Origin: Hyphomonadaceae bacterium
GTDB lineage: Bacteria > Pseudomonadota > Alphaproteobacteria > Rhizobiales > Hyphomicrobiaceae
NCBI GenBank assembly: GCA_019747815.1
Contig: JAIEQJ010000026.1
Coordinates: forward strand, 62,001-126,000
Direction of reading: 5' to 3'
Length of the DNA stretch: 64,000 bases
Both the position numbers and the translations under genes were made by a program. Of this stretch, positions 1 to 64,000 are shown piece by piece. The notes beneath the pieces are model-generated. The model ran no database searches. It was not told where the DNA came from and saw nothing but the letters and a program-made list of their open reading frames with translations. Each line of letters opens with the position of its first letter. Position 1 is the first letter of the stretch.

Positions 1-16
1 GTCCCGTGTCGTCCGA

Positions 17-481
17 CTAGCCGCCGCAGCCGCCGATCGTGACCTTGACTTCCTTTTTGGCCGTGAAGAGCGAGCCGTCGGACATCTCCGCCACAGCCAC
101 GATGTTCTGGGTCTGCGCCAGCCGCATGCGGAACTGGGCGGCGGCCTTGGGGCTCAGGGGCGTGAAATAGAACGACGCCACCCCAGCGTTGGGATTGCCA
201 TCGGCGAACACGTGCACGGCCTTGACATAGTCCTTGTCGCTCATCGGGCTCTCCACCTCGAAGTTGAGGGGAACGACAAGGCCATTCTCAGCGATGGTTG
301 GAAGGTCGAGCTTGATCTTGCCCTCGACCATCTTCTTGCCGGCGTAGAGCTTGTTGATCTCGGCCTCGACCAGTGCCCCCGTGGCAGAGGCGAAACCCGG
401 GCCCAGCACCAGGGCCATCGCCGCGGCGCTGCTCGCAATCAGCACACTACGTCGGCTGGGCCTTTGGCAATCCTGTTCCAT
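17..481 (-). CDS. soxY: Thiosulfate oxidation carrier protein SoxY
   Basis: Tat-like N-terminus (RRSVLIASSAAA) and C-terminal GGCGG swinging-arm motif (VKVTIGGCGG-stop). Start chosen at MEQDCQ. Confidence 0.93.
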   Translation of the reverse strand: MEQDCQRPSRRSVLIASSAAAMALVLGPGFASATGALVEAEINKLYAGKKMVEGKIKLDLPTIAENGLVVPLNFEVESPMSDKDYVKAVHVFADGNPNAGVASFYFTPLSPKAAAQFRMRLAQTQNIVAVAEMSDGSLFTAKKEVKVTIGGCGG

Positions 482-661
482 CGAACATCCTCCCGGTAGA
501 AACCGCAACTCGGATTGTTATCTTGTCATATTATGGTATCTGAATGTAAACTGCAATCACGTTCGTACGAGATCGCGTGCGAATGTGCGCTTGGGCCGCT
601 GCGTCGCAAGCGGCCCTGCATAACTAAGAAGCTCCGCCCGGGTGCGGAGGTGGGAGGTTTT

Positions 662-1510
662 ATGGCGAGGCTGAGACGTGCGATGCCGTACCACTGGCTG
701 CTGGTGGCGGCGGTTGCGTTGACAGCGTTTCACATCCCGAGTTTTGCGCAGCAGGCTGGCGATGACAGCGAGAAGGAGATCGAGCGCTATCGCCAGATGC
801 TGAAGGCCGATCCCTGGAGCAATCCGGCCACGCTCGACATCGATCGCGGCGAGGAGCTGTGGAAAACAGCGCGCGGCCCCAAGAACGTCTCGCTCGAAGC
901 CTGCGACCTCGGCAAGGGTCCGGGCGTCGTCAAGGGCGCTTTCGCCGAGCTGCCGCGCTATTTTGCCGACGCCGATCGCGTGATGGACGCGGAAGCGCGC
1001 ATCGTCTGGTGCATGGAAAAGCTGCAAGGGCTTGATCGCAGCGCCATGCTGAAGAAGCCCTATCCCGGTGGAGGCAAGGCCACCAAGGACATTGGTGTTC
1101 TTGCGACCTACGTGGCGCACCAGTCGAATGGCTTGAAGCTGGCCCCGCAAGTGACCCACGCGAAAGAGAAAGAAGCCCTGGCCCTGGGCGAAGCCCTGTT
1201 CTTCCGGCGGGTCGGGCCGATGGATTTCTCCTGCGCGACGTGCCATGCCGACCAAGGCAAGCGCATTCGCCTGCAGGGCCTGCCTTTCCTCTCCAAGCCA
1301 GCGGAGGCACGCAAGGTGGTCGGCGATTGGCCGGCGTACCGGGTTTCCTCGAGCCACGTCATGACCATGCAGCATCGCATCTATGACTGCTTCTGGCAGA
1401 TGCGCATGCCGGAGGTCGAGCTGGGGTCGGAGGTGCCGGTGGCGCTGACCATGTATCTGGCGAAGACGGCCGAAGGCGGGGAGATCAATTCCCCAGGCCT
1501 CAAGCGCTAA
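662..1510 (+). CDS. soxA: Sulfur oxidation c-type cytochrome SoxA
   Basis: Signal peptide; heme motif CATCH; C-terminal HRIYDCFWQMRMPE region typical of SoxA; located between soxY and soxX. Start at MARLRRAMPYHW. Confidence 0.92.
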   Translation: MARLRRAMPYHWLLVAAVALTAFHIPSFAQQAGDDSEKEIERYRQMLKADPWSNPATLDIDRGEELWKTARGPKNVSLEACDLGKGPGVVKGAFAELPRYFADADRVMDAEARIVWCMEKLQGLDRSAMLKKPYPGGGKATKDIGVLATYVAHQSNGLKLAPQVTHAKEKEALALGEALFFRRVGPMDFSCATCHADQGKRIRLQGLPFLSKPAEARKVVGDWPAYRVSSSHVMTMQHRIYDCFWQMRMPEVELGSEVPVALTMYLAKTAEGGEINSPGLKR

Positions 1511-1527
1511 CCCGGAGGGCAATCAAC

Positions 1528-2154
1528 ATGCGCAAGAGCTTTCCCGCCGCCGCCCTCACCGTGATCACCATGGTCGTCGGCGCTGCATCGGCCACTGCAC
1601 AGAGCCCGGCGGTCAATGCCGCCCGGATCGAGGCCGCCGTCAAGAGCAGCTGGCCGCAGGCGCCGACAGACTGGAAAGAACGGCTGGTGCAGGACGAGAC
1701 GATGGCCGCCTGCAGTCAGTACAAGAACAGCCCGCCGCGGACCGTGGCGGATGCGATCGTTGCGCGCGAAAAGGCGGCGATCAAGTACCCCGCCGACGGC
1801 AAGTTGATGGGCGACTGGAAGAAGGGCGAGAAGCTGGCCCAGTCGGGCTACGGCCGCCGCTTCACGGACTATCCGCCAAGGACCGAGAACGGCGGCAACT
1901 GCTATGCCTGCCACCAGCTCGCCAAGGCAGAGCTGAGCTTCGGAACCCTCGGCCCGAGCCTTCTCGAGTACGGCAAGATCCGCAAGTTTGCGGAAGCGGA
2001 CGTCAAGGCCGTCTACGAGCGGATCTACAATCCCCACGCCGCGGTACCTTGCGCCGACATGCCCCGCCTCGGAGCGGGCGGGCATCTGTCCATCGAGCAG
2101 ATCAAGGACCTTGTCGCCTATGTGATGTCGCCGGATAGTCCGGTAAACAAATAG
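1528..2154 (+). CDS. soxX: Sulfur oxidation c-type cytochrome SoxX
   Basis: Signal peptide, CYACH heme motif, LGPSL context; directly after soxA. Confidence 0.9.
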   Translation: MRKSFPAAALTVITMVVGAASATAQSPAVNAARIEAAVKSSWPQAPTDWKERLVQDETMAACSQYKNSPPRTVADAIVAREKAAIKYPADGKLMGDWKKGEKLAQSGYGRRFTDYPPRTENGGNCYACHQLAKAELSFGTLGPSLLEYGKIRKFAEADVKAVYERIYNPHAAVPCADMPRLGAGGHLSIEQIKDLVAYVMSPDSPVNK

Positions 2155-2180
2155 AAGGGGCCGCGACCGGCCGATCGACC

Positions 2181-2624
2181 ATGACACTGCTGGCGAGACG
2201 GAAGGGCTGGGTGTGCCATATGGCGCTGGCCTTTCTGTGTCTCGCCGGCTCTCTGGTTGCGTTTGGCGGCAGCGTGCGGGCTGCCGAACTCATCATGTTC
2301 GACGACCCGGCCTGCATCTGGTGTCAGCGCTGGCATGCGGAAATCGGCCCTTCCTACCCGCGCACGGACGAAGGCCGGCGGGCGCCGTTGCGTCGCATCC
2401 ACATTCGCAACCAGGCGGCTGCGGGCGTGGCCCTGCGGCAGCCCGTCACCGCCACGCCGACATTCGTGCTGGCCGAGCAGGGGCGGGAAATCGGCCGGAT
2501 CGTTGGATACCCGGGCAGGGACTTCTTCTATGGCCTTCTCGGAGAGTTGCTGATGCGTCTTCCCGCGCGCTCGTCCACCGATGCGCCCAAGCGCGCCGGC
2601 AGCATCTGTGCGATGCCCGCGTGA
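2181..2624 (+). CDS. Exported thioredoxin-like protein, SoxS-like
   Basis: Signal peptide; MFDDPACIWCQRWHAEIGP (CxxC thioredoxin fold); cis-Pro segment VTATPTFVL; sox context. Confidence 0.75.
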   Translation: MTLLARRKGWVCHMALAFLCLAGSLVAFGGSVRAAELIMFDDPACIWCQRWHAEIGPSYPRTDEGRRAPLRRIHIRNQAAAGVALRQPVTATPTFVLAEQGREIGRIVGYPGRDFFYGLLGELLMRLPARSSTDAPKRAGSICAMPA

Positions 2625-2677
2625 ACATGATATTATCAGGCGAGTGAATTGCGTCTTCTGACGCCGAGAACCCGGCA

Positions 2678-3058
2678 ATGACACGCGTTCTTTCAAACAA
2701 GGTCGTCGAGGCGCTCGAAAGTGACGCCGAGCTGTCGCCCGAGCTGACGGAGATGATGAAGAATGCCCGTGCGGCAAGCGACTTCCTGAAGGCGCTGGCG
2801 CACGAGAACCGGCTGCTCCTGCTGTGTCTGCTCTCAGAGCGCGAGAGATCCGTCACCGAGCTTGAGGAGCTGCTGTCGCTGCGCCAGACCACGGTCTCCC
2901 AGCAGCTCGCGCGGCTGCGGCTGGACGGCCTGGTCGCGACACGCCGGGACGGCAAGACGATCTACTACAGCCTGGCCGACGCCAACACGCTCAAGTTCGT
3001 GAAGGTCATCTATGAGATGTTCTGCTCGGGACCGAACGTCGAGAACGGCCAGACCTGA
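2678..3058 (+). CDS. ArsR-family transcriptional regulator, SoxR-like
   Basis: Winged helix: LKALAHENRLLLLCLLSERERSVTELEELLSLRQTTVSQQLARLRLDGLVATRRDGKTIYYSL; sox context. Confidence 0.85.
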   Translation: MTRVLSNKVVEALESDAELSPELTEMMKNARAASDFLKALAHENRLLLLCLLSERERSVTELEELLSLRQTTVSQQLARLRLDGLVATRRDGKTIYYSLADANTLKFVKVIYEMFCSGPNVENGQT

Positions 3059-3113
3059 GCACGACGGCAACGGCGCCTCCATGGGCGCTCCTTGCTGATT
3101 AAGAGGAAACGTT

Positions 3114-4172
3114 GTGGACGGCCTGGTACTGCCGGTCGGCGGCCTCATCTGCGGTTTCCTTGCCGGCTTTGCCGCCCAGTACGGGCGACTCTGCACGGTC
3201 GGCGCGATCGAGGACGCGGTTATAGGTGGCGACTATCGCCGCGCGGGTGCCTGGGCGCTCTCCGCTGCGCTCGCCGTCCTGCTCACCCAGGCGCTCGTGC
3301 TCGCCGGCGTGCTCGACCTTTCCGCCACCTACCATGCGCGCCCGCACCTTGATGTGCTCGGCCTGGTCCTCGGCGGCCTGCTGTTCGGACTTGGCGCCGC
3401 GCTGGTCGGCACGTGCGCGTTCGGGCTGCTCGTGCGGCTGGGCACCGGCGACCTGCGCGCCCTGATTGGCGCCCTGGTTCTGGGACTGGTCGCCTTTGCT
3501 GCCACCGGCGGCATCCTCAGCCCGATGCGCACGGCCCTGGCTCGGTTCGGCGTCATCGACACCGCCGCCATCGGCGGCAAGACACTGACGGGCATCGCCC
3601 TGGCCCAGTTCGGAGCAGCGGCGGCCATCGCCTGCGTTCTGATCGTTGCGGGCGCGCTGCTGGCCTTTGCCCTGACCAACCAAAGGCTGTACCGCAAGCC
3701 CCGCCTCATCGCCGCCGCTTTGGTGATGGGCGGCGCCATCGGAGGCGGTTGGCTCGTGACGGGTGTGCTGGCCGACCCCTTCAGCGGCCAGCGCCCCGAG
3801 AGCCTCACCTTCGTCGGGCCGCTTGGTCGCCTGATCCTCCAATGGATGGGGGAGGCGCTTTCCAACACGGGCTTTGCCGTGGCCACGCTGTTTGGGGTCG
3901 GCATCGGCTCCTTCGTGGTGGCCGCCGTTCGCGAGGAGCTGCGTTGGGAAGCCTTCGACGATCATCGCGAGATGCGACGCCATTTGCTGGGTGCGGCGCT
4001 CATGGGCATCGGCGGCGTGCTGGCCCACGGCTGCACCATCGGCCAAGGCCTCACCGGCACCAGCACGCTCTCCATGGCCGCGCCCATTGCGCTTCTTGCC
4101 ATGGTTGTCGGGGCGCGGCTGGGCCTGACCCACCTGATCGAGGGCGGCCCGCTGCTGGCCCGTCGGCGCTGA
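3114..4172 (+). CDS. YeeE/YedE family sulfur-compound transporter (SoxT-like)
   Basis: Polytopic membrane protein with GAALVGTCAFGLLVRLGTGDLRAL and GVLAHGCTIGQGLTGTSTL motifs typical of YeeE/YedE. Confidence 0.82.
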   Translation: MDGLVLPVGGLICGFLAGFAAQYGRLCTVGAIEDAVIGGDYRRAGAWALSAALAVLLTQALVLAGVLDLSATYHARPHLDVLGLVLGGLLFGLGAALVGTCAFGLLVRLGTGDLRALIGALVLGLVAFAATGGILSPMRTALARFGVIDTAAIGGKTLTGIALAQFGAAAAIACVLIVAGALLAFALTNQRLYRKPRLIAAALVMGGAIGGGWLVTGVLADPFSGQRPESLTFVGPLGRLILQWMGEALSNTGFAVATLFGVGIGSFVVAAVREELRWEAFDDHREMRRHLLGAALMGIGGVLAHGCTIGQGLTGTSTLSMAAPIALLAMVVGARLGLTHLIEGGPLLARRR

Positions 4173-4238
4173 TGCTTCCAAACACCACACGTGCAACGGA
4201 AACCAGCCTAGGCTCTTGATTTTTCAGCCGCCTCATGT

Positions 4239-4655
4239 ATGCAAAAATTCAAATGTATGGGAGGCACCATGATGGCGCGTGCGGTTGTTCTTGTCTTGCT
4301 GGTTGCGATGTCTTCGGCGGCCTACGCCGACCCGGTCGAGGACGGCGCCGAAGTCTTCAAGAGGTGCCGCGCCTGCCATCAGGTCGGCGAGAACGCCAAG
4401 AACGTGCTGGGCCCTCAGCTCAATGGGCTGTTGGGCCGTAAGGCCGGCAGCGTCGAGGGCTTCAACTATTCCGATGCCAACAAGAACTCGGGGCTGGTGT
4501 GGGACGAGAAGGCGCTTGCCGACTACATCAAGGACCCGAGAGGCGCGATGCCGGGCAACAAGATGGCATTCCCCGGCATCAAGGACGAAAGGGACGTCGC
4601 CGACCTCATCGCCTATCTCAAGACGTTTGGCGAGAACGGCAAGCAACCCAAATAG
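4239..4655 (+). CDS. Class I c-type cytochrome (c2/c550-like)
   Basis: Signal peptide; CRACHQVGENAKNVLGPQLNGLLGRKAGS and M-ligand segment PGNKMAFPGI. Confidence 0.88.
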   Translation: MQKFKCMGGTMMARAVVLVLLVAMSSAAYADPVEDGAEVFKRCRACHQVGENAKNVLGPQLNGLLGRKAGSVEGFNYSDANKNSGLVWDEKALADYIKDPRGAMPGNKMAFPGIKDERDVADLIAYLKTFGENGKQPK

Positions 4656-4663
4656 CGTCCCGC

Positions 4664-6145
4664 CTATGTATAGCCGGGGTCGGGCATGCTGAAGCGGACG
4701 ATGGGCTCGGCCAGGATCGACAGGCTGGCCCCGGTGTAGAGCACCATCAGAATCGTCATGGGAGTGAGCGCGCGAATGGCGCTCCGCCTGGACGGCGACG
4801 TGCGCAGCGCCACCACGTGCGCCAGACAGACGGCGATCACGTGGCCAACAACGATCGCGCCGACGGCGACATACCAGATGGTGCGGGCATCGACGACCGT
4901 CAGATCCGGCGGCCGGCCGGCGGTGCCGAACAGATTCCAGCCTGCGCCGAACGGGTCGGACAGCAGAGCGATGAAGGCCTGGCTCTGGATCAGGATGTAG
5001 GAATAGTTGTGCGCCATGTTGTAGCCGACGGCGATCGGCACCAGCGTGAGCACATAGAGGCGCGCCACCTTCGCAGCCGAAGCCTCCCCGAGCACCCTGG
5101 CCATCGCCGCCGCCGTGAGCAGATAGGCTGCGAGGAATAAGCCCCAGGTCGCCAGCAGGCCGATGGTGCCCGCCACCATGCCGTCGGCGTGCGCGGGAAG
5201 CCGAGGCTCGATGCTGCGCCAGAGCGCCGTGCCGAGCAGACCGTCAAACAGCACAGTGGACAGCAGAAGCAGGACCAGCGCAACGGCCGCCATGGAGGGC
5301 AGGGACTGGCTTGTCGGCAGCCCGGCGGAGAGCGGGCGCAGAATGAGCGCGCCCGTCCGCACCTGGCCGGCAGACGCCGCCCTCTCGGCCGGCGGCACCG
5401 GTGATGCGTCGCGCGCATATCCGACGGGTGCCAGGCTCCCCAGAATGCCGAACGCGATCGAGAATACCTCGCCGCGCTCCAGCCAAGTCTCGCGTCCGAA
5501 TGCGGCCATGCCCGCCCATGTCACAATCGTGTAGGCGAGGGCGAGGAGCGCCAGCGCAAATGGCGTAGAGCTGAACGGAGAAACGAGCTCGATCCAGACG
5601 AAGATCAGGAGGAAGACAACGGCGGGCCATTCCGCCAATCCATCGGGATAGGGCCGGCCCTGCCGCCGACCGCGCAGCCGTTCTCCCAGTTGCGCGAGCG
5701 TGCGCCACGGATTGAGCAGGGGCCACACGTCGGCGACGCAGGCCACGAACAGGCTGAAGGCGCACCACCACATGATCCAGACCAGGGTGGGCGCGAGATT
5801 GCGCGCAGGATGGGGGCTGCCGAACAATCCCGTGGCGACGACGGCCAGCAGCGCGACCACGCCGATGACCTGGAGAAGGATGGTGAAGGTGGATTGCAGC
5901 GGCGCTGGGACGCGCAGCGACAGCACAGCGCTTTCGTGCTTCTGCGCCGGTTTAGCGTAGACGAAGGCAGCCGTGATGAGGAACGTCACCGCCACGACGG
6001 CCGCAGCGCCGGCGACATAGAAGCCGAGCGGCACCGGCAGGTCGTAGCGCTCGGCGATGGCATGTGCTCCCGCTGACGAGGACCAGGCGATCAGCGCACC
6101 GGAGGCCGCCACAGCCGAGCGCAATCGGGCCAATCCAAGCATCAT
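4664..6145 (-). CDS. Polytopic membrane protein, resembling proteins annotated as fenitrothion hydrolase component
   Basis: About 490 aa with many hydrophobic segments; N-terminus AHAIAERYDLPVPLGFYVAGAAAVV. Family assignment from memory only. Confidence 0.55.
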   Translation of the reverse strand: MMLGLARLRSAVAASGALIAWSSSAGAHAIAERYDLPVPLGFYVAGAAAVVAVTFLITAAFVYAKPAQKHESAVLSLRVPAPLQSTFTILLQVIGVVALLAVVATGLFGSPHPARNLAPTLVWIMWWCAFSLFVACVADVWPLLNPWRTLAQLGERLRGRRQGRPYPDGLAEWPAVVFLLIFVWIELVSPFSSTPFALALLALAYTIVTWAGMAAFGRETWLERGEVFSIAFGILGSLAPVGYARDASPVPPAERAASAGQVRTGALILRPLSAGLPTSQSLPSMAAVALVLLLLSTVLFDGLLGTALWRSIEPRLPAHADGMVAGTIGLLATWGLFLAAYLLTAAAMARVLGEASAAKVARLYVLTLVPIAVGYNMAHNYSYILIQSQAFIALLSDPFGAGWNLFGTAGRPPDLTVVDARTIWYVAVGAIVVGHVIAVCLAHVVALRTSPSRRSAIRALTPMTILMVLYTGASLSILAEPIVRFSMPDPGYT

Positions 6146-6528
6146 TTCGGCATCACTTCCAGAAAGGCCAGCGGCGGACCGTGGTGGCGCGCGCGCCGGT
6201 CGGCCCCCACCGCATGCACCTCGACCGGAAAGCGGCCCGTGGCCCGGGCCGTGAAGCTCATGCGCGCCGAAGCTCCCGCACCGACGACGAGCTCCAGGTT
6301 GAGGCCGTGGATATGCAGCACGAGCGCCCGGTCGGCCTTGACCTCGAGGGTGACGGCATCGTCCTTGCGCACGCGCAGCGTGCGCATTGCGGGCGCCAGG
6401 CTATTGCGCGCGATGTCGAGGACGAGCAGCCGGTCTTCGGCCGCCACAGGTACGGTCGACGCGGCGGCAGCCAGGACGCCCGCCACGAGGCAGGACGCAA
6501 TAAGCCGCAAAGCCCGACGTGATGTCAC
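6142..6528 (-). CDS. Exported cupredoxin-like protein
   Basis: Signal peptide, beta-rich small domain (NSLAPAMRTLRVRKDDAVTLEVKADRALVLHIHGLNLELVV); overlaps the start of the membrane protein gene. Confidence 0.55.
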   Translation of the reverse strand: MTSRRALRLIASCLVAGVLAAAASTVPVAAEDRLLVLDIARNSLAPAMRTLRVRKDDAVTLEVKADRALVLHIHGLNLELVVGAGASARMSFTARATGRFPVEVHAVGADRRARHHGPPLAFLEVMPK

Positions 6529-6558
6529 AGCTCAGCTCCGGCGCAGGCCGCATTCGCA

Positions 6559-6596
6559 TGAAGCTGCGGCGCACCGGGACGTGCGCCGCAGCTTCA
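6559..6596. repeat. 16-bp perfect inverted repeat (hairpin), intercistronic
   Basis: TGAAGCTGCGGCGCAC-CGGGAC-GTGCGCCGCAGCTTCA read directly. Confidence 0.9.
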
Positions 6597-6606
6597 GATC
6601 ATCGTC

Positions 6607-7641
6607 TCACCGCTTGACCTCGTGGGCCGTCGAATCCTGGAGCACGGAAAGTACCAGCTTCTTGGCCGCAGCCATGTCGAAGTTCGCGCTCTGATACTCC
6701 TCGTAGATGCGATAGTCGGAGATGCGCGTCAGCACGAACCAGGACAGCTTGTTGGCTTCGAGCGATCCGGCCTTGAGGCCGAGATCAACGGCGACCTGCT
6801 CGATGATGTTGAGGGCCGTGTGACCCGCAATGTAGTGCGAGTAGGACCATGCGCTGTCGGTATAGGTGACAAGCCACCACTCGGCCATCTGCTTGCCGGG
6901 CTGCACGACGATCGGCGGCATGTTGACGATCTTGGCCGCTTCCGCCAGCGCCGGATTGAGGCCCTCGCCTTCCTTGTCGAGGTCCCAGTGCGGGTCAAAG
7001 TGCGACGCGGCGGTGGCAACCACCAGCGACGGGGAGACACCCCGCTTCATGAGCTCCGCGTAGACGACCGCGCCGTGCTCTCCCATCCACTTCCATTTCG
7101 CCTTGCCGCGCTCGCCGCCCCACGACTGGGGATACCACTGCGGCTTGACGACCAGGCCGGTCTTGGGATCCCACTCGTACCAGACCTTGGCCCAGTCGTG
7201 CAGCACGAGGGCCGCAATGATGATGTCGCGGTCGGTCTTCTTGAGCTTGTGGATCTTGTCGTTCACGTCTGCCCAGGCCAACGCGATCTCGATGCATTCG
7301 AGCGCATGCACCGGCAGGCCGCCCGGATAGTAGTGGTGGCCCTTGCCGCCGGCTGCGGGCGACGCAAAGTAGGACTGCGTCGCCTTGGCGTTGAAGACCT
7401 TGCTCTCGGGGCGCTGCACCATCTCGAGCACGAACTCGCGAAGCTTCTGGTCCTTGATGCTGTTGATGTGGGCCAGCAAGCGGTCGTAGGCCGACTTGGT
7501 CCAAGCCCCGGTCGAGGCCATCTGCTCGGGCGTCATCTCGAAGATCGCCTTCAGCCTCGTCTCAGGGACGGACTGGGCCTGCCCGGGTGCAGCCAGGAGC
7601 AGCACAGGCAAAACGCACAGGGCACTCAGAAATCGTCGCAT
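6607..7641 (-). CDS. Exported HD-domain phosphohydrolase-like protein
   Basis: Signal peptide MRRFLSALCVLPVLLLAAPGQAQS; HD pattern H(PGGLPVHALE)...LVLHDWAKVW...ASHFDPHWD. Confidence 0.7.
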   Translation of the reverse strand: MRRFLSALCVLPVLLLAAPGQAQSVPETRLKAIFEMTPEQMASTGAWTKSAYDRLLAHINSIKDQKLREFVLEMVQRPESKVFNAKATQSYFASPAAGGKGHHYYPGGLPVHALECIEIALAWADVNDKIHKLKKTDRDIIIAALVLHDWAKVWYEWDPKTGLVVKPQWYPQSWGGERGKAKWKWMGEHGAVVYAELMKRGVSPSLVVATAASHFDPHWDLDKEGEGLNPALAEAAKIVNMPPIVVQPGKQMAEWWLVTYTDSAWSYSHYIAGHTALNIIEQVAVDLGLKAGSLEANKLSWFVLTRISDYRIYEEYQSANFDMAAAKKLVLSVLQDSTAHEVKR

Positions 7642-7757
7642 TACTGTCTTCCTCCCACTTAGAAACCGAAGTTCCGAACTTTCGCTTTACGCGTCCATCG
7701 TTATGGACGTGTGACATCAGTCGTTGCTCTCGCTCTCCACCTCCATCACCGAACCCT

Positions 7758-8930
7758 TCAATTGCCTCGACAAGCTTGGAGGAAGAGCGCGCGAACCGCG
7801 GCCTCCTCGAGCTGAACCGGATTGGTGGGGGCCGTCGGATCGGCAAGCGCGGCGCGCGCGATCACCTCGGCCTTGCTGTCGTCGATGCCGAGCTCTGCCA
7901 GCGTCCGCGGGACGGCGAGGTCGCGGCACAGCTCCGCGATCCATGCGGCAACGCCGTCAAAGCCCTGCTGCGGCAATCCGAGGGCCTGGGCGAGAACATC
8001 CATCTTGGGCCCGATGGCGGAACGGTTGAACGCGAGCACATAGGGCATCAGCACGGCATTGAGCAGGCCGTGGTGGGTGCCATACATCGCGCCGATGGGG
8101 TGAGACAGCGAGTGAACGGCACCGAGCCCCTTCTGGAAGGCGACCGCGCCCATGGTCGCCGCGACCAGCATATATGCGCGCGCCTGCATGCTGCTCCCAT
8201 CGCGATAGGCGATCGGCAGCCACTGGCGCATCAGGCGCAGGCCTTCCACGGCAATGCCATCGGCCATGGGATGGAACCCCGGTGCGCAATAGGCTTCGAG
8301 GCAGTGGGCAAGGGCATCCATGCCGGTCGCCGCCGTCAGATGCGGCGGCACGCCCAATGTCAGGGCCGGATCACCAATCACGGCCACGGGCATGATGCGC
8401 GGATGGAAGATCAAGCGCTTGGTGTGCGTTGCCGCGTCGGTGATGACCGAGACGCGACCAACTTCCGAGCCCGTGCCGGCCGTGGTCGGGACGGCAACGG
8501 TTGGCGCAATCCCGCGCGGGTCCGCACGCGTCCAGTTGTCGCCGACATCCTCGAAGTCCCAGATGGGTCGCGACTGCCCGGACAGGAAGGCGATGGCCTT
8601 GCCGGCATCGAGCGCGCTGCCGCCGCCGAGCGCGACCACACCGTCGTGACCACCCGCCTTGAAGGCGCCGACCCCGGCGATGACGTTGGCCGCAACCGGA
8701 TTGGGCATGATGTCGCAGAAGAGCTTCGCTTCCAGGCCCACGTCGGCGAGATGACGGAGCGCGCCGGCCACCATGGGCAGCTTGGCAAGGCCCGCATCCG
8801 TCACCAGCAGGGGTCTCGCGATGCCGGCCGCCTTGCAGACGCTGCCAAGCTCGGCGATGCGGCCCGGCCCGAACTTGATGGCGGTCGGGTAGTTCCAGTT
8901 GGCGGAGAGCGACGAGGGATCGAGCGACAT
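7758..8930 (-). CDS. Iron-containing alcohol dehydrogenase
   Basis: GGGSALDAGKA, PTTAGTGSEV, H-rich metal site GAVHSLSHPIGAMYGTHHGLLNA. Confidence 0.9.
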   Translation of the reverse strand: MSLDPSSLSANWNYPTAIKFGPGRIAELGSVCKAAGIARPLLVTDAGLAKLPMVAGALRHLADVGLEAKLFCDIMPNPVAANVIAGVGAFKAGGHDGVVALGGGSALDAGKAIAFLSGQSRPIWDFEDVGDNWTRADPRGIAPTVAVPTTAGTGSEVGRVSVITDAATHTKRLIFHPRIMPVAVIGDPALTLGVPPHLTAATGMDALAHCLEAYCAPGFHPMADGIAVEGLRLMRQWLPIAYRDGSSMQARAYMLVAATMGAVAFQKGLGAVHSLSHPIGAMYGTHHGLLNAVLMPYVLAFNRSAIGPKMDVLAQALGLPQQGFDGVAAWIAELCRDLAVPRTLAELGIDDSKAEVIARAALADPTAPTNPVQLEEAAVRALFLQACRGN

Positions 8931-8936
8931 GGAGAC

Positions 8937-10334
8937 CTATGCGGTTGCAAGACGCAGATGGAAGGATTTGGGATGGGTGAGGTGGTCGTAGCCGAGGGCC
9001 GACAGCGTTACACCGCGCCCCGATTTCTTCTTGCCGGTCCACGCGAGATCGGGATCGAGGTAGTCGCAGCGGTTCATGAACCACGTGCCCGTTTCGACGC
9101 GGTCGCCGATGGCGATGGCGGCCTCGGGATCAGCGGTCCAGATGGCAGCGGTCAGCCCGTACTCGCTATCGTTCATGAGCGCGATGGCTTCCTCATCCGA
9201 GCCGACCTTCATGATGCCGACCACCGGGCCGAAGCTCTCCTCGGTCATCACCCGCATCCCGTGATCGACATCGACCAGGATCTGGGGAGCCAGATAGGGC
9301 GTTCCGGCCCGGCTCATGGCGAAGGGCTTCTCATCGATGAGCGCGCGTGCGCCCTGTCGCACGGCCTCCGCGGTCTGGGCGCGCACGAAGTCCGCCGCCG
9401 CCGAGCGGACCAGCGGTCCGAGCGTGGTGTCCTGCTCCAGCGGGTTGCCAAGCACATAGCGGCGCGTCAGCGCCACGGCGCCCTCGACAAAGCGGGCATG
9501 GACGGCGGCGTGCACATAGATGCGCTCGATGCCGCAGCACGACTGTCCGGAATTGAAGAAGGCGCCATCAACAAGATTCTCGACGGCATGGTCGAGATCG
9601 GCATCGGCGCGCACATAGGCGGGATCCTTGCCGCCAAGCTCCAGTCCCACCCCTATGAAGCGGCCCGTCGCCGCCCCTTCCACTGCCGCACCGCCGGCAA
9701 CCGACCCCGTGAACGCGACGTGGCCGACGCCATCGTGGGCGATGAGGCGGGCGGTCGCCGCATGCGACATGTGCAGGGCCTGCAGCAGGCCATCCGGCAA
9801 GCCGGCCCGGCGCGCTGCAGCCGCAAAGCGCTCCGAGCACAGCGGCGTCTGCTGGGCATGCTTGAGGAGAACCGCGTTGCCGGCCATCAGCGCTGGCACC
9901 ACGGCATTGACCGCCGTCAGATAGGGGTAGTTCCACGGCGCGACGACCAGAACCACGCCCACCGGATCGCGGCGGATGAAGCGCCTGAACCCCTGCTTGG
10001 GGCCGACGTCGATGTCGGCCAGCGCCTGCGGGGCCAGCGCAATCATGGTGCGCGCCCGCTCCTCAAAGCCACGCACCTCGCCCGGCGTATAGCGGATCGG
10101 CCGCCCCATCTGCCAAGTGAGCTCGCGGGCGATGTCGTCGCCATCGGCACAGAAGGCGTCGACAAGGGCGCTGAGCAAAGAAGCCCGCTCGCCGACCGGG
10201 CGACGGCGCCAGTCGGCCTGAGCGGCGACGGCGCGCGCCAGCGCGGCCGCAATATCCTGATCCGAAGACTGCGCCCGCTCGGCGTAGACCGAGCCGTCGA
10301 CCGGGCTGATGGTTCGAAACGTTGCCATTCCCAA
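8937..10334 (-). CDS. Aldehyde dehydrogenase family protein
   Basis: VLVVAPWNYP, LELGGKDPAYV, FFNSGQSCCGIERIYV, EESFGPVVGI motifs. Confidence 0.92.
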   Translation of the reverse strand: MGMATFRTISPVDGSVYAERAQSSDQDIAAALARAVAAQADWRRRPVGERASLLSALVDAFCADGDDIARELTWQMGRPIRYTPGEVRGFEERARTMIALAPQALADIDVGPKQGFRRFIRRDPVGVVLVVAPWNYPYLTAVNAVVPALMAGNAVLLKHAQQTPLCSERFAAAARRAGLPDGLLQALHMSHAATARLIAHDGVGHVAFTGSVAGGAAVEGAATGRFIGVGLELGGKDPAYVRADADLDHAVENLVDGAFFNSGQSCCGIERIYVHAAVHARFVEGAVALTRRYVLGNPLEQDTTLGPLVRSAAADFVRAQTAEAVRQGARALIDEKPFAMSRAGTPYLAPQILVDVDHGMRVMTEESFGPVVGIMKVGSDEEAIALMNDSEYGLTAAIWTADPEAAIAIGDRVETGTWFMNRCDYLDPDLAWTGKKKSGRGVTLSALGYDHLTHPKSFHLRLATA

Positions 10335-10338
10335 GGAA

Positions 10339-11758
<1,420 letters not shown>

Positions 11759-11762
<4 letters not shown>

Positions 11763-12547
11763 GCGTTGAGATGGTCCAGGATCTCGGCGTGCAGCGACGG
11801 CGTTGCCGCCGCAAGCACACGGCCGTCGCTGCCCAGTCCGAGCGGCCGGCCCGACCAGTCCGTGATCACGCCGCCGGCCCCCTCGATCACAGGGATCAGG
11901 GCCATGAAGTCGTACGGCTTGAGCTGCGCTTCCATCACGGCATCGACGAACCCGCTGGCGAGCAGGGCATAGGCGTAGCAATCGCCGCCGAAACGGCGCA
12001 TGCGCGCCTGCGCGCTGACCGCATCGAACAGGGCACGGGCGCCCCCCTCGAAGATGTCGGGGGTCGTGGCATAGAGCACGGCATCGGCCAGGCGCGTGCA
12101 CGCGCGCGTGCGGCACACAGTGCCGTTCCAGAGGCTGGGCTGGCCGGCAATCCCCACCCAGCGTTCGCTGAGCGCCGGGTGGTCGACAACGCCTAGGACC
12201 GGCGTCGTCCCATCCAGCAGCGCGATCAGCGTGCCGAAGGTCGGCATGCCGGTGATGAAGCTCTTGGTGCCGTCGATCGGATCGATCACCCAGGTCAGGT
12301 CGCTCGACCCTGCCTCGCGGCCGTGCTCCTCGCCGAAGAGGCCGTGCGCGGGAAAGCACTCGCGGATGCGCCGGCGCAGCAGCGCCTCGATCTGGCGATC
12401 CGCCTCGGTCACCGGCGAGGCATCGCTCTTGGTATCGACAGTCAGCGGGCGGCGGAAATAGCCGAGCGCGACCGATGCCGCCATATCAGCAAGGCTCTCG
12501 GCAAACGCCGCCGCGTCCTGCAACCGAAAATCTGTATGAGCCGCCAC
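11759..12547 (-). CDS. Inositol monophosphatase family phosphatase (HisN/SuhB-like)
   Basis: SPVTEADRQIE, GEEHG, WVIDPIDGTKSFITGMPTFGTLIALL. A GTG start at 12547 is proposed; the ORF extends to 12646. Confidence 0.85.
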
Positions 12548-12591
12548 GATTGTCAGCGCGCCGTCATGAATGGGTCCTAGCCTGTTGTAGA

Positions 12592-12609
12592 CAAATTTCC
12601 CCAGATTTG
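12592..12609. promoter_or_regulatory. Candidate operator dyad CAAAT-N8-ATTTG in divergent intergenic region
   Basis: Inverted repeat read directly, between divergent IMPase and substrate-binding protein genes. Confidence 0.35.
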
Positions 12610-12649
12610 CAATTCTGCACAAAATTACACATCTGCAGCGGCGCAATGG

Positions 12650-13672
12650 GTGCTACTCATGACGGTCATGGCGATGCGCACACTCCGGTGGTCCTGCTGC
12701 CTCACGATGCTGCTGGTCGGCTCGGTGCAGGCGGGAACGGTGACGGCCTACACGGCGCTGGAGGAGGATGAGATCGCCGCCTATGTCGCCGCCGCCAAGA
12801 CGGCGCTGCCCGATGTCGCCTTGAAGGTGCTGCGGCTCTCCACCGGCGATCTCAGCGCCCGCATCCTGGCCGAGGCGGCCAACCCCCAGCACGACGTGAT
12901 CTGGGGCCTCGGCGTCACCAACATGCTCGACCCGCGCATCCAGGCCCTGCTGGAGCCCTATACGCCCAAGGGCGCCGACAAGCTGCCGCCCAGGGCGCGC
13001 GGCGCCGACGGCCGATGGTTTGCCGCCACCGGCTACATGGCGGCCTTCTGCGTCAACACCGAGCGGCTGAAGGCCAAGGGCCTGCCCAGCCCCAGGGACT
13101 GGAGCGACCTGCTCGATCCCAAATACAAGGGCGAGGTGGTGATGCCGAACCCGGTCTCCTCGGGCACGGGCTATCTGCAAGTCGCCGGCATCCTGCAGCA
13201 GCAGGGCGAGGAAGCGGGCTGGAAGCTCATCAAGGGGCTGGATGCCAATGTGGCCCAGTACATCAAGTCCGGCTCGCGGCCCTGCAAGGTGGCGCGGGCC
13301 GGTGAGTTCGCCATCGGCGTGTCGCTGGCTTTTGCCGCCATTCAGTCGGTGGAGGAGGGATTTCCCGTCACGATGGTGATCCCGGCCGGCGGCGCGGGCT
13401 ATGAATTGGAGGCCTCCGGGCTCATGCGCACGTCCAAGAACCCGGCCGACGCCAAGCGCTTTCTCGACTGGACGCTCTCCGAGGCCGCGGCCGCGCTCTA
13501 TGGCCGCTACAAGGAGATCGTCACCACCCCCGGCTACAAGCCCTCCGCCGCCTTCATCAAGGCCGGGCTGCCCGAGGACGTGTCGGCGGCCCTCGTCCGG
13601 ATGGATTTCGACATGTCGGCCAAGATGCGCTCGGCCATTCTCGAGCGCTGGCAGAAGGAGATCGGCCGCTAG
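12650..13672 (+). CDS. ABC transporter substrate-binding protein (Fe3+/2-aminoethylphosphonate-like)
   Basis: Signal peptide; TVTAYTALEEDEIAAYV, PQHDVIWGLGVTNM, DLLDPKYKGEVVMPNP, SSGTGYL. Confidence 0.82.
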   Translation: MLLMTVMAMRTLRWSCCLTMLLVGSVQAGTVTAYTALEEDEIAAYVAAAKTALPDVALKVLRLSTGDLSARILAEAANPQHDVIWGLGVTNMLDPRIQALLEPYTPKGADKLPPRARGADGRWFAATGYMAAFCVNTERLKAKGLPSPRDWSDLLDPKYKGEVVMPNPVSSGTGYLQVAGILQQQGEEAGWKLIKGLDANVAQYIKSGSRPCKVARAGEFAIGVSLAFAAIQSVEEGFPVTMVIPAGGAGYELEASGLMRTSKNPADAKRFLDWTLSEAAAALYGRYKEIVTTPGYKPSAAFIKAGLPEDVSAALVRMDFDMSAKMRSAILERWQKEIGR

Positions 13673-13690
13673 GCCCGGCACCGCCCGCCA

Positions 13691-14692
13691 ATGCAGCTTC
13701 AGATCCGCAACCTGCGCAAGGCCTACGGCGCGACCATCGCGCTGGACGGCGTATCCTTCACCGCCAGCGCTCCGCAATTCGTGTGCCTGCTCGGCCCCTC
13801 GGGCTGCGGCAAGACCACCCTGCTGCGCATGATCGCCGGACTGGCCCAGCCCGACGGCGGCGAGCTGCGGCTCGGCACGCAGGACCTCACCCTGGTCCCC
13901 GCGCGCCGGCGCGGCTTTGGCATCGTGTTCCAAAGCTACTCCCTGTTTCCGAACATGACCGTAGCGCAGAACATCGGCTACGGCTTGCGCATCCGCGGCG
14001 ACGCGCCCGAGCGGATCAAGGCACGCGTCGGCATCCTGCTGGACATGATCAGGCTGCCGCAGCTTGCCGATCGCTATCCATGGCAGCTCTCGGGCGGGCA
14101 GCAGCAGCGCGTCGCGCTCGCGCGCGCGCTCGCACCGGAACCCAAACTGCTCCTCCTCGATGAGCCGCTGTCGGCGCTGGACGCGAAGGTGCGCACCGAG
14201 CTGCGCACCGAGATCCGCTCCCTGCAGCAGCAGCTCGGCATCCTCACGCTCATGGTCACGCACGACCAGGAAGAGGCGCTGACGCTCGCGGACCGGATCG
14301 TGTGCATGCGGCAGGGCGCCATCGCCCAGGCCGGCACGCCGGAGGAGCTCTACAGCCGCCCCACCAACCGCTTCGTCGCCGACTTCATGGGCCTCAGCAA
14401 CATGATCGCGCCCGAAATCGTGCGGCGGCTGGCGCCGCACCTGCTCGATGGCGACGCGCCGGAGGCCGATCGGATCGCGTGCGTGCGCCCGGAGGACATC
14501 CGGCTCGACGCGTCCGGCACGGGCGCGCGCATCCAGCAGGTTCAGTTCCTCGGCAACCTCTCCAGGCTGCGCGTCGATTGGCCGGGTGGCGAGCTCATCG
14601 TGGAGGAGACGGGCTACACCCAATTGCGGCCTGGAATGGAGGTCGGCGTCGCGTTCAAGGCCGACCGCTGCGCCTGGGTGTCGGCCTCGTGA
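13691..14692 (+). CDS. ABC transporter ATP-binding protein
   Basis: Walker A GPSGCGKTT, signature [15 protein letters not shown], Walker B LLLLDEPLSALD, C-terminal TOBE-like region. Confidence 0.93.
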   Translation: MQLQIRNLRKAYGATIALDGVSFTASAPQFVCLLGPSGCGKTTLLRMIAGLAQPDGGELRLGTQDLTLVPARRRGFGIVFQSYSLFPNMTVAQNIGYGLRIRGDAPERIKARVGILLDMIRLPQLADRYPWQLSGGQQQRVALARALAPEPKLLLLDEPLSALDAKVRTELRTEIRSLQQQLGILTLMVTHDQEEALTLADRIVCMRQGAIAQAGTPEELYSRPTNRFVADFMGLSNMIAPEIVRRLAPHLLDGDAPEADRIACVRPEDIRLDASGTGARIQQVQFLGNLSRLRVDWPGGELIVEETGYTQLRPGMEVGVAFKADRCAWVSAS

Positions 14693-16338
14693 CGGGCACC
14701 ATCAAACGCGCGCGCGACTCCGACCGTTGGCTGCTTGCGGCCTGTCTGGGCGTGCCGCTTGCCGCGCTCCTCATCTTCTTCGCCAACCCGCTCGCCACCG
14801 TCGTCGCGTACAGCCTCATGGAGCCGGACGGCCAAATCGGCCTCGGCAACTATGCGAGCGTGATGGCCGCGCCGAACTTCTGGCGCGCGACCGCCAACAG
14901 CCTGGTCATGAGCCTGTCGACCACGGCTGTGGCTCTGCTGCTCGGGCTTGTCATCGCCTACGCCACCCAGCGATGCCGCGTTCCGGGCCGTGCCTTGCTG
15001 CTCGGCGCCGTCGCCCTGCCCCTGCTCGCGCCCTCGCTCGTGCAGGGTCTCGGGCTGATCTTTCTGCTTGGCCGCAACGGCCTTATCACCAAGCTGCTCG
15101 GCATAGAGATCAACATCTACGGCTTCTGGGGGCTGCTGATCGCCAACACCCTGTATGCCCTGCCGCAGGCCGTGCTGATCATCGCTGCGGCGCTGCGCTC
15201 CGCCGACGCGCGCATCTATGAGGCAGCTGAAGTGCTGGGCAGCTCAGGCGTGCGGCGGTTCTTCGACATCACCCTGCCCAACATCAAGTTCGGCTTGCTG
15301 AGCGCCGCCTTCATCATCTTCACGGTGACCATCACGGACTTCGGCAACGCCGCCACCATCGGCGGCGACTACGCCATCCTCGCCACCGAGATCTACGGCC
15401 AGGTGGTCGGTCAGATGAACTTCAACATGGGCGCGGTTGTCGGCATCCTGCTGCTGCTGCCGACCCTGCTCGCCTTCTACCTGGAGCGGGTGGCGACCGA
15501 GCGCCAATTCGGATCGGGCAGCGAGGCCGCCGTTCCGCTCACGCCGGCATGGACGCCCGCGCGCGATCTTCCCATGACCGTGGCGGCATGGCTGATCGCC
15601 CTGCTGCCGGTCGTGACGATCGGCATCGTCGTCTACGCCAGCTTCGTGTGGCTGTGGCCGTATCGCTTCGACCTCACGCTGCGCCACTACGCCGTGAAGA
15701 TCTCCGGCGGCTACGAGCCGCTCTGGACGACGGTGCAGGTCTCGCTGGGGGCTGCTCTTGCCGGCACCCTCCTGCTGTTCGCGCTCGGCTTCGCCCTGCA
15801 GCGCCTGCCGCGCGCGATCGTGAAGCCGATCTATCTCCTGTGCCTGCTTCCGGCAGCGGTTCCCGGTCTGGTGCTCGGCCTGGCATACGTGCTGACATTC
15901 AATGCTCCCGGCATGCCCTGGCAGGCCCTCTACGGCACGGCCACCCTGCTCGCCGTCTGCAACATGATGCACTACTGGACGCAGGGGTTCCTCACGACCA
16001 TGACGGGGCTGCGCCAGGTGCCGTCCGCGCTCGAGGAAACGGCGGCCTCTCTCGGTGCGGGGCTGCCCAGATTGGTGCGCGACGTGACGGGGCCCTGGAT
16101 GGCGCCCACGCTGGTGTCGGTCTTCTTCTTTCTGTTCATGAGATCGATGGTGACCTTGTCCGCCGTCGTCTTTCTCGTGACGGCCTCTGTCAGTGTTGCG
16201 TCGGTCTCGATCATGCGGCTCGACGAAGCCGGCTTCACGTCCCAGGCCGCCGCCTATGCCACGTGCACGATGGCCGTCGTCGTCCTGGCCGCGGGCCTGA
16301 TGCGGCTCTCCTTGCGCCTGCTCGGCCGCGGGGGTTAG
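14689..16338 (+). CDS. ABC transporter permease (two fused permease domains)
   Basis: GTG start overlapping the ATPase stop by 4 nt; two EAA-like segments (EAAEVLGSSGVRRFFDITLPNIKFG and EETAASLGAGLPRLVRDVTGPW). Confidence 0.88.
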   Translation: MTGTIKRARDSDRWLLAACLGVPLAALLIFFANPLATVVAYSLMEPDGQIGLGNYASVMAAPNFWRATANSLVMSLSTTAVALLLGLVIAYATQRCRVPGRALLLGAVALPLLAPSLVQGLGLIFLLGRNGLITKLLGIEINIYGFWGLLIANTLYALPQAVLIIAAALRSADARIYEAAEVLGSSGVRRFFDITLPNIKFGLLSAAFIIFTVTITDFGNAATIGGDYAILATEIYGQVVGQMNFNMGAVVGILLLLPTLLAFYLERVATERQFGSGSEAAVPLTPAWTPARDLPMTVAAWLIALLPVVTIGIVVYASFVWLWPYRFDLTLRHYAVKISGGYEPLWTTVQVSLGAALAGTLLLFALGFALQRLPRAIVKPIYLLCLLPAAVPGLVLGLAYVLTFNAPGMPWQALYGTATLLAVCNMMHYWTQGFLTTMTGLRQVPSALEETAASLGAGLPRLVRDVTGPWMAPTLVSVFFFLFMRSMVTLSAVVFLVTASVSVASVSIMRLDEAGFTSQAAAYATCTMAVVVLAAGLMRLSLRLLGRGG

Positions 16339-16342
16339 TCAC

Positions 16343-17107
16343 ATGTGGTCGGGCGAGCGCGAGCAGCACATTCTGCGCCTTTTGTCGGCGGCCGAGGGCC
16401 GGCTGGAGACCGATCGTCTCGCCGAGATGCTGAAGGTCTCGCGCGAGACGATCCGGCGCGATCTGCTGCGCCTGGAGTCGGCCGGCAAGGTCCGCCGGGT
16501 GCACGGCGGTGTGTTTGCGGTCGAAGTCACCGCCGAGAAGCCGTTCCTGGCCCGTCGCCGCCTGCATGCCGAGGCCAAGCAGCGCATCGCCCAAGCGGCC
16601 GCTCGACTGCTGCAGCCCGGAGAATCCTGCTTCATCGATGCCGGCACCACGACGGCTGCGTTCGCCACCGCCCTCAGCAGCGTTCCGCTCGCCTCTGTCA
16701 TCACCAATTCGCTCGATGTCGCCACGACGCTGCGCAATGCCCAGCCTACTGCGGATGTGCTCCTGCTCGGCGGCAATCTCGGCACGGACGTGCCGGGCAC
16801 GCACGGCGAGCTGACCATCAGTCAGATCGGGCGTTTCCGTCCCGCAATGGCGTTCATTTCCACCGTCGGCGTCCATCACAAGCACGGCGCCACGAACTAT
16901 CTTCTCCCCGAGGCCGAGGTCGCGCGCGCCATGATCGCCAATGCCGGGTGCGTGGTGCTGCTGGCCGACCGCAGCAAGCTGGGCGAGGTCAGCCGCGTGC
17001 AGGTGTGCACCTGCGCCGAGATCGATGTGCTGATCACCGAGCGCGGCGGCCATCCGCTCCTCGCACAGCTCAAGAAGGCGGGCATACGCAACCTGGTGGA
17101 AGCCTGA
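16343..17107 (+). CDS. DeoR-family transcriptional regulator
   Basis: N-terminal HTH LETDRLAEMLKVSRETIRRDLLRLESAGKVRRVHGG; sensor domain CFIDAGTTTAAFA. Confidence 0.92.
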   Translation: MWSGEREQHILRLLSAAEGRLETDRLAEMLKVSRETIRRDLLRLESAGKVRRVHGGVFAVEVTAEKPFLARRRLHAEAKQRIAQAAARLLQPGESCFIDAGTTTAAFATALSSVPLASVITNSLDVATTLRNAQPTADVLLLGGNLGTDVPGTHGELTISQIGRFRPAMAFISTVGVHHKHGATNYLLPEAEVARAMIANAGCVVLLADRSKLGEVSRVQVCTCAEIDVLITERGGHPLLAQLKKAGIRNLVEA

Positions 17108-17296
17108 GATATGGCGCCCACCCGCCCTTCGCGCCGGCGCAGGCCGAGGCCCAGTCCCGGCGTTGTCTCCTCCAAAGGATAGCAGAGCTGATCCTCAGCC
17201 CACGCAGCGGCGCGGCCACAGCCTCCTCCAGCGAATCACTTTAGGGTCACGCGTCTCCGGCACGCTCGGAATGCATCCTCTTCATCCACGGAGAGC

Positions 17297-18238
17297 TTGA
17301 TCATGCGCGTGAGGCCTTGTTTCCTTGGCTTGATTGCCATCTTCCCCCTCTTGGGGGCAGCGCCGTCCGCCATCGCTGACGAGTATTCCTTCTCGTCCTA
17401 TGGGCTTGGTGGCGCAGCCTTTGGAGCGGGCGTGACACCCCCGCCAGGAACATACGTTTCCTTCGTCAGCGGCCTCTACAGAGGCAAGATCGACGGCACT
17501 ATCAACTTTGGTGGCGTTATCCTTACGGCCGGCCTCAAGGCCGATTTCTTCCAGGCCGCCCTGAATGGCCTCTATGTTCCGGAGCGGAAGGTATTGGGCG
17601 GCCAGCTCGGATTGTCGGTCACTGTTCCTGTCGGCTATATCGACATTGAGGGCGGCGTAGCCGTCGGACCTGTGGCGGCCATACGCCAGACCAATGGTTG
17701 GGGTTTGGGAGACATCGCGCCACGGCTTCAGCTCGGATGGCAGCACGGCAGCTTCTCCCATCTCGTGTACATCCAAGGCGCCCTCCCGACAGGCCGATAT
17801 GACATCGGTTTTGCTCCGAACATTGGTTTGAACCGTCCCGGCATCGATACGGGGTGGGCATTCACCTTCACGGACAAGAGCACCAAGCTGCAGTTCAATG
17901 GCGCGCTTGGCGTAACGTTCAACTTCGAGAACGAAGCCACCAACTACCAGAGCGGCAACGACTTCCACTTCGAGTGGGCGATCGGCCGCGAGATTGCACA
18001 GGGACTGGTTGTTGGGATCGTCGGCTACGACTATCGCCAGCTGAACGGCGATAGCGGCTCCGGCGCGCTCCTTGGCCCCTTCAAGGGCAGCGTCGACGCC
18101 ATCGGCGCAGGCCTCAGCTACACAACCCTGATCCAGAAGACGCCGCTCGTGCTCAACTTGCGCCACTATGAGGAGTTCAACGCTGAGCGCCGAATGGATG
18201 GCCGAATGACCATCTTCTCCGGCACCGTACGATTTTGA
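17297..18238 (+). CDS. Outer-membrane transporter of the phenol MetA-degradation family
   Basis: Signal peptide, alternating beta-barrel-like sequence, terminal aromatic (TVRF-stop), LPTGRYD segment. Confidence 0.72.
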   Translation: MIMRVRPCFLGLIAIFPLLGAAPSAIADEYSFSSYGLGGAAFGAGVTPPPGTYVSFVSGLYRGKIDGTINFGGVILTAGLKADFFQAALNGLYVPERKVLGGQLGLSVTVPVGYIDIEGGVAVGPVAAIRQTNGWGLGDIAPRLQLGWQHGSFSHLVYIQGALPTGRYDIGFAPNIGLNRPGIDTGWAFTFTDKSTKLQFNGALGVTFNFENEATNYQSGNDFHFEWAIGREIAQGLVVGIVGYDYRQLNGDSGSGALLGPFKGSVDAIGAGLSYTTLIQKTPLVLNLRHYEEFNAERRMDGRMTIFSGTVRF

Positions 18239-18258
18239 CTTGTGCGTGCCTCAGGCGC

Positions 18259-19194
18259 TCAGAACGGATTTACATAGTTCAGGATTGCCGTTTGCCGCAG
18301 CACGACCTTGCGGATCACGTGGCTGGGCTTGACCCGGTCCGTGTAGATGGCCGCAAGCCCCGTGCTGCCTGCAGGCAGGCGTTGCGCGACGTCCTTGTCG
18401 TCAAGCACGATGCGCACGACGAATGGCGCCGACTGAACGTCCGGCGGCGTAACCGCTAGGCCACTGGGTTGCACCTGCCCGGTGGAGAGCGCCTGCAGCA
18501 CCGTTTCAACCCGTCCCGTGTAGATGCGGCCCGGGAAGATCTTGAATGTAATCTCGGCAGGCTGGCCGGCTTGAATGTAGCGCGCGTAGATCTGGGGGAT
18601 CTCAATGCCAAGCACGGTGTGCGATACGTCGATGAAGGCCATGGCCGCCGACTGTGCCGTGACGCGCGCACCCTTGCGAAGGGCCAGGTTGGTGACATAG
18701 CCCTCGGCAGGTGCTCGCACCGTGGTCTTCTCCAGGCTCCACCTTGCGCCTTCGAGTTGTGCGCGCAATTGATCGACCTCGGCCTCGCGCTGCTCGGTAT
18801 CGAATGTCCGGCCGGCTCCCCGCTGCTCCAACTGTGTCATCTGCGACAGTCGCAGCTCAGCGAATTTGAGCTGTGCCTCAATCGCGCTCACCTGAGCTGA
18901 GTAGGTGGTGGGGTCAATGCGAAAGAGGACGTCGCCTTCCTTGATCGGCGCATTCGAAACGACCGGCACATCGACAACTTCGCCGGACACTGAGGGCACG
19001 ATTTGCACCGAATAGCGGATCACCATCGCCGGCCCCGAGGGGGCGCCCCAGCCCATCGGAATGAACAAGCCGACAAGAAGAGCAAGCAGCACGATGACCG
19101 GCGATAGTTTCCAGAACAGATTGAGCGGAATGAACCTGAGCCAGACGAACAGGGCCAGCAGGGCAATATAGGAATTGAGCAGGACAACGATCAT
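18259..19194 (-). CDS. HlyD-family membrane fusion protein, YiaV-like
   Basis: N-terminal TM, IVPSVSGEVVDVPVVSNAPIKEGDVLFRIDPTTY, TTVRAPAEGYVTNL; paired with DUF3302 gene. Start at MIVVLLNSY. Confidence 0.85.
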   Translation of the reverse strand: MIVVLLNSYIALLALFVWLRFIPLNLFWKLSPVIVLLALLVGLFIPMGWGAPSGPAMVIRYSVQIVPSVSGEVVDVPVVSNAPIKEGDVLFRIDPTTYSAQVSAIEAQLKFAELRLSQMTQLEQRGAGRTFDTEQREAEVDQLRAQLEGARWSLEKTTVRAPAEGYVTNLALRKGARVTAQSAAMAFIDVSHTVLGIEIPQIYARYIQAGQPAEITFKIFPGRIYTGRVETVLQALSTGQVQPSGLAVTPPDVQSAPFVVRIVLDDKDVAQRLPAGSTGLAAIYTDRVKPSHVIRKVVLRQTAILNYVNPF

Positions 19195-19430
19195 TCGCGC
19201 CGCTCCCGCTTCTCGGGGAAGTCGACGTAGGCCCAAGTCAGCACGAGCGGCCAAAACACGAAGCCGCAGATGAGCGTCGCCCAGCCCCCAACCGACACCG
19301 CCTCGGCCCACGGGTGCCCGCGCCTGTGCGCAACGTGGCCCGGAATCATGCCGAGCGCGACGAAGACTGCGACGATCGTTGCAACCAGAACCGCCAGCAC
19401 GATCCAACTGAAGACATCAATGAGAGACAT
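19191..19430 (-). CDS. DUF3302 membrane protein, YiaW-like
   Basis: 79 aa, two TM helices, GMIPGHVAHRRGHPWAEAVSVGGWATLI; overlaps the HlyD-family gene by 4 nt. Confidence 0.78.
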   Translation of the reverse strand: MSLIDVFSWIVLAVLVATIVAVFVALGMIPGHVAHRRGHPWAEAVSVGGWATLICGFVFWPLVLTWAYVDFPEKRERRE

Positions 19431-19473
19431 GGCGCTGATCCTTCAAGTTCCAGTTGCCTGATCGAGCCTTTCA

Positions 19474-20892
19474 CTACTGTGCCGCCATCCTCTCGATGTC
19501 CGGCAGCGTCCAGGTCTTGTCGAAGAGCGGCTTCTGGGGCCCATAGAGGCGGAAGAGCACTTCGAATTTTCCATTGGCGTCGGTCGGAACCCAATTGGAC
19601 GCCATGCCCGTCGGTGCCTTGGGACCGAAATAGACGTCCACCGATCCGTTGGCGTTCCTTTGCAGCTCGGGGTTCTGTGAAGAGCGGCTGGACCTCGGCA
19701 GGTTGCGAATGAGGGCATGTGTTGCCCGGTCATAGACCGTCGCCGACCAATACTGCGTGACAGGTGCATGCGCCGGCACCGTCAGGCGATAGGCGCTCCC
19801 GCCATCAAAGGGCTGGCCGGCCCTGTCCCTGATTGTCATCAGATAGAACTGACCTGCCCCCAGGTGCTTGGCGCTGAAATAGGCATACGAGAACGTGAGG
19901 CCGCGGCCATCGATCGGGTAGACGTCGGGGTTTGCAAACAACGTCTGCTGTCCCTCGATGACATCTGGGGAGGCCGGCACCGCCCATCGCCTGCCTTCAA
20001 AGTAGGGGGTGGAGAAGGCGGCCTCATACCGGACTTCCAGCCAGACCTGAGCTTCGCGAGCGGCCTCGTTCAGGAGGCGCTGCATCCTTGCGTCGGGATT
20101 GAAGGGCCTGCCCTTTTCGATGCCGAGAGACTTGAGCGGATCGATCATGGCCTTGTCCCGGACCAGCCAGATCTCCTGCTGCACGAATCGGTCAAGCGAC
20201 AGGAAGAAGCGCAGGTCATAGGGAATCGTCGAATCGAACACGACATCGGCCGCATCGATGAACATCGTTGGCGGCGGCCTGGCCGCCTGCGCGAGCGGGT
20301 AGACATTGATCCGCTTGCCGTAGGCCACGGCCTTGGCAACGTCGGCTTCGCTGCCGCCCTTCAAGATGGATCGCAGGAGGGCATAGCCCTGATTGGTATC
20401 CGACGGCAGGACGACGTAGCCGCTGGGCACCTTGTTTGCATGGCCTGGCGGCAGGACGAGATATTTGCCGCCGCGCCCCTTGTCCACGCCGGCCGGGCCC
20501 ACATCCTCCAACGCTGCCTGCCAGGCATCCATGATGGTGCCGGTGATCGAGCCGTCGTCCGCTGGTGGAATCTCGATCACGACCGGCCCGGTCTCCTTGG
20601 CATTGATGAAGGTTGTGAAGTAGATTGCGTCGGGATTTGGGGTCAGCGTCTGCAGCTTCCAGTCAGGGAGGCGCGACCAGTAGACGATCTGGTTGAGCCC
20701 TCCGTTGATCTCGCGGACCGCCTGGTACATCAGGTCGAAGTTGACCGCCGGCATGCCCCATATGATGGCCTCCACGGCACGCCGCTCGACCGTGCGCCGC
20801 TCAATCTCCTCGGCGGAGAAGTTTTGCGCCTGCACATCCGTCAGTGTTGCGGCGAAAATGAACGCAAGCACTGAAAATTCTGCTCGTCGCAT
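19474..20892 (-). CDS. Exported DUF1254/DUF1214 domain protein
   Basis: Signal peptide; AIIWGMPAVNFDLMYQAV, TPNPDAIYFTTFINAKETGPVVIEIPPAD, C-terminal GSAYRLTVPAHAPVTQYWSATVYDRATHALI. Confidence 0.88.
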   Translation of the reverse strand: MRRAEFSVLAFIFAATLTDVQAQNFSAEEIERRTVERRAVEAIIWGMPAVNFDLMYQAVREINGGLNQIVYWSRLPDWKLQTLTPNPDAIYFTTFINAKETGPVVIEIPPADDGSITGTIMDAWQAALEDVGPAGVDKGRGGKYLVLPPGHANKVPSGYVVLPSDTNQGYALLRSILKGGSEADVAKAVAYGKRINVYPLAQAARPPPTMFIDAADVVFDSTIPYDLRFFLSLDRFVQQEIWLVRDKAMIDPLKSLGIEKGRPFNPDARMQRLLNEAAREAQVWLEVRYEAAFSTPYFEGRRWAVPASPDVIEGQQTLFANPDVYPIDGRGLTFSYAYFSAKHLGAGQFYLMTIRDRAGQPFDGGSAYRLTVPAHAPVTQYWSATVYDRATHALIRNLPRSSRSSQNPELQRNANGSVDVYFGPKAPTGMASNWVPTDANGKFEVLFRLYGPQKPLFDKTWTLPDIERMAAQ

Positions 20893-20935
20893 GTGCCGCT
20901 CCTTCTCCTGTCATTCGGCGGCGGTTCACTTCAAT

Positions 20936-21976
20936 TCACCGGCCTGATCGGTCTGCGCCTGCGCTCGGAAAGAGCGTGCGCCAATCCCGCTGCATGTCGA
21001 CGATCGTCCAGCCTCGCGCCCGGCCTTCGTCGAGCGCCTTGTCCAGCTTGCCGACGTGCGATTGCCTGTCGTACGCGTATTCGCGCTCGGCGTCGGTATG
21101 GTGCACGATGCCGATGAAGCGTGCACCGGCGCCCGCCGCCGTCCACTGCAGCATCTGCAGATCACCGTCGGAATTGCCGAACGCGAAGATGGGCCGCCGG
21201 CCGATGAAGCGGTTGATGCCCACGGGCTTGCCGGGGCCGTCGTCGACAAATTCCATCTTGGCAAGCTTCAGCAGGACCGGCTTGCCGTCCGGGCTCAGAT
21301 GGAATTCGGTCACGCCGGAGGAGCCGACCACTTGCTCGGGCGGAATGCCGTAGACCTTCTCGGTCCACGGCCGCATGAACTCGATGCCGCCGCCAGACAC
21401 GATGAAGGTCTTGAAGCCGTTGGCGCGCAGATACGCGAGCAGCTCCAGCATCGGCTGATAGACCAGCTCGGTATAGGGCCGGTTGAACCGCGGATGGCGT
21501 GCGTTTGCCATCCAGTCGAGGACGGCTTTGGAGAATTCCTCGGTCGTCATGCCGGTGTGGGTGGCGGCCAGGACCTCAAGGAGTCCCTTTTCGCCCGTCG
21601 CCGCAAACGCCTTGATGTCCCCTTCCAGCAACGTCTTGAACGGCTGTTTTGCGCTCCATTCAGGGTGCTGGGGCGCCATCTGCTTGGCGCGGTCGAGGGC
21701 GAAGGCGACCTGGAAGTAGGCCGGCTGCTCGCACCACAGCGTGCCGTCGTTGTCGAAGGTGGCGATGCGCTCAGCCGGCGGCACAAAATCTGCGCTGCCC
21801 TCCGTCGTTACGCGCGCGACGAAATCAATGATGGACGTCTTGGGCGCGCCATCGCGCCAGGAGGGCAGCGGATCGGACTGGGCGAGGGCTGCATCCCATG
21901 CGAGGCTGCACAACGTGGCGCCGAGCAGCATTGCCATCGCGCAGCGTCGGCTTAAGGCTAGCATTGGCCTGAGCAT
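20936..21976 (-). CDS. Exported HAD-superfamily hydrolase
   Basis: Signal peptide; FDNDGTLW, FIVSGGGIEFMRPW, IFAFGNSDGD motifs. Confidence 0.82.
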   Translation of the reverse strand: MLRPMLALSRRCAMAMLLGATLCSLAWDAALAQSDPLPSWRDGAPKTSIIDFVARVTTEGSADFVPPAERIATFDNDGTLWCEQPAYFQVAFALDRAKQMAPQHPEWSAKQPFKTLLEGDIKAFAATGEKGLLEVLAATHTGMTTEEFSKAVLDWMANARHPRFNRPYTELVYQPMLELLAYLRANGFKTFIVSGGGIEFMRPWTEKVYGIPPEQVVGSSGVTEFHLSPDGKPVLLKLAKMEFVDDGPGKPVGINRFIGRRPIFAFGNSDGDLQMLQWTAAGAGARFIGIVHHTDAEREYAYDRQSHVGKLDKALDEGRARGWTIVDMQRDWRTLFPSAGADRSGR

Positions 21977-22610
21977 GACGTTCTCTCCTGTGACCCTGAG
22001 CTTTCAATGTTGGCCGTCGGGCCCTTCAGCATCTCGACACACCGTCGACACGTGCGCTCGATGATCTCGGTCGCGGCTGAAACATCGGAGTGCCGCAATT
22101 CGGCCCGGCTCCGAACGGCGAAGATCGAACAAGCTCTAGATAGGGGTCCCGCCGCACGATACGTGGAGGAGGCGCGGGGCCCGGTGCGCGAGCGTTGATC
22201 GACGCCGGTCAAATGGCAAATGCAATAATTGGCGCTGCGTCGACGACCGTGAGGCTGAGCGCACCCCTTGAAAGCCGATGGGCTCGGTGGAGGTCCTGGC
22301 TTGGATTAGCCCGCATTTGCCCACTTTCCTGAGCGAGAGTGCCCCCATTCCAGCCGGCATCAAGCTTGACCCCCGGCCCTTCAATATCAACTTTCAACTG
22401 CAGGCTTGGTTAAGCAAAATCGCCTGGATTTGCGATGAAGCGGAGCAACGAAAATCGGCTTGCGATAGGACACGCCCTGCATGCCTACGGGGTGCGCCGC
22501 GCGACCGCTCTGCTCAGGCAACGCGAGCTGGCTCGGTTGAGCTGCGCAGATCGATGACGCCGGGCGCGGCCCACTCATCGCACGGCATTCGCGGCAGCCC
22601 TATTCGAGCA

Positions 22611-23591
22611 TCACGCGGTCTGAACAGCTACCGGACCCACCGCCGCGACCGACCTGCCGATCGCCTCAAGAAACGCAATATTGTTTTCGGCCGCCATCCT
22701 CGTGACCGGAAATCCCTCTCTGCCCGCTACGGCATCGGCAAATGCTTCCAGCTCGGCACGCTCGATATCGGCGTCCGGAAAGTCGACCACGCACTCCGCC
22801 TCGCCGATGCGCGCAAGGCGCAGCCGGTTGTGCCCCTCCAGCTCGGCCCAGCCCTTGGAGCCGAACACGCGCAGGCGGAACAGGTCGGCAGTGGCAGTGA
22901 GCGTGGCCAGGGTGGCGGTGGCGCCGGAGGCGAAGCCAATGAGCATGACCGTCACATCGTCGAGATCGGCGGTCAGGACATGCCGCGTGCTGCGCGCATC
23001 GACTTCGGCGATCGGGCCAGCCAGCAGGATCATCAGGTCGGACATGTGCAGGCCCTTCCCCGTCATGCCGCCCCAGGGACTTTCATGTGCGCTCGCCCGC
23101 CAGGTGCTGGCGGCGTGCCGGGCACCGCTCGACCCGGAGAAATTGGCCTCCATGTGCAAAAGTCTACCGAGCTCGTCCGCGCGGAGTAGCCGGTGGATTT
23201 CCTGCACGCCCGGCAGGAAGCGGCGGTTCTGGCCGACGGCAAGCAGCACGCCGGCGCGGGCGCAAGCGTCGAACGCCATGGCCGCATCCGCGCGCCTCAA
23301 CGCAAGCGGCTTCTCCACGAACACCTGCTTGCCGGCCGCGGCTGCCGCAACGACTTGATCGATGTGCTGGGAGTGCGGCGTGGCGATGATCACGGCATCG
23401 ATGGCGGGGTCGGCCAGCACACTCGCATAGTCGGCGCCGACTGGAATTCCGGTCATGCGAGAAAACTCGGCCGCCTTCGTCACCGTTCGCGTCACGCCGC
23501 GGACGATGCGCAGCTTGTCGCTCTTACCGTGCACCGAGCGGGCAAGCCTCTGCCCCCATTCGCCGAGACCGACAATGGCCGCGTTCAGCAT
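22611..23591 (-). CDS. Gfo/Idh/MocA family oxidoreductase
   Basis: AAIVGLGEWGQRLARSV, VIIATPHSQHIDQVVAAAAAGKQVFVEKPLALR. Start at MLNAAIVG. Confidence 0.9.
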   Translation of the reverse strand: MLNAAIVGLGEWGQRLARSVHGKSDKLRIVRGVTRTVTKAAEFSRMTGIPVGADYASVLADPAIDAVIIATPHSQHIDQVVAAAAAGKQVFVEKPLALRRADAAMAFDACARAGVLLAVGQNRRFLPGVQEIHRLLRADELGRLLHMEANFSGSSGARHAASTWRASAHESPWGGMTGKGLHMSDLMILLAGPIAEVDARSTRHVLTADLDDVTVMLIGFASGATATLATLTATADLFRLRVFGSKGWAELEGHNRLRLARIGEAECVVDFPDADIERAELEAFADAVAGREGFPVTRMAAENNIAFLEAIGRSVAAVGPVAVQTA

Positions 23592-23643
23592 GATGCCGCC
23601 TCTCTTCCTGGAGCGAGGGCTTTGCGGGTGATCACCGGACGGC

Positions 23644-24369
23644 TCACAGCGGCATCGGGCCGACGGAGGAGCCGCCGCACACGTGCAGCGTCTGCCCGGT
23701 GATGAAGCTCGCCTCGCGACTGAGGAAGAAGGCGATGGCAACTGCGATCTCATCCGGCTCGCCGAAGCGCCCCATCGGCACATCGGCCAGGAAGCGTCGC
23801 CTGGTCGCCTCCGCCTGCGGGCCTTCGAGGTTGTTGCGGCGGAACATTTCCGTCGCGGTGGGGCCGGGTGAAACGACGTTGGCGGTGATGCCGTGGCCGG
23901 CGAGCTCGAGCGCCCAGGTGCGCGTCATGCCGACGATGCCGGCCTTGGCCGCACCGTAGCTCGTGCGCTTGCTCCGGCCGAGCGCACCCCGGCTCGATAT
24001 GTTGACGATACGTCCATAGCGGCGCCCGATCATGCCGGGCAGGACGGCCTGCGTGCATTGCACGGTCGCGCGAATGTTGACGTCCAGCACCTGCTGCAGA
24101 TGATCGAGATCGACCTCGCCGACGCCTTCAGGGATGTTCAGCCCGGCACAGTTGACGATCCCATCGACGGCAACGCGCGACGTGATCTGCATCAGGGCGG
24201 CGGCGGTCTCCTCGCGATTGCCGAGATCGGCGGCAAAGAAGCTGCCGGGGAACTCGGGGTTCTCGCGCCGCGCGATGGCGATGACGGCATGCCCCTGTGC
24301 GGCGAGGCGCTTGGCTGTGGCAAGGCCGATGCCGCGCGTTCCGCCGGTGATGAGGACGGTGTTGCTCAC
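23644..24369 (-). CDS. SDR family oxidoreductase (FabG-like)
   Basis: [50 protein letters not shown]. Confidence 0.9.
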
Positions 24370-25469
24370 CCGAGCCGCTCCCGCGCGCCAAACTGCTGGA
24401 GTGCTGCAACGAAGCGGCCATAGCCTTCCACGCCGAAGAACAGGCCCCCGATTCGATCATCCGTGGGCTGCAAGGCGAGGATGGCCAGCGAGGCCTCCAG
24501 CTCGGCACGGCTCAGCCCCTGCGTGATGAAGACCAGTTGCGAAGTACGCTCGCTGGAAGGCCAGGCCGGCAGCACCTGCGGCTCGAAGATCACCCTTTGG
24601 ACCGCATGGATGATCACCGGCTGGCCTTCGACATTGATCAGCCCCTTCATGCGCAGCAGGCTAGGCCCCCGGAACCGGCCGATCGCGTTCAGCCACAGGC
24701 GCAGGCCTTCAGCAGAGACGGGCGGCTCGTGGCGCACCGAGAATGTGCTGATGCCGCTTGTGCCGTGGCGATGAGGATGGCCGCCACGCTCGCCATGTCC
24801 GCCGACATCCCAGCGCGCGCCAAGCCATGCCGGCGAGGCCTGCTGCGGTGGGGAGCGGAACACGTCGGCGATTTCCTTGTCGGCTGCGGCCCCGACTTGG
24901 ATCTCACTCCCCGGATTGATCTCTGCCAGGCGTGCCGACAAAGCCGCCACGGCGCCGGGCGCCGCGATATCTGTCTTGCTGATGATCAACCGGTCCGCGG
25001 TGGTCGCCTGCTTCAGCGCCTCGTGGTGCCGATCGAGGTCGGCCGCGCCGTTCAAGCCGTCCACCACCGTCACGACCCCCGTCAGCGCGAAGCGCGCAGC
25101 GATCAAGGCATCGTGCTGCAGCGACTGCAGCAGCGGCACCGGATCGGCAAGCCCCGTGGTCTCGATGACGATGCGGCGCACCGCCGGGAGCTCGCCGGCG
25201 TCCCATCGCCCGGCGAGCCGCGTCAATGTCACGACAAGGTCGCCGAGCATGGCGCAGCACAGGCAGCCGTTGGCCAGCAGGATGGTCTCGTCCTGCGGTG
25301 TCTCGATCAGCAGATGATCAAGGCCGGCCTCGCCGAACTCGTTGACGATGACCAGCGTGCCCTCCATGCCCGGCATGCGCAGGAGGCGGTTGAGGAGGGT
25401 GGTCTTGCCGCTGCCCAAGAAGCCGGTCAGCACATGCACGGGGATGCGGTTGTCGGCCGGGCTGTCCAT
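24366..25469 (-). CDS. CobW/P47K (G3E) GTPase
   Basis: [19 protein letters not shown] metal-binding motif ([10 protein letters not shown]), ETTGLADP, His-rich stretch [14 protein letters not shown]. Confidence 0.93.
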
Positions 25470-25487
25470 GGCGTCTTTGCTCCTGCC

Positions 25488-26807
25488 CTATGCGTCGATG
25501 ATCTTCCAGGAGCGGTACTCGAACGGCATCACGCGGACATTCTCGCCGGGCCGCCGATCGAGCACGCGCAGCCCCTCCTTGAACACGGTGTGGATGTTCT
25601 CCCGGTCCTTGAGGACGCGGATGTCCTCGGAGGGATCGCCGTTCACCAGCACCAGGTCGGCGAGCTTGCCCGCCTCGATGGTGCCGAGGTCCTTGTCGAG
25701 ATGCAGCGCCTCGGCCGCATTCCTGGTCGCGGTGAGGATCGCTTCCATCGGCGTCATGCCGAGCTCGACGTAGATCGCCAGTTCGTCAGCATTGCTGCCC
25801 ATGTCCGGCTCGAAGCCCATGTCGGTGCCCATGGCGATCTTCACGCCGGCCTTGTGCATGACCTGAAACGTCTCGAAGCAATGCGGCTGGATCTGCTTCA
25901 TCTTCTCCAGCGTGAATTTCGGCGTGCCGGTCTCGCGGCGGATCGCAATGGCGTGGTCGGTGCGGTGGGAGAGCGTCGGCGTGACTGGGGTGCCGCTCTT
26001 GACGATGCGCTCCAGCGAGTCGCCGTCGTGGAAGACCATGTGCTCGATCGTATCGGCTCCTGCCGCGATCGCCATGCGGTGGGCATTCGGCGTGAAGCAG
26101 TGGATCGACACGTGCTTGTGCTGGGCGTGAGCCTCATCGGTGATGGCGTCCAGCTCCTCCTGCGTATGGTTGCGCACATCCGGGGCTTCCTTGTCGGTGC
26201 CGCCGCCCCCCGACGCGCAGGTCTTGAGCCAGTCCACCCCCGCCAGCAGGTTCTTGCGCGCGAGCTTGCGCATCTCGTGCGGTCCGTCGGCGGTGATGCC
26301 CTCGGGGCGGAAGGAGGCGCGCGGATTGATGAGATCCAGATGCGAGCCGGTGCCCACCGTGAAGGCGCCCGCGAGGATGCGCGGCCCGGCAAAAATGCCG
26401 GCCTCGATCGCATCACGCACGGCCACGGAGGCATGCGTCATCAATCCATGCGCGGAGATGTAGCCAAGATCACGCAGCGTGGTGAAGCCGCGCTCCAGGC
26501 AGAGCTGGGCATGAAACAGCATGTACATCTGCTGGAGCTGCGGCGTCACCTCCCATTGCGCCACGCGGTAGTTCTTGAAGGTCAGGTTGTTGAACATGTT
26601 CATGTGGATGTGCAGGTCCATCATGCCCGGCATCATTGTCAGCGACGGCGCATCAATGACGGTGGCATCCCGGGGCACATGCAGCGAGGGCGCTACGCCG
26701 ACGGCCGTGATGCGCTTGCCCTCCACCAGCACCACGGCGTTGCGCAGCACGCGCCCGCCCCTGCCGTCGATGAGCTTGCCGATCTTGACTGCGGTCAGAG
26801 ATGCCAT
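25488..26807 (-). CDS. Amidohydrolase family protein
   Basis: MMPGMMDLHIHMN, IHCFTPNAHRMAIAAGADTIEHM, AMGTDMGFEPDMG, AGKLADLVLVNGDP. Start at MASLTAVKIG. Confidence 0.9.
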   Translation of the reverse strand: MASLTAVKIGKLIDGRGGRVLRNAVVLVEGKRITAVGVAPSLHVPRDATVIDAPSLTMMPGMMDLHIHMNMFNNLTFKNYRVAQWEVTPQLQQMYMLFHAQLCLERGFTTLRDLGYISAHGLMTHASVAVRDAIEAGIFAGPRILAGAFTVGTGSHLDLINPRASFRPEGITADGPHEMRKLARKNLLAGVDWLKTCASGGGGTDKEAPDVRNHTQEELDAITDEAHAQHKHVSIHCFTPNAHRMAIAAGADTIEHMVFHDGDSLERIVKSGTPVTPTLSHRTDHAIAIRRETGTPKFTLEKMKQIQPHCFETFQVMHKAGVKIAMGTDMGFEPDMGSNADELAIYVELGMTPMEAILTATRNAAEALHLDKDLGTIEAGKLADLVLVNGDPSEDIRVLKDRENIHTVFKEGLRVLDRRPGENVRVMPFEYRSWKIIDA

Positions 26808-26880
26808 GGAGGGTCCTTGTGCTCTGTGCTCTGGCATTCGCTCCGGCGGAGCTCAATGCGGGAATGAGTTGTATCGGTGG

Positions 26881-27801
26881 TCACGACGGGCCCTCCGCCG
26901 GCCTGCCGCGCAACGTGACGCCGGCACGCTCCTCCCAAAGGCGGACAATCTCGGTCTGGTCGGCTGCGGCACCCAGCGTTTCGGCTGCTTGCGCCCACAG
27001 CGCGGCCGTCTGCACCACGATGGGTGACCAGAGCGCGAGCGCCTGCGCCAGATCCCCGGCGAGCGCGACGTCCTTGCCGATCAATCCTATGCTTCCGCCG
27101 CTGGCGTACCGGCCGGTCAGCACCTGGCTCTCGATCTTCTTCTCAAAGGGGTGATTGCGGCCCGTGGTGGCTGCGCGCAGCGCCTCGACCATGGTGGCGA
27201 TGTCGATGCCGAACCGCCTGCCGACGGTCATGGCCTCGGCATAGGTGATCAGCGCCTGCGCGTTGATGAAATTGTTCAGCGCCTTCATCGCATGGGCCGA
27301 GCCGAGGCCGCCGCAAGGCAGCACCGACTTGGCGAAGGCGCTGAGCACCGGCGTGGCACGCGCAACATCGGCGGGCTCCCCGCCCACCATGACGTCGAGG
27401 TTGCCTTCCTCGGCAAATATGACGCCGCCGGCGACGGGCGCATCCACCATGCCAATGCCCCGCTCGCGCAGCAACCCGCCCAGCCTTCGCGTCTCCAGGG
27501 GCGCGGAGGAGGAACAATCGACGAGGATGGCAGCGGACGCGAGCCGTTCCGCCAGCCCATCGGGCCGCGTCACCACCTCGGCCACCTCTCTGCTGGTCGG
27601 CAGCATAGTGATGACGATCTCGGCGGCGCCCAGGTCGGCGAGACTGCGTGCCGGCGTTGCCATGTTTGCGGCGCAGAACTGCACCACCACGTCGGCCCGG
27701 CTGTCATGCACGACAAGGGGAAATCCAGCCGCGGCGACATGTCGTGCCATCGGGTATCCCATGCGGCCCAAACCGATGATCGCCGTGCGCGGCTTGCTCA
27801 T
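26881..27801 (-). CDS. NAD(P)-dependent oxidoreductase, 3-hydroxyisobutyrate dehydrogenase family
   Basis: IIGLGRMGYPMARHVAAAGFPLVVHD, DAPVAGGV, MKALNNFINAQALITYAEAM. Confidence 0.9.
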   Translation of the reverse strand: MSKPRTAIIGLGRMGYPMARHVAAAGFPLVVHDSRADVVVQFCAANMATPARSLADLGAAEIVITMLPTSREVAEVVTRPDGLAERLASAAILVDCSSSAPLETRRLGGLLRERGIGMVDAPVAGGVIFAEEGNLDVMVGGEPADVARATPVLSAFAKSVLPCGGLGSAHAMKALNNFINAQALITYAEAMTVGRRFGIDIATMVEALRAATTGRNHPFEKKIESQVLTGRYASGGSIGLIGKDVALAGDLAQALALWSPIVVQTAALWAQAAETLGAAADQTEIVRLWEERAGVTLRGRPAEGPS

Positions 27802-27809
27802 CTCAACCC

Positions 27810-28601
27810 CTAGCGCCGCGCGGAAGCCGCCATTCCCCATTTGCGAATGGTGGCCTCCTCCAGTGCGTTGAAGATGAAGCGTTCGGTGATCACGCCGATC
27901 AGACCGATTACGACGAGCACGCTCAGCATGACGCTGGCGTTGAGAAACTCCTTGGCGTTGAAGATGATCTGGCCGAGGCCGAAGGTGGGGCTGGCGAGCA
28001 TCTCGCCGCCGATGACGCCGATCCAGGCGCGGCCGACGGAGAGCCGCGTGCCGGCGATCACATAGGGCAGCGAGGCCGGCCAGACGACCTTGCGCCACAG
28101 CGCCCAGCGTCCTGCGCCCATCACGGTGGCGGCACGCGTCCAGATCGGCAGCACGGAGCGAACACCCGCCCAGACATTGTAGATCAGCGGGAAGAAGGCG
28201 GCGTAGACCACCACGCAGATCGTGGCCGTATTGCCGATGCCGAACCACAGCGTGAACAGCGGCACCCAGGCGAGCGACGGGATCGGCAGCAGCACGCTGA
28301 CCACCGGCAGGAAGAAGCGCTCGGCAAAGCGGCTCCGGCCCATCAGAATGCCGAGGGGCACCGCGATCAGCGCGGCAATGCAAAATCCGAGCAGCACGCG
28401 GCCGAGCGTATGGAGCGTATTGATGAGCAGCGTGCCGTCGACGAGCATGCCGGCCAGCGTCTGGCCGATCAGCTCAAGAGGCGGCGTCAACGAGGTGGAG
28501 CGGCTGGTCCTGGCGAACATCTCCCAGAGCGCCAAGCAGATGAGGACTGCCAGCACGCCACGGATCAACCCGGCCGAACGGATGCGCCTGGTCCTGCTCA
28601 T
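27810..28601 (-). CDS. ABC transporter permease (NitT/TauT type)
   Basis: PIPSLAWVPLFTLWFGIGNTATICVVVYAAFFPLIYN, RAATVMGAGRWALWRKVVWPASLPYVIAGTRLSVGRAWIGVIGGEM. Confidence 0.92.
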   Translation of the reverse strand: MSRTRRIRSAGLIRGVLAVLICLALWEMFARTSRSTSLTPPLELIGQTLAGMLVDGTLLINTLHTLGRVLLGFCIAALIAVPLGILMGRSRFAERFFLPVVSVLLPIPSLAWVPLFTLWFGIGNTATICVVVYAAFFPLIYNVWAGVRSVLPIWTRAATVMGAGRWALWRKVVWPASLPYVIAGTRLSVGRAWIGVIGGEMLASPTFGLGQIIFNAKEFLNASVMLSVLVVIGLIGVITERFIFNALEEATIRKWGMAASARR

Positions 28602-29368
28602 GCCGCAGCCATCCCCCAGCGCACGATGGTCGCCCGCTCGATGCGCTCGAACACCTGGGTTTCGAGCAACACGCCGATCAGGCCGATGACCGCGATGGTC
28701 GCCAGCATGACGTCGGTGTTGAGGAAGGTTTGCGCGCCGAAGATCAGCCACCCAAGCCCGCTTTGCACCGACATCAGCATCTCGACGGCAATGAGAATGC
28801 GCCAGGCATTGGCGAGCCCCAGCCGCAGGCCCACCATGACGTAGGGCAGCGCGCCGGGCAGCACGATGTGGTGGAGCATCTCGCGGTCGCCGGCGCCCAT
28901 AACTTCGGCGGAGCGCAGCCAAATGGGCTTGATCGATTTCACCCCCTTCCACGTGTTGAGGATGATCACGACGCAGGAGGAAATGCCGACCAGGAGGATG
29001 GTCGGGACGTCCCCCAGCCCGAACCAGAGGATAAACAGCGGCGCATAGGCGAGGCCGGGGATCGGATAGACGAAGCTGACGATCGGCAGCAGCATATCCT
29101 CGATCCATTGCTTGCGGCCCATCAGCCCGCCGATGAGAAGCCCGATCGCGGCCGCCATGGCAAAGCCGAGCAGCAACCGGTTGAGCGTGGCGAGGATGGC
29201 CGTCCACAGCACGCCGTTCGCGGCAATGCGCACGAGCGCTGCGCCGATCATCGACAGGGTCGGCGTGAGCTTCGGCGTGTAGCCGCCGAAGCGCGCAAAC
29301 GCCTCCCAGGCAGCGGCCAGGCAGAGGATGGCGAGCAGCGTGATGCAGATGGATGTGATTCTGCTCAT
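28598..29368 (-). CDS. ABC transporter permease (NitT/TauT type)
   Basis: PIPGLAYAPLFILWFGLGDVPTILLVG, RSAEVMGAGDREMLHHIVLPGALPYVMVGLRLGLANAWRILIAVEML. Start at MSRITSICI. Confidence 0.92.
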   Translation of the reverse strand: MSRITSICITLLAILCLAAAWEAFARFGGYTPKLTPTLSMIGAALVRIAANGVLWTAILATLNRLLLGFAMAAAIGLLIGGLMGRKQWIEDMLLPIVSFVYPIPGLAYAPLFILWFGLGDVPTILLVGISSCVVIILNTWKGVKSIKPIWLRSAEVMGAGDREMLHHIVLPGALPYVMVGLRLGLANAWRILIAVEMLMSVQSGLGWLIFGAQTFLNTDVMLATIAVIGLIGVLLETQVFERIERATIVRWGMAAA

Positions 29369-29399
29369 CGGGGGGCTGGATCTTGGGCCGAGGTCTGGC

Positions 29400-30398
29400 T
29401 CATGTCGATTTGCGCGCTTCGCTGAGCAGCGATGCATCGAGGCGCACGGTCCAGTCGGGCACGGCCGCGATCTGCTTGTTGGCAACCAGCGTCTGGGCCT
29501 CGTTGGTGAGGTAGTCTCTGAGCTCGGGGATGAAGTCCGGGTTCACGTCGATCTTCGACAGCAGCAACTTGATGGCCCGGTCGGTGATCTCGAATCCCTG
29601 GCTTTGAAAGTGCTTGGTGACAATGGCGACGGCCTTGCCCGGATCGGTTCTGTAGAGCTCGATGGCTTTCAGCCAGCCGCGCAAGAAGGCAACCACCGCC
29701 TCGCGCTTCTGCTCGATGGCTGAGCGATTGGCGGTGAGGATCACCGGCGTGATGTCCCACTTGGAGTAGTCGACCAGCACCTTGCCGAGCCCATTCACCT
29801 CGGCCACGGAAGGAAAGGGCTCAACGCCAGCAAAGGCGTCGATCGAATTTGCGGCAACTGCGGCAATATGATTGGGATGCGGGATGTTGACGATGGTCAC
29901 ATCGCCGGCGGCAATCCCGAAGGCCGGCAGGATCTTGTTCTGGAAGACGCTGTCCGTCGCCGAGCCGATCTGCGAGCCGATCTTCTTGCCCTTGAGCTGC
30001 CGCATGTCGGCAATGCCGCTCCTGGCCCCTGCCACCACCGACAGCGTCTTGCCTGCGTACATCGCCATGCCGATGGCCACGACTTCGCCCTTGGCCGCCC
30101 CGACGACGAACGGGGTTGCACCAAGCACGCCGATGTCGACGCGGCCTGCGACCATGGCGTCGCGAGTGGTCTTGCCGCTGTCGAACCTGTAGACGGTGAC
30201 GTTGCCGCCGGCCTTCTTGAACATGCCCTCGGCCTCGGCGATCATGCCGATCGCCCCCCAGGACGTGTTCTGATAACCGAACGCGAGTGCTGCAGCCGCA
30301 CCTCTTTGCGCGAAGGCCGCCGAGGGCAGCGCAGCTCCCATCGCGCTCAGGCCAAGGATGCCGAGGACATTGCGCCGGGAAGTGATGAAATCCGCCAT
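29400..30398 (-). CDS. ABC transporter substrate-binding protein (NitT/TauT type)
   Basis: Signal peptide; GYQNTSWGAIGMIAEAEGMFKKAGGNVTVYRFDSGKTTRDAMVAGRVDIGVLGATPFVVG. Confidence 0.9.
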   Translation of the reverse strand: MADFITSRRNVLGILGLSAMGAALPSAAFAQRGAAAALAFGYQNTSWGAIGMIAEAEGMFKKAGGNVTVYRFDSGKTTRDAMVAGRVDIGVLGATPFVVGAAKGEVVAIGMAMYAGKTLSVVAGARSGIADMRQLKGKKIGSQIGSATDSVFQNKILPAFGIAAGDVTIVNIPHPNHIAAVAANSIDAFAGVEPFPSVAEVNGLGKVLVDYSKWDITPVILTANRSAIEQKREAVVAFLRGWLKAIELYRTDPGKAVAIVTKHFQSQGFEITDRAIKLLLSKIDVNPDFIPELRDYLTNEAQTLVANKQIAAVPDWTVRLDASLLSEARKST

Positions 30399-30440
30399 GG
30401 TGCTTCCTCCGTGTTTCCCGTTGTCCTTTGCTGCCCTTCG

Positions 30441-31220
30441 CTATTCGGCAGCTGCGCGCGCTGGCGGCTTGCGTGCGCCGAGCACGGTCAGCAGATGTCT
30501 CTGCGTGGCGATGAACTCGTCACTGAGCGGATCGCGCGGGCGCGCGAGCGGAATGCGGATTTCCTGTCGGATGGTGCCGGGATGGGCGGCCATCACGATG
30601 ACTTTGTCGCCGAGATAAACGGCCTCCGCCACGTTGTGGGTGATGTAGACGATGGTCTTCTTGGTGGCGGCCCACACGCTGGCGACCAGGCCCTGCATGT
30701 CGTCGCGCGTCATCGCGTCGAGCGCAGCAAACGGCTCGTCCATCAGCAGAACGCCGGGATTGTAGGCGAGCGCGCGGGCGATGGCGACGCGTTGCTGCAT
30801 GCCACCCGAAAGCTGGTGCGGGTAGGTGCTTGAAAATTTCTCCAGCCCAACAAGACGGATGTATTCCATCGCGGTCGCCCGCCGCTCGGCCTTGCCGACG
30901 CCACGCATCTCCAGGCCGAACTCCACGTTGGCGAGCGCCGTGCGCCAGGGAAAGAGCTGGGCAAAATCCTGGAAGACGACACCACGATCGGTCTTGGCCT
31001 TACCCAGCGGCTTGCCGCCGATCAGGATCTCGCCGCGCGTGGGCGCCAGAAAGCCGGCGAGCATGTTGAGGATCGTGGTCTTGCCACACCCGCTCGGGCC
31101 GACGATGCACAGGAACTCCGACGGCGCCACGGTGAAGCTGGCGTCCTTCACCGCCAGTACGGAGCCCAAGCCGGTGCTGTATTCGAAGGTGACCCCTCTC
31201 ACCTCGATGCCGTCGGCCAT
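30441..31220 (-). CDS. ABC transporter ATP-binding protein (NitT/TauT type)
   Basis: GPSGCGKTTILNMLAGF, LSGGMQQRVAIARALAYNPGVLLMDEPFAALD. Confidence 0.94.
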   Translation of the reverse strand: MADGIEVRGVTFEYSTGLGSVLAVKDASFTVAPSEFLCIVGPSGCGKTTILNMLAGFLAPTRGEILIGGKPLGKAKTDRGVVFQDFAQLFPWRTALANVEFGLEMRGVGKAERRATAMEYIRLVGLEKFSSTYPHQLSGGMQQRVAIARALAYNPGVLLMDEPFAALDAMTRDDMQGLVASVWAATKKTIVYITHNVAEAVYLGDKVIVMAAHPGTIRQEIRIPLARPRDPLSDEFIATQRHLLTVLGARKPPARAAAE

Positions 31221-31380
31221 GAGACTTCACCCGAGCCGGCAAACGTGCCGAAGAAGAAACGGCAATCGGGCAAACTTGGCCAGCGCGGATGCACGCCGCT
31301 CGTTTGGCATCGCCTTCCCCAACGTCGTGTCGTTTTCTTGGTTGGCGAAGGCTACGCCGCACCCACAGGCGATGCAAATG

Positions 31381-31414
31381 GATAGAAATTATCGTCTCAA
31401 TAGACGCGGTCTAT
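31381..31414. promoter_or_regulatory. Candidate LysR-type regulator binding region (ATAGAC-GCG-GTCTAT plus GATA-N5-TATC)
   Basis: Perfect dyad at 31400-31414 fits the T-N11-A rule; second dyad GATAGAAATTATC at 31381-31393. Confidence 0.6.
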
Positions 31415-32343
31415 GGTGAGGTGCCGACTTTCCCCGTGACGCCGTAGGTGGTCCGGATCATCGCCGCCATGCGTTCCGCGGCGGCGGAGCGCTGGCCATG
31501 CCGGCGCCACAAGATGGCCACCATCCGCCGCGGCACCGGATCATGCAGGTCGATCAAGTGAACGCCCTTGGCGCTGGAGATCGCGCCGTTGGACAGGACG
31601 GCGGCGAATCTCGAGCTGCGGACGATGGCGAGGATGGGCTCGATCGCGTTCATCTCCAGCACGATATTGGCCGCGAGCCGCGCTTGGCGGAAGTGATTGT
31701 CGACGAACTGACGGGCGGCGAATTCCGGTGTCAGCAGAACGAGCGGGATCTCCGCCAGCGCCCCCATCGGCACCGATCTGCGTCCCGCCCAGGGATGGTC
31801 CGGCCCGACGATCAGCACGAGCGTCTCCTCGGTGAGCGTCTCGACCGCAATATGCTCCGAGTCATCCGAGACGTAGGCGATCGCCAGATCGAGCTCGCCC
31901 GCCACCAGCGCCCGCTCCATTTCCAGGCGTGGGATCACACGCGCCACCACCCGCACACCCGGGTAGCGGGAGGCGAATTCCGACAGCGCATTGGGCAGCA
32001 TAGAGCTGGAAAAGGAGTGCGATACCGCCATCCGCAGCGTGCCGCGCATCAGGCCTTCCAGCTCGGAGAGCGCGAGCGCGCCCAGCTCCAGCTCCTTCAG
32101 CATGCGCTCGCAATAGGGCCGGAACAGCGATCCGGCTTGCGAAAGCTCGACATCCTTCGACCGGCGTTCGAACAGCACCGCGCCAATCGCCATCTCGAGC
32201 TGCTTGATCTGATGCGACAGCGTCGGCTGGGTGACGTTCAGCCGCTCGGCCGCAAGCGTGAAGCTGCGCGCGTCCGCGAGTGCGAGGAAATACCGGAGAT
32301 GCCGGAGTTCGATCAGGCGCGACGGATCGGGAGCATCACGCAC
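31411..32343 (-). CDS. LysR-family transcriptional regulator
   Basis: LRHLRYFLALADARSFTLAAERLNVTQPTLSHQIKQLEMAIGAVLFERR. Confidence 0.94.
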   Translation of the reverse strand: MRDAPDPSRLIELRHLRYFLALADARSFTLAAERLNVTQPTLSHQIKQLEMAIGAVLFERRSKDVELSQAGSLFRPYCERMLKELELGALALSELEGLMRGTLRMAVSHSFSSSMLPNALSEFASRYPGVRVVARVIPRLEMERALVAGELDLAIAYVSDDSEHIAVETLTEETLVLIVGPDHPWAGRRSVPMGALAEIPLVLLTPEFAARQFVDNHFRQARLAANIVLEMNAIEPILAIVRSSRFAAVLSNGAISSAKGVHLIDLHDPVPRRMVAILWRRHGQRSAAAERMAAMIRTTYGVTGKVGTSP

Positions 32344-32501
32344 AGGCGGAGAACCAGCCCCTAGTTTCCAATTCGCTCATAGTAGAGGCTGCACGGTGAT
32401 ACGCAAGCCGGGCCGGGCGTCCTGTGCTGCCGCGGGCTCAAACTTGCACTCAACCCTTCTCGATGCGCGCCAGGGCGCTCAATGAGCATGCACTGAATGC
32501 G

Positions 32502-33245
32502 TTACTGGGTGCCGGCAAGATACAAGGGATAGACCTCGTCGAAGGAGCCGGTCTTGCGGATTTGGCCATGGTCCAGCCAAACGAGCTTGTTGCACAGGCT
32601 CTGCATAATCAGCGCATTGTGGGTGGCCAGAACCAGGATCTTGACGCGTTGCAAGAGGGCGGCGAGGCGCGCATGGGCCTTGGCGATGAAATGCGCATCT
32701 CCCGCGCCGATCATCTCGTCCATGACGATAATATCGGGCTCGACCGCCGTGGAGATCGCAAACGCCAATCTCAGGAACATGCCGGTAGAATAGGTGCGCA
32801 CGGGCATTCTCAAGAACTCTCCGAGTTCCGAGAACTCCTCGATCGAAGGCGAAAGCCTCTTGGCCTCGGCAAACGAGAGGCCCATGAACACGGAGCGAAA
32901 GACGATGTTGTCCACGCCGGAGGCTTCCGGGTCCATTCCCAAGGTGATATCGGTAAAGGACGAAAGCCGGCCGTCGATCGAAAGGGCGCCATGAGAGGGC
33001 TGATACACGCCGGCCAGCACGCGCAGCAGCGTTGTCTTGCCGGCGCCGTTATGCCCCACGATGCCGACACGGTCGCCATCCTGCAAGTCCAGATTTACGT
33101 CTTCCAGCGCACGGACCACGATGCATTTCTTGTACTCCGCAAGCCGACCGCCGATGGCCGCCAGCATGTGGAGCTGCAGTGAGCGGGAGCTGCCATTATG
33201 CACGGGAAACTCAACCGCAACGTCGGACAATTTGATGTGCGCCAT
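32502..33245 (-). CDS. Polysaccharide ABC exporter ATP-binding protein (Wzt/KpsT-like, short form)
   Basis: GIVGHNGAGKTTLLRVLAGVYQPSHG, YSTGMFLRLAFAISTAVEPDIIVMDEMIGAGD; 247 aa, no C-terminal carbohydrate-binding extension. Confidence 0.88.
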   Translation of the reverse strand: MAHIKLSDVAVEFPVHNGSSRSLQLHMLAAIGGRLAEYKKCIVVRALEDVNLDLQDGDRVGIVGHNGAGKTTLLRVLAGVYQPSHGALSIDGRLSSFTDITLGMDPEASGVDNIVFRSVFMGLSFAEAKRLSPSIEEFSELGEFLRMPVRTYSTGMFLRLAFAISTAVEPDIIVMDEMIGAGDAHFIAKAHARLAALLQRVKILVLATHNALIMQSLCNKLVWLDHGQIRKTGSFDEVYPLYLAGTQ

Positions 33246-33253
33246 GGCTCTTC

Positions 33254-34120
33254 CTACAGCCAGTAGACGAGGCGTCGCCTAAAGCGACCGATGATCGTCA
33301 GCGCGAGCAGAAGGCCGCCAATCGAGACACCGACTGCAGCAAGCCAGCCTTCGAGCGGCACTGTGCGCCCGAGCAAGGGATCCCGGACCACCGCCATCAG
33401 AACGGCGAGAGGGTTCCATTCCGCATACGCGCGCAGTTCCTGCGGCAGCATTTCCGGCTTCCAGAGAACAGGGGTCACGAACATGGCGACATGCAGGACG
33501 CTGTTGACAATCTGAACGACATCGCGAAAGCGGGCGCAGAGAATGGCAACGACGAAGCTGCTCCAAAAGCATGCGACAAGCAGGAGCGCGAGCCCGGGAA
33601 GAGCGAGCAGGGCGTTCATGGTCACCGGAGTGCCAAGCGCGACGGTCAACAGAATCGGGAACACGATGTTCAGCAGCAGCGTAATCGTGTGGCGATAGAG
33701 CATTGAGAGAAGAACCGTCGAGGCGGCCATATATTGATTGAGGAAGTAGTGGCCGTTTGCGGGCAGTATGGTGGTGGCCTCGCCCAGAACCCCAGACATG
33801 AGCTGCCAAATTAGCAATCCAAGGGCCACGAACGGCACAATATCGTGCACCGGCAATTGCCAGAGGTAGGACCACACCAGCCCTATGCTCGAGATCATGA
33901 CGACGCTCGAGATCATGATCCAGAATTGGCCGAGCTTGGAGCGGGCATACCGCCGGCGCATGTCGGAGGAACCCATGAGATACCAGATGCGCCACTGACG
34001 GCACCCATCGAGAATATCGCGTGCCCCGGCCAGGGAAGTGGCAAGCAGATTGCTGCGGTCCTTGGGTTGATCGGCGAATGCCAGTAGCGACACCGGAAAC
34101 CTCCGTGCTCCAGGCTGCAT
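33254..34120 (-). CDS. Polysaccharide ABC exporter permease (Wzm/KpsM-like)
   Basis: RYARSKLGQFWIMISSVVMI, about six TM segments, VTPVLWKPEMLP...NPLAVLMAVVRDPLLG. Confidence 0.88.
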   Translation of the reverse strand: MQPGARRFPVSLLAFADQPKDRSNLLATSLAGARDILDGCRQWRIWYLMGSSDMRRRYARSKLGQFWIMISSVVMISSIGLVWSYLWQLPVHDIVPFVALGLLIWQLMSGVLGEATTILPANGHYFLNQYMAASTVLLSMLYRHTITLLLNIVFPILLTVALGTPVTMNALLALPGLALLLVACFWSSFVVAILCARFRDVVQIVNSVLHVAMFVTPVLWKPEMLPQELRAYAEWNPLAVLMAVVRDPLLGRTVPLEGWLAAVGVSIGGLLLALTIIGRFRRRLVYWL

Positions 34121-34668
34121 CCCTCAGCAAAGACGATGGGGGCTCATGTGCTCACGGCGACGCCTGCACGGGGCGCAAGCCCCACCGCTCTACACAGTCC
34201 AGGCGCAGTCAGCCGATCGGTCCACGCTCCGAGAGCGCGATACAGCAAGAAGCATTGTTCCCTCCGAACTCGTGCCACCGAGCGTTGAAGCCTCCGCTCT
34301 CCCCAATCCCCCTACCTCGCAGCGCTGTCGGCGTTCTCAAGCGTCGGCAACGGCGAGCTGCTACGCACGGCCCAAGCTCACGCGACACCAGATGAGGCAA
34401 TCGAGTCTTCTATTCAATATAGAACATGGAATATTATGTGCTTGATATTGCATTAGAGTTGGAAACCATAATCCCAAGGTTGGGCAAATTCAATATTATC
34501 AAAGACGCCGAATAAAACTCCTGGTGATAATGCATCACAGGCTCACCGCACGGCGTTAGGGTGCGGAAAACGCTGCCCCTGCACCGTGATCCGGGAAGCC
34601 GTCGACGGCTCGCGCGATCCGCGTCCCGTGGACAGGTGCATTCGCCGCGCAGGCACCACCGCTGTCCA

Positions 34669-37641
34669 CTACCTGGCCGCGCCGTCTGCCCGAGACAAGG
34701 CATCTCTGAGAATGCCGGCCACATGGCGGGCAACACGACCCGTACCATCCTGGATCTGATGCCGGCAGGAAAATCCATCTGCGGCAATGATCGTCTCCGG
34801 CGCAGCCCTGCGGACGGCTGGCAGCAGAGAAAGCTCGCCCATGCGCATGGACACCTCGTAGGTATCCGCGCCGTAGCCGAAGGCGCCGGCCATCCCGCAA
34901 CAGCTCGACTCCACCAGCTCGACGCTCAGGCCCTCTATGAGCCCCAGTGTGGACTGAATGGCGCCCATGGCGCCGAATGCCTTCTGGTGGCAGTGGCCGT
35001 GCAGGAGGACTTTGTGCTGACTTGCAGCAATGGGCTTTGAAATGCGTCCGGCAGCGACCTCGCGAGCCAGGAACTCCTCAAAGAGCAAAGCCTGCGAGGA
35101 GAGCCGCGCCGTCTCCGCGCCGGGCAGCATGGACAGAAACTCGTCACGCAGCGTGAGCAGGCAGGAAGGTTCGAGCCCGACGATGGGCACGCCGCGCTCG
35201 AAGAGCGGCGCCGCGGCCGCCAGGACCCGGCGCGCCTCGGTGCGAGCTTCATCGACAAGCCCCGCCGATAAAAACGTGCGGCCGCAGCACAGGGGCCGGC
35301 CGCCGTCAGCGGCTGCCAGCACCCTCACGCGGTAGCCGAGCCGGATCAGGACTTCGACAGCGGCGTGCAGGTTTTCAGGCTCGAAGTAGGTGTTGAACGT
35401 ATCGGCAAAGAGGGCGACGTCGCGTTCGCCAGCGGCATCCCCGTCCTGTTGGCGGGAAGGCGAGCCGGCGGCGGACCGGGCGGGGCGCTGACGAAATACA
35501 TCACGGCGCCAGCGGGGAAGACAGCGCTTGGCCGAGAGGCCCGTGAGGCCCTGCGCAAGCCACGCAGCGCCGGGAACGGCGTCGCGAGCATTCAGCAAGG
35601 GCGCCATGCGAGCAGCCTGGACGGCGTAGCGCGGCAAGTAGGCGACCAGCCGATCGCGCAACGTCAAGCCGCGGCGCTTGTTGGCAGCGGCCAGCACCTC
35701 GATCTTCATCTTCGCCATGTCGACGCCAGTCGGACATTCGCGCCGGCAGCCCTTGCAGGAGACGCAAAGCTTCATGGTCTCCAGCATGTCATCGGAGGCC
35801 AGAGCATCCGGCCCCAGTTGGCCGGAGATGGCAAGACGCAGGGAGTTGGCGCGGCCGCGCGTGACGTCGCGCTCGTTGCCCGTGACGCGGAACGACGGGC
35901 ACATCACATTGGAGACATGCTTGCGGCACTCGCCGTTGTTGTTGCACATCTCGACGGCGCCTTGAAAACCGCCGCCGGCACCGGGATAGGCCGACCAGTC
36001 GAGCTCCGTTGCGATCTGGGGCACGTGGTAGCCGGGCTTGAAGCGGAACAGCGTGCGATCATCCATGCGCGGCGCGCGCACGATCTTGCCGGGATTCATC
36101 AACCCCGAGGGATCGAAGCGGTCCTTGACCTCCTCGAACAGGCGCACGGTCTTGGCGCCGTACATCTGCTCATGGAACTCGGAGCGGACCAGGCCGTCGC
36201 CGTGCTCGCCGGAGTGGGCGCCCTTGTACTCTTTCACCATGGCGAACGCCTCCTCGGCGATGGCGCGCATGGCGCTGGCATCCTTCTCCAGCTTCAGGTT
36301 GAGGATCGGCCGCACATGCAGGCAGCCGACAGAGGCGTGCGCATACCAGGTGCCCTTGGTGCCGTGCCTGGCGAACACGGCGGTGAGGCGCTCCGTATAG
36401 TCCGCAAGGTGCGCGAGCGGCACCGCGCAGTCCTCGATGAAGGACACGGGTTTGCCCTCGCTCTTCATCGACATCATGATGTTGAGACCGGAGGCACGCA
36501 CCTCCCACACGGCCTTCTGGCCGGCAGCGTCTGGCACCTTCACGACGCTGCGCGGATGGCCGAGATCCCCCATCACTTCATCCAGCCGGTCGAGGCGGCG
36601 CAAGCTCTCGGCCTGATCGTCCTCGGCAAACTCGACCAGCAGGAGGGCATCGGGCTGGCCCTGGACGTACGTCTCCATCACCGGCCGGAACATGGCAATG
36701 TCGCGGGCGAGCTCGATCAGCGTGCGATCGACCACCTCGACCGCAACCGGGCCCAGCTTGACGATGTGCTGGGTTGCCTCCATCGCCTGGCGGAACGTGG
36801 CGAAATGGCAAATGCCCAGCGCCTTGTTCCTGGGCAGCGGCGCCAGCTTCAACGCGATGCGTCGTGAGATAGCCAGCGTGCCCTCCGACCCGCACAGCAG
36901 CGTGGCCAGGTTGATCGGCCCTTTAGCGGGTGCCAGCGCGTCGATGAGATAGCCGCCCACGCGGCGCGACACGCCGGGAAAGGCTTGCGCAATGTGGTCC
37001 GCCTCACGCCGGCCCAGCGCGATGAGGTCGCGCATAAGCTCGCGGGCGGCATCCGGAACGTTGCGTCCATCGCCGCTGCCGGCCTCGGCAAATCGCGCGT
37101 CCGTTCCATCGGCCAGGATCGCATCGATGGCCAGCACATTGTCGCGCATGATGCCGTAGCGGATGGAGCGGGTGCCGCAGGAGTTGTTGCCCGTCATGCC
37201 GCCGATGGTTGCGCGGCTGGCGGTGGAGACATCGACCGGGAACCAGAGGCCGGAGGGCTTGAGCTGGCGGTTCAGCTCATCGAGCACGATCCCCGGCTCG
37301 ACAACGCAGGTCTTCGCGGTCGCGTCGAAGGCGACCAGCCGATTCAGATACTTGCTGAAATCCATGACCAGCGCGCGGCCCACGGTCTGACCGGATTGGG
37401 ACGTGGCGCCGCCGCGCGGCAGCACGGGCACCCCCTCCTCCCGCGCCATGGCCATCGCTGCGCGAACGTCGTCATCGGTCCTGGGGACCACCACACCTAC
37501 GGGCTCGATCTGATAGTGGGAGGCGTCCGTGGCATAGCGGCCGCGGCTGAAGCGGTCGAACAGCACGTCGCCTTGCAGCTCGCCCTTGAGCCGGGCGGCC
37601 AGACGGTGCGAGGTGGGGGTGGTCTTGGTTGCTCCGGCCAT
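34669..37641 (-). CDS. FAD-binding / Fe-S oxidoreductase (YdiJ-like D-2-hydroxyacid dehydrogenase)
   Basis: FAD domain (VLPRGGATSQSGQTVG), FAD-oxidase C domain, CNNNGECRKH...MCPSFRVTGNE, CVSCKGCRRECPTGVDM, CCG-type C-terminus (SSCCGMAGAFGY). Start at MAGATKTTPTS. Confidence 0.88.
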   Translation of the reverse strand: MAGATKTTPTSHRLAARLKGELQGDVLFDRFSRGRYATDASHYQIEPVGVVVPRTDDDVRAAMAMAREEGVPVLPRGGATSQSGQTVGRALVMDFSKYLNRLVAFDATAKTCVVEPGIVLDELNRQLKPSGLWFPVDVSTASRATIGGMTGNNSCGTRSIRYGIMRDNVLAIDAILADGTDARFAEAGSGDGRNVPDAARELMRDLIALGRREADHIAQAFPGVSRRVGGYLIDALAPAKGPINLATLLCGSEGTLAISRRIALKLAPLPRNKALGICHFATFRQAMEATQHIVKLGPVAVEVVDRTLIELARDIAMFRPVMETYVQGQPDALLLVEFAEDDQAESLRRLDRLDEVMGDLGHPRSVVKVPDAAGQKAVWEVRASGLNIMMSMKSEGKPVSFIEDCAVPLAHLADYTERLTAVFARHGTKGTWYAHASVGCLHVRPILNLKLEKDASAMRAIAEEAFAMVKEYKGAHSGEHGDGLVRSEFHEQMYGAKTVRLFEEVKDRFDPSGLMNPGKIVRAPRMDDRTLFRFKPGYHVPQIATELDWSAYPGAGGGFQGAVEMCNNNGECRKHVSNVMCPSFRVTGNERDVTRGRANSLRLAISGQLGPDALASDDMLETMKLCVSCKGCRRECPTGVDMAKMKIEVLAAANKRRGLTLRDRLVAYLPRYAVQAARMAPLLNARDAVPGAAWLAQGLTGLSAKRCLPRWRRDVFRQRPARSAAGSPSRQQDGDAAGERDVALFADTFNTYFEPENLHAAVEVLIRLGYRVRVLAAADGGRPLCCGRTFLSAGLVDEARTEARRVLAAAAPLFERGVPIVGLEPSCLLTLRDEFLSMLPGAETARLSSQALLFEEFLAREVAAGRISKPIAASQHKVLLHGHCHQKAFGAMGAIQSTLGLIEGLSVELVESSCCGMAGAFGYGADTYEVSMRMGELSLLPAVRRAAPETIIAADGFSCRHQIQDGTGRVARHVAGILRDALSRADGAAR

Positions 37642-37869
37642 CGTCCGGTCATGCCGGTTCTCGGCACCCCACGCAAGACGGACGTGGCATGGCAACCACC
37701 CCGCCAAGTTAGCGCCCTGCCCGCACCCAGCGACTTGACACCCTGCTCTCCAGCGGGAACGGCGCGCATTTCGCAAGGGCCGCCGGTGGCGCAGCATGGC
37801 TCAGATGCACCTCTGTTGGCTTCTGGCCAGAACGCTGCTTAGGTAGGCCGGTGAGCACGGAGCCCTCCG

Positions 37870-39063
37870 ATGTCGAACGAGCCACGCCGCGCGGGCCGCC
37901 ATTTCCTGCAGATTCCGGGGCCAACGCCCGTTCCAGACCGAATTCTGCGGGCCATGGACATGCCGGTCATCGATCACCGCGGCCCTCAGTTCAGCAAGCT
38001 GGGCCTCAAGGTACTCTCCGGCATCAAGACCATCTTCAAGACGAGCCATCCCGTGGTGATCTATCCCTCGTCGGGGACCGGGGCGTGGGAGGCCGCGCTG
38101 CTCAACACCCTTTCGCCCGGCGACAAAGTTTTGATGTACGAGACCGGGCACTTCGCGACGCTTTGGAAGACCATCGCCGTCAAGCTTGGCCTGCAGCCGG
38201 AGTTCATCGCGTCGGACTGGCGCAGCGGGGCCGACGCCGGCACGATCGAGGCGCGCCTCAAGGCGGACAAGAGCCACACGATCAAGGCGGTGTGTGTGGT
38301 GCACAACGAGACGTCCACGGGGGCCACCTCGCGCATCGACGAAGTGCGCAAGGCCATGGATGCAGCCATGCACCCCGCCCTGTTGATGGTGGACACCATC
38401 TCCTCATTGGCATCGGTCGACTACCGCCATGACGAGTGGGGTGTGGATGTCACCGTGGGCGGCTCGCAAAAGGGGCTGATGCTCCCGCCAGGGCTGGGCT
38501 TCAACGCCGTGAGCCAGAAGGCACTGGCGGCCAGCAAGACGGGCAAGCTGCCGAAAGCCTATTTCGGCTGGGAGGAGATGCTGGCATCCAACAAGGACGG
38601 CTTCTTCCCCTATACGCCGGCCACAAACCTGCTCTACGGCCTGGCCGAGGCGATCGACATGCTGCATGAGGAGGGTCTGGATCGCGTGTTCGCGCGACAT
38701 GAGCGGCATGCCGAGGGGGTGCGGCGGGCCGTTCGCACCTGGGGGCTCGAGATCCTGTGCAAGGACCCCAAATACTACTCGCCCGTGCTGACGGGCGTCG
38801 TCATGCCCGAAGGGCATAATGCCGACACCCTGCGCAGGACCGCGCTGGACCACTTCGATGTGTCGCTGGGCACAGGGCTGGCCAAAGTGGCGGGCAAGGT
38901 GTTTCGTATCGGCCATCTGGGCGATACGAACGATCTCACCATCATCGGCACGCTGGCCGGCGTGGAGATGGCCCTGTCGCTCGCCGACGTGCCGCACATG
39001 GCCGGCGGGGTTGCTGCCGCCATGGCCTATTTCACCAAGACGTCAAAGGCGGGCAGCACGTAA
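37870..39063 (+). CDS. sgaA: Serine-glyoxylate aminotransferase
   Basis: QIPGPTPVPDRILRAM, YPSSGTGAWEAAL, PLP-Lys region VTVGGSQKGLMLPPGLGF. Confidence 0.9.
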   Translation: MSNEPRRAGRHFLQIPGPTPVPDRILRAMDMPVIDHRGPQFSKLGLKVLSGIKTIFKTSHPVVIYPSSGTGAWEAALLNTLSPGDKVLMYETGHFATLWKTIAVKLGLQPEFIASDWRSGADAGTIEARLKADKSHTIKAVCVVHNETSTGATSRIDEVRKAMDAAMHPALLMVDTISSLASVDYRHDEWGVDVTVGGSQKGLMLPPGLGFNAVSQKALAASKTGKLPKAYFGWEEMLASNKDGFFPYTPATNLLYGLAEAIDMLHEEGLDRVFARHERHAEGVRRAVRTWGLEILCKDPKYYSPVLTGVVMPEGHNADTLRRTALDHFDVSLGTGLAKVAGKVFRIGHLGDTNDLTIIGTLAGVEMALSLADVPHMAGGVAAAMAYFTKTSKAGST

Positions 39064-39085
39064 GACCCGCATCGATCAGGAGCAT

Positions 39086-39886
39086 ATGAGCACGATGAAA
39101 GACACCCCCAGCGATGACCTGCTGTACGAGGTGAAGGATCAGGTCGGCCTTGTCACCTTCAACCGGCCGACAGCGCACAACGCGCTCACGTTCGAGATGT
39201 ATGATCGACTCGGCGAGATTTGCGCCAGCGTGCCGAGCGACAGATCGGTGCGGGCCATCATCATCACCGGCGCAGGCGGACGCGCCTTCGGCGCCGGCAC
39301 GGACATCTCCCTGTTTCGCGACTTCAGCTCGGCCGAGCAGGGGCTGGCCTATGAAGCGCGCATGGAACGGATGTTCGCCAAGCTGGAGCGGTGCCCGGTG
39401 CCCACCATTGCCGCAATACCCGGCATTTGCACGGGCGGCGCAGCGGTCATCGCCGCCGCATGCGACCTGCGCATTGCCACACGCAGCATGAAGTTCGGGT
39501 TTCCCATCGCCCGCACGCTCGCCAATTGTCTTTCAGCCGCCAACATCGCCCGCGTCGCCATGTTGACGGGGGTGGGCCGCGCCATGGACATGCTGATGAC
39601 GACGCGCCTCATCGAAGCGGACGAGGCGCTGACCATCGGACTCGTCAATGAGCTGTTCGACACGCCGGAGGCCCTGATGCAACGCGCCCGCGCGCTGGGT
39701 GCGCAGATCGCCACGCAGGCCCCGCTGACCATGCAGGCCGGCAAGGAGGTGGTGCGGCGCATGCGGGAACGCTTCGGCGGAATTGAGGACAAGGATCTGG
39801 TCGGGTTGTGCTATGGCAGTGCCGATTTTCGCGAGGGGCTCGACGCATTCCTCGGCAAGCGCACCCCGCAGTTCACGGGGCGATAG
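39086..39886 (+). CDS. Enoyl-CoA hydratase/isomerase family protein
   Basis: VGLVTFNRPTAHNALTFEMYDRL, GGRAFGAGTDISLF, GICTGGAAVIAAACDLRIA. Confidence 0.9.
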   Translation: MSTMKDTPSDDLLYEVKDQVGLVTFNRPTAHNALTFEMYDRLGEICASVPSDRSVRAIIITGAGGRAFGAGTDISLFRDFSSAEQGLAYEARMERMFAKLERCPVPTIAAIPGICTGGAAVIAAACDLRIATRSMKFGFPIARTLANCLSAANIARVAMLTGVGRAMDMLMTTRLIEADEALTIGLVNELFDTPEALMQRARALGAQIATQAPLTMQAGKEVVRRMRERFGGIEDKDLVGLCYGSADFREGLDAFLGKRTPQFTGR

Positions 39887-39964
39887 CCTGCTCAATCTGG
39901 GGAATGACGACTGCTCCTGCATCCCGGCGGAACAGGACGGTCCGGGCCACCACTGGAGGACATC

Positions 39965-40852
39965 ATGGCAAAGATCGGAGTGATCGGGCTCGGCAACATG
40001 GGGCTCCCCATGGCCGGCAATCTCCTCAAGAAGGGGCACGAGGTCGCGGGCTTCGACCTGGTGCGGGACAACATGGACCAGGCGGCCGCACGCGGCGTCG
40101 GCGCGCGGCGCTCGGCAGAGGAGGCCGCAACCGGAGTCGATTGCGTGGTAACCATGCTGCCCGCCGGCAGGCATGTGCTGGAGGTCTATGGCTCGGGCAT
40201 CCTGAAGGCCGCCAAACCCGGCACGCTCTTCATCGATTCTTCCACCATAGATGTGAGCGCGGCACGTGCGGCGCACAAGCTGGCCGGCGAGGCGAAGATG
40301 CTCTCCCTCGACGCACCAGTATCGGGCGGCGTGGGCGGCGCCGAAGCAGCGACCCTGACCTTCATGTGCGGCGGCACCAAGGATGCCTTCGGCAAGGCCA
40401 AGCCCATCCTCGAAGCCATGGGCAAGAAGATCGTGCATTGCGGCGACGGCGGCGCCGGACAGGCAGCGAAGATCTGCAACAACATGATGCTCGGCATCAG
40501 CATGATCGGCGTATCAGAGGCCTTCGTGCTGGCAGAGAAGCTCGGCCTGTCGCATCAGGCGCTGTTCGATGTGGCCTCCACCTCGTCGGGTCAATGCTGG
40601 GCGCTGACGAGCTATTGCCCGGTGCCCGGGCCCGTTCCGACATCGCCGGCCAACAACAGCTACAAGCCGGGCTTTGCCTCCGCCCTCATGCTGAAAGACC
40701 TGAAGCTGGCACAGGAAGCGGCGGCGGCGGCAGGCGCCACAACGCCGCTTGGCGCTGCGGCCGCCCAAATCTATGGCATGCACAACGCCTGGGGCGAGGG
40801 CGGCACCGATTTCTCGGGCATCATTCAACTGATCAGGGGCAAGGGAAAGTAG
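39965..40852 (+). CDS. NAD(P)-dependent oxidoreductase, beta-hydroxyacid dehydrogenase family
   Basis: IGVIGLGNMGLPMAGNLLKKGHEVAGFD, DAPVSGGVGGAEAATLTFMCGG, KICNNMMLG. Confidence 0.9.
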   Translation: MAKIGVIGLGNMGLPMAGNLLKKGHEVAGFDLVRDNMDQAAARGVGARRSAEEAATGVDCVVTMLPAGRHVLEVYGSGILKAAKPGTLFIDSSTIDVSAARAAHKLAGEAKMLSLDAPVSGGVGGAEAATLTFMCGGTKDAFGKAKPILEAMGKKIVHCGDGGAGQAAKICNNMMLGISMIGVSEAFVLAEKLGLSHQALFDVASTSSGQCWALTSYCPVPGPVPTSPANNSYKPGFASALMLKDLKLAQEAAAAAGATTPLGAAAAQIYGMHNAWGEGGTDFSGIIQLIRGKGK

Positions 40853-40858
40853 CGGCAT

Positions 40859-41518
40859 ATGCGCCTCTATGTGTTCGATGCCTACGGCACGCTGTTTGAC
40901 GTGCACGCCGCTGCAGAGCGGCACAAGGATGCGATCGGACCCAAATGGCAGCAGCTGTCGCAGACCTGGCGCACGAAGCACATCGAGTACTCCTGGCATG
41001 CAAGCCTGATCGGCAGGCCGGCGATGTTCTGGTCGCTGACCGAGCGCAGCCTCGACCATGCGATCGCGGCCGTCGGCGGCGGCGTGTCGTCGGATGTGCG
41101 GGCGAAGCTGCTTGCGGCCTACCGCGCCATGGATGCCTACCCAGAGGTGCGCGAGGTGCTGAGCGCGCTCAAGGCGCGCGGCGACAAGCTGGCGATCCTC
41201 TCCAACGGCGACCCTGACATGCTGGCGGATGCCGTGCGAGCGGCCGGGCTGGACGGCCTGTTCGATGCCGTGCTGTCGGTCTGGTCGGCCGGCAGCTTCA
41301 AGCCCAGCATGAAGGTGTATCAACTCGTGATCGATCGCTTCGGCGGCGGTCCGGCCGATGTTTCATTCCAGTCCTCAAATCGCTGGGATATTGCCGGTGC
41401 CAAGGCATTCGGGTTCACATGCGTGTGGATCAACCGCACCGGCGCACTGGACGAGTACGCCGACCTGGCACCAGACCGTGCGGTGCGCGATCTGCGCGCT
41501 CTGCTCGATGCGGTTTGA
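40859..41518 (+). CDS. Haloacid dehalogenase type II (L-2-haloacid dehalogenase family)
   Basis: YVFDAYGTLFDV, YSWHASLIGR, ILSNGDPDM, FKPSMKVYQL, SSNRWDIAGAKAFGF. Confidence 0.85.
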   Translation: MRLYVFDAYGTLFDVHAAAERHKDAIGPKWQQLSQTWRTKHIEYSWHASLIGRPAMFWSLTERSLDHAIAAVGGGVSSDVRAKLLAAYRAMDAYPEVREVLSALKARGDKLAILSNGDPDMLADAVRAAGLDGLFDAVLSVWSAGSFKPSMKVYQLVIDRFGGGPADVSFQSSNRWDIAGAKAFGFTCVWINRTGALDEYADLAPDRAVRDLRALLDAV

Positions 41519-41600
41519 TGCGCGGCTCTTGCCGTTCGAGCCGGCCATAGCTGCTTGGCCCTGACCGGCCTCTCGCCGCCATGACGAAGCCGGGTGGCGT

Positions 41601-42287
41601 CTAATTCGCGCTCAGGCTGTAGCCGGCACCCCGGACGGTGCGGATGGGATCGCTCCTCCATGCCTGCAGCAGAGCCTTGCGCAGCCGGCCGATATGCACA
41701 TCCACCGTGCGGTCGTCGATGTAGACGTCATCGCCCCATACGTTGTTGAGAAGCTGCTCCCGGGAGAACACCCGCCCGGGCGCCTGCATCATGAACTCGA
41801 GCAGGCGGTAGTCGGTGGGGCCCAGATGCACCATCTGGCCGCGACGCTTGACGACCATGGCCGCGCGATCGAGCTCGATATCGCCGACATGAATGATCTC
41901 AGCCAGCAGTTGCGGGTTTGCCCGCTGCAGCAGCCGGCTGGCCCGCGCCACCAGCTCGTTCACCGAGAACGGCTTCACGACGTAGTCGTCCGCGCCCGTC
42001 TCGAAGCCGCGCAGCTTGTCCGGCTCCTCGCCCCGCGCCGTCAGAATGATGATCGGCAGCCGCTGGGTCTTGGGCTTCTGCCGCAGGCGCCGGCATAGCT
42101 CGATTCCGGACAGGCCGGGCAGCATCCAGTCGAGGATCAGCAGATCGGGTACGCTTTCCTTGATGCGCGCATCGGCTTCATCACCATGCATGACGATTTC
42201 GACGGCATAGCCGGCAGCGGCAAAGTTGTAGCGCAGCAATTCGCTCAAAGACTCATCGTCTTCTACGATCATCAGGCGCAGTGGCAT
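41601..42287 (-). CDS. phoB: Phosphate regulon response regulator PhoB
   Basis: IVEDDESLSELLRYN, LILDWMLPGLSG, winged helix GDDVYIDDRTVDVHIGRLRKAL; pst context. Confidence 0.93.
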   Translation of the reverse strand: MPLRLMIVEDDESLSELLRYNFAAAGYAVEIVMHGDEADARIKESVPDLLILDWMLPGLSGIELCRRLRQKPKTQRLPIIILTARGEEPDKLRGFETGADDYVVKPFSVNELVARASRLLQRANPQLLAEIIHVGDIELDRAAMVVKRRGQMVHLGPTDYRLLEFMMQAPGRVFSREQLLNNVWGDDVYIDDRTVDVHIGRLRKALLQAWRSDPIRTVRGAGYSLSAN

Positions 42288-42305
42288 CGGTTCTCCAAAA
42301 GGTCG

Positions 42306-43016
42306 TCAGGACTGTGGGGGGCGCAAGTTGGCAGACTCATCGGCCTTGGGTCGTTCGGCCGCGAGCATGTCGCCGGTGATCACATAGTGCGTCGTTTCCG
42401 CGATGTTCGTGGCATGGTCGCCGACGCGTTCCAGGTTCTTGGCGCAGAACAAGAGATGCGTGCAGAACCCGATGCTGCGCGGGTCTTCCATCATGTAGGT
42501 CAGAAGCTCACGGAACAGCGAGGTGAACAGCGCATCGATGGCCCCGTCGGCCCGCCACACGTCCAGTGCAGCCCTATCATTGCGATCGCGATAGGCCCAA
42601 AGCACTTGAAACAGCTGCTCGCTGACGCGCCGCGACAGCGTGCCGAGCCCCGAGGCGACGGTGACCGGCGAGGGCTGCTCGCCGATGGCGATGACACGCT
42701 TGGCAACGTTCTTGGCCAAATCGCCGACGCGCTCCAGGTCGTTGGCAATGCGCATGGTGGAGATGATCTCGCGCAGATCGATCGCCATCGGCTGCCGCTT
42801 GGCGATGGTGGATACGGCTCGTTCCTCGATCTGATGCTGCAGATCGTCGATGCTGCGATCGGCGGCGATGACCTGCTGCGCCAGGTGCACATTGCGCTCC
42901 AGCAGCGCCTTGGTGGCATTGGCGAGGGCCTGGCCGGCACGCGCGCCCATATCGCCGATCATGCCGGCGAGGGCCTCCAGGTCGGCATCAAAGGATGCAA
43001 CGGTGTGTTGGCTCAT
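42306..43016 (-). CDS. phoU: Phosphate signalling protein PhoU
   Basis: RIANDLERVGDLAKNVAKR, FCAKNLERVGDHATNIAE. Start at MSQHTVASF. Confidence 0.95.
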   Translation of the reverse strand: MSQHTVASFDADLEALAGMIGDMGARAGQALANATKALLERNVHLAQQVIAADRSIDDLQHQIEERAVSTIAKRQPMAIDLREIISTMRIANDLERVGDLAKNVAKRVIAIGEQPSPVTVASGLGTLSRRVSEQLFQVLWAYRDRNDRAALDVWRADGAIDALFTSLFRELLTYMMEDPRSIGFCTHLLFCAKNLERVGDHATNIAETTHYVITGDMLAAERPKADESANLRPPQS

Positions 43017-43073
43017 GGCAGATGGTTTCCTGCTATCGGGAGCCGCGTGAGCCATGCGACGCAAAGAGCAAGC

Positions 43074-43895
43074 TCACCCGAACCGCCCGGTGATGTAGTC
43101 CTGCGTGCGCTTGTCGTGCGGCGCCGTGAAGATCATTTGGGTTTCACCCGTCTCGATCAGCGAGCCCAGATACATGAAGGCCGTGAAGTCCGAGACGCGG
43201 GCAGCCTGCTGCATGTTGTGGGTCACGATGACGATCGTGTAGTCCTGCTTCAGCTCATCGATCAGCTCTTCGATCTTGGCAGTGGAAATGGGATCGAGCG
43301 CGGAGCAGGGCTCGTCGAGCAGGATCACCTCCGGCTTCACCGCCACCGTGCGGGCTATGCACAGGCGTTGCTGCTGTCCGCCGGACAGGCTCAAGCCGTT
43401 GACATTGAGCTTGTCCTTGACCTCGTCCCACAGTGCCGCGCGTCTCAGCGCATGCTCCACCCGGCCATTGAGCTCGCTGCGCGGCAGCCTTTCGTAGAGC
43501 CGGATGCCGAAGGCGATGTTCTCGAAGATCGACATCGGAAACGGCGTCGGCTTCTGGAATACCATGCCGACGCGCGAGCGCAGCAGATTGAGATCCTGCT
43601 TCGGCGAGAGGATGTCCTCGCCGTCAAACTGGACCTCCCCGACCGCGCGCTGATTGGGATAGAGGTCGTACATGCGATTGAGCACACGCAGCAACGTCGA
43701 CTTGCCGCAGCCCGACGGCCCGATGAATGCCGTCACCTTGTTCTGGTAGAGTGACAGCGTGATGTCCTTCAGCGCATGCGCCTCGCCATAGTAGAAATTG
43801 AGGTTCCGGATCGAGATCTTCGTGATCAGGCTGGCCGCAACTGCCACACGCGCATCGACCGGCAATGCAGGCGCACCTGGTGTCATGAGGTTCAT
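43074..43895 (-). CDS. pstB: Phosphate ABC transporter ATP-binding protein PstB
   Basis: [58 protein letters not shown]. Start at MNLMTPG. Confidence 0.95.
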
Positions 43896-44749
43896 GGGGT
43901 CTTTCCCGCGGCTAAAAGGGTCCGCGCCAGGATGCTGAGCGCGAGCACTGCCACAGTGATGAGCAGAGCGCCGGTCCATGCGAGCTTCTGCCAGTCGCCA
44001 TAGGGCGAGAGGGCGAACTGGAAGATGACCGCGGGCAGGCTTGCCATCGGCGCATTGAGGTTGGTGCTCCAGAACTGATTGTTGAGCGCCGTGAAGAGAA
44101 GCGGCGCGGTCTCTCCGCTGACGCGGGCAACCGCCAGCAGGATGCCCGTGACGATGCCGGCGCGCGCCGCGCGGTAAGCGATCCGCCGCACGATGTAGGC
44201 ACGCGGCAGGCCGAGGGCCGCGGCGGCCTCACGCAGGGGATTAGGCACCAGCAGCAGCATGTCCTCGGTGGTGCGCACCACCACGGGAATGACGATGATC
44301 GCGAGGGCGACCGCCCCGGCCACCCCCGAGAAGTGCCCCATGGTGACGACCATCACCTCGTAGACGAACAGGCCGACCACAATCGAGGGCGCGCTGAGCA
44401 GGATGTCGTTGATGAAGCGCACGATGCCCGTCAAGCGGCTGTGGCGCCCGTATTCGGCCATGTAGGTTCCGGCCAGAATGCCGATCGGCGTGCCCAGCGC
44501 CACCCCCAGCGCCGTCATGATCAGGCTGCCGATGATCGGGTTGAGCAGGCCGCCGTCTGATCCCGGCGGCGGCGTCATCTCGGTGAACACCTTGAGAGAC
44601 AGGCCGCTGAAGCCCTCCCAGAGAAGGGCGCCGAGGATCAGGACAAGCCAGCCGAGACCAGCAAACGTCGCGCCCCAGGCCAGGGTCATCACGACCAAGT
44701 TGCGGCGCCTGCGGCCGACATAAAGATCCGTGTTGACGGCTTCGGCCAT
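43892..44749 (-). CDS. pstA: Phosphate ABC transporter permease PstA
   Basis: [32 protein letters not shown], operon context; overlaps the pstB start by 4 nt. Confidence 0.94.
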
Positions 44750-44753
44750 GGCG

Positions 44754-45809
44754 CTACCCGATCCGGCGCTCGATCCGCAGCAGCATATAGCGCGCCGCGG
44801 CGAGCACGATGAAGGTGATGATGAAGAGGACGAGGCCGAGAGCGATCAGCGCGGAGGTGTAGAGGTCGCCGACGGCTTCGGTGAACTCGTTGGCGATCGT
44901 TGCCGAGATGGTGGTGCCGGGCGCGAGGATCGATGCGGAAATCCTGTGTGCGTTGCCGATCACGAAGGTGACCGCCATGGTTTCGCCCAGGGCGCGGCCG
45001 AGGCCCAGCATGATGCCGCCGATCACGCCGACGCGGGCATAGGGCACCACGACGTTGCGGAACACCTCCCAGGTCGTGCAGCCGATGCCGTAGGCTGCCT
45101 CCTTGAGGACGGGCGGCACCGCCTCGAACACATCGCGGGAGATCGAGGTGATGAACGGCAGCACCATGATGGCGAGGATGAGACCGGCCGTCAGCACGCC
45201 TATGCCATAGGGCGGGCCGGCAAACAGGGCCGACAGGACAGGCACGGGGCCGAACGTAGTGATCAGCAGCGGCTGCACGTGCTGCTGCAGGAAGGGCGCG
45301 AATACGAACAGGCCCCAGATGCCGTAGATGATGCTGGGGATGCCGGCCAACAGCTCGATGGCAATACCAATAGGCCGGCGCAGCCGCTGCGGGCAAAGCT
45401 CGGTCAGGAACAGAGCGATCATGAGGCCGATTGGAACCGCAATCAGCATGGCAATGAGCGCCGTGACGATGGTGCCGTAGATCGGCGCGATGCCGCCGAA
45501 CGTCTCCGTGACCGGGTTCCATGCCTCGGTGGTCAGGAAGCTGAGCCCGAATTTGCGCAACGCAGGCATGGCGCCGACCAGCAGAGCTGCGATCACGCCG
45601 CCAAGCAGCGCCAGCACCGCAAGCGCCGCGGACATGGTGAGCACGCGAAAGACCGCATCGCTGAGGCGCAGCCGCCTCAGAATGGCAGCCCGCACCAGGC
45701 CGTCGGCTGTCCTGGCGTCAACTCCGTGCAGCGCAATATCAGGCACCGTCAGCCCCTGTTTTCGCCGGCCTCGCGTGAGCGTCTGCGGCGTGTCCCCTCC
45801 GTCGGCCAT
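44754..45809 (-). CDS. pstC: Phosphate ABC transporter permease PstC
   Basis: [54 protein letters not shown]. Confidence 0.94.
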
Positions 45810-45823
45810 TCTTGTCAGGCGGA

Positions 45824-45841
45824 AGGCGCCCGACGGCGCCT
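45824..45841. repeat. pstS-pstC intercistronic hairpin
   Basis: AGGCGCC-CGAC-GGCGCCT, read directly. Confidence 0.75.
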
Positions 45842-45860
45842 CCCACGCCTTCGCCGTCTT

Positions 45861-46916
45861 TCAGTTTCTCATGGCGAAGAGTGACTTGCCGCTCGCATCC
45901 TTGACCTCGGCGGCCCACGTCTTCTCGATATCGTCGATCACACTCGCGGGCATCGGCACATAGTGAAGGTCTTCAGCCAGCTTGGCTCCATTCTTGTAGG
46001 CCCAGGCAAAGAACTTGAGGGCCTCTGCGGCCGCGGCGGTATCCTGCGGCTGCTTGTACATGAGGATCCAGGTGGCGGCTGTCATCGGCCAGGACCGGTC
46101 ACCAGGCTGATTGGCCAGAATGACACCGTAGCCCGGTTGCGATTTCCAGTCCGCATTGGCTGCCGCGGCCTGAAAGGTCTCGGAGGTGGGAGCGACCGTC
46201 TTGCCCGCCTTGTTGATCATCCGGGTGTAGATGAGCTTGTTCTGCAGCGCGTAGGCATATTCGACATACCCGACCGCGCCTTTGGTCTGCGCCACATTGT
46301 TGGCCACGCCTTCGTTGCCCTTCGCGCCAATGCCAACCGGCCACTGCACCGAGGTGCTGACGCCGACCTTCGCCTTCCAATCCGGACTGACTTCGGACAG
46401 GTAGTGGGCAAAGTTGAAGGTCGTGCCGGAGCCGTCCGAACGGTGGACCACGGCGATCGCCTGGCTCGGCAGCTTGACGCCGGGATTGAGGCTCTTGATG
46501 GCGGCGTCGTCCCAGTTCTTGATCTCACCCATGAAAATCCTGGCAAGGGTCGGACCATCGAGCACGAGATCGCCGGCTTTGATGCCTTCCAGATTCGCCA
46601 CCGGCACAATGCCGCCCATGACCATCGGAAACTGCGTCAGCCCGAACTTGCTCAAGTCACCGCCCTTCATCGGCGCATCGGTGGCGCCGAACGTCACCGT
46701 CTTGTTCTGGATCTGCTTGATGCCGCCGCCGGACCCGATGGATTGGTAGTTCAGCCCGATATTCGTCTCCTTCTTGTAGGCATCCGCCCATTTTGCGTAG
46801 ATCGGATAAGGGAAGGTCGCGCCGGCGCCCGAAATATCCGCCGCAAGAGCCATTGTGGCGCCACCCGCAATGACCGCAGCAGCGGCCGCCGAGAGGGCAA
46901 TGAACCTGATGTTCAC
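45861..46916 (-). CDS. pstS: Phosphate ABC transporter substrate-binding protein PstS
   Basis: [54 protein letters not shown] start proposed at 46916. Confidence 0.94.
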
Positions 46917-47503
46917 GCTCGTTCTCCCTGTTTGATCGGCGGTGCTCCGACCGCCCCGCCGTGACCAACAACGCGTCAGGCGGGGGCATTCAGTAGCAGC
47001 ACTGCATAACACGTGTGTGACGCGTCAAGATATTGAAAAACAACAAATTTCTTAGAAACTTGCGCCCGCCAGCCGATGGCGGCGATCCGTGGCGCTGAGG
47101 GCGGGCACAAAATGGCCACGGTGAAGCTTGCACCGAAGACCTGCCAGCACGCTACGCAGCTGGACGGGTCCGCCGGCGCGGCATCGATCAGGCGCTGCCC
47201 ACGCCTCCGGCCATGACGTGACTGATGCGTATCCGACCGCCAACCGTGTGGCCGATGTCGATGCCCTGTGAAACGTCGCCCATTTGCATCGGCCTCACCG
47301 GCGCGCCAGCCGGCAAGCGTCCATGGATCCCATCCGAAACGGGAGTGCGACTTGTAGAGAGCGTGGCAATCGGACCACGTGCCGGCGTTTTCGACAAAGC
47401 GCGATGCGGGTTTCGATACCAAATTGTCGCGAACACAAATATCGCTGCACAATCAACGCATTTCCGATGATTCGTCAGCGACAATCGCAGCAAAGGGCAG
47501 CAC

Positions 47504-47836
47504 ATGAAGAAAATCCCGATGAGCATCCCCAGGGTTGCTCCCTCGAAGAAGCCGAAGGTCGAAACCGTAACGCTCCGCCACCTGGCCACGGCCTTGGCCG
47601 AGAGCACCGGCGTGAAGAAGGCGCAGGTCAACGCCATGCTGGCGGGCATGGTCGAAGATATCGCCAAGCATCTCAAGAAGGGGCGCCGCATTCGCCTAAC
47701 CGGCCTGGGCATCATCCAGGTGCGCAAGCGCAAGGCACGCATGGGCCGCAACCCGGCCACCGGCGAGGCCATCAAGATCAAGGCCAGCAAGAAGATCGCA
47801 TTCCGTGCGGCCAAGGACCTCAAAGAGGCCATCTGA
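47504..47836 (+). CDS. HU-family DNA-binding protein
   Basis: VTLRHLATALAESTGVKKAQVNAML, GRRIRLTGLGIIQVRKRKARMGRNPATGEAIKIKASKKIAFRAAKDLKEAI. Confidence 0.93.
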   Translation: MKKIPMSIPRVAPSKKPKVETVTLRHLATALAESTGVKKAQVNAMLAGMVEDIAKHLKKGRRIRLTGLGIIQVRKRKARMGRNPATGEAIKIKASKKIAFRAAKDLKEAI

Positions 47837-47859
47837 ACCGACAGCACGGTATTCGCCTG

Positions 47860-47884
47860 AGCCCCGCTTCGGCGGGGCTTTTTC
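47860..47884 (+). terminator. Rho-independent terminator downstream of HU gene
   Basis: AGCCCCGC-TTCG-GCGGGGCT followed by TTTT. Confidence 0.93.
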
Positions 47885-47929
47885 TTCTGGCAGGCCGACT
47901 TGAGCCGGCTGGCTCAACGGCGCAGTGAC

Positions 47930-48454
47930 TCAGCCCCGCCGACCGAACAGCCGGCGCCACAATCTCCGAAACCATCCCTCCCGCGCGGGAGCCGCCGGCA
48001 TCGGCACCCCCGCCGGCGACCCCACGATCGCACCGAACCTCTGGAAGAACTCTCCGGCGAGCTTCCGGGCGGTCGAGTCGATCAACCGGCCTCCGAGCTG
48101 TGCGAGCTTGCCGCCGACGTCGGCCTTGGCCTCGTACTTGAGGAGCGTGCCGTCGCCATCCCCGACGAGACGAACCACCGCCCCGCCCTTGGCATAGCCC
48201 GCGACGCCGCCCTGACCTTCGCCGGAGATCCTATAGCCGTTCGGCGGATCGATATCCGAAAGGGTGACCTTGCCCGAGAACACCGCCCGCACCGGACCGA
48301 TCTGGAGCTTCACCTTGGCCGTCATGTCGGTGTCGGACACCTTCTCCAGCGACTCGCAGCCGGGAATGCTTTGCCTGAGCACGTCGACATCGTTGAGGGC
48401 TTTCCATACGACATCGCGGCTGGCAGAGATCCGCTCCTCGCCCTTCATGTCCAT
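47930..48454 (-). CDS. CoxG-family (SRPBCC, CO dehydrogenase subunit G-like) protein
   Basis: MKGEERISASRDVVWKALNDVDVLRQSIPGCESLEKVSDTDMTAKVKLQIGPVRAVFSGKV. Confidence 0.88.
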   Translation of the reverse strand: MDMKGEERISASRDVVWKALNDVDVLRQSIPGCESLEKVSDTDMTAKVKLQIGPVRAVFSGKVTLSDIDPPNGYRISGEGQGGVAGYAKGGAVVRLVGDGDGTLLKYEAKADVGGKLAQLGGRLIDSTARKLAGEFFQRFGAIVGSPAGVPMPAAPAREGWFRRLWRRLFGRRG

Positions 48455-48557
48455 GCCCATGCTCCTTGCCGATTGCCGAGACCGACTGCACCGAGTGTAG
48501 CCGCTGTTGCCGCTCCAAGCGACTGAATGCCCGCCCGCGCAACGACACCGAGAGCAC

Positions 48558-49049
48558 TCAGCGGACTGCCAGGGGTCGGTTGCACAACCGGTCGAGCCGC
48601 TCTCGCCACAACGCGAGCGCCGGGGCTACCAAAAGCTCCATGACGAGCCCACCGAGCATCGCCAAGGACGGCACGCCGACCAGGACCAAGCCGGCCAAAC
48701 GGGCAAGCCCCCCCGTGAACACCAGCAGGGTCAGCAGCCGGAAGCGCACGCCCTGCGCTTCAATCCGCGGCACCGTTGCCCAGAACGCCAGCCCGATCGC
48801 GAGCAGCAAGCCGGAAAGATAGCGGCCGGCACTGTCGACATCAGACCCCAGAGATGCGGCGGGCCCGAACACGCCGATGCCGAACAGCGCGCCGGCAAGC
48901 CCCGCCCCGATTGGAATGAGCGCCAGGGTCGCCACGGCGATCTGCAGCGTTCGGATCTGCGCGGTGCAGGTCGCTGTCGAGCATGCCATGGCCATGATCG
49001 CGATTGTTGTAGCCGCGCTCCCGCTGCCGCCCGTGCCGTGGGGCGACAC
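48558..49049 (-). CDS. Small DUF4345-like membrane protein
   Basis: About four hydrophobic segments; FGPAASLGSDVDSAGRYLSGLLLAIGLAFWATVPRIEAQG. Confidence 0.6.
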   Translation of the reverse strand: MSPHGTGGSGSAATTIAIMAMACSTATCTAQIRTLQIAVATLALIPIGAGLAGALFGIGVFGPAASLGSDVDSAGRYLSGLLLAIGLAFWATVPRIEAQGVRFRLLTLLVFTGGLARLAGLVLVGVPSLAMLGGLVMELLVAPALALWRERLDRLCNRPLAVR

Positions 49050-49136
49050 CCTTGCAGTACGCGGGAATGCGAACGGCCGGTTCAGGGGATAGCCGCCGGC
49101 CGGATCAACAACGTGTGATGGCTGAGACGAGCCTGC

Positions 49137-49505
49137 CTATCTCGACGGGCCGCCATCCTCGCGCAGAAAGCGCCCAGCCACCCACCCCTTCCGGCCCTCA
49201 TACTCAACCTGACACCAGCGCGATCGGGCAGCCTGGTCGCGCTGAGCCTTGGTCATGCGCTTCCACTGCTCGAATGTGACGTCGTTCGGGCAGCCGTGAT
49301 TCTTCAGCCCGCGCGCGTTGTAGGGGATGCGGGCGATCGCCTCGCTGTCTGCATTGGGCGCCATGCGCATGTTGAGCGCATCGTTGGACCTCACCCCTGT
49401 AACGGCCCAGAAATCCGGGCCGTCCGCGCCCTGGCCGTGAACCAGCCCCGAGCCGGCGGCCAACAGCATCAGCACACAAAGGATATGGGCGCCACGTGCA
49501 AACAT
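49137..49505 (-). CDS. Exported bacterial SH3-domain protein
   Basis: Signal peptide; LNMRMAPNADSEAIARIPYNARGL...WCQVEYEGRKGWVAGRFL. Confidence 0.8.
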   Translation of the reverse strand: MFARGAHILCVLMLLAAGSGLVHGQGADGPDFWAVTGVRSNDALNMRMAPNADSEAIARIPYNARGLKNHGCPNDVTFEQWKRMTKAQRDQAARSRWCQVEYEGRKGWVAGRFLREDGGPSR

Positions 49506-49558
49506 GGGGCAATTTAATCGCCACGCAAGTCAGTTGCCAAGATGGCAACCGCCGACCA

Positions 49559-49649
49559 CCATCCCGGCACGGAAAAGCCCGGTCCAAGGAGAGAAGGCCC
49601 GAAGGTTTAAGTGTTTCGAGACTTGTTGGACCGGGCCGAGTGCCGATGG
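49559..49649 (-). ncRNA. Candidate structured small RNA (or long-loop terminator/5' UTR element)
   Basis: Nested complementary arms CCAT/ATGG, CGGCAC/GTGCCG and GCCCGGTCCAA/TTGGACCGGGC; on the minus strand preceded by TATAGT (49660-49655), and the inner stem is followed by TTTT. Confidence 0.55.
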
Positions 49650-49727
49650 CGCGCACTATAGACGCATTTGGGGCATGGCCACGGTTGGCACGTGGCGAAG
49701 TCATGACTTCTGCGCTGGGCCAAGCCT

Positions 49728-50195
49728 TTGGCATGGACGGCGGCAACGCGCTTGCCTTGCCGGACCAAAGTGACGATCATGCCACATGCTCTCGCACAGG
49801 AGGCGCCTTTGAGCGAAGCCGAGCCCATACAGGTCAGCCCGCGCGCTCGCGCGGGCCTTGCAAGCACAGTGGCTTACCTCCCCTCGTCCCATCCCACGAC
49901 AATCTATTTCAACCGCCAGGAGCTCAGGGAGATTCTGGCGCTGTACGGCCGCAAGGTGGCGGCCGGCGAATGGCGCGACTACGCCATCGACTTCGGCAAG
50001 GATAGAGCCGTCTTCTCCGCGTTCCGACGCACCAGCGAGGTGCCGCTCTATCGCATCGAGAAATGCCCGAAACTGACACGCCGGCAGGGCGCCTACAGCG
50101 TGGTGACGGCGACAGGCCTGATCCTGAAGCGCGGCAACGACCTGAGCCGCGTGCTGGGCGTGCTGGAAAAGAGCGTGCGGCTGGCGGCGGTGTAG
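49728..50195 (+). CDS. DUF2794 family protein
   Basis: TIYFNRQELREILALYGRKVAAGEWRDYAIDFGKDRAVFSAFRRTSEVPLYRIEKCPKLTRRQGAYSVVTATGLILKRG. Start may be further in (e.g. MPHALAQE). Confidence 0.82.
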   Translation: MAWTAATRLPCRTKVTIMPHALAQEAPLSEAEPIQVSPRARAGLASTVAYLPSSHPTTIYFNRQELREILALYGRKVAAGEWRDYAIDFGKDRAVFSAFRRTSEVPLYRIEKCPKLTRRQGAYSVVTATGLILKRGNDLSRVLGVLEKSVRLAAV

Positions 50196-50235
50196 CAGCG
50201 CGTTTGCGCCGCCTTCAGCGCAAGGCACCCCGAGC

Positions 50236-50814
50236 CTATCTCTCCGCCGGCGGGGACTGGTCACCGTCACCCAGCGGCAGCTCCATGTAGACGCTGTCGA
50301 GCCAGCGGCCAAACTTGTAGCCGACCGAGTGAAGGGTGCCGCAGAAGGTGAAGCCGGCGCTGCGGTGCAGCGCGATCGAGCCGAACTGGCGCGAGTCGCC
50401 GATCACGGCCACCATCAGCCGGTAGCCCTGGCGGGTCGAGGCATCGATCAAGTGGTCGAGGAGCGCCGCGCCGATGCCTTTGCCCTGCGCCTCCTGTGCC
50501 ACGTAGATCGAATCCTCGACCGTGAAGCGATAGGCGGGACGCGTGCGGTAGGCGCTGGCGTAGGCATAGCCTACGACCCGGCCGTCCTGCTCGGCGACAA
50601 TGTAAGGATAGCCGGCATCCGTCACGGCCTTGAAGCGGCGCAGCATCTCGGCCTCGCCGGGAGGCTCCACCTCAAAACTGGCCGTGCCGTGCAGCACCGC
50701 GTGCCGGTAGATGGCGGTGATGGCTGCAATGTCAGCCGACGTCGCCTCACGCACGCTGGCTTTGCTCATTTTCAGTGCGCCCTCGACGAACCCATCCGAC
50801 ATTGCGTCAACCAC
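50236..50814 (-). CDS. GNAT family N-acetyltransferase (phosphinothricin acetyltransferase-like)
   Basis: VREATSADIAAITAIYRHAVLHGTASFEVEPP, VAQEAQGKGIGAALLDHLI. Confidence 0.88.
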   Translation of the reverse strand: MVDAMSDGFVEGALKMSKASVREATSADIAAITAIYRHAVLHGTASFEVEPPGEAEMLRRFKAVTDAGYPYIVAEQDGRVVGYAYASAYRTRPAYRFTVEDSIYVAQEAQGKGIGAALLDHLIDASTRQGYRLMVAVIGDSRQFGSIALHRSAGFTFCGTLHSVGYKFGRWLDSVYMELPLGDGDQSPPAER

Positions 50815-50826
50815 CGCTCAAAAGCA

Positions 50827-50853
50827 AAGGGCCCCGCCGAGGCGGGGCCCTTC
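50827..50853 (-). terminator. Rho-independent terminator for the Bax inhibitor-1-like gene
   Basis: AAGGGCCCCGCC-GA-GGCGGGGCCCTT; minus strand continues TTTGCTTTTG. Confidence 0.85.
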
Positions 50854-50876
50854 GTTCTCACGGTGTCACCCGACGC

Positions 50877-51674
50877 TTACTCGCGACTGCCGAACAGGGA
50901 GAGCAGCGAGGTGAACATGTTGATGAAGTCGAGGTAGAGGCTGAGCGCACCCATGATGGCGCCCTTGGCCAACGCCGACCCATCCGACATCAGCTCGTAG
51001 TAGCCGTCCTTGATCCGCTGCGTGTCATAGGCGGTCAGGCCCGCGAACACCAGCACGCCGATCACCGAGATGGCGAACTGCAAAGCGCTCGACTGCAGGA
51101 ACAGGTTGACGATGGCTGCGATGATGATGCCGAACACGCCCATGATCAGGAACGATCCCCAGCCGGAGAGATCCTTCTGGGTCGTGTAGCCGTACAGGCT
51201 GAGCGCGCCGAAGGCTGCCGCCGTCACAAAGAACACCTGCGTGATGGAGGTTGCCGTGTAGCGCAGGAAGATCGAGGACAGCGACGCGCCCATCACCGCT
51301 GCGAACAGCCAGAACGCGATCTGTGCCGCACCGACGCTCATGCTCGAGATGCGCCACGACAGGTAGAACACGAATGCCAGGGGCGCGAAGATCATCACGT
51401 AGAGCAGCGGCGTGGTGAACAGCGTTTGACCGAGCGGGGTCAGATACATGCCCCGATGCAGCGCCAGGATCCGGCCGCCCGAGTTGGCAGCCAGCGCCGC
51501 ATCGCTGGTCACAGAGTAGGTGAAGATGAGATAGGCGACCACGCCGGTCAGCGCGATGCCGGCCGCCATATAGTTATAGACGCGCAGCATATACGCGCGC
51601 AGACCCTCATCCACTGCGACGCCGGTCCGCGCGGCGGTTCCGCCAAGCGCATACCTGTTGTCGATCTGAGCCAT
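50877..51674 (-). CDS. Bax inhibitor-1/YccA family membrane protein
   Basis: Seven hydrophobic segments; GLTAYDTQRIKDGYYELMSDGSALAKGAIMGALSLYLDFINMFTSLLSLFG. Start at MAQIDNRYALGG. Confidence 0.93.
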   Translation of the reverse strand: MAQIDNRYALGGTAARTGVAVDEGLRAYMLRVYNYMAAGIALTGVVAYLIFTYSVTSDAALAANSGGRILALHRGMYLTPLGQTLFTTPLLYVMIFAPLAFVFYLSWRISSMSVGAAQIAFWLFAAVMGASLSSIFLRYTATSITQVFFVTAAAFGALSLYGYTTQKDLSGWGSFLIMGVFGIIIAAIVNLFLQSSALQFAISVIGVLVFAGLTAYDTQRIKDGYYELMSDGSALAKGAIMGALSLYLDFINMFTSLLSLFGSRE

Positions 51675-51825
51675 TGTGATCCTTCCCTTCAACTTTGGGC
51701 GAAGCATTCGCTTCGTCCCACGATTATGGCGACGGGACCTCAACGTTGCAAGGCCACCACGCCAATGGAATACCTGCGACAAGACGTAGGCATGACCGTG
51801 GCGATTAACAAGTGGTGAACGCTGG

Positions 51826-54405
51826 CTATTCCGACCGCAGGTAGGGCACCGGCCGCGCCTTTAACACCCGCCACGTTCCGTATCCGCCTAATATTGCAAC
51901 CAAAACGGTCGCCAACAGCATGGCTTCGGCTGCCGCCTGCGCGGAAAATGAGAAAGAGAAATCCATCACTTGCGAAACCGTGATCCAGGCCGCGAAGCTG
52001 CCGATCAAAAGGGCAATCAGCGAGGTTAACAGCGCCAGGATCAGATATTCGAGCAGATGGGAAATCAGTATTCGCCGCCGCGTTGCCCCCAAGGTTTTGA
52101 GAATGACAGCCTGCTTGATTCTGCGCCTCTGGGCGGTCGCCAGTGCGCCTGCCAGCACGAGCGCTCCCGCCAGCAAAGTCACGCTGCCCGCCGCCCGCAC
52201 TGCGACCATGACGCGGCTGAAAATGACATTGAAGGCATCGATCGCATCCTTCACGCGGATGGCGGTCGTTGCAGGGAACGCGCGGCCCAGCTCGCGCGCC
52301 AGCTTGGCCTCGGCGGCCAGCGACGCATCCTTGGGCAGCGTGACCGTCGCCAGCAGATTGTGGGGCGCGCCAGCGAGCGTATTGGAGGAGAACACCAGGA
52401 CAAAATTGAGCGCCAGGCTCTCCCATTTCACCTCGCGCAGGTTGGCAATGCGCGCGGTGACGTTTCGTCCCAGTATATTTACGGTGACAAAGTCCCCGAG
52501 CTTGAGGCCGAGCTTCTTGGCGATGTCGGCTTCCATCGACACCAGCGGCTCGCCCGCATAGTCCGCGGGCCACCATGCTCCCGCCACCACCGTCGAGCCC
52601 TCGGGGACGGTCGCGGAATGGGAGAGGCCGCGATCGCCGGTCAAGACCCATTGCACCTCGGGCGGCGCCTTCACCGTCTCGACCGGCCGCTCGCCGAGCT
52701 TGACCAGGCGACCGCGCAACATCGGCGCCTGCTGCACCTTGGCACCCGGAAAGTCGCGGCGAACAAACGCCTCGAACGCGGTGCTCTCGTCGCGCTTGAT
52801 GTCGAGCACGAAGTAGTTGGGACTTTCCTCCGGCATGCGGTCCGTCAGCTCAGCGACGATCGAGCGATCGACGAGCGCCACCGTGACCAGCAGCGAGAGG
52901 CCGGCACCCAGCGAGAGCACCACGGCGCGCGTCAGCCCGCCCGGCGCCCCCAGGTTGCCGATGGCAAGGGCCAGCTCGGGGTTTCGCGGCCGTCGGAGGC
53001 GCTGCGCCAGCCAGGTCAGCCCCGACCCCAAGCCCAGGAATACAGCAAACACGCCGACCACCCCGAGACAATAGTAGAGCGCCAGCAGCGGCGCCTCCGA
53101 CGAGAGGACGGCAAGTCCGGCCAGAGCCAAGCCGATGGCCACGGTGAAGGCGACGATGCGGCGGCTCGGCAGAACCCGTTCGGGCGCAATCTCGTCGCGA
53201 AACAACACGCCCGCCCGCACCTGCCCGGCGCGCCCGAGCGGCCACAAGGTGAACAGCAGAGCCACCAGAAAGCCGTAGGCCACGGCGGTGAAGAGGCTGC
53301 GTGCCGTGAGATTGAACTCGGCTCTGATCGGCAGGGCCGCGCCGAACAGGCCGGCCACGGCCAGCGGGATCAGAAGCCCGACGGCGATGCCAATCGCGAC
53401 ACCCACGGCAGCAAAGAACAGCACCTGCAGCAGGTGCACGCCGAAGATCATGCGCGCCGTGGCGCCGAGACTCTTGAAGGCGGCGATGACCTTGCGGCGA
53501 CGGTCGATGTAGGTGGCAACCGCGTTGGCAATGCCGACACCACCCACCAACAGCGCGGTGAGACCCACCAGAGTGAGAAACTGGCGCAGCCGCTCGAGCG
53601 TGCGCGACACCTGCGGCGATGGATCGCGCCGGTCGCGGACCGTGAAGCCGCCCTCCGGCAGCGCCTGCTTGACGGCGTCGCGGAATTTGCCCAATCCGGC
53701 GTCGGAGCGGGCGGCGGCATCGCCAAGCTTCACGGCATATCGCCAGCTCACCAGGCTGCCCGGCTCGATGAGCCCCGAGCGCTGCAGCGTCTGCAGCGAT
53801 ACCATCACGCGTGGACCGACTGTCAGGCGCTCGGTGATCTTGTCCGGCTCGGTGGCGATCGTGGCCCGGATCGGCACCTGAATGGTGCCGATGGACAGGC
53901 TATCGCCGATCTTGAGCGAGAGACGCTCGAGCAGGATCGCGTCCACCACGGCGCCAGCCTCGCGGCGGATGGCCTCCGCGAGCGGCATGCCATCCGAAAG
54001 GGCGACCGTTCCGACCAGCGGATAGGCCTCGTCCACGCCCCTCAGCTCTGCCAGCGCCTGCTCGGCGCCATCGGGGCGGCGCGCCATGGCGCGCAAGGTC
54101 GCGCTCTCGCTCACCTGGCCCTGCTTCAGCAGCCAGCCGCGCTCAGCACCTTCCGCCGCCTTGTGCGGGCGCGACAGTGCCACATCACCGCCCAACAACA
54201 CCTCGCCCTGGCGCTCGAAGTTTGCGCGCAGGGCATCCGCGAGCGCACCCACGCCCGTGATCGCCGCCACCCCCAGTGCAACACAGGCGATGAACACGTA
54301 GAAGCCGCTGAGCCCATTGCGCTGCTCGCGCAGGGCAAGACCGAGCACCAGCGGCAAGCCGCGGCGCGACGATCGGGTCCGGCGATCGAGGGCGGCTGCC
54401 GTCAT
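51826..54405 (-). CDS. FtsX-like ABC transporter permease (YbbP-like)
   Basis: 859 aa with repeated FtsX-like TM blocks; RRRIKQAVILKTLGATRRRILISHLLEYLILA. Confidence 0.9.
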   Translation of the reverse strand: MTAAALDRRTRSSRRGLPLVLGLALREQRNGLSGFYVFIACVALGVAAITGVGALADALRANFERQGEVLLGGDVALSRPHKAAEGAERGWLLKQGQVSESATLRAMARRPDGAEQALAELRGVDEAYPLVGTVALSDGMPLAEAIRREAGAVVDAILLERLSLKIGDSLSIGTIQVPIRATIATEPDKITERLTVGPRVMVSLQTLQRSGLIEPGSLVSWRYAVKLGDAAARSDAGLGKFRDAVKQALPEGGFTVRDRRDPSPQVSRTLERLRQFLTLVGLTALLVGGVGIANAVATYIDRRRKVIAAFKSLGATARMIFGVHLLQVLFFAAVGVAIGIAVGLLIPLAVAGLFGAALPIRAEFNLTARSLFTAVAYGFLVALLFTLWPLGRAGQVRAGVLFRDEIAPERVLPSRRIVAFTVAIGLALAGLAVLSSEAPLLALYYCLGVVGVFAVFLGLGSGLTWLAQRLRRPRNPELALAIGNLGAPGGLTRAVVLSLGAGLSLLVTVALVDRSIVAELTDRMPEESPNYFVLDIKRDESTAFEAFVRRDFPGAKVQQAPMLRGRLVKLGERPVETVKAPPEVQWVLTGDRGLSHSATVPEGSTVVAGAWWPADYAGEPLVSMEADIAKKLGLKLGDFVTVNILGRNVTARIANLREVKWESLALNFVLVFSSNTLAGAPHNLLATVTLPKDASLAAEAKLARELGRAFPATTAIRVKDAIDAFNVIFSRVMVAVRAAGSVTLLAGALVLAGALATAQRRRIKQAVILKTLGATRRRILISHLLEYLILALLTSLIALLIGSFAAWITVSQVMDFSFSFSAQAAAEAMLLATVLVAILGGYGTWRVLKARPVPYLRSE

Positions 54406-55088
54406 GCGGGCGCCAGCTCCCGCTCGACGCGGCCATCGGCCATGCGCACGACGCGTCCGCAGCGCTCCGCCAAGCCGGTGTCGTGCGTCACCAGGATGAG
54501 CGTGGCCTGGCGCTGCCGCTGCAGATTGAACAGCAGATCGACAATGTGGCCGCCGGTCTTGCCGTCGAGGTTGCCGGTGGGCTCGTCGGCAAGGAGGATC
54601 TGCGGCCGAGGGCTGAGCGCCCGGGCCAGCGCCACACGCTGCTGCTCGCCGCCCGAAAGCTGGGCCGGAAAATGATCCATGCGATGCGACAACCCGACCT
54701 CCTCGAGCAGGCTCTGGGCCGTGGCGAAAGCGTCCGCCTTGCCGGCAAACTCCAGCGGCAGCGCGACATTTTCCAGCGCGGTCATGGTCGGCACCAGGTG
54801 AAACGACTGAAACACGATGCCGATGTTGGCGCCGCGGATCAGTGCCAGCTCGTCCTCGTCGCGTGCCGTGAACTCATGGCCGGCGACCTGCACCTGCCCC
54901 GACGTTGCGCGCTCCAGGCCCGCGATCACCATCAGCAGCGAGGTCTTTCCGGATCCGCTCGGCCCGACAATGGCAATGGATTCGCCAGATGAAACAGATA
55001 GATCAACACCTTTGAGGATCTCGACCGGCCCGGCGCGGCTGGTGAGGGTAAGCGACACATCCGCAAGGGCAATGACGGGCTTGGCCAC
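54402..55088 (-). CDS. ABC transporter ATP-binding protein (YbbA-like)
   Basis: GPSGSGKTSLLMVIAGLE, LSGGEQQRVALARALSPRPQILLADEPTGNLD; GTG start proposed. Confidence 0.93.
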   Translation of the reverse strand: MAKPVIALADVSLTLTSRAGPVEILKGVDLSVSSGESIAIVGPSGSGKTSLLMVIAGLERATSGQVQVAGHEFTARDEDELALIRGANIGIVFQSFHLVPTMTALENVALPLEFAGKADAFATAQSLLEEVGLSHRMDHFPAQLSGGEQQRVALARALSPRPQILLADEPTGNLDGKTGGHIVDLLFNLQRQRQATLILVTHDTGLAERCGRVVRMADGRVERELAPA

Positions 55089-55148
55089 GATCGCAACGGC
55101 TCCTGCCGGGGACTTGCCCCGAGCTTTGCAAGTTTCTACTTCAACATC

Positions 55149-55877
55149 GTGATGTGCGGCCTTGGCGACAGGAAACTGCAGATGCGGACACTGCCACCGA
55201 ACCCGACCCTCGCAAACATGGTGTTTCGCGTTCTCCTCTGCAATTGGCTGCTGGCGGCCATTGCGTCGGGCGCCGTGGCCCAGGGCCAAACCGCGCCAAC
55301 GCGCATTGTCGTGCTCGGTGACAGCCTTGTGGCCGGCTTTCAACTCAAGGCATCCGACGCCTTTCCCATGCAGCTCGAGCGCGCCCTGAAGGCCAAGGGC
55401 CACGCCGTGGAGATCATCAATGCCGGCGTTTCGGGCGATACGACGGCAAATGGGCTGGATCGGTTGCGCTGGGCGGTGCCCGAGCGCACGGACGCCGTCA
55501 TTCTGGAGCTCGGCGCCAACGATGCGATGCGCGGTCTCGACGCCGGGCGGGCGAAGGCGAACCTGGACAAGATCATCGCGACGCTCAAGGCCGACGGCAC
55601 CGAGGTGCTGCTGGCCGGCATGCTTGCACCGCGCAATCTCGGCGAGGAGTACAGGCGCGCCTTCGACGGCATATACACGGAGCTGGCGCAGAAGCATGGG
55701 CTCATCCTCTATCCCTTCTTTCTGGATGGCGTGGCCCTCAACGGCGACCTCAACCTGGCAGACGGCATCCATCCCAATCCCAAGGGCGTGGCCGAGATCA
55801 CGCGGCGCATCCTGCCCAAGGTCGAAGAGCTGATCGCGCGGGTGCGGACGCGTCGGCGCATGGACTCGAAAGGATAG
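55149..55877 (+). CDS. Arylesterase / acyl-CoA thioesterase I-like SGNH hydrolase (TesA-like)
   Basis: IVVLGDSLVAGFQL, VILELGANDAMRGL, DGIHPNPKGVAEI. Confidence 0.92.
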   Translation: MMCGLGDRKLQMRTLPPNPTLANMVFRVLLCNWLLAAIASGAVAQGQTAPTRIVVLGDSLVAGFQLKASDAFPMQLERALKAKGHAVEIINAGVSGDTTANGLDRLRWAVPERTDAVILELGANDAMRGLDAGRAKANLDKIIATLKADGTEVLLAGMLAPRNLGEEYRRAFDGIYTELAQKHGLILYPFFLDGVALNGDLNLADGIHPNPKGVAEITRRILPKVEELIARVRTRRRMDSKG

Positions 55878-55880
55878 CGC

Positions 55881-56411
55881 ATGCCGCGTCTCTTCACGGC
55901 GCTTGAAATACCGGCGAGCCTGCGCACACGGCTGTCGCTCCTGCGCGCTCCGCTCAGCGGCGCAAAGTGGGTCGAGCCCGAGAACATGCACATCACCCTG
56001 CGCTTTGCCGGCGATATCGACGGACGCATGGCGGACGACTTCGCCGATCAGCTGGCAGAGGTGAGCTCTGCTCCCTTCCCGGTCTCGATCACGGGCGCCG
56101 GCGCATTTGGCGGACGCGATCCGCGCGTGCTGTGGGCGGGCGTGAACACGAGCCCGCAACTGGACGCGCTCTATCGTGCCAACGAGCGCGCGGCGCGCGC
56201 GGCCGGATTGGACGTGGACCCGCGAGCCTTCAAGCCGCACGTGACGCTGGCACGCATGCGCGGCGTACGACAGAGCGCAGTGGCGCGATTTCTCGAGGCT
56301 TTCGGCGACCTGCGCCTGGAGCCGTTCACGGTCACGCGCTTCGTGCTGCTGTCCGCGCGGCCGGGCTCCGGCGGACCACCCTATGGCATAGAAGCGGAAT
56401 ATCCGCTTTGA
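55881..56411 (+). CDS. thpR: RNA 2',3'-cyclic phosphodiesterase (ThpR/LigT)
   Basis: Two HxTx motifs: HITLRFAGDI and HVTLARMRG; MPRLFTALEIP. Confidence 0.92.
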   Translation: MPRLFTALEIPASLRTRLSLLRAPLSGAKWVEPENMHITLRFAGDIDGRMADDFADQLAEVSSAPFPVSITGAGAFGGRDPRVLWAGVNTSPQLDALYRANERAARAAGLDVDPRAFKPHVTLARMRGVRQSAVARFLEAFGDLRLEPFTVTRFVLLSARPGSGGPPYGIEAEYPL

Positions 56412-56437
56412 ACGCACACGCAGAGCGGCCGGGTCAT

Positions 56438-57931
56438 TCAGCCGTGCGGCTCAACCACGGCCGGCGGAACCGTCGCCACAACAGTCAGAGCACCGGCAAG
56501 GGAGAAAACCGCAGCAAGCATGAGCCCAAGCCGGTAACCCGAGGCGAACGAGGCGACACCCGCAGCAAGCGCGACGCCGCCGAGCTGAGCGACGCGGCTG
56601 GCCGCATTGTTGATGCCGGATGCCAGACCTTCGTCGGCTTCCTCCACACTCGACAGGACGGCTGCCGTGATCGGCGCCGCGATCACGGCAAACGCAACGC
56701 CGAGCAGCGTCATCGGTCCGATCACGCCGAACAGCAATGGAGCGTCCTGTGCAGAGGCCATCCAAAGGTAGGCGGCGGCGGCGGCAACCGGGCCCACCAT
56801 CAGCATGAGGCGGGCACCGATCGCATCCGCCAGCGCGCCGAAGAGGCGCGAGAGAAGGCCAACCGCGAGGGTGAAGGGCAGGAACGCCAGACCGGCGTCG
56901 GTCGCCGACAGACCACGGCGATCGACCAGCTCGAAGGGCATCAGGAAGAACATGATCGCGAGGCCGGCGTAGATCATCAGCGTCGCAAGGCTCAGGCCGA
57001 CGAACGGCCGGTTGGTTGCAAGGCGGGGTGGGGTCATCGGGTCCGGGGCCACGCGCTCCCAAAGGGCATAGGCAGCAAGCCCGACGCCGCCGAGACCGGC
57101 AGCCACGACAATGGCTGCGGCCGGCGGCGATGCGGCGTGTGCCGCCGGAGCCTCACCGGACCCGACCTGGCTCAACGCCCAAGCCAGCGCGGCCAGAGCC
57201 GCCGCAAGGATCGCCGCGCCGATGGTGTCGAAGCGGCGCTGCTCGCGCCGATCCTCCGGTGCGTAGGCAACGAGCAGCCCCACAGCGGCAAGCGCCAGCG
57301 GCGGATTGATCCAAAATACGAGCTGCCAGCCGTAGACCTCGGTGAGCCAGCCGCCCAGAACCGGACCGGCGGCCGTCGTCAGCGCGGAGGCCGCCGCCCA
57401 CACGCCGACGGCCCGGCTGCGCTCGTCTCGGGGATAGGTGGCGCCGATGAGGGCAAGACTTGCAGGCGTGACAATCGCCGCAGCCACACCCTGCACGACA
57501 CGGGCGGCAATCAACCAGGCCGTGGACGGAGCCAGTGCGCAGGCTGCCGACGCCAAGCCGAACATGAGGCAGCCGATGACCAGCATGCGCGCCTTGCCAT
57601 ACACGTCCGCCAGCGCACCCCCGATCAAGGTGAGCGACGCGAGCGCGAGCACATAGCCGTTGACCACCCACTGGACGGACGCCAGATCGGCGCCGAGATC
57701 GGCCCGCAGCCTGGGCAGCGCCACCGTGAGCGCCGAGCCGTCGATGAAGGCCATGGAGGACGCGAGCACGCAGGCTGCAAGCACCATGCGGCGACGCGCG
57801 GGCGCCATCTCCCGCCCAAGCTCCCGCGGGCAAGGCTCGGCGGCAATGATGCCGCGACTGCAGGGCTCGACGTAGGGCTGCGCCATGGCGTCCGGGATGC
57901 AAGAGGGAGACCGGCAGGTGCCGGCCCCCAA
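56438..57931 (-). CDS. MFS transporter (DHA2-type)
   Basis: DGSALTVALPRLRADLGADLASVQWVVNGYVLALASLTLIGGALADVYGKARML; about 14 TM segments. Confidence 0.9.
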   Translation of the reverse strand: MGAGTCRSPSCIPDAMAQPYVEPCSRGIIAAEPCPRELGREMAPARRRMVLAACVLASSMAFIDGSALTVALPRLRADLGADLASVQWVVNGYVLALASLTLIGGALADVYGKARMLVIGCLMFGLASAACALAPSTAWLIAARVVQGVAAAIVTPASLALIGATYPRDERSRAVGVWAAASALTTAAGPVLGGWLTEVYGWQLVFWINPPLALAAVGLLVAYAPEDRREQRRFDTIGAAILAAALAALAWALSQVGSGEAPAAHAASPPAAAIVVAAGLGGVGLAAYALWERVAPDPMTPPRLATNRPFVGLSLATLMIYAGLAIMFFLMPFELVDRRGLSATDAGLAFLPFTLAVGLLSRLFGALADAIGARLMLMVGPVAAAAAYLWMASAQDAPLLFGVIGPMTLLGVAFAVIAAPITAAVLSSVEEADEGLASGINNAASRVAQLGGVALAAGVASFASGYRLGLMLAAVFSLAGALTVVATVPPAVVEPHG

Positions 57932-57937
57932 GATCGT

Positions 57938-58873
57938 TCAGCGGATGGCAATGGGGTTGATGATGCCCTGCACCGCGCCGGTGATTCTGGGCACGCCCAG
58001 CACAAACAGGAACTCATAGGCCTTGTCGGCGGCCAGAGGTCCCGTGTTCATGTTCTCGAGGATGTGGGTGCCGTTCATGGGGATGAGGATCTGGTGCACC
58101 TCGAAGAGATTCTGCGACTCGAAGGGCACGACCTCCACGCCCCACGTGTCGGCGCCAACGGCAACGACGCCCTTGCCCACCAGATATCTGGCGCCCTCGA
58201 CGCCAAGACCCGGCTCGCCGGAATTGAAGCGCTTGTCGTCCTTGCCGATCAGGCCGGCCCAACCCGTGTGAAAGAGGACGACGTCGCCTTGCCTAATCTC
58301 GACGCCCTGCTTCCTGGCAACCTCCTCGATCTCCTTGCTGTTGAAGGCCGTGCCCTCCTTGACGATGTCGGTGCCCAGATGGGCCGCCATGTCCAACAGC
58401 ACGCCGCGCGCAACGATCGGCGGGATCTTCTCTGCGCCAAGCTTCTTGAGACCGCTCGGGTCGGCGAAGTCGGCGAGCTTGTTGCCATTGTAGTAGACGT
58501 GCTCGACACCGATATGGCCCAGTCCGTCGATCTGGCTGCCGACGCCGACCCAGCCGTCGATGATGTCATCGTTGTAGGTGGTCTTGCTCGGGCCGAGGCC
58601 GGCAATGCCCGCCTGTCCCGGCTGCACGATCGTCACCCTGAAGGAGCGCGGCGGATAGGCAGGCGTCTTTGAGTTCGTCTCGATGCCGAGCGCGTAGGTC
58701 TTGCCGGCCTTCACGAGCTGAGCCGCCTTGATGACCAGCTCCGGCTTGAGGTAGTTGGCAGCGCCGATCTCATCGCTGGGGCCCCATTTCGACTTGGTCC
58801 AATCCTGCCCAAGGGCCGGCACGGCAAGCGGAGCGAACACGAGCAAGGCGAACACAGTCAGCTTCCTGTGCAT
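57938..58873 (-). CDS. Exported cyclase family protein (kynurenine formamidase-like fold)
   Basis: Signal peptide MHRKLTVFALLVFAPLAVPALGQ; DGLGHIGVE, GVLLDMAAHLG, GDVVLFHTGWAGL. Confidence 0.85.
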   Translation of the reverse strand: MHRKLTVFALLVFAPLAVPALGQDWTKSKWGPSDEIGAANYLKPELVIKAAQLVKAGKTYALGIETNSKTPAYPPRSFRVTIVQPGQAGIAGLGPSKTTYNDDIIDGWVGVGSQIDGLGHIGVEHVYYNGNKLADFADPSGLKKLGAEKIPPIVARGVLLDMAAHLGTDIVKEGTAFNSKEIEEVARKQGVEIRQGDVVLFHTGWAGLIGKDDKRFNSGEPGLGVEGARYLVGKGVVAVGADTWGVEVVPFESQNLFEVHQILIPMNGTHILENMNTGPLAADKAYEFLFVLGVPRITGAVQGIINPIAIR

Positions 58874-59076
58874 TGCGGCTTCTCCCATGCTGATGTTGCA
58901 GCTTCGACGGCGGCTGCGGTTGCAAGTGTGCGTCTGGAGAAAAGCGCGGTCCACTGCATTTTGCCGCTCCTTCGAGCCCGTGATCCAAGCGAGATCCTTC
59001 GGCGTTGCAATGCTAATCTGATCGCAGGGACGGTGTGCGCGCGTTCTCTTCTGCGAGAGCGCGCATCAAAGGAGAG

Positions 59077-59373
59077 ATGGCGATGGCACAGAAGCTGGAT
59101 GAGGCAGCGCGCAAGGGCATGTCTGCGCGGGTGCCGGGATGGCGCCTGGTGGAGGGCCGCGACGCCATCCAAAGAACGTTCAAGTTCAAGGATTTCAACG
59201 CCGCGTTCGGGTTCATGACGCGGGCCGCGCTCATTGCCGAGCAGATGAACCACCACCCCGAATGGTTCAACGTGTGGAACCGCGTCGACGTCACACTGTC
59301 CACACATGACGCCGGCGGACTGACCGAGCGCGACCTCAAGCTTGCCGAGGCCATGGACCGGCTGGCCGGCTGA
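59077..59373 (+). CDS. phhB: Pterin-4a-carbinolamine dehydratase
   Basis: [66 protein letters not shown]. Confidence 0.93.
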
Positions 59374-59389
59374 TGTCTAACAACGATCG

Positions 59390-60229
59390 TCAGCGCGCAC
59401 CGGGCCAACTGTAGAGGGACCTCGTTCGGCCGGCTGAACCTGGACTGGAAAGCCAACCCCGGTCAGGCGCTTGCCCGGGCGCCGGCGTGGCGCGCGGCAA
59501 CGCGTGCGGATCGTCTCGTGCCGGCAGACTTTGAGGCGCAATGGAGATGGGCGAGGTCTGCGGCACGTCCGGCGCAGCGCCCTCCAGAGCGGCGCGATCG
59601 ACGGGCTGGGGCGCCACGGCTGGCCCGGGCTGCGCAACCGGGACGGGCGGCGTGTATCCGGCCGGCACGTGTCGCACACCTGCATTTGCACTGCCGGGGG
59701 CTTGCGCTGCAGCGTAGGCGCGATGGCGCGCGCGCTCGGCCTCGCTCCACGGGTCCGGCCGGCACTGGCAACCCTGCACCAGCGTCGTGCGATACTTGAA
59801 TGCGAACGCATAGGACGTATAGGCGCGGCCCGTCAGGTCCAGCATGGTCTCCGCATCGCCGCCGCCGATGCCTGGAGTATAGAAGAGGCGCGCTTCGCTG
59901 CCGCATGCTGCGGTGCACTTGGCGGCATCACGCAAAAGGCTCCCGCTGCTGGCGGCATTGCTGATCGGAAAATAGAAGCCGTCGCACGTGCGCACGCACA
60001 CGGTGCGGTAGGTGGTGGAGCGGGGCTGTGGCTGGTCGTACTGGAAGGGGCTGAAGATGCCGTCGAACAGCGACGGGACCGGTTGGGTGCGGGCGTAGCC
60101 GCGTGACGAGCGGTAGGGTGAGGGCCCATTCGAGCCGAACAACGACTGCAGAAAGCCCTGCGCGCCGACCGGTTGGCTCGGCAACACCAGCAGAGCGACG
60201 AGAACAGCAAGGCGGGCGCACAACGCCAT
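59390..60229 (-). CDS. DUF2865 domain protein
   Basis: YRTVCVRTCDGFYFPISNAASSGSLLRDAAKCTAACGSEARLFYTPG...CQCRPDPWSEAERARHRAYA. Confidence 0.85.
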   Translation of the reverse strand: MALCARLAVLVALLVLPSQPVGAQGFLQSLFGSNGPSPYRSSRGYARTQPVPSLFDGIFSPFQYDQPQPRSTTYRTVCVRTCDGFYFPISNAASSGSLLRDAAKCTAACGSEARLFYTPGIGGGDAETMLDLTGRAYTSYAFAFKYRTTLVQGCQCRPDPWSEAERARHRAYAAAQAPGSANAGVRHVPAGYTPPVPVAQPGPAVAPQPVDRAALEGAAPDVPQTSPISIAPQSLPARDDPHALPRATPAPGQAPDRGWLSSPGSAGRTRSLYSWPGAR

Positions 60230-60391
60230 CGCAGCAGCTCCCTCGATGCGCCGGCGGAAGGTGCGACCGCAGACGCCCTAGGCGTCATCCAGCGGTTGCG
60301 CGCAGCCCACTCGGCAGGCATCACTAATGGTGCTGATTTGCCAATTTTTTCTGAATGGCAGCAAATCCGGGCCAACCGCGGCCGGCACGCC

Positions 60392-61426
60392 TCACTCGGT
60401 GCGGCCGAACGCCCGGCGTACCCACCCGGGATCGCGCCCCTGCGTGCGGGATGGCTGACCCTTGACCTCGCGGTGGGTGCGGGCACCCAGGGCCATTCGC
60501 CCACGGTCGTCCTCCGGCTGGCTGCGGCGCCGAGACGGGCCAGCTCCCCGGTCGGCGCCGGCGCGCGCCTTGGACTCCTCAGTGGGCATGGCGGCCTGCG
60601 CCGGCCCGCCACGGTTGCGCTTCATCTTCGCCATGAGCGCGTCCAGCTCCCTGGCGGCCTCCTTGTCGCCTTTGCGCTTGGCGGCGGTTAGTGCGTACAT
60701 GCGATGCCGCTCGCGGGCCTCGGCATCCCAGGGGTTCGGCTGACACCTGCACGCCGGCACGTATTCCTGCCGATAGAGAAAGGCCGTACTCAACTGGCGG
60801 TAGGGCCGGCCGCGCAAATCCACCATGTCCTCCACGTCGGCCCCGGGGTTGCGATAGACGAACAGGCTTGCCTGCCCTCCGCCGCACCTGCTCTCGCAGG
60901 TGTGGGCATCGCGCGCGAAGCGATCCTGCGAGGCGGCGAAGCTGATCGGAAAGTAGTAGCCGTCGCACAGCCGCACGCACATGGTACGGTAGGTGCTGCC
61001 CTCCTCCCGGGTGTGCTCCTCCTCATCGTGATCGTCGTCGTCCTCGTCATCCTCGCGCGCGCGTCGCGATGCGCGGCCCCCGTATCGGGACGCGCCGCCG
61101 AGGACCACCGGCGCGACGAGGCGGGACGGCGACGTGTCCGAGAGCTGGCTCGCGAGCCTCGCCTGCAGTGGTGTCATGAACGCCTGGCGCTCCGCCGGCT
61201 GCGGCAACGGCTTCGCGGCCTGGCGCACGCGCAGGGGCTGTGCCGGCAAAGCAGCAGCCGCGGCGCCAGCTTTGCTGCCAGGCGGCAGCTCGGAGAGGAT
61301 GGTGTTGATCACCCGATAGGAGCCGAGCGCGGTGACCGTGCCCGCCAGCAGCACGCCCACGCCATAGGCGGCTACGCTGACGCCAAAAGACAGCCGCCCC
61401 CGTTCCCGAGTTGAAAAAAACATCAA
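60392..61426 (-). CDS. DUF2865 domain protein (paralog)
   Basis: YRTMCVRLCDGYYFPISFAASQDRFARDAHTCESRCGGGQASLFVYRNPG...CRCQPNPWDAEARERHRMYA. Confidence 0.85.
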   Translation of the reverse strand: MMFFSTRERGRLSFGVSVAAYGVGVLLAGTVTALGSYRVINTILSELPPGSKAGAAAAALPAQPLRVRQAAKPLPQPAERQAFMTPLQARLASQLSDTSPSRLVAPVVLGGASRYGGRASRRAREDDEDDDDHDEEEHTREEGSTYRTMCVRLCDGYYFPISFAASQDRFARDAHTCESRCGGGQASLFVYRNPGADVEDMVDLRGRPYRQLSTAFLYRQEYVPACRCQPNPWDAEARERHRMYALTAAKRKGDKEAARELDALMAKMKRNRGGPAQAAMPTEESKARAGADRGAGPSRRRSQPEDDRGRMALGARTHREVKGQPSRTQGRDPGWVRRAFGRTE

Positions 61427-61568
61427 CGGTACTTACGCCTTACCCCAACCGCGTCACACTTGGCGTCAACCTACCTGTCGACGCTCCGGCGACCAAGTCA
61501 AAGAAATGTGCGCAAGACGCGCCGCGCGCACCAGCGGCACGCGATCGGGCAACAGCGCGGCGCCGGCC

Positions 61569-62354
61569 TCAGCGAGGCGCCATCCGCAAGGCGCCGTCGA
61601 GGCGAATGCATTCGCCGTTGATCATGACGTTTTCGCAGATATGGACGGCAAGTGCGGCATATTCGGCCGGGCTGCCCAGGCGCGAGGGAAACGGCACGGA
61701 GGCGGCGAGCGATTTCTGCGCCTCATCGGGCAGGCCGTCGAACATCGGCGTCAGAAAGAGACCCGGCATGATGGTGACGACGCGAATGCCGTCGCGCGAC
61801 AGATCGCGGGCCACGGGCAGCGTCATGGCGGCCACGCCGCCCTTGGAGGCGGAGTAGGCCACCTGGCCGATCTGGCCGTCCTGGGCCGCGACCGAGGATG
61901 TGCAGATCATGACGCCGCGCTCGCCATCGGCATTGACCGGCTTGGTCTCCTGCATGCCGACGGCAGACTTGGACATCATGAGGAAGGTGCCGATCAGATT
62001 GACCTGGATCACCTTGGCGAAGGTGGCAAGATCGTGCGGCTCGATCGCGTTCGTCTCCTTGATCCGGCGCGAGATGCGCTTGGCGACGCCGATGCCGGCA
62101 CAGTTGACGAGGATGCGCTCCTGACCGTGCGCCTTACGCGCCGCCGCCAGGGCATTGGTGGCGCTGGCCTCGCTGGTGACGTCGCATTCGGCGAACACGC
62201 CGCCCAACTCCTTCGCCAGCTTGGCGCCGGCGTCTGCATTGAGATCAAGCAGTGCAACCTTCACACCCTTGGCCGCCAGGGCCCGTGCCGTAGCCGCCCC
62301 CAAGCCGGATGCTCCACCTGTGACGACGGCCGAGATGTTCTGGTCGAGCTGCAT
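61569..62354 (-). CDS. SDR family oxidoreductase (3-hydroxyacyl-CoA dehydrogenase type)
   Basis: AVVTGGASGLGAATARALAAKGVKVALLDLN, YSASKGGVAAMTLPVARDLSRDGIRVVTIMPGLFLTPM. Start at MQLDQNIS. Confidence 0.9.
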   Translation of the reverse strand: MQLDQNISAVVTGGASGLGAATARALAAKGVKVALLDLNADAGAKLAKELGGVFAECDVTSEASATNALAAARKAHGQERILVNCAGIGVAKRISRRIKETNAIEPHDLATFAKVIQVNLIGTFLMMSKSAVGMQETKPVNADGERGVMICTSSVAAQDGQIGQVAYSASKGGVAAMTLPVARDLSRDGIRVVTIMPGLFLTPMFDGLPDEAQKSLAASVPFPSRLGSPAEYAALAVHICENVMINGECIRLDGALRMAPR

Positions 62355-62370
62355 TGTGTCCACTCCACTG

Positions 62371-63981
62371 CTACGAACGACTTGCCTCTTGCGCCGGCCC
62401 CGGCCGCACCCATTGCACCAGCACAGCCACGCCTGCAAGCGCGAAAGCGAGGACATGCGGATAGGCGAGGGCGATGCCGACGGGCCGCAGGAGCGTGGCG
62501 ATCAGCTCCGGAAACACCAGCAGCATGCCCGCGATCGTGAAGAGCACGGTCTCGATGAGGGTGCTCTTGCGCAGGAACCGGCCCTGGAACGCGAACCCGA
62601 GAATGGCGATGCCGGCCATCGTCTCGATGCTGACCCTGAGAATATCGAGCCAACTGCCGCCCGGAGGGATCTTGAACAGCAGGCCGACCCCCAAGGGATC
62701 GCACACAAAGACGAACGGCACGAGGAACGCCGGCATCGTGTATTTCCACGCCTGCAGCGTGGTTCGATACGGGCTACCGCCGGTGATGGCGGCCGCCGCG
62801 AACGGCGACAGGGCGGTCGGCGGCGACACCTCAGAGAGCACGGCATAGTAGAAGATGAACATGTGCGCGGCGAAATCGGGCACGCCCAGCTTGATGAGCG
62901 CCGGCGCCGCAATGACGGCGCACATGATGTAGGACGCGGTGACCGGCACCGCGAGGCCTACGACCCACACGATCGCGGCGGAAAACAGCGCCGTGAGCAC
63001 CAGGCTGCCCTGCGCATAGCCGATGATGATGTCGGCAAAGCGCTGGCCGAGGCCCGTCAGCGTGGTTACGCCGACAATGATGCCGGCGGTCGCGCATGTC
63101 GCAGCGATGCTCAATACCCCCGTGGTGCCCTCCGCCAGCGCGCGCACGAGCTTGGGCGGCACCAGCGCCGTGTCACGCCGCAGATAGCTGACGGCGATGG
63201 CGAGCATGGTGGCCCAGAACACGGACAGCACGGGCGAGAAGCCGTACAGCATGAGGACGATGATGGAGACCAGCGAGCCGAAGTGGAACCAGTAGCCCTT
63301 GGTGAGACGCCACAGCGTGCCCTTCTCCACCAGCAGAGCGGCGCCGCCGCCGTACTTGGCCGCATCGAGCTCGACCATCACCAGAATGCTGAAGTAGTAG
63401 AGGAGGGTCGGGATGGCGGCCATCCAGATCACCTCCAGATACGAGATCTTGAGGAACTCGGCGATCAGGAAGGCTGCAGCACCCAGCACCGGCGGCGAGA
63501 TGATGGCGCCGAGGCCGCCAGCCGCGAGCAGGCCGCCCGCCGCATTCTTCTCATAGCCGGCCTTTTCCAGCAGCGGATAGGCGACCGTGCCGATCGTCAC
63601 CGTGGTGGCAACGCCCGAGCCCGACGGACCGCCCAGCAGGAAAGAGGACAGAACGACCGCGCGACCGGCCGCGTTGCGCTTGCCGCCCATGGCGGCGAAC
63701 GAAAAATCGATGAAGAACTTGCCGGCGCCGGAATACTGCAGGATAGCGCCGAAGATCGTGAACAGAATGATCAGGCTGGAGGAGACATCAACCGTCGTGC
63801 CGAAGATGCCTTCCAGCGTCATGTAGAGATGGCCGACGAGGCGCTCGATGGAATAGCCGCGATGGGTCCAGGGCGGCGGCAAGTGCTTGCCGAGCAGCGC
63901 ATAGGCGATGAAGCACAGCGACACGACCGGCATGATCCAGCCGGTGGAGCGGCGCGTGGCTTCCAGCAGCAGAACGATCAA
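62371..63981 (-). CDS. TRAP transporter fused permease subunit (4TM/12TM type), possibly partial at window edge
   Basis: GTTVDVSSSLIILFTIFGAILQYSGAGKFFIDFSFAAMGGKRNAAGRAVVLSSFLLGGPSGSGVATTVTIGTVAYPLLEKAGY; true start may lie beyond 64000. Confidence 0.9.
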   Translation of the reverse strand: MIVLLLEATRRSTGWIMPVVSLCFIAYALLGKHLPPPWTHRGYSIERLVGHLYMTLEGIFGTTVDVSSSLIILFTIFGAILQYSGAGKFFIDFSFAAMGGKRNAAGRAVVLSSFLLGGPSGSGVATTVTIGTVAYPLLEKAGYEKNAAGGLLAAGGLGAIISPPVLGAAAFLIAEFLKISYLEVIWMAAIPTLLYYFSILVMVELDAAKYGGGAALLVEKGTLWRLTKGYWFHFGSLVSIIVLMLYGFSPVLSVFWATMLAIAVSYLRRDTALVPPKLVRALAEGTTGVLSIAATCATAGIIVGVTTLTGLGQRFADIIIGYAQGSLVLTALFSAAIVWVVGLAVPVTASYIMCAVIAAPALIKLGVPDFAAHMFIFYYAVLSEVSPPTALSPFAAAAITGGSPYRTTLQAWKYTMPAFLVPFVFVCDPLGVGLLFKIPPGGSWLDILRVSIETMAGIAILGFAFQGRFLRKSTLIETVLFTIAGMLLVFPELIATLLRPVGIALAYPHVLAFALAGVAVLVQWVRPGPAQEASRS

Positions 63982-64000
63982 GACGATGCCGACATAGAAG

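Follow-up and report, generated by a model that had tools for sequence, protein, structure and literature searches.

The closest described relative of the RNA considered here is BjrC174 (Rfam RF02355), an abundant, experimentally detected small RNA (sRNA) in B. japonicum whose promoter was the most active among those start sites tested that had no recognised promoter (PMC4842269). A functional parallel is GsrN of Caulobacter, in which a six-cytosine loop pairs with a G-tract in katG mRNA, and which depends on the general-stress sigma factor, its homologues usually lying near those genes (PMC5869019). This likeness extends to the canonical, BjrC174-type relatives of our RNA only and consists in an exposed C-rich loop for pairing with G-rich mRNA leaders; the copy studied here differs in having no C-rich loop and, as in the rest of the window, no EcfG-type promoter (GGAAC-N15-18-CGTT). 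6S RNA (RF00013) resembles it as a long stem with internal loops, but is encoded in this genome by a separate gene (contig C41, 65.1 bits) and is absent from the window, in agreement with an earlier note on this DNA, which had not recognised the hairpin as 6S.

The window is the whole stretch of 64,000 nucleotides that was analysed, part of a 5.4-Mb genome, and the earlier note had singled out a 91-nt piece of it, between an SH3-domain gene and a DUF2794 gene, as a candidate novel small RNA. Checked base by base, its parts were found exactly in place: the outer arm pairs CCAT (49559-49562) with ATGG (49646-49649) and CGGCAC (49565-49570) with GTGCCG (49640-49645), the inner stem GCCCGGTCCAA (49577-49587) with TTGGACCGGGC (49626-49636), the minus-strand TATAGT (49660-49655), and the T-run after the inner stem (AAAA at 49573-49576, UUUU on the minus strand). 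The pyrimidine-rich stretch GGAGAGAAGG (49588-49597; CCUUCUCUCC on the minus strand) is present as well, but it forms the 3' side of an internal loop rather than part of the apical loop to which it had been assigned; in the predicted fold its first CUU is mostly paired and its UCUCC is free. The 91-nt piece folds at -40.4 kcal/mol on the minus strand (z -4.1; 1 of 200 shuffles equally good) and at -40.3 kcal/mol on the plus strand (z -3.2). Because both strands fold better than nearly all shuffles, the fold of this piece alone does not settle the strand, and it does not prove function either. Table 1 collects the features of the locus.

Table 1. Features of the sRNA locus and its neighbours, in positions of the window
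Feature	Position	Strand	Remarks
Predicted small-RNA gene, ~77 nt	49573..49649	minus	predicted 5' end near 49649, predicted 3' end at the U-run
Helix 1, 5' arm GGCCCGGUCCAA	49626..49637	minus	12/12 pairs with compensatory changes among 69 members
Helix 1, 3' arm UUGGACCGGGCU	49576..49587	minus	compensatory changes as in the 5' arm
Helix 2, 5' arm CUCGAA	49615..49620	minus	5/5 modelled pairs with compensatory changes
Helix 2, 3' arm UUCGGG	49598..49603	minus	compensatory changes as in the 5' arm
Apical loop ACACUUAAACC	49604..49614	minus	in the alignment, without the C-rich stretch of relatives; same loss in sister genome G004 (locus L013)
CUUCUCUCC, 3' side of internal loop	49588..49596	minus	identical in 4/4 members of the genus that have the RNA
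Terminal UUUU after helix 1	49573..49576	minus	U-runs of at least 5 in 9/25 proximal-type homologues
-10 box TATAGT	49655..49660	minus	5/6 match to TATAAT
Outer closing arm, 5' side CCAUCGGCAC	49640..49649	minus	strong pairing in the window, not family-wide
Outer closing arm, 3' side GUGCCGGGAUGG	49559..49570	minus	beyond the U-run
DUF2794 protein gene, divergent neighbour	49809..50195	plus	Pfam PF10984, E 4.7e-39
SH3-domain protein gene, downstream, outside the unit	49137..49505	minus	PF08239

Evidence for an RNA gene came from covariance models and from covariation. Model R2, built from 20 members with all members of the window's genus excluded, matches 49562-49649 on the minus strand at 42.6 bits (E 1.3e-9), compared with 12.7 bits on the plus strand. 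The earlier note had proposed a covariance analysis of the DUF2794 upstream region, and this analysis yielded compensatory changes throughout: in alignment A6 (69 distinct members) all 17 pairs of the two helices carry double changes, 94.1% of cells are paired, double-change cells number 143 against 37 in shuffles, and covariation is 0.419 against 0.224. None of 500 shuffles reached the real values on any of these measures, and support collapses when the structure is shifted by 1-3 columns. The A6 figures lean towards the model because A6 was fitted to it; a plain MAFFT alignment of 12 sequences, with no model fit, shows compensatory changes in 7 of 12 outer-helix pairs, and helix 1 is also seen in unfitted alignments. 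On the unfitted alignment A4, where the arms of helix 2 are out of register, RNAalifold did not return this helix as such. On these comparisons, the minus strand at 49573-49649 is almost certainly an RNA gene.

The strand was read from three features. Read on the modelled strand, the helices of A6 contain 122 G-U cells; their 20 A-C cells are the ones that would count as G-U if the other strand were transcribed. A TATAAT-like box (at least 5/6) lies within 22 nt upstream in 13 of 25 proximal-type members (the subfamily of the window RNA, described below) on the minus strand and in 0 of 25 on the plus strand, with 1.0 expected from shuffles; the start near 49649 that had been predicted from TATAGT is thus backed by conservation of its -10 box. 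U-runs of at least five at the RNA end occur in nine of the 25 on the minus strand and in none on the plus strand. Since wobbles, -10 box and U-runs all favour the minus strand, we take it as the transcribed one. The window copy itself has a U-run of only four and a weak -35 region, and a scan of 49400-49950 detected no separate Rho-independent terminator hairpin, UUUU following directly on the main stem.

The outer closing arms had been presented as part of the structure, and they do pair strongly (-19.7 kcal/mol), but they are no general family feature. Measured against swapped flanks, the pairing of a member's own flanks passes the 95% mark in 17 of the 69 members, where about 3-4 would be expected; flank pairing in the window is among the strongest of the 69, the letters differ between lineages, and canonical members often close their flanks with GUUGCCUC/GAGGCAAC. 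The closing stem is therefore recurrent, in about a quarter of members, and not universal. Because its 3' arm lies past the UUUU, it would be present only in a read-through transcript.

The Rfam search that had been suggested returned no family at gathering score in the whole window and none at E <=1 at the hairpin, RF02355 (membership threshold at least 45 bits) included. An EcpR1-like match at 48815-48884 on the minus strand (25 bits against a cut-off of 60) falls inside a coding gene and was dismissed. Kinship to BjrC174 emerged from other models. Model R3, built from 26 BjrC174-type members only, matches the window RNA over its full length on the minus strand (34.1 bits, E 1.7e-5 in 148 kb), with the limit that R2 and R3 shared their structure beforehand, the R3 sequences having been aligned with R2. 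Matches of model R1, built from the window's type of RNA, fall within RF02355 matches in Bradyrhizobium, Afipia and Rhodopseudomonas. RF02355 itself is found at gathering score in the DUF2794 slot of Bradyrhizobium, Afipia, Rhodopseudomonas, Rhodoplanes, Pseudolabrys and Ancylobacter loci, above cut-off also in genome G111, which belongs to the window's own family, and below threshold in the slot of several more relatives. From RF02355 in the slot, R1 matches inside RF02355 matches and the R3 match, we conclude that the window RNA is very probably a diverged relative of BjrC174. The claim of a novel small RNA consequently held for the minus-strand RNA gene near 49649, for which covariation, strand asymmetry, -10 box and synteny speak, and only in part for its novelty.

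The two RNAs share the slot divergent from DUF2794, the strand, the two-helix architecture and a CCGGUCC/GGACCGG-type stem, and their models detect each other in both directions. BjrC174 features absent from the window RNA are the CUCAGCCCCCCAGCCCC loop, replaced here by ACACUUAAACC, the GUUGCCUC 5' motif and a separate terminator hairpin; the window RNA instead carries CUUCUCUCC and stops with the main stem, compared with about 200 positions in RF02355. As it scores below the RF02355 threshold and is without the C-rich loop, we filed it as a related subfamily.

Homologues had to be sought by protein-anchored synteny, since DNA similarity alone reached two genomes of the genus and one weak partial match; upstream of DUF2794, relatives have hairpins that are built alike but from different letters. 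Among genomes with both a model match and a DUF2794 match, the RNA lies divergently within 0.5 kb upstream of DUF2794 in 44 of 54. Within the family, R1 matched 49 of 103 genomes; of 40 further families of the order, each sampled once, 24 gave R2 matches (E <=0.01). Class-wide matches are sparse (13 of 385 with strict filters), with DUF2794 again divergent at three class-level loci (L185, L186 and L190). The DUF2794 protein is predicted to fold into a long helix, a five-strand sheet and a short helix (mean pLDDT 81); as a candidate RNA-binding fold it found no PDB match at E <=0.001 (best Foldseek E 0.28). Near the far side of DUF2794, sub-threshold minus-strand matches to BjrC68 (RF02353) were seen at L096 1375-1435, L092 1519-1588 and L031 1921-1986, which may mark either a terminator-like hairpin common to these loci or another sRNA. 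On the other side of the hairpin, the SH3-domain gene has its own promoter-like site, TTGGCA-18-TAAATT (minus strand, 49540-49511). This site ends about 6 bases before the SH3 start codon, which suggests that the SH3 mRNA may be leaderless or nearly so.

In several genomes the minus strand encodes a tandem pair of these RNAs, a proximal and a distal canonical one (e.g., L018, L034, L039, L041, L090 and L102). The proximal type has an inner CUCGG/CCGAG helix and a CUUCUCUCC-like stretch and often ends directly in a U-run; the distal canonical type starts with GUUGCCUC and carries the CUCAGCCCCCCAGCCCC loop. L131, L159, L173 and L183 are examples of intermediates, in which a CUUCUC stretch occurs together with the C-rich loop. 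The C-rich loop is nearly fixed in sequence across families and is the strongest constraint in the relatives. In the window's genus, the canonical copy is present elsewhere in 7 of 7 genomes and the proximal type beside DUF2794 in 4 of 7, the slot being without an RNA copy in the other three (G001, G002 and G003); two of the four proximal copies, those of the window and of G004, have lost the C-rich loop. In the genome studied here, the second, canonical BjrC174-type copy (C88:63985-64082, plus strand; L084 1986-2083) has the full CUCAGCCCCCCAGCCCC loop and sits between a 4-HPA-hydroxylase-like gene and DUF1223-like/aconitase genes. DUF1223-like/aconitase or 4-HPA-hydroxylase-like neighbours are kept at the canonical-copy locus in several genomes of the genus. 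Farther away, one genome of family f81 (G181) has four R2-like matches (C1:168843, C1:2222788, C1:2222981 and C2:1557761), two of them adjacent, and class-level matches occur in two further genomes of that family (G406 and G483). The one G181 locus examined (L187) has no DUF2794 neighbour, and the G181 matches are possibly a multi-copy branch of the RNA family.

As a whole, the locus is probably best explained as a minus-strand, BjrC174-related sRNA gene in the DUF2794 slot that acts in trans by base-pairing, although for the mode of action taken separately, pairing with mRNA, we see only about even chances. Gene, strand, structure and kinship rest on sequence comparison, and we infer start, end and trans action. 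Judging from the anatomy, transcription would proceed from the TATAGT box, starting near 49649, and stop where the U-run follows the long stem; nearly all of the resulting RNA, about 77 nt in length, would be a single two-part hairpin. Its free UCUCC, within CUUCUCUCC, could then pair with purine-rich stretches of mRNA leaders (GGAGA-type sites), the earlier note having suggested ribosome-binding sites as partners; the start region of DUF2794 as pairing partner did no better than shuffles across 11 loci. By analogy with GsrN, the canonical relatives would pair mainly through their C-rich apical loop, and because a second copy elsewhere in the genome carries that loop, the window copy may be specialised or under relaxed constraint.

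Two other readings are serious rivals, though we regard each as rather unlikely. The RNA might bind and titrate a protein (e.g., an RNA chaperone) instead of pairing with mRNA: the near-fixed C-rich loop of the relatives could be a protein site, and DUF2794, encoded in the conserved neighbouring gene, is a small protein without an assigned function. However, that loop is missing from the window copy, and the predicted DUF2794 fold resembles no RNA-binding protein in the PDB. In the second rival, the window copy would be a decaying paralogue, in which the stem persists while function has moved to the canonical copy on another contig. Decay is conceivable given the loss of the most conserved element, a U-run of only four, a weak -35 region and the absence of a slot copy from three of the seven genus genomes; the loss of the loop is shared with the sister genome, and the canonical copy, present throughout the genus, has shared neighbours where tested. 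Against decay, each of the four genus members with the RNA keeps CUUCUCUCC, the 12-pair stem and a -10 box intact.

A 5' leader or attenuator of the downstream SH3-domain gene would fit the common strand, the 57 nt from hairpin to SH3 start and the order kept in G004, yet we hold it to be very unlikely: the downstream gene varies, being HtpG-like in L021, L038 and L041 and M3-peptidase-like in L031 and L036 as read from the sequence, with L016 arranged otherwise, in G002 the SH3 gene occupies this position although the RNA is absent, and the SH3 gene has the promoter-like site noted above. We give even less credence to a leader of DUF2794 on the plus strand, for although the element lies upstream of that gene and folds on the plus strand too, wobble, -10 box, U-run and the R2 scores all point to the minus strand, and what reads as a conserved promoter-like CTTG-N18-GATCAT stands between the RNA and DUF2794. 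A strong hairpin of about 90 nt could also be a housekeeping RNA or a dispersed repeat, but the lack of any Rfam match at gathering score in the window, the 6S gene elsewhere in the genome and the single-copy state of the RNA at the DNA level, with no other long match in the genome, leave this a negligible chance.

This kind of RNA is already known; what is new is that a proximal subfamily exists, that the two types can stand in tandem, that the range reaches beyond Bradyrhizobiaceae and that the RNAs are linked to DUF2794. We found no report of these four points in the literature searched, and the 2012 source paper of BjrC174 (PMID 22258152) may state part of them. One could go further and suppose that the slot houses an ancient alphaproteobacterial RNA family, divided into the BjrC174-type, the proximal CUUCUC-type (frequently in tandem with it) and perhaps more subfamilies, and that RNA and protein work as one functional module in which DUF2794 is the partner of the RNA or a co-regulated effector, but this is a speculative and rather improbable extension. 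With these findings, a family whose annotation reads just 'Bradyrhizobiaceae sRNA' extends to Hyphomicrobiaceae and other families of Alphaproteobacteria, and it gains a second subfamily overlooked by current RNA annotation. Conserved divergent synteny ties both subfamilies to one protein of unknown function. The roles of BjrC174 and DUF2794 thereby become jointly testable in culturable Bradyrhizobium, Afipia, Rhodopseudomonas and Methyloceanibacter.
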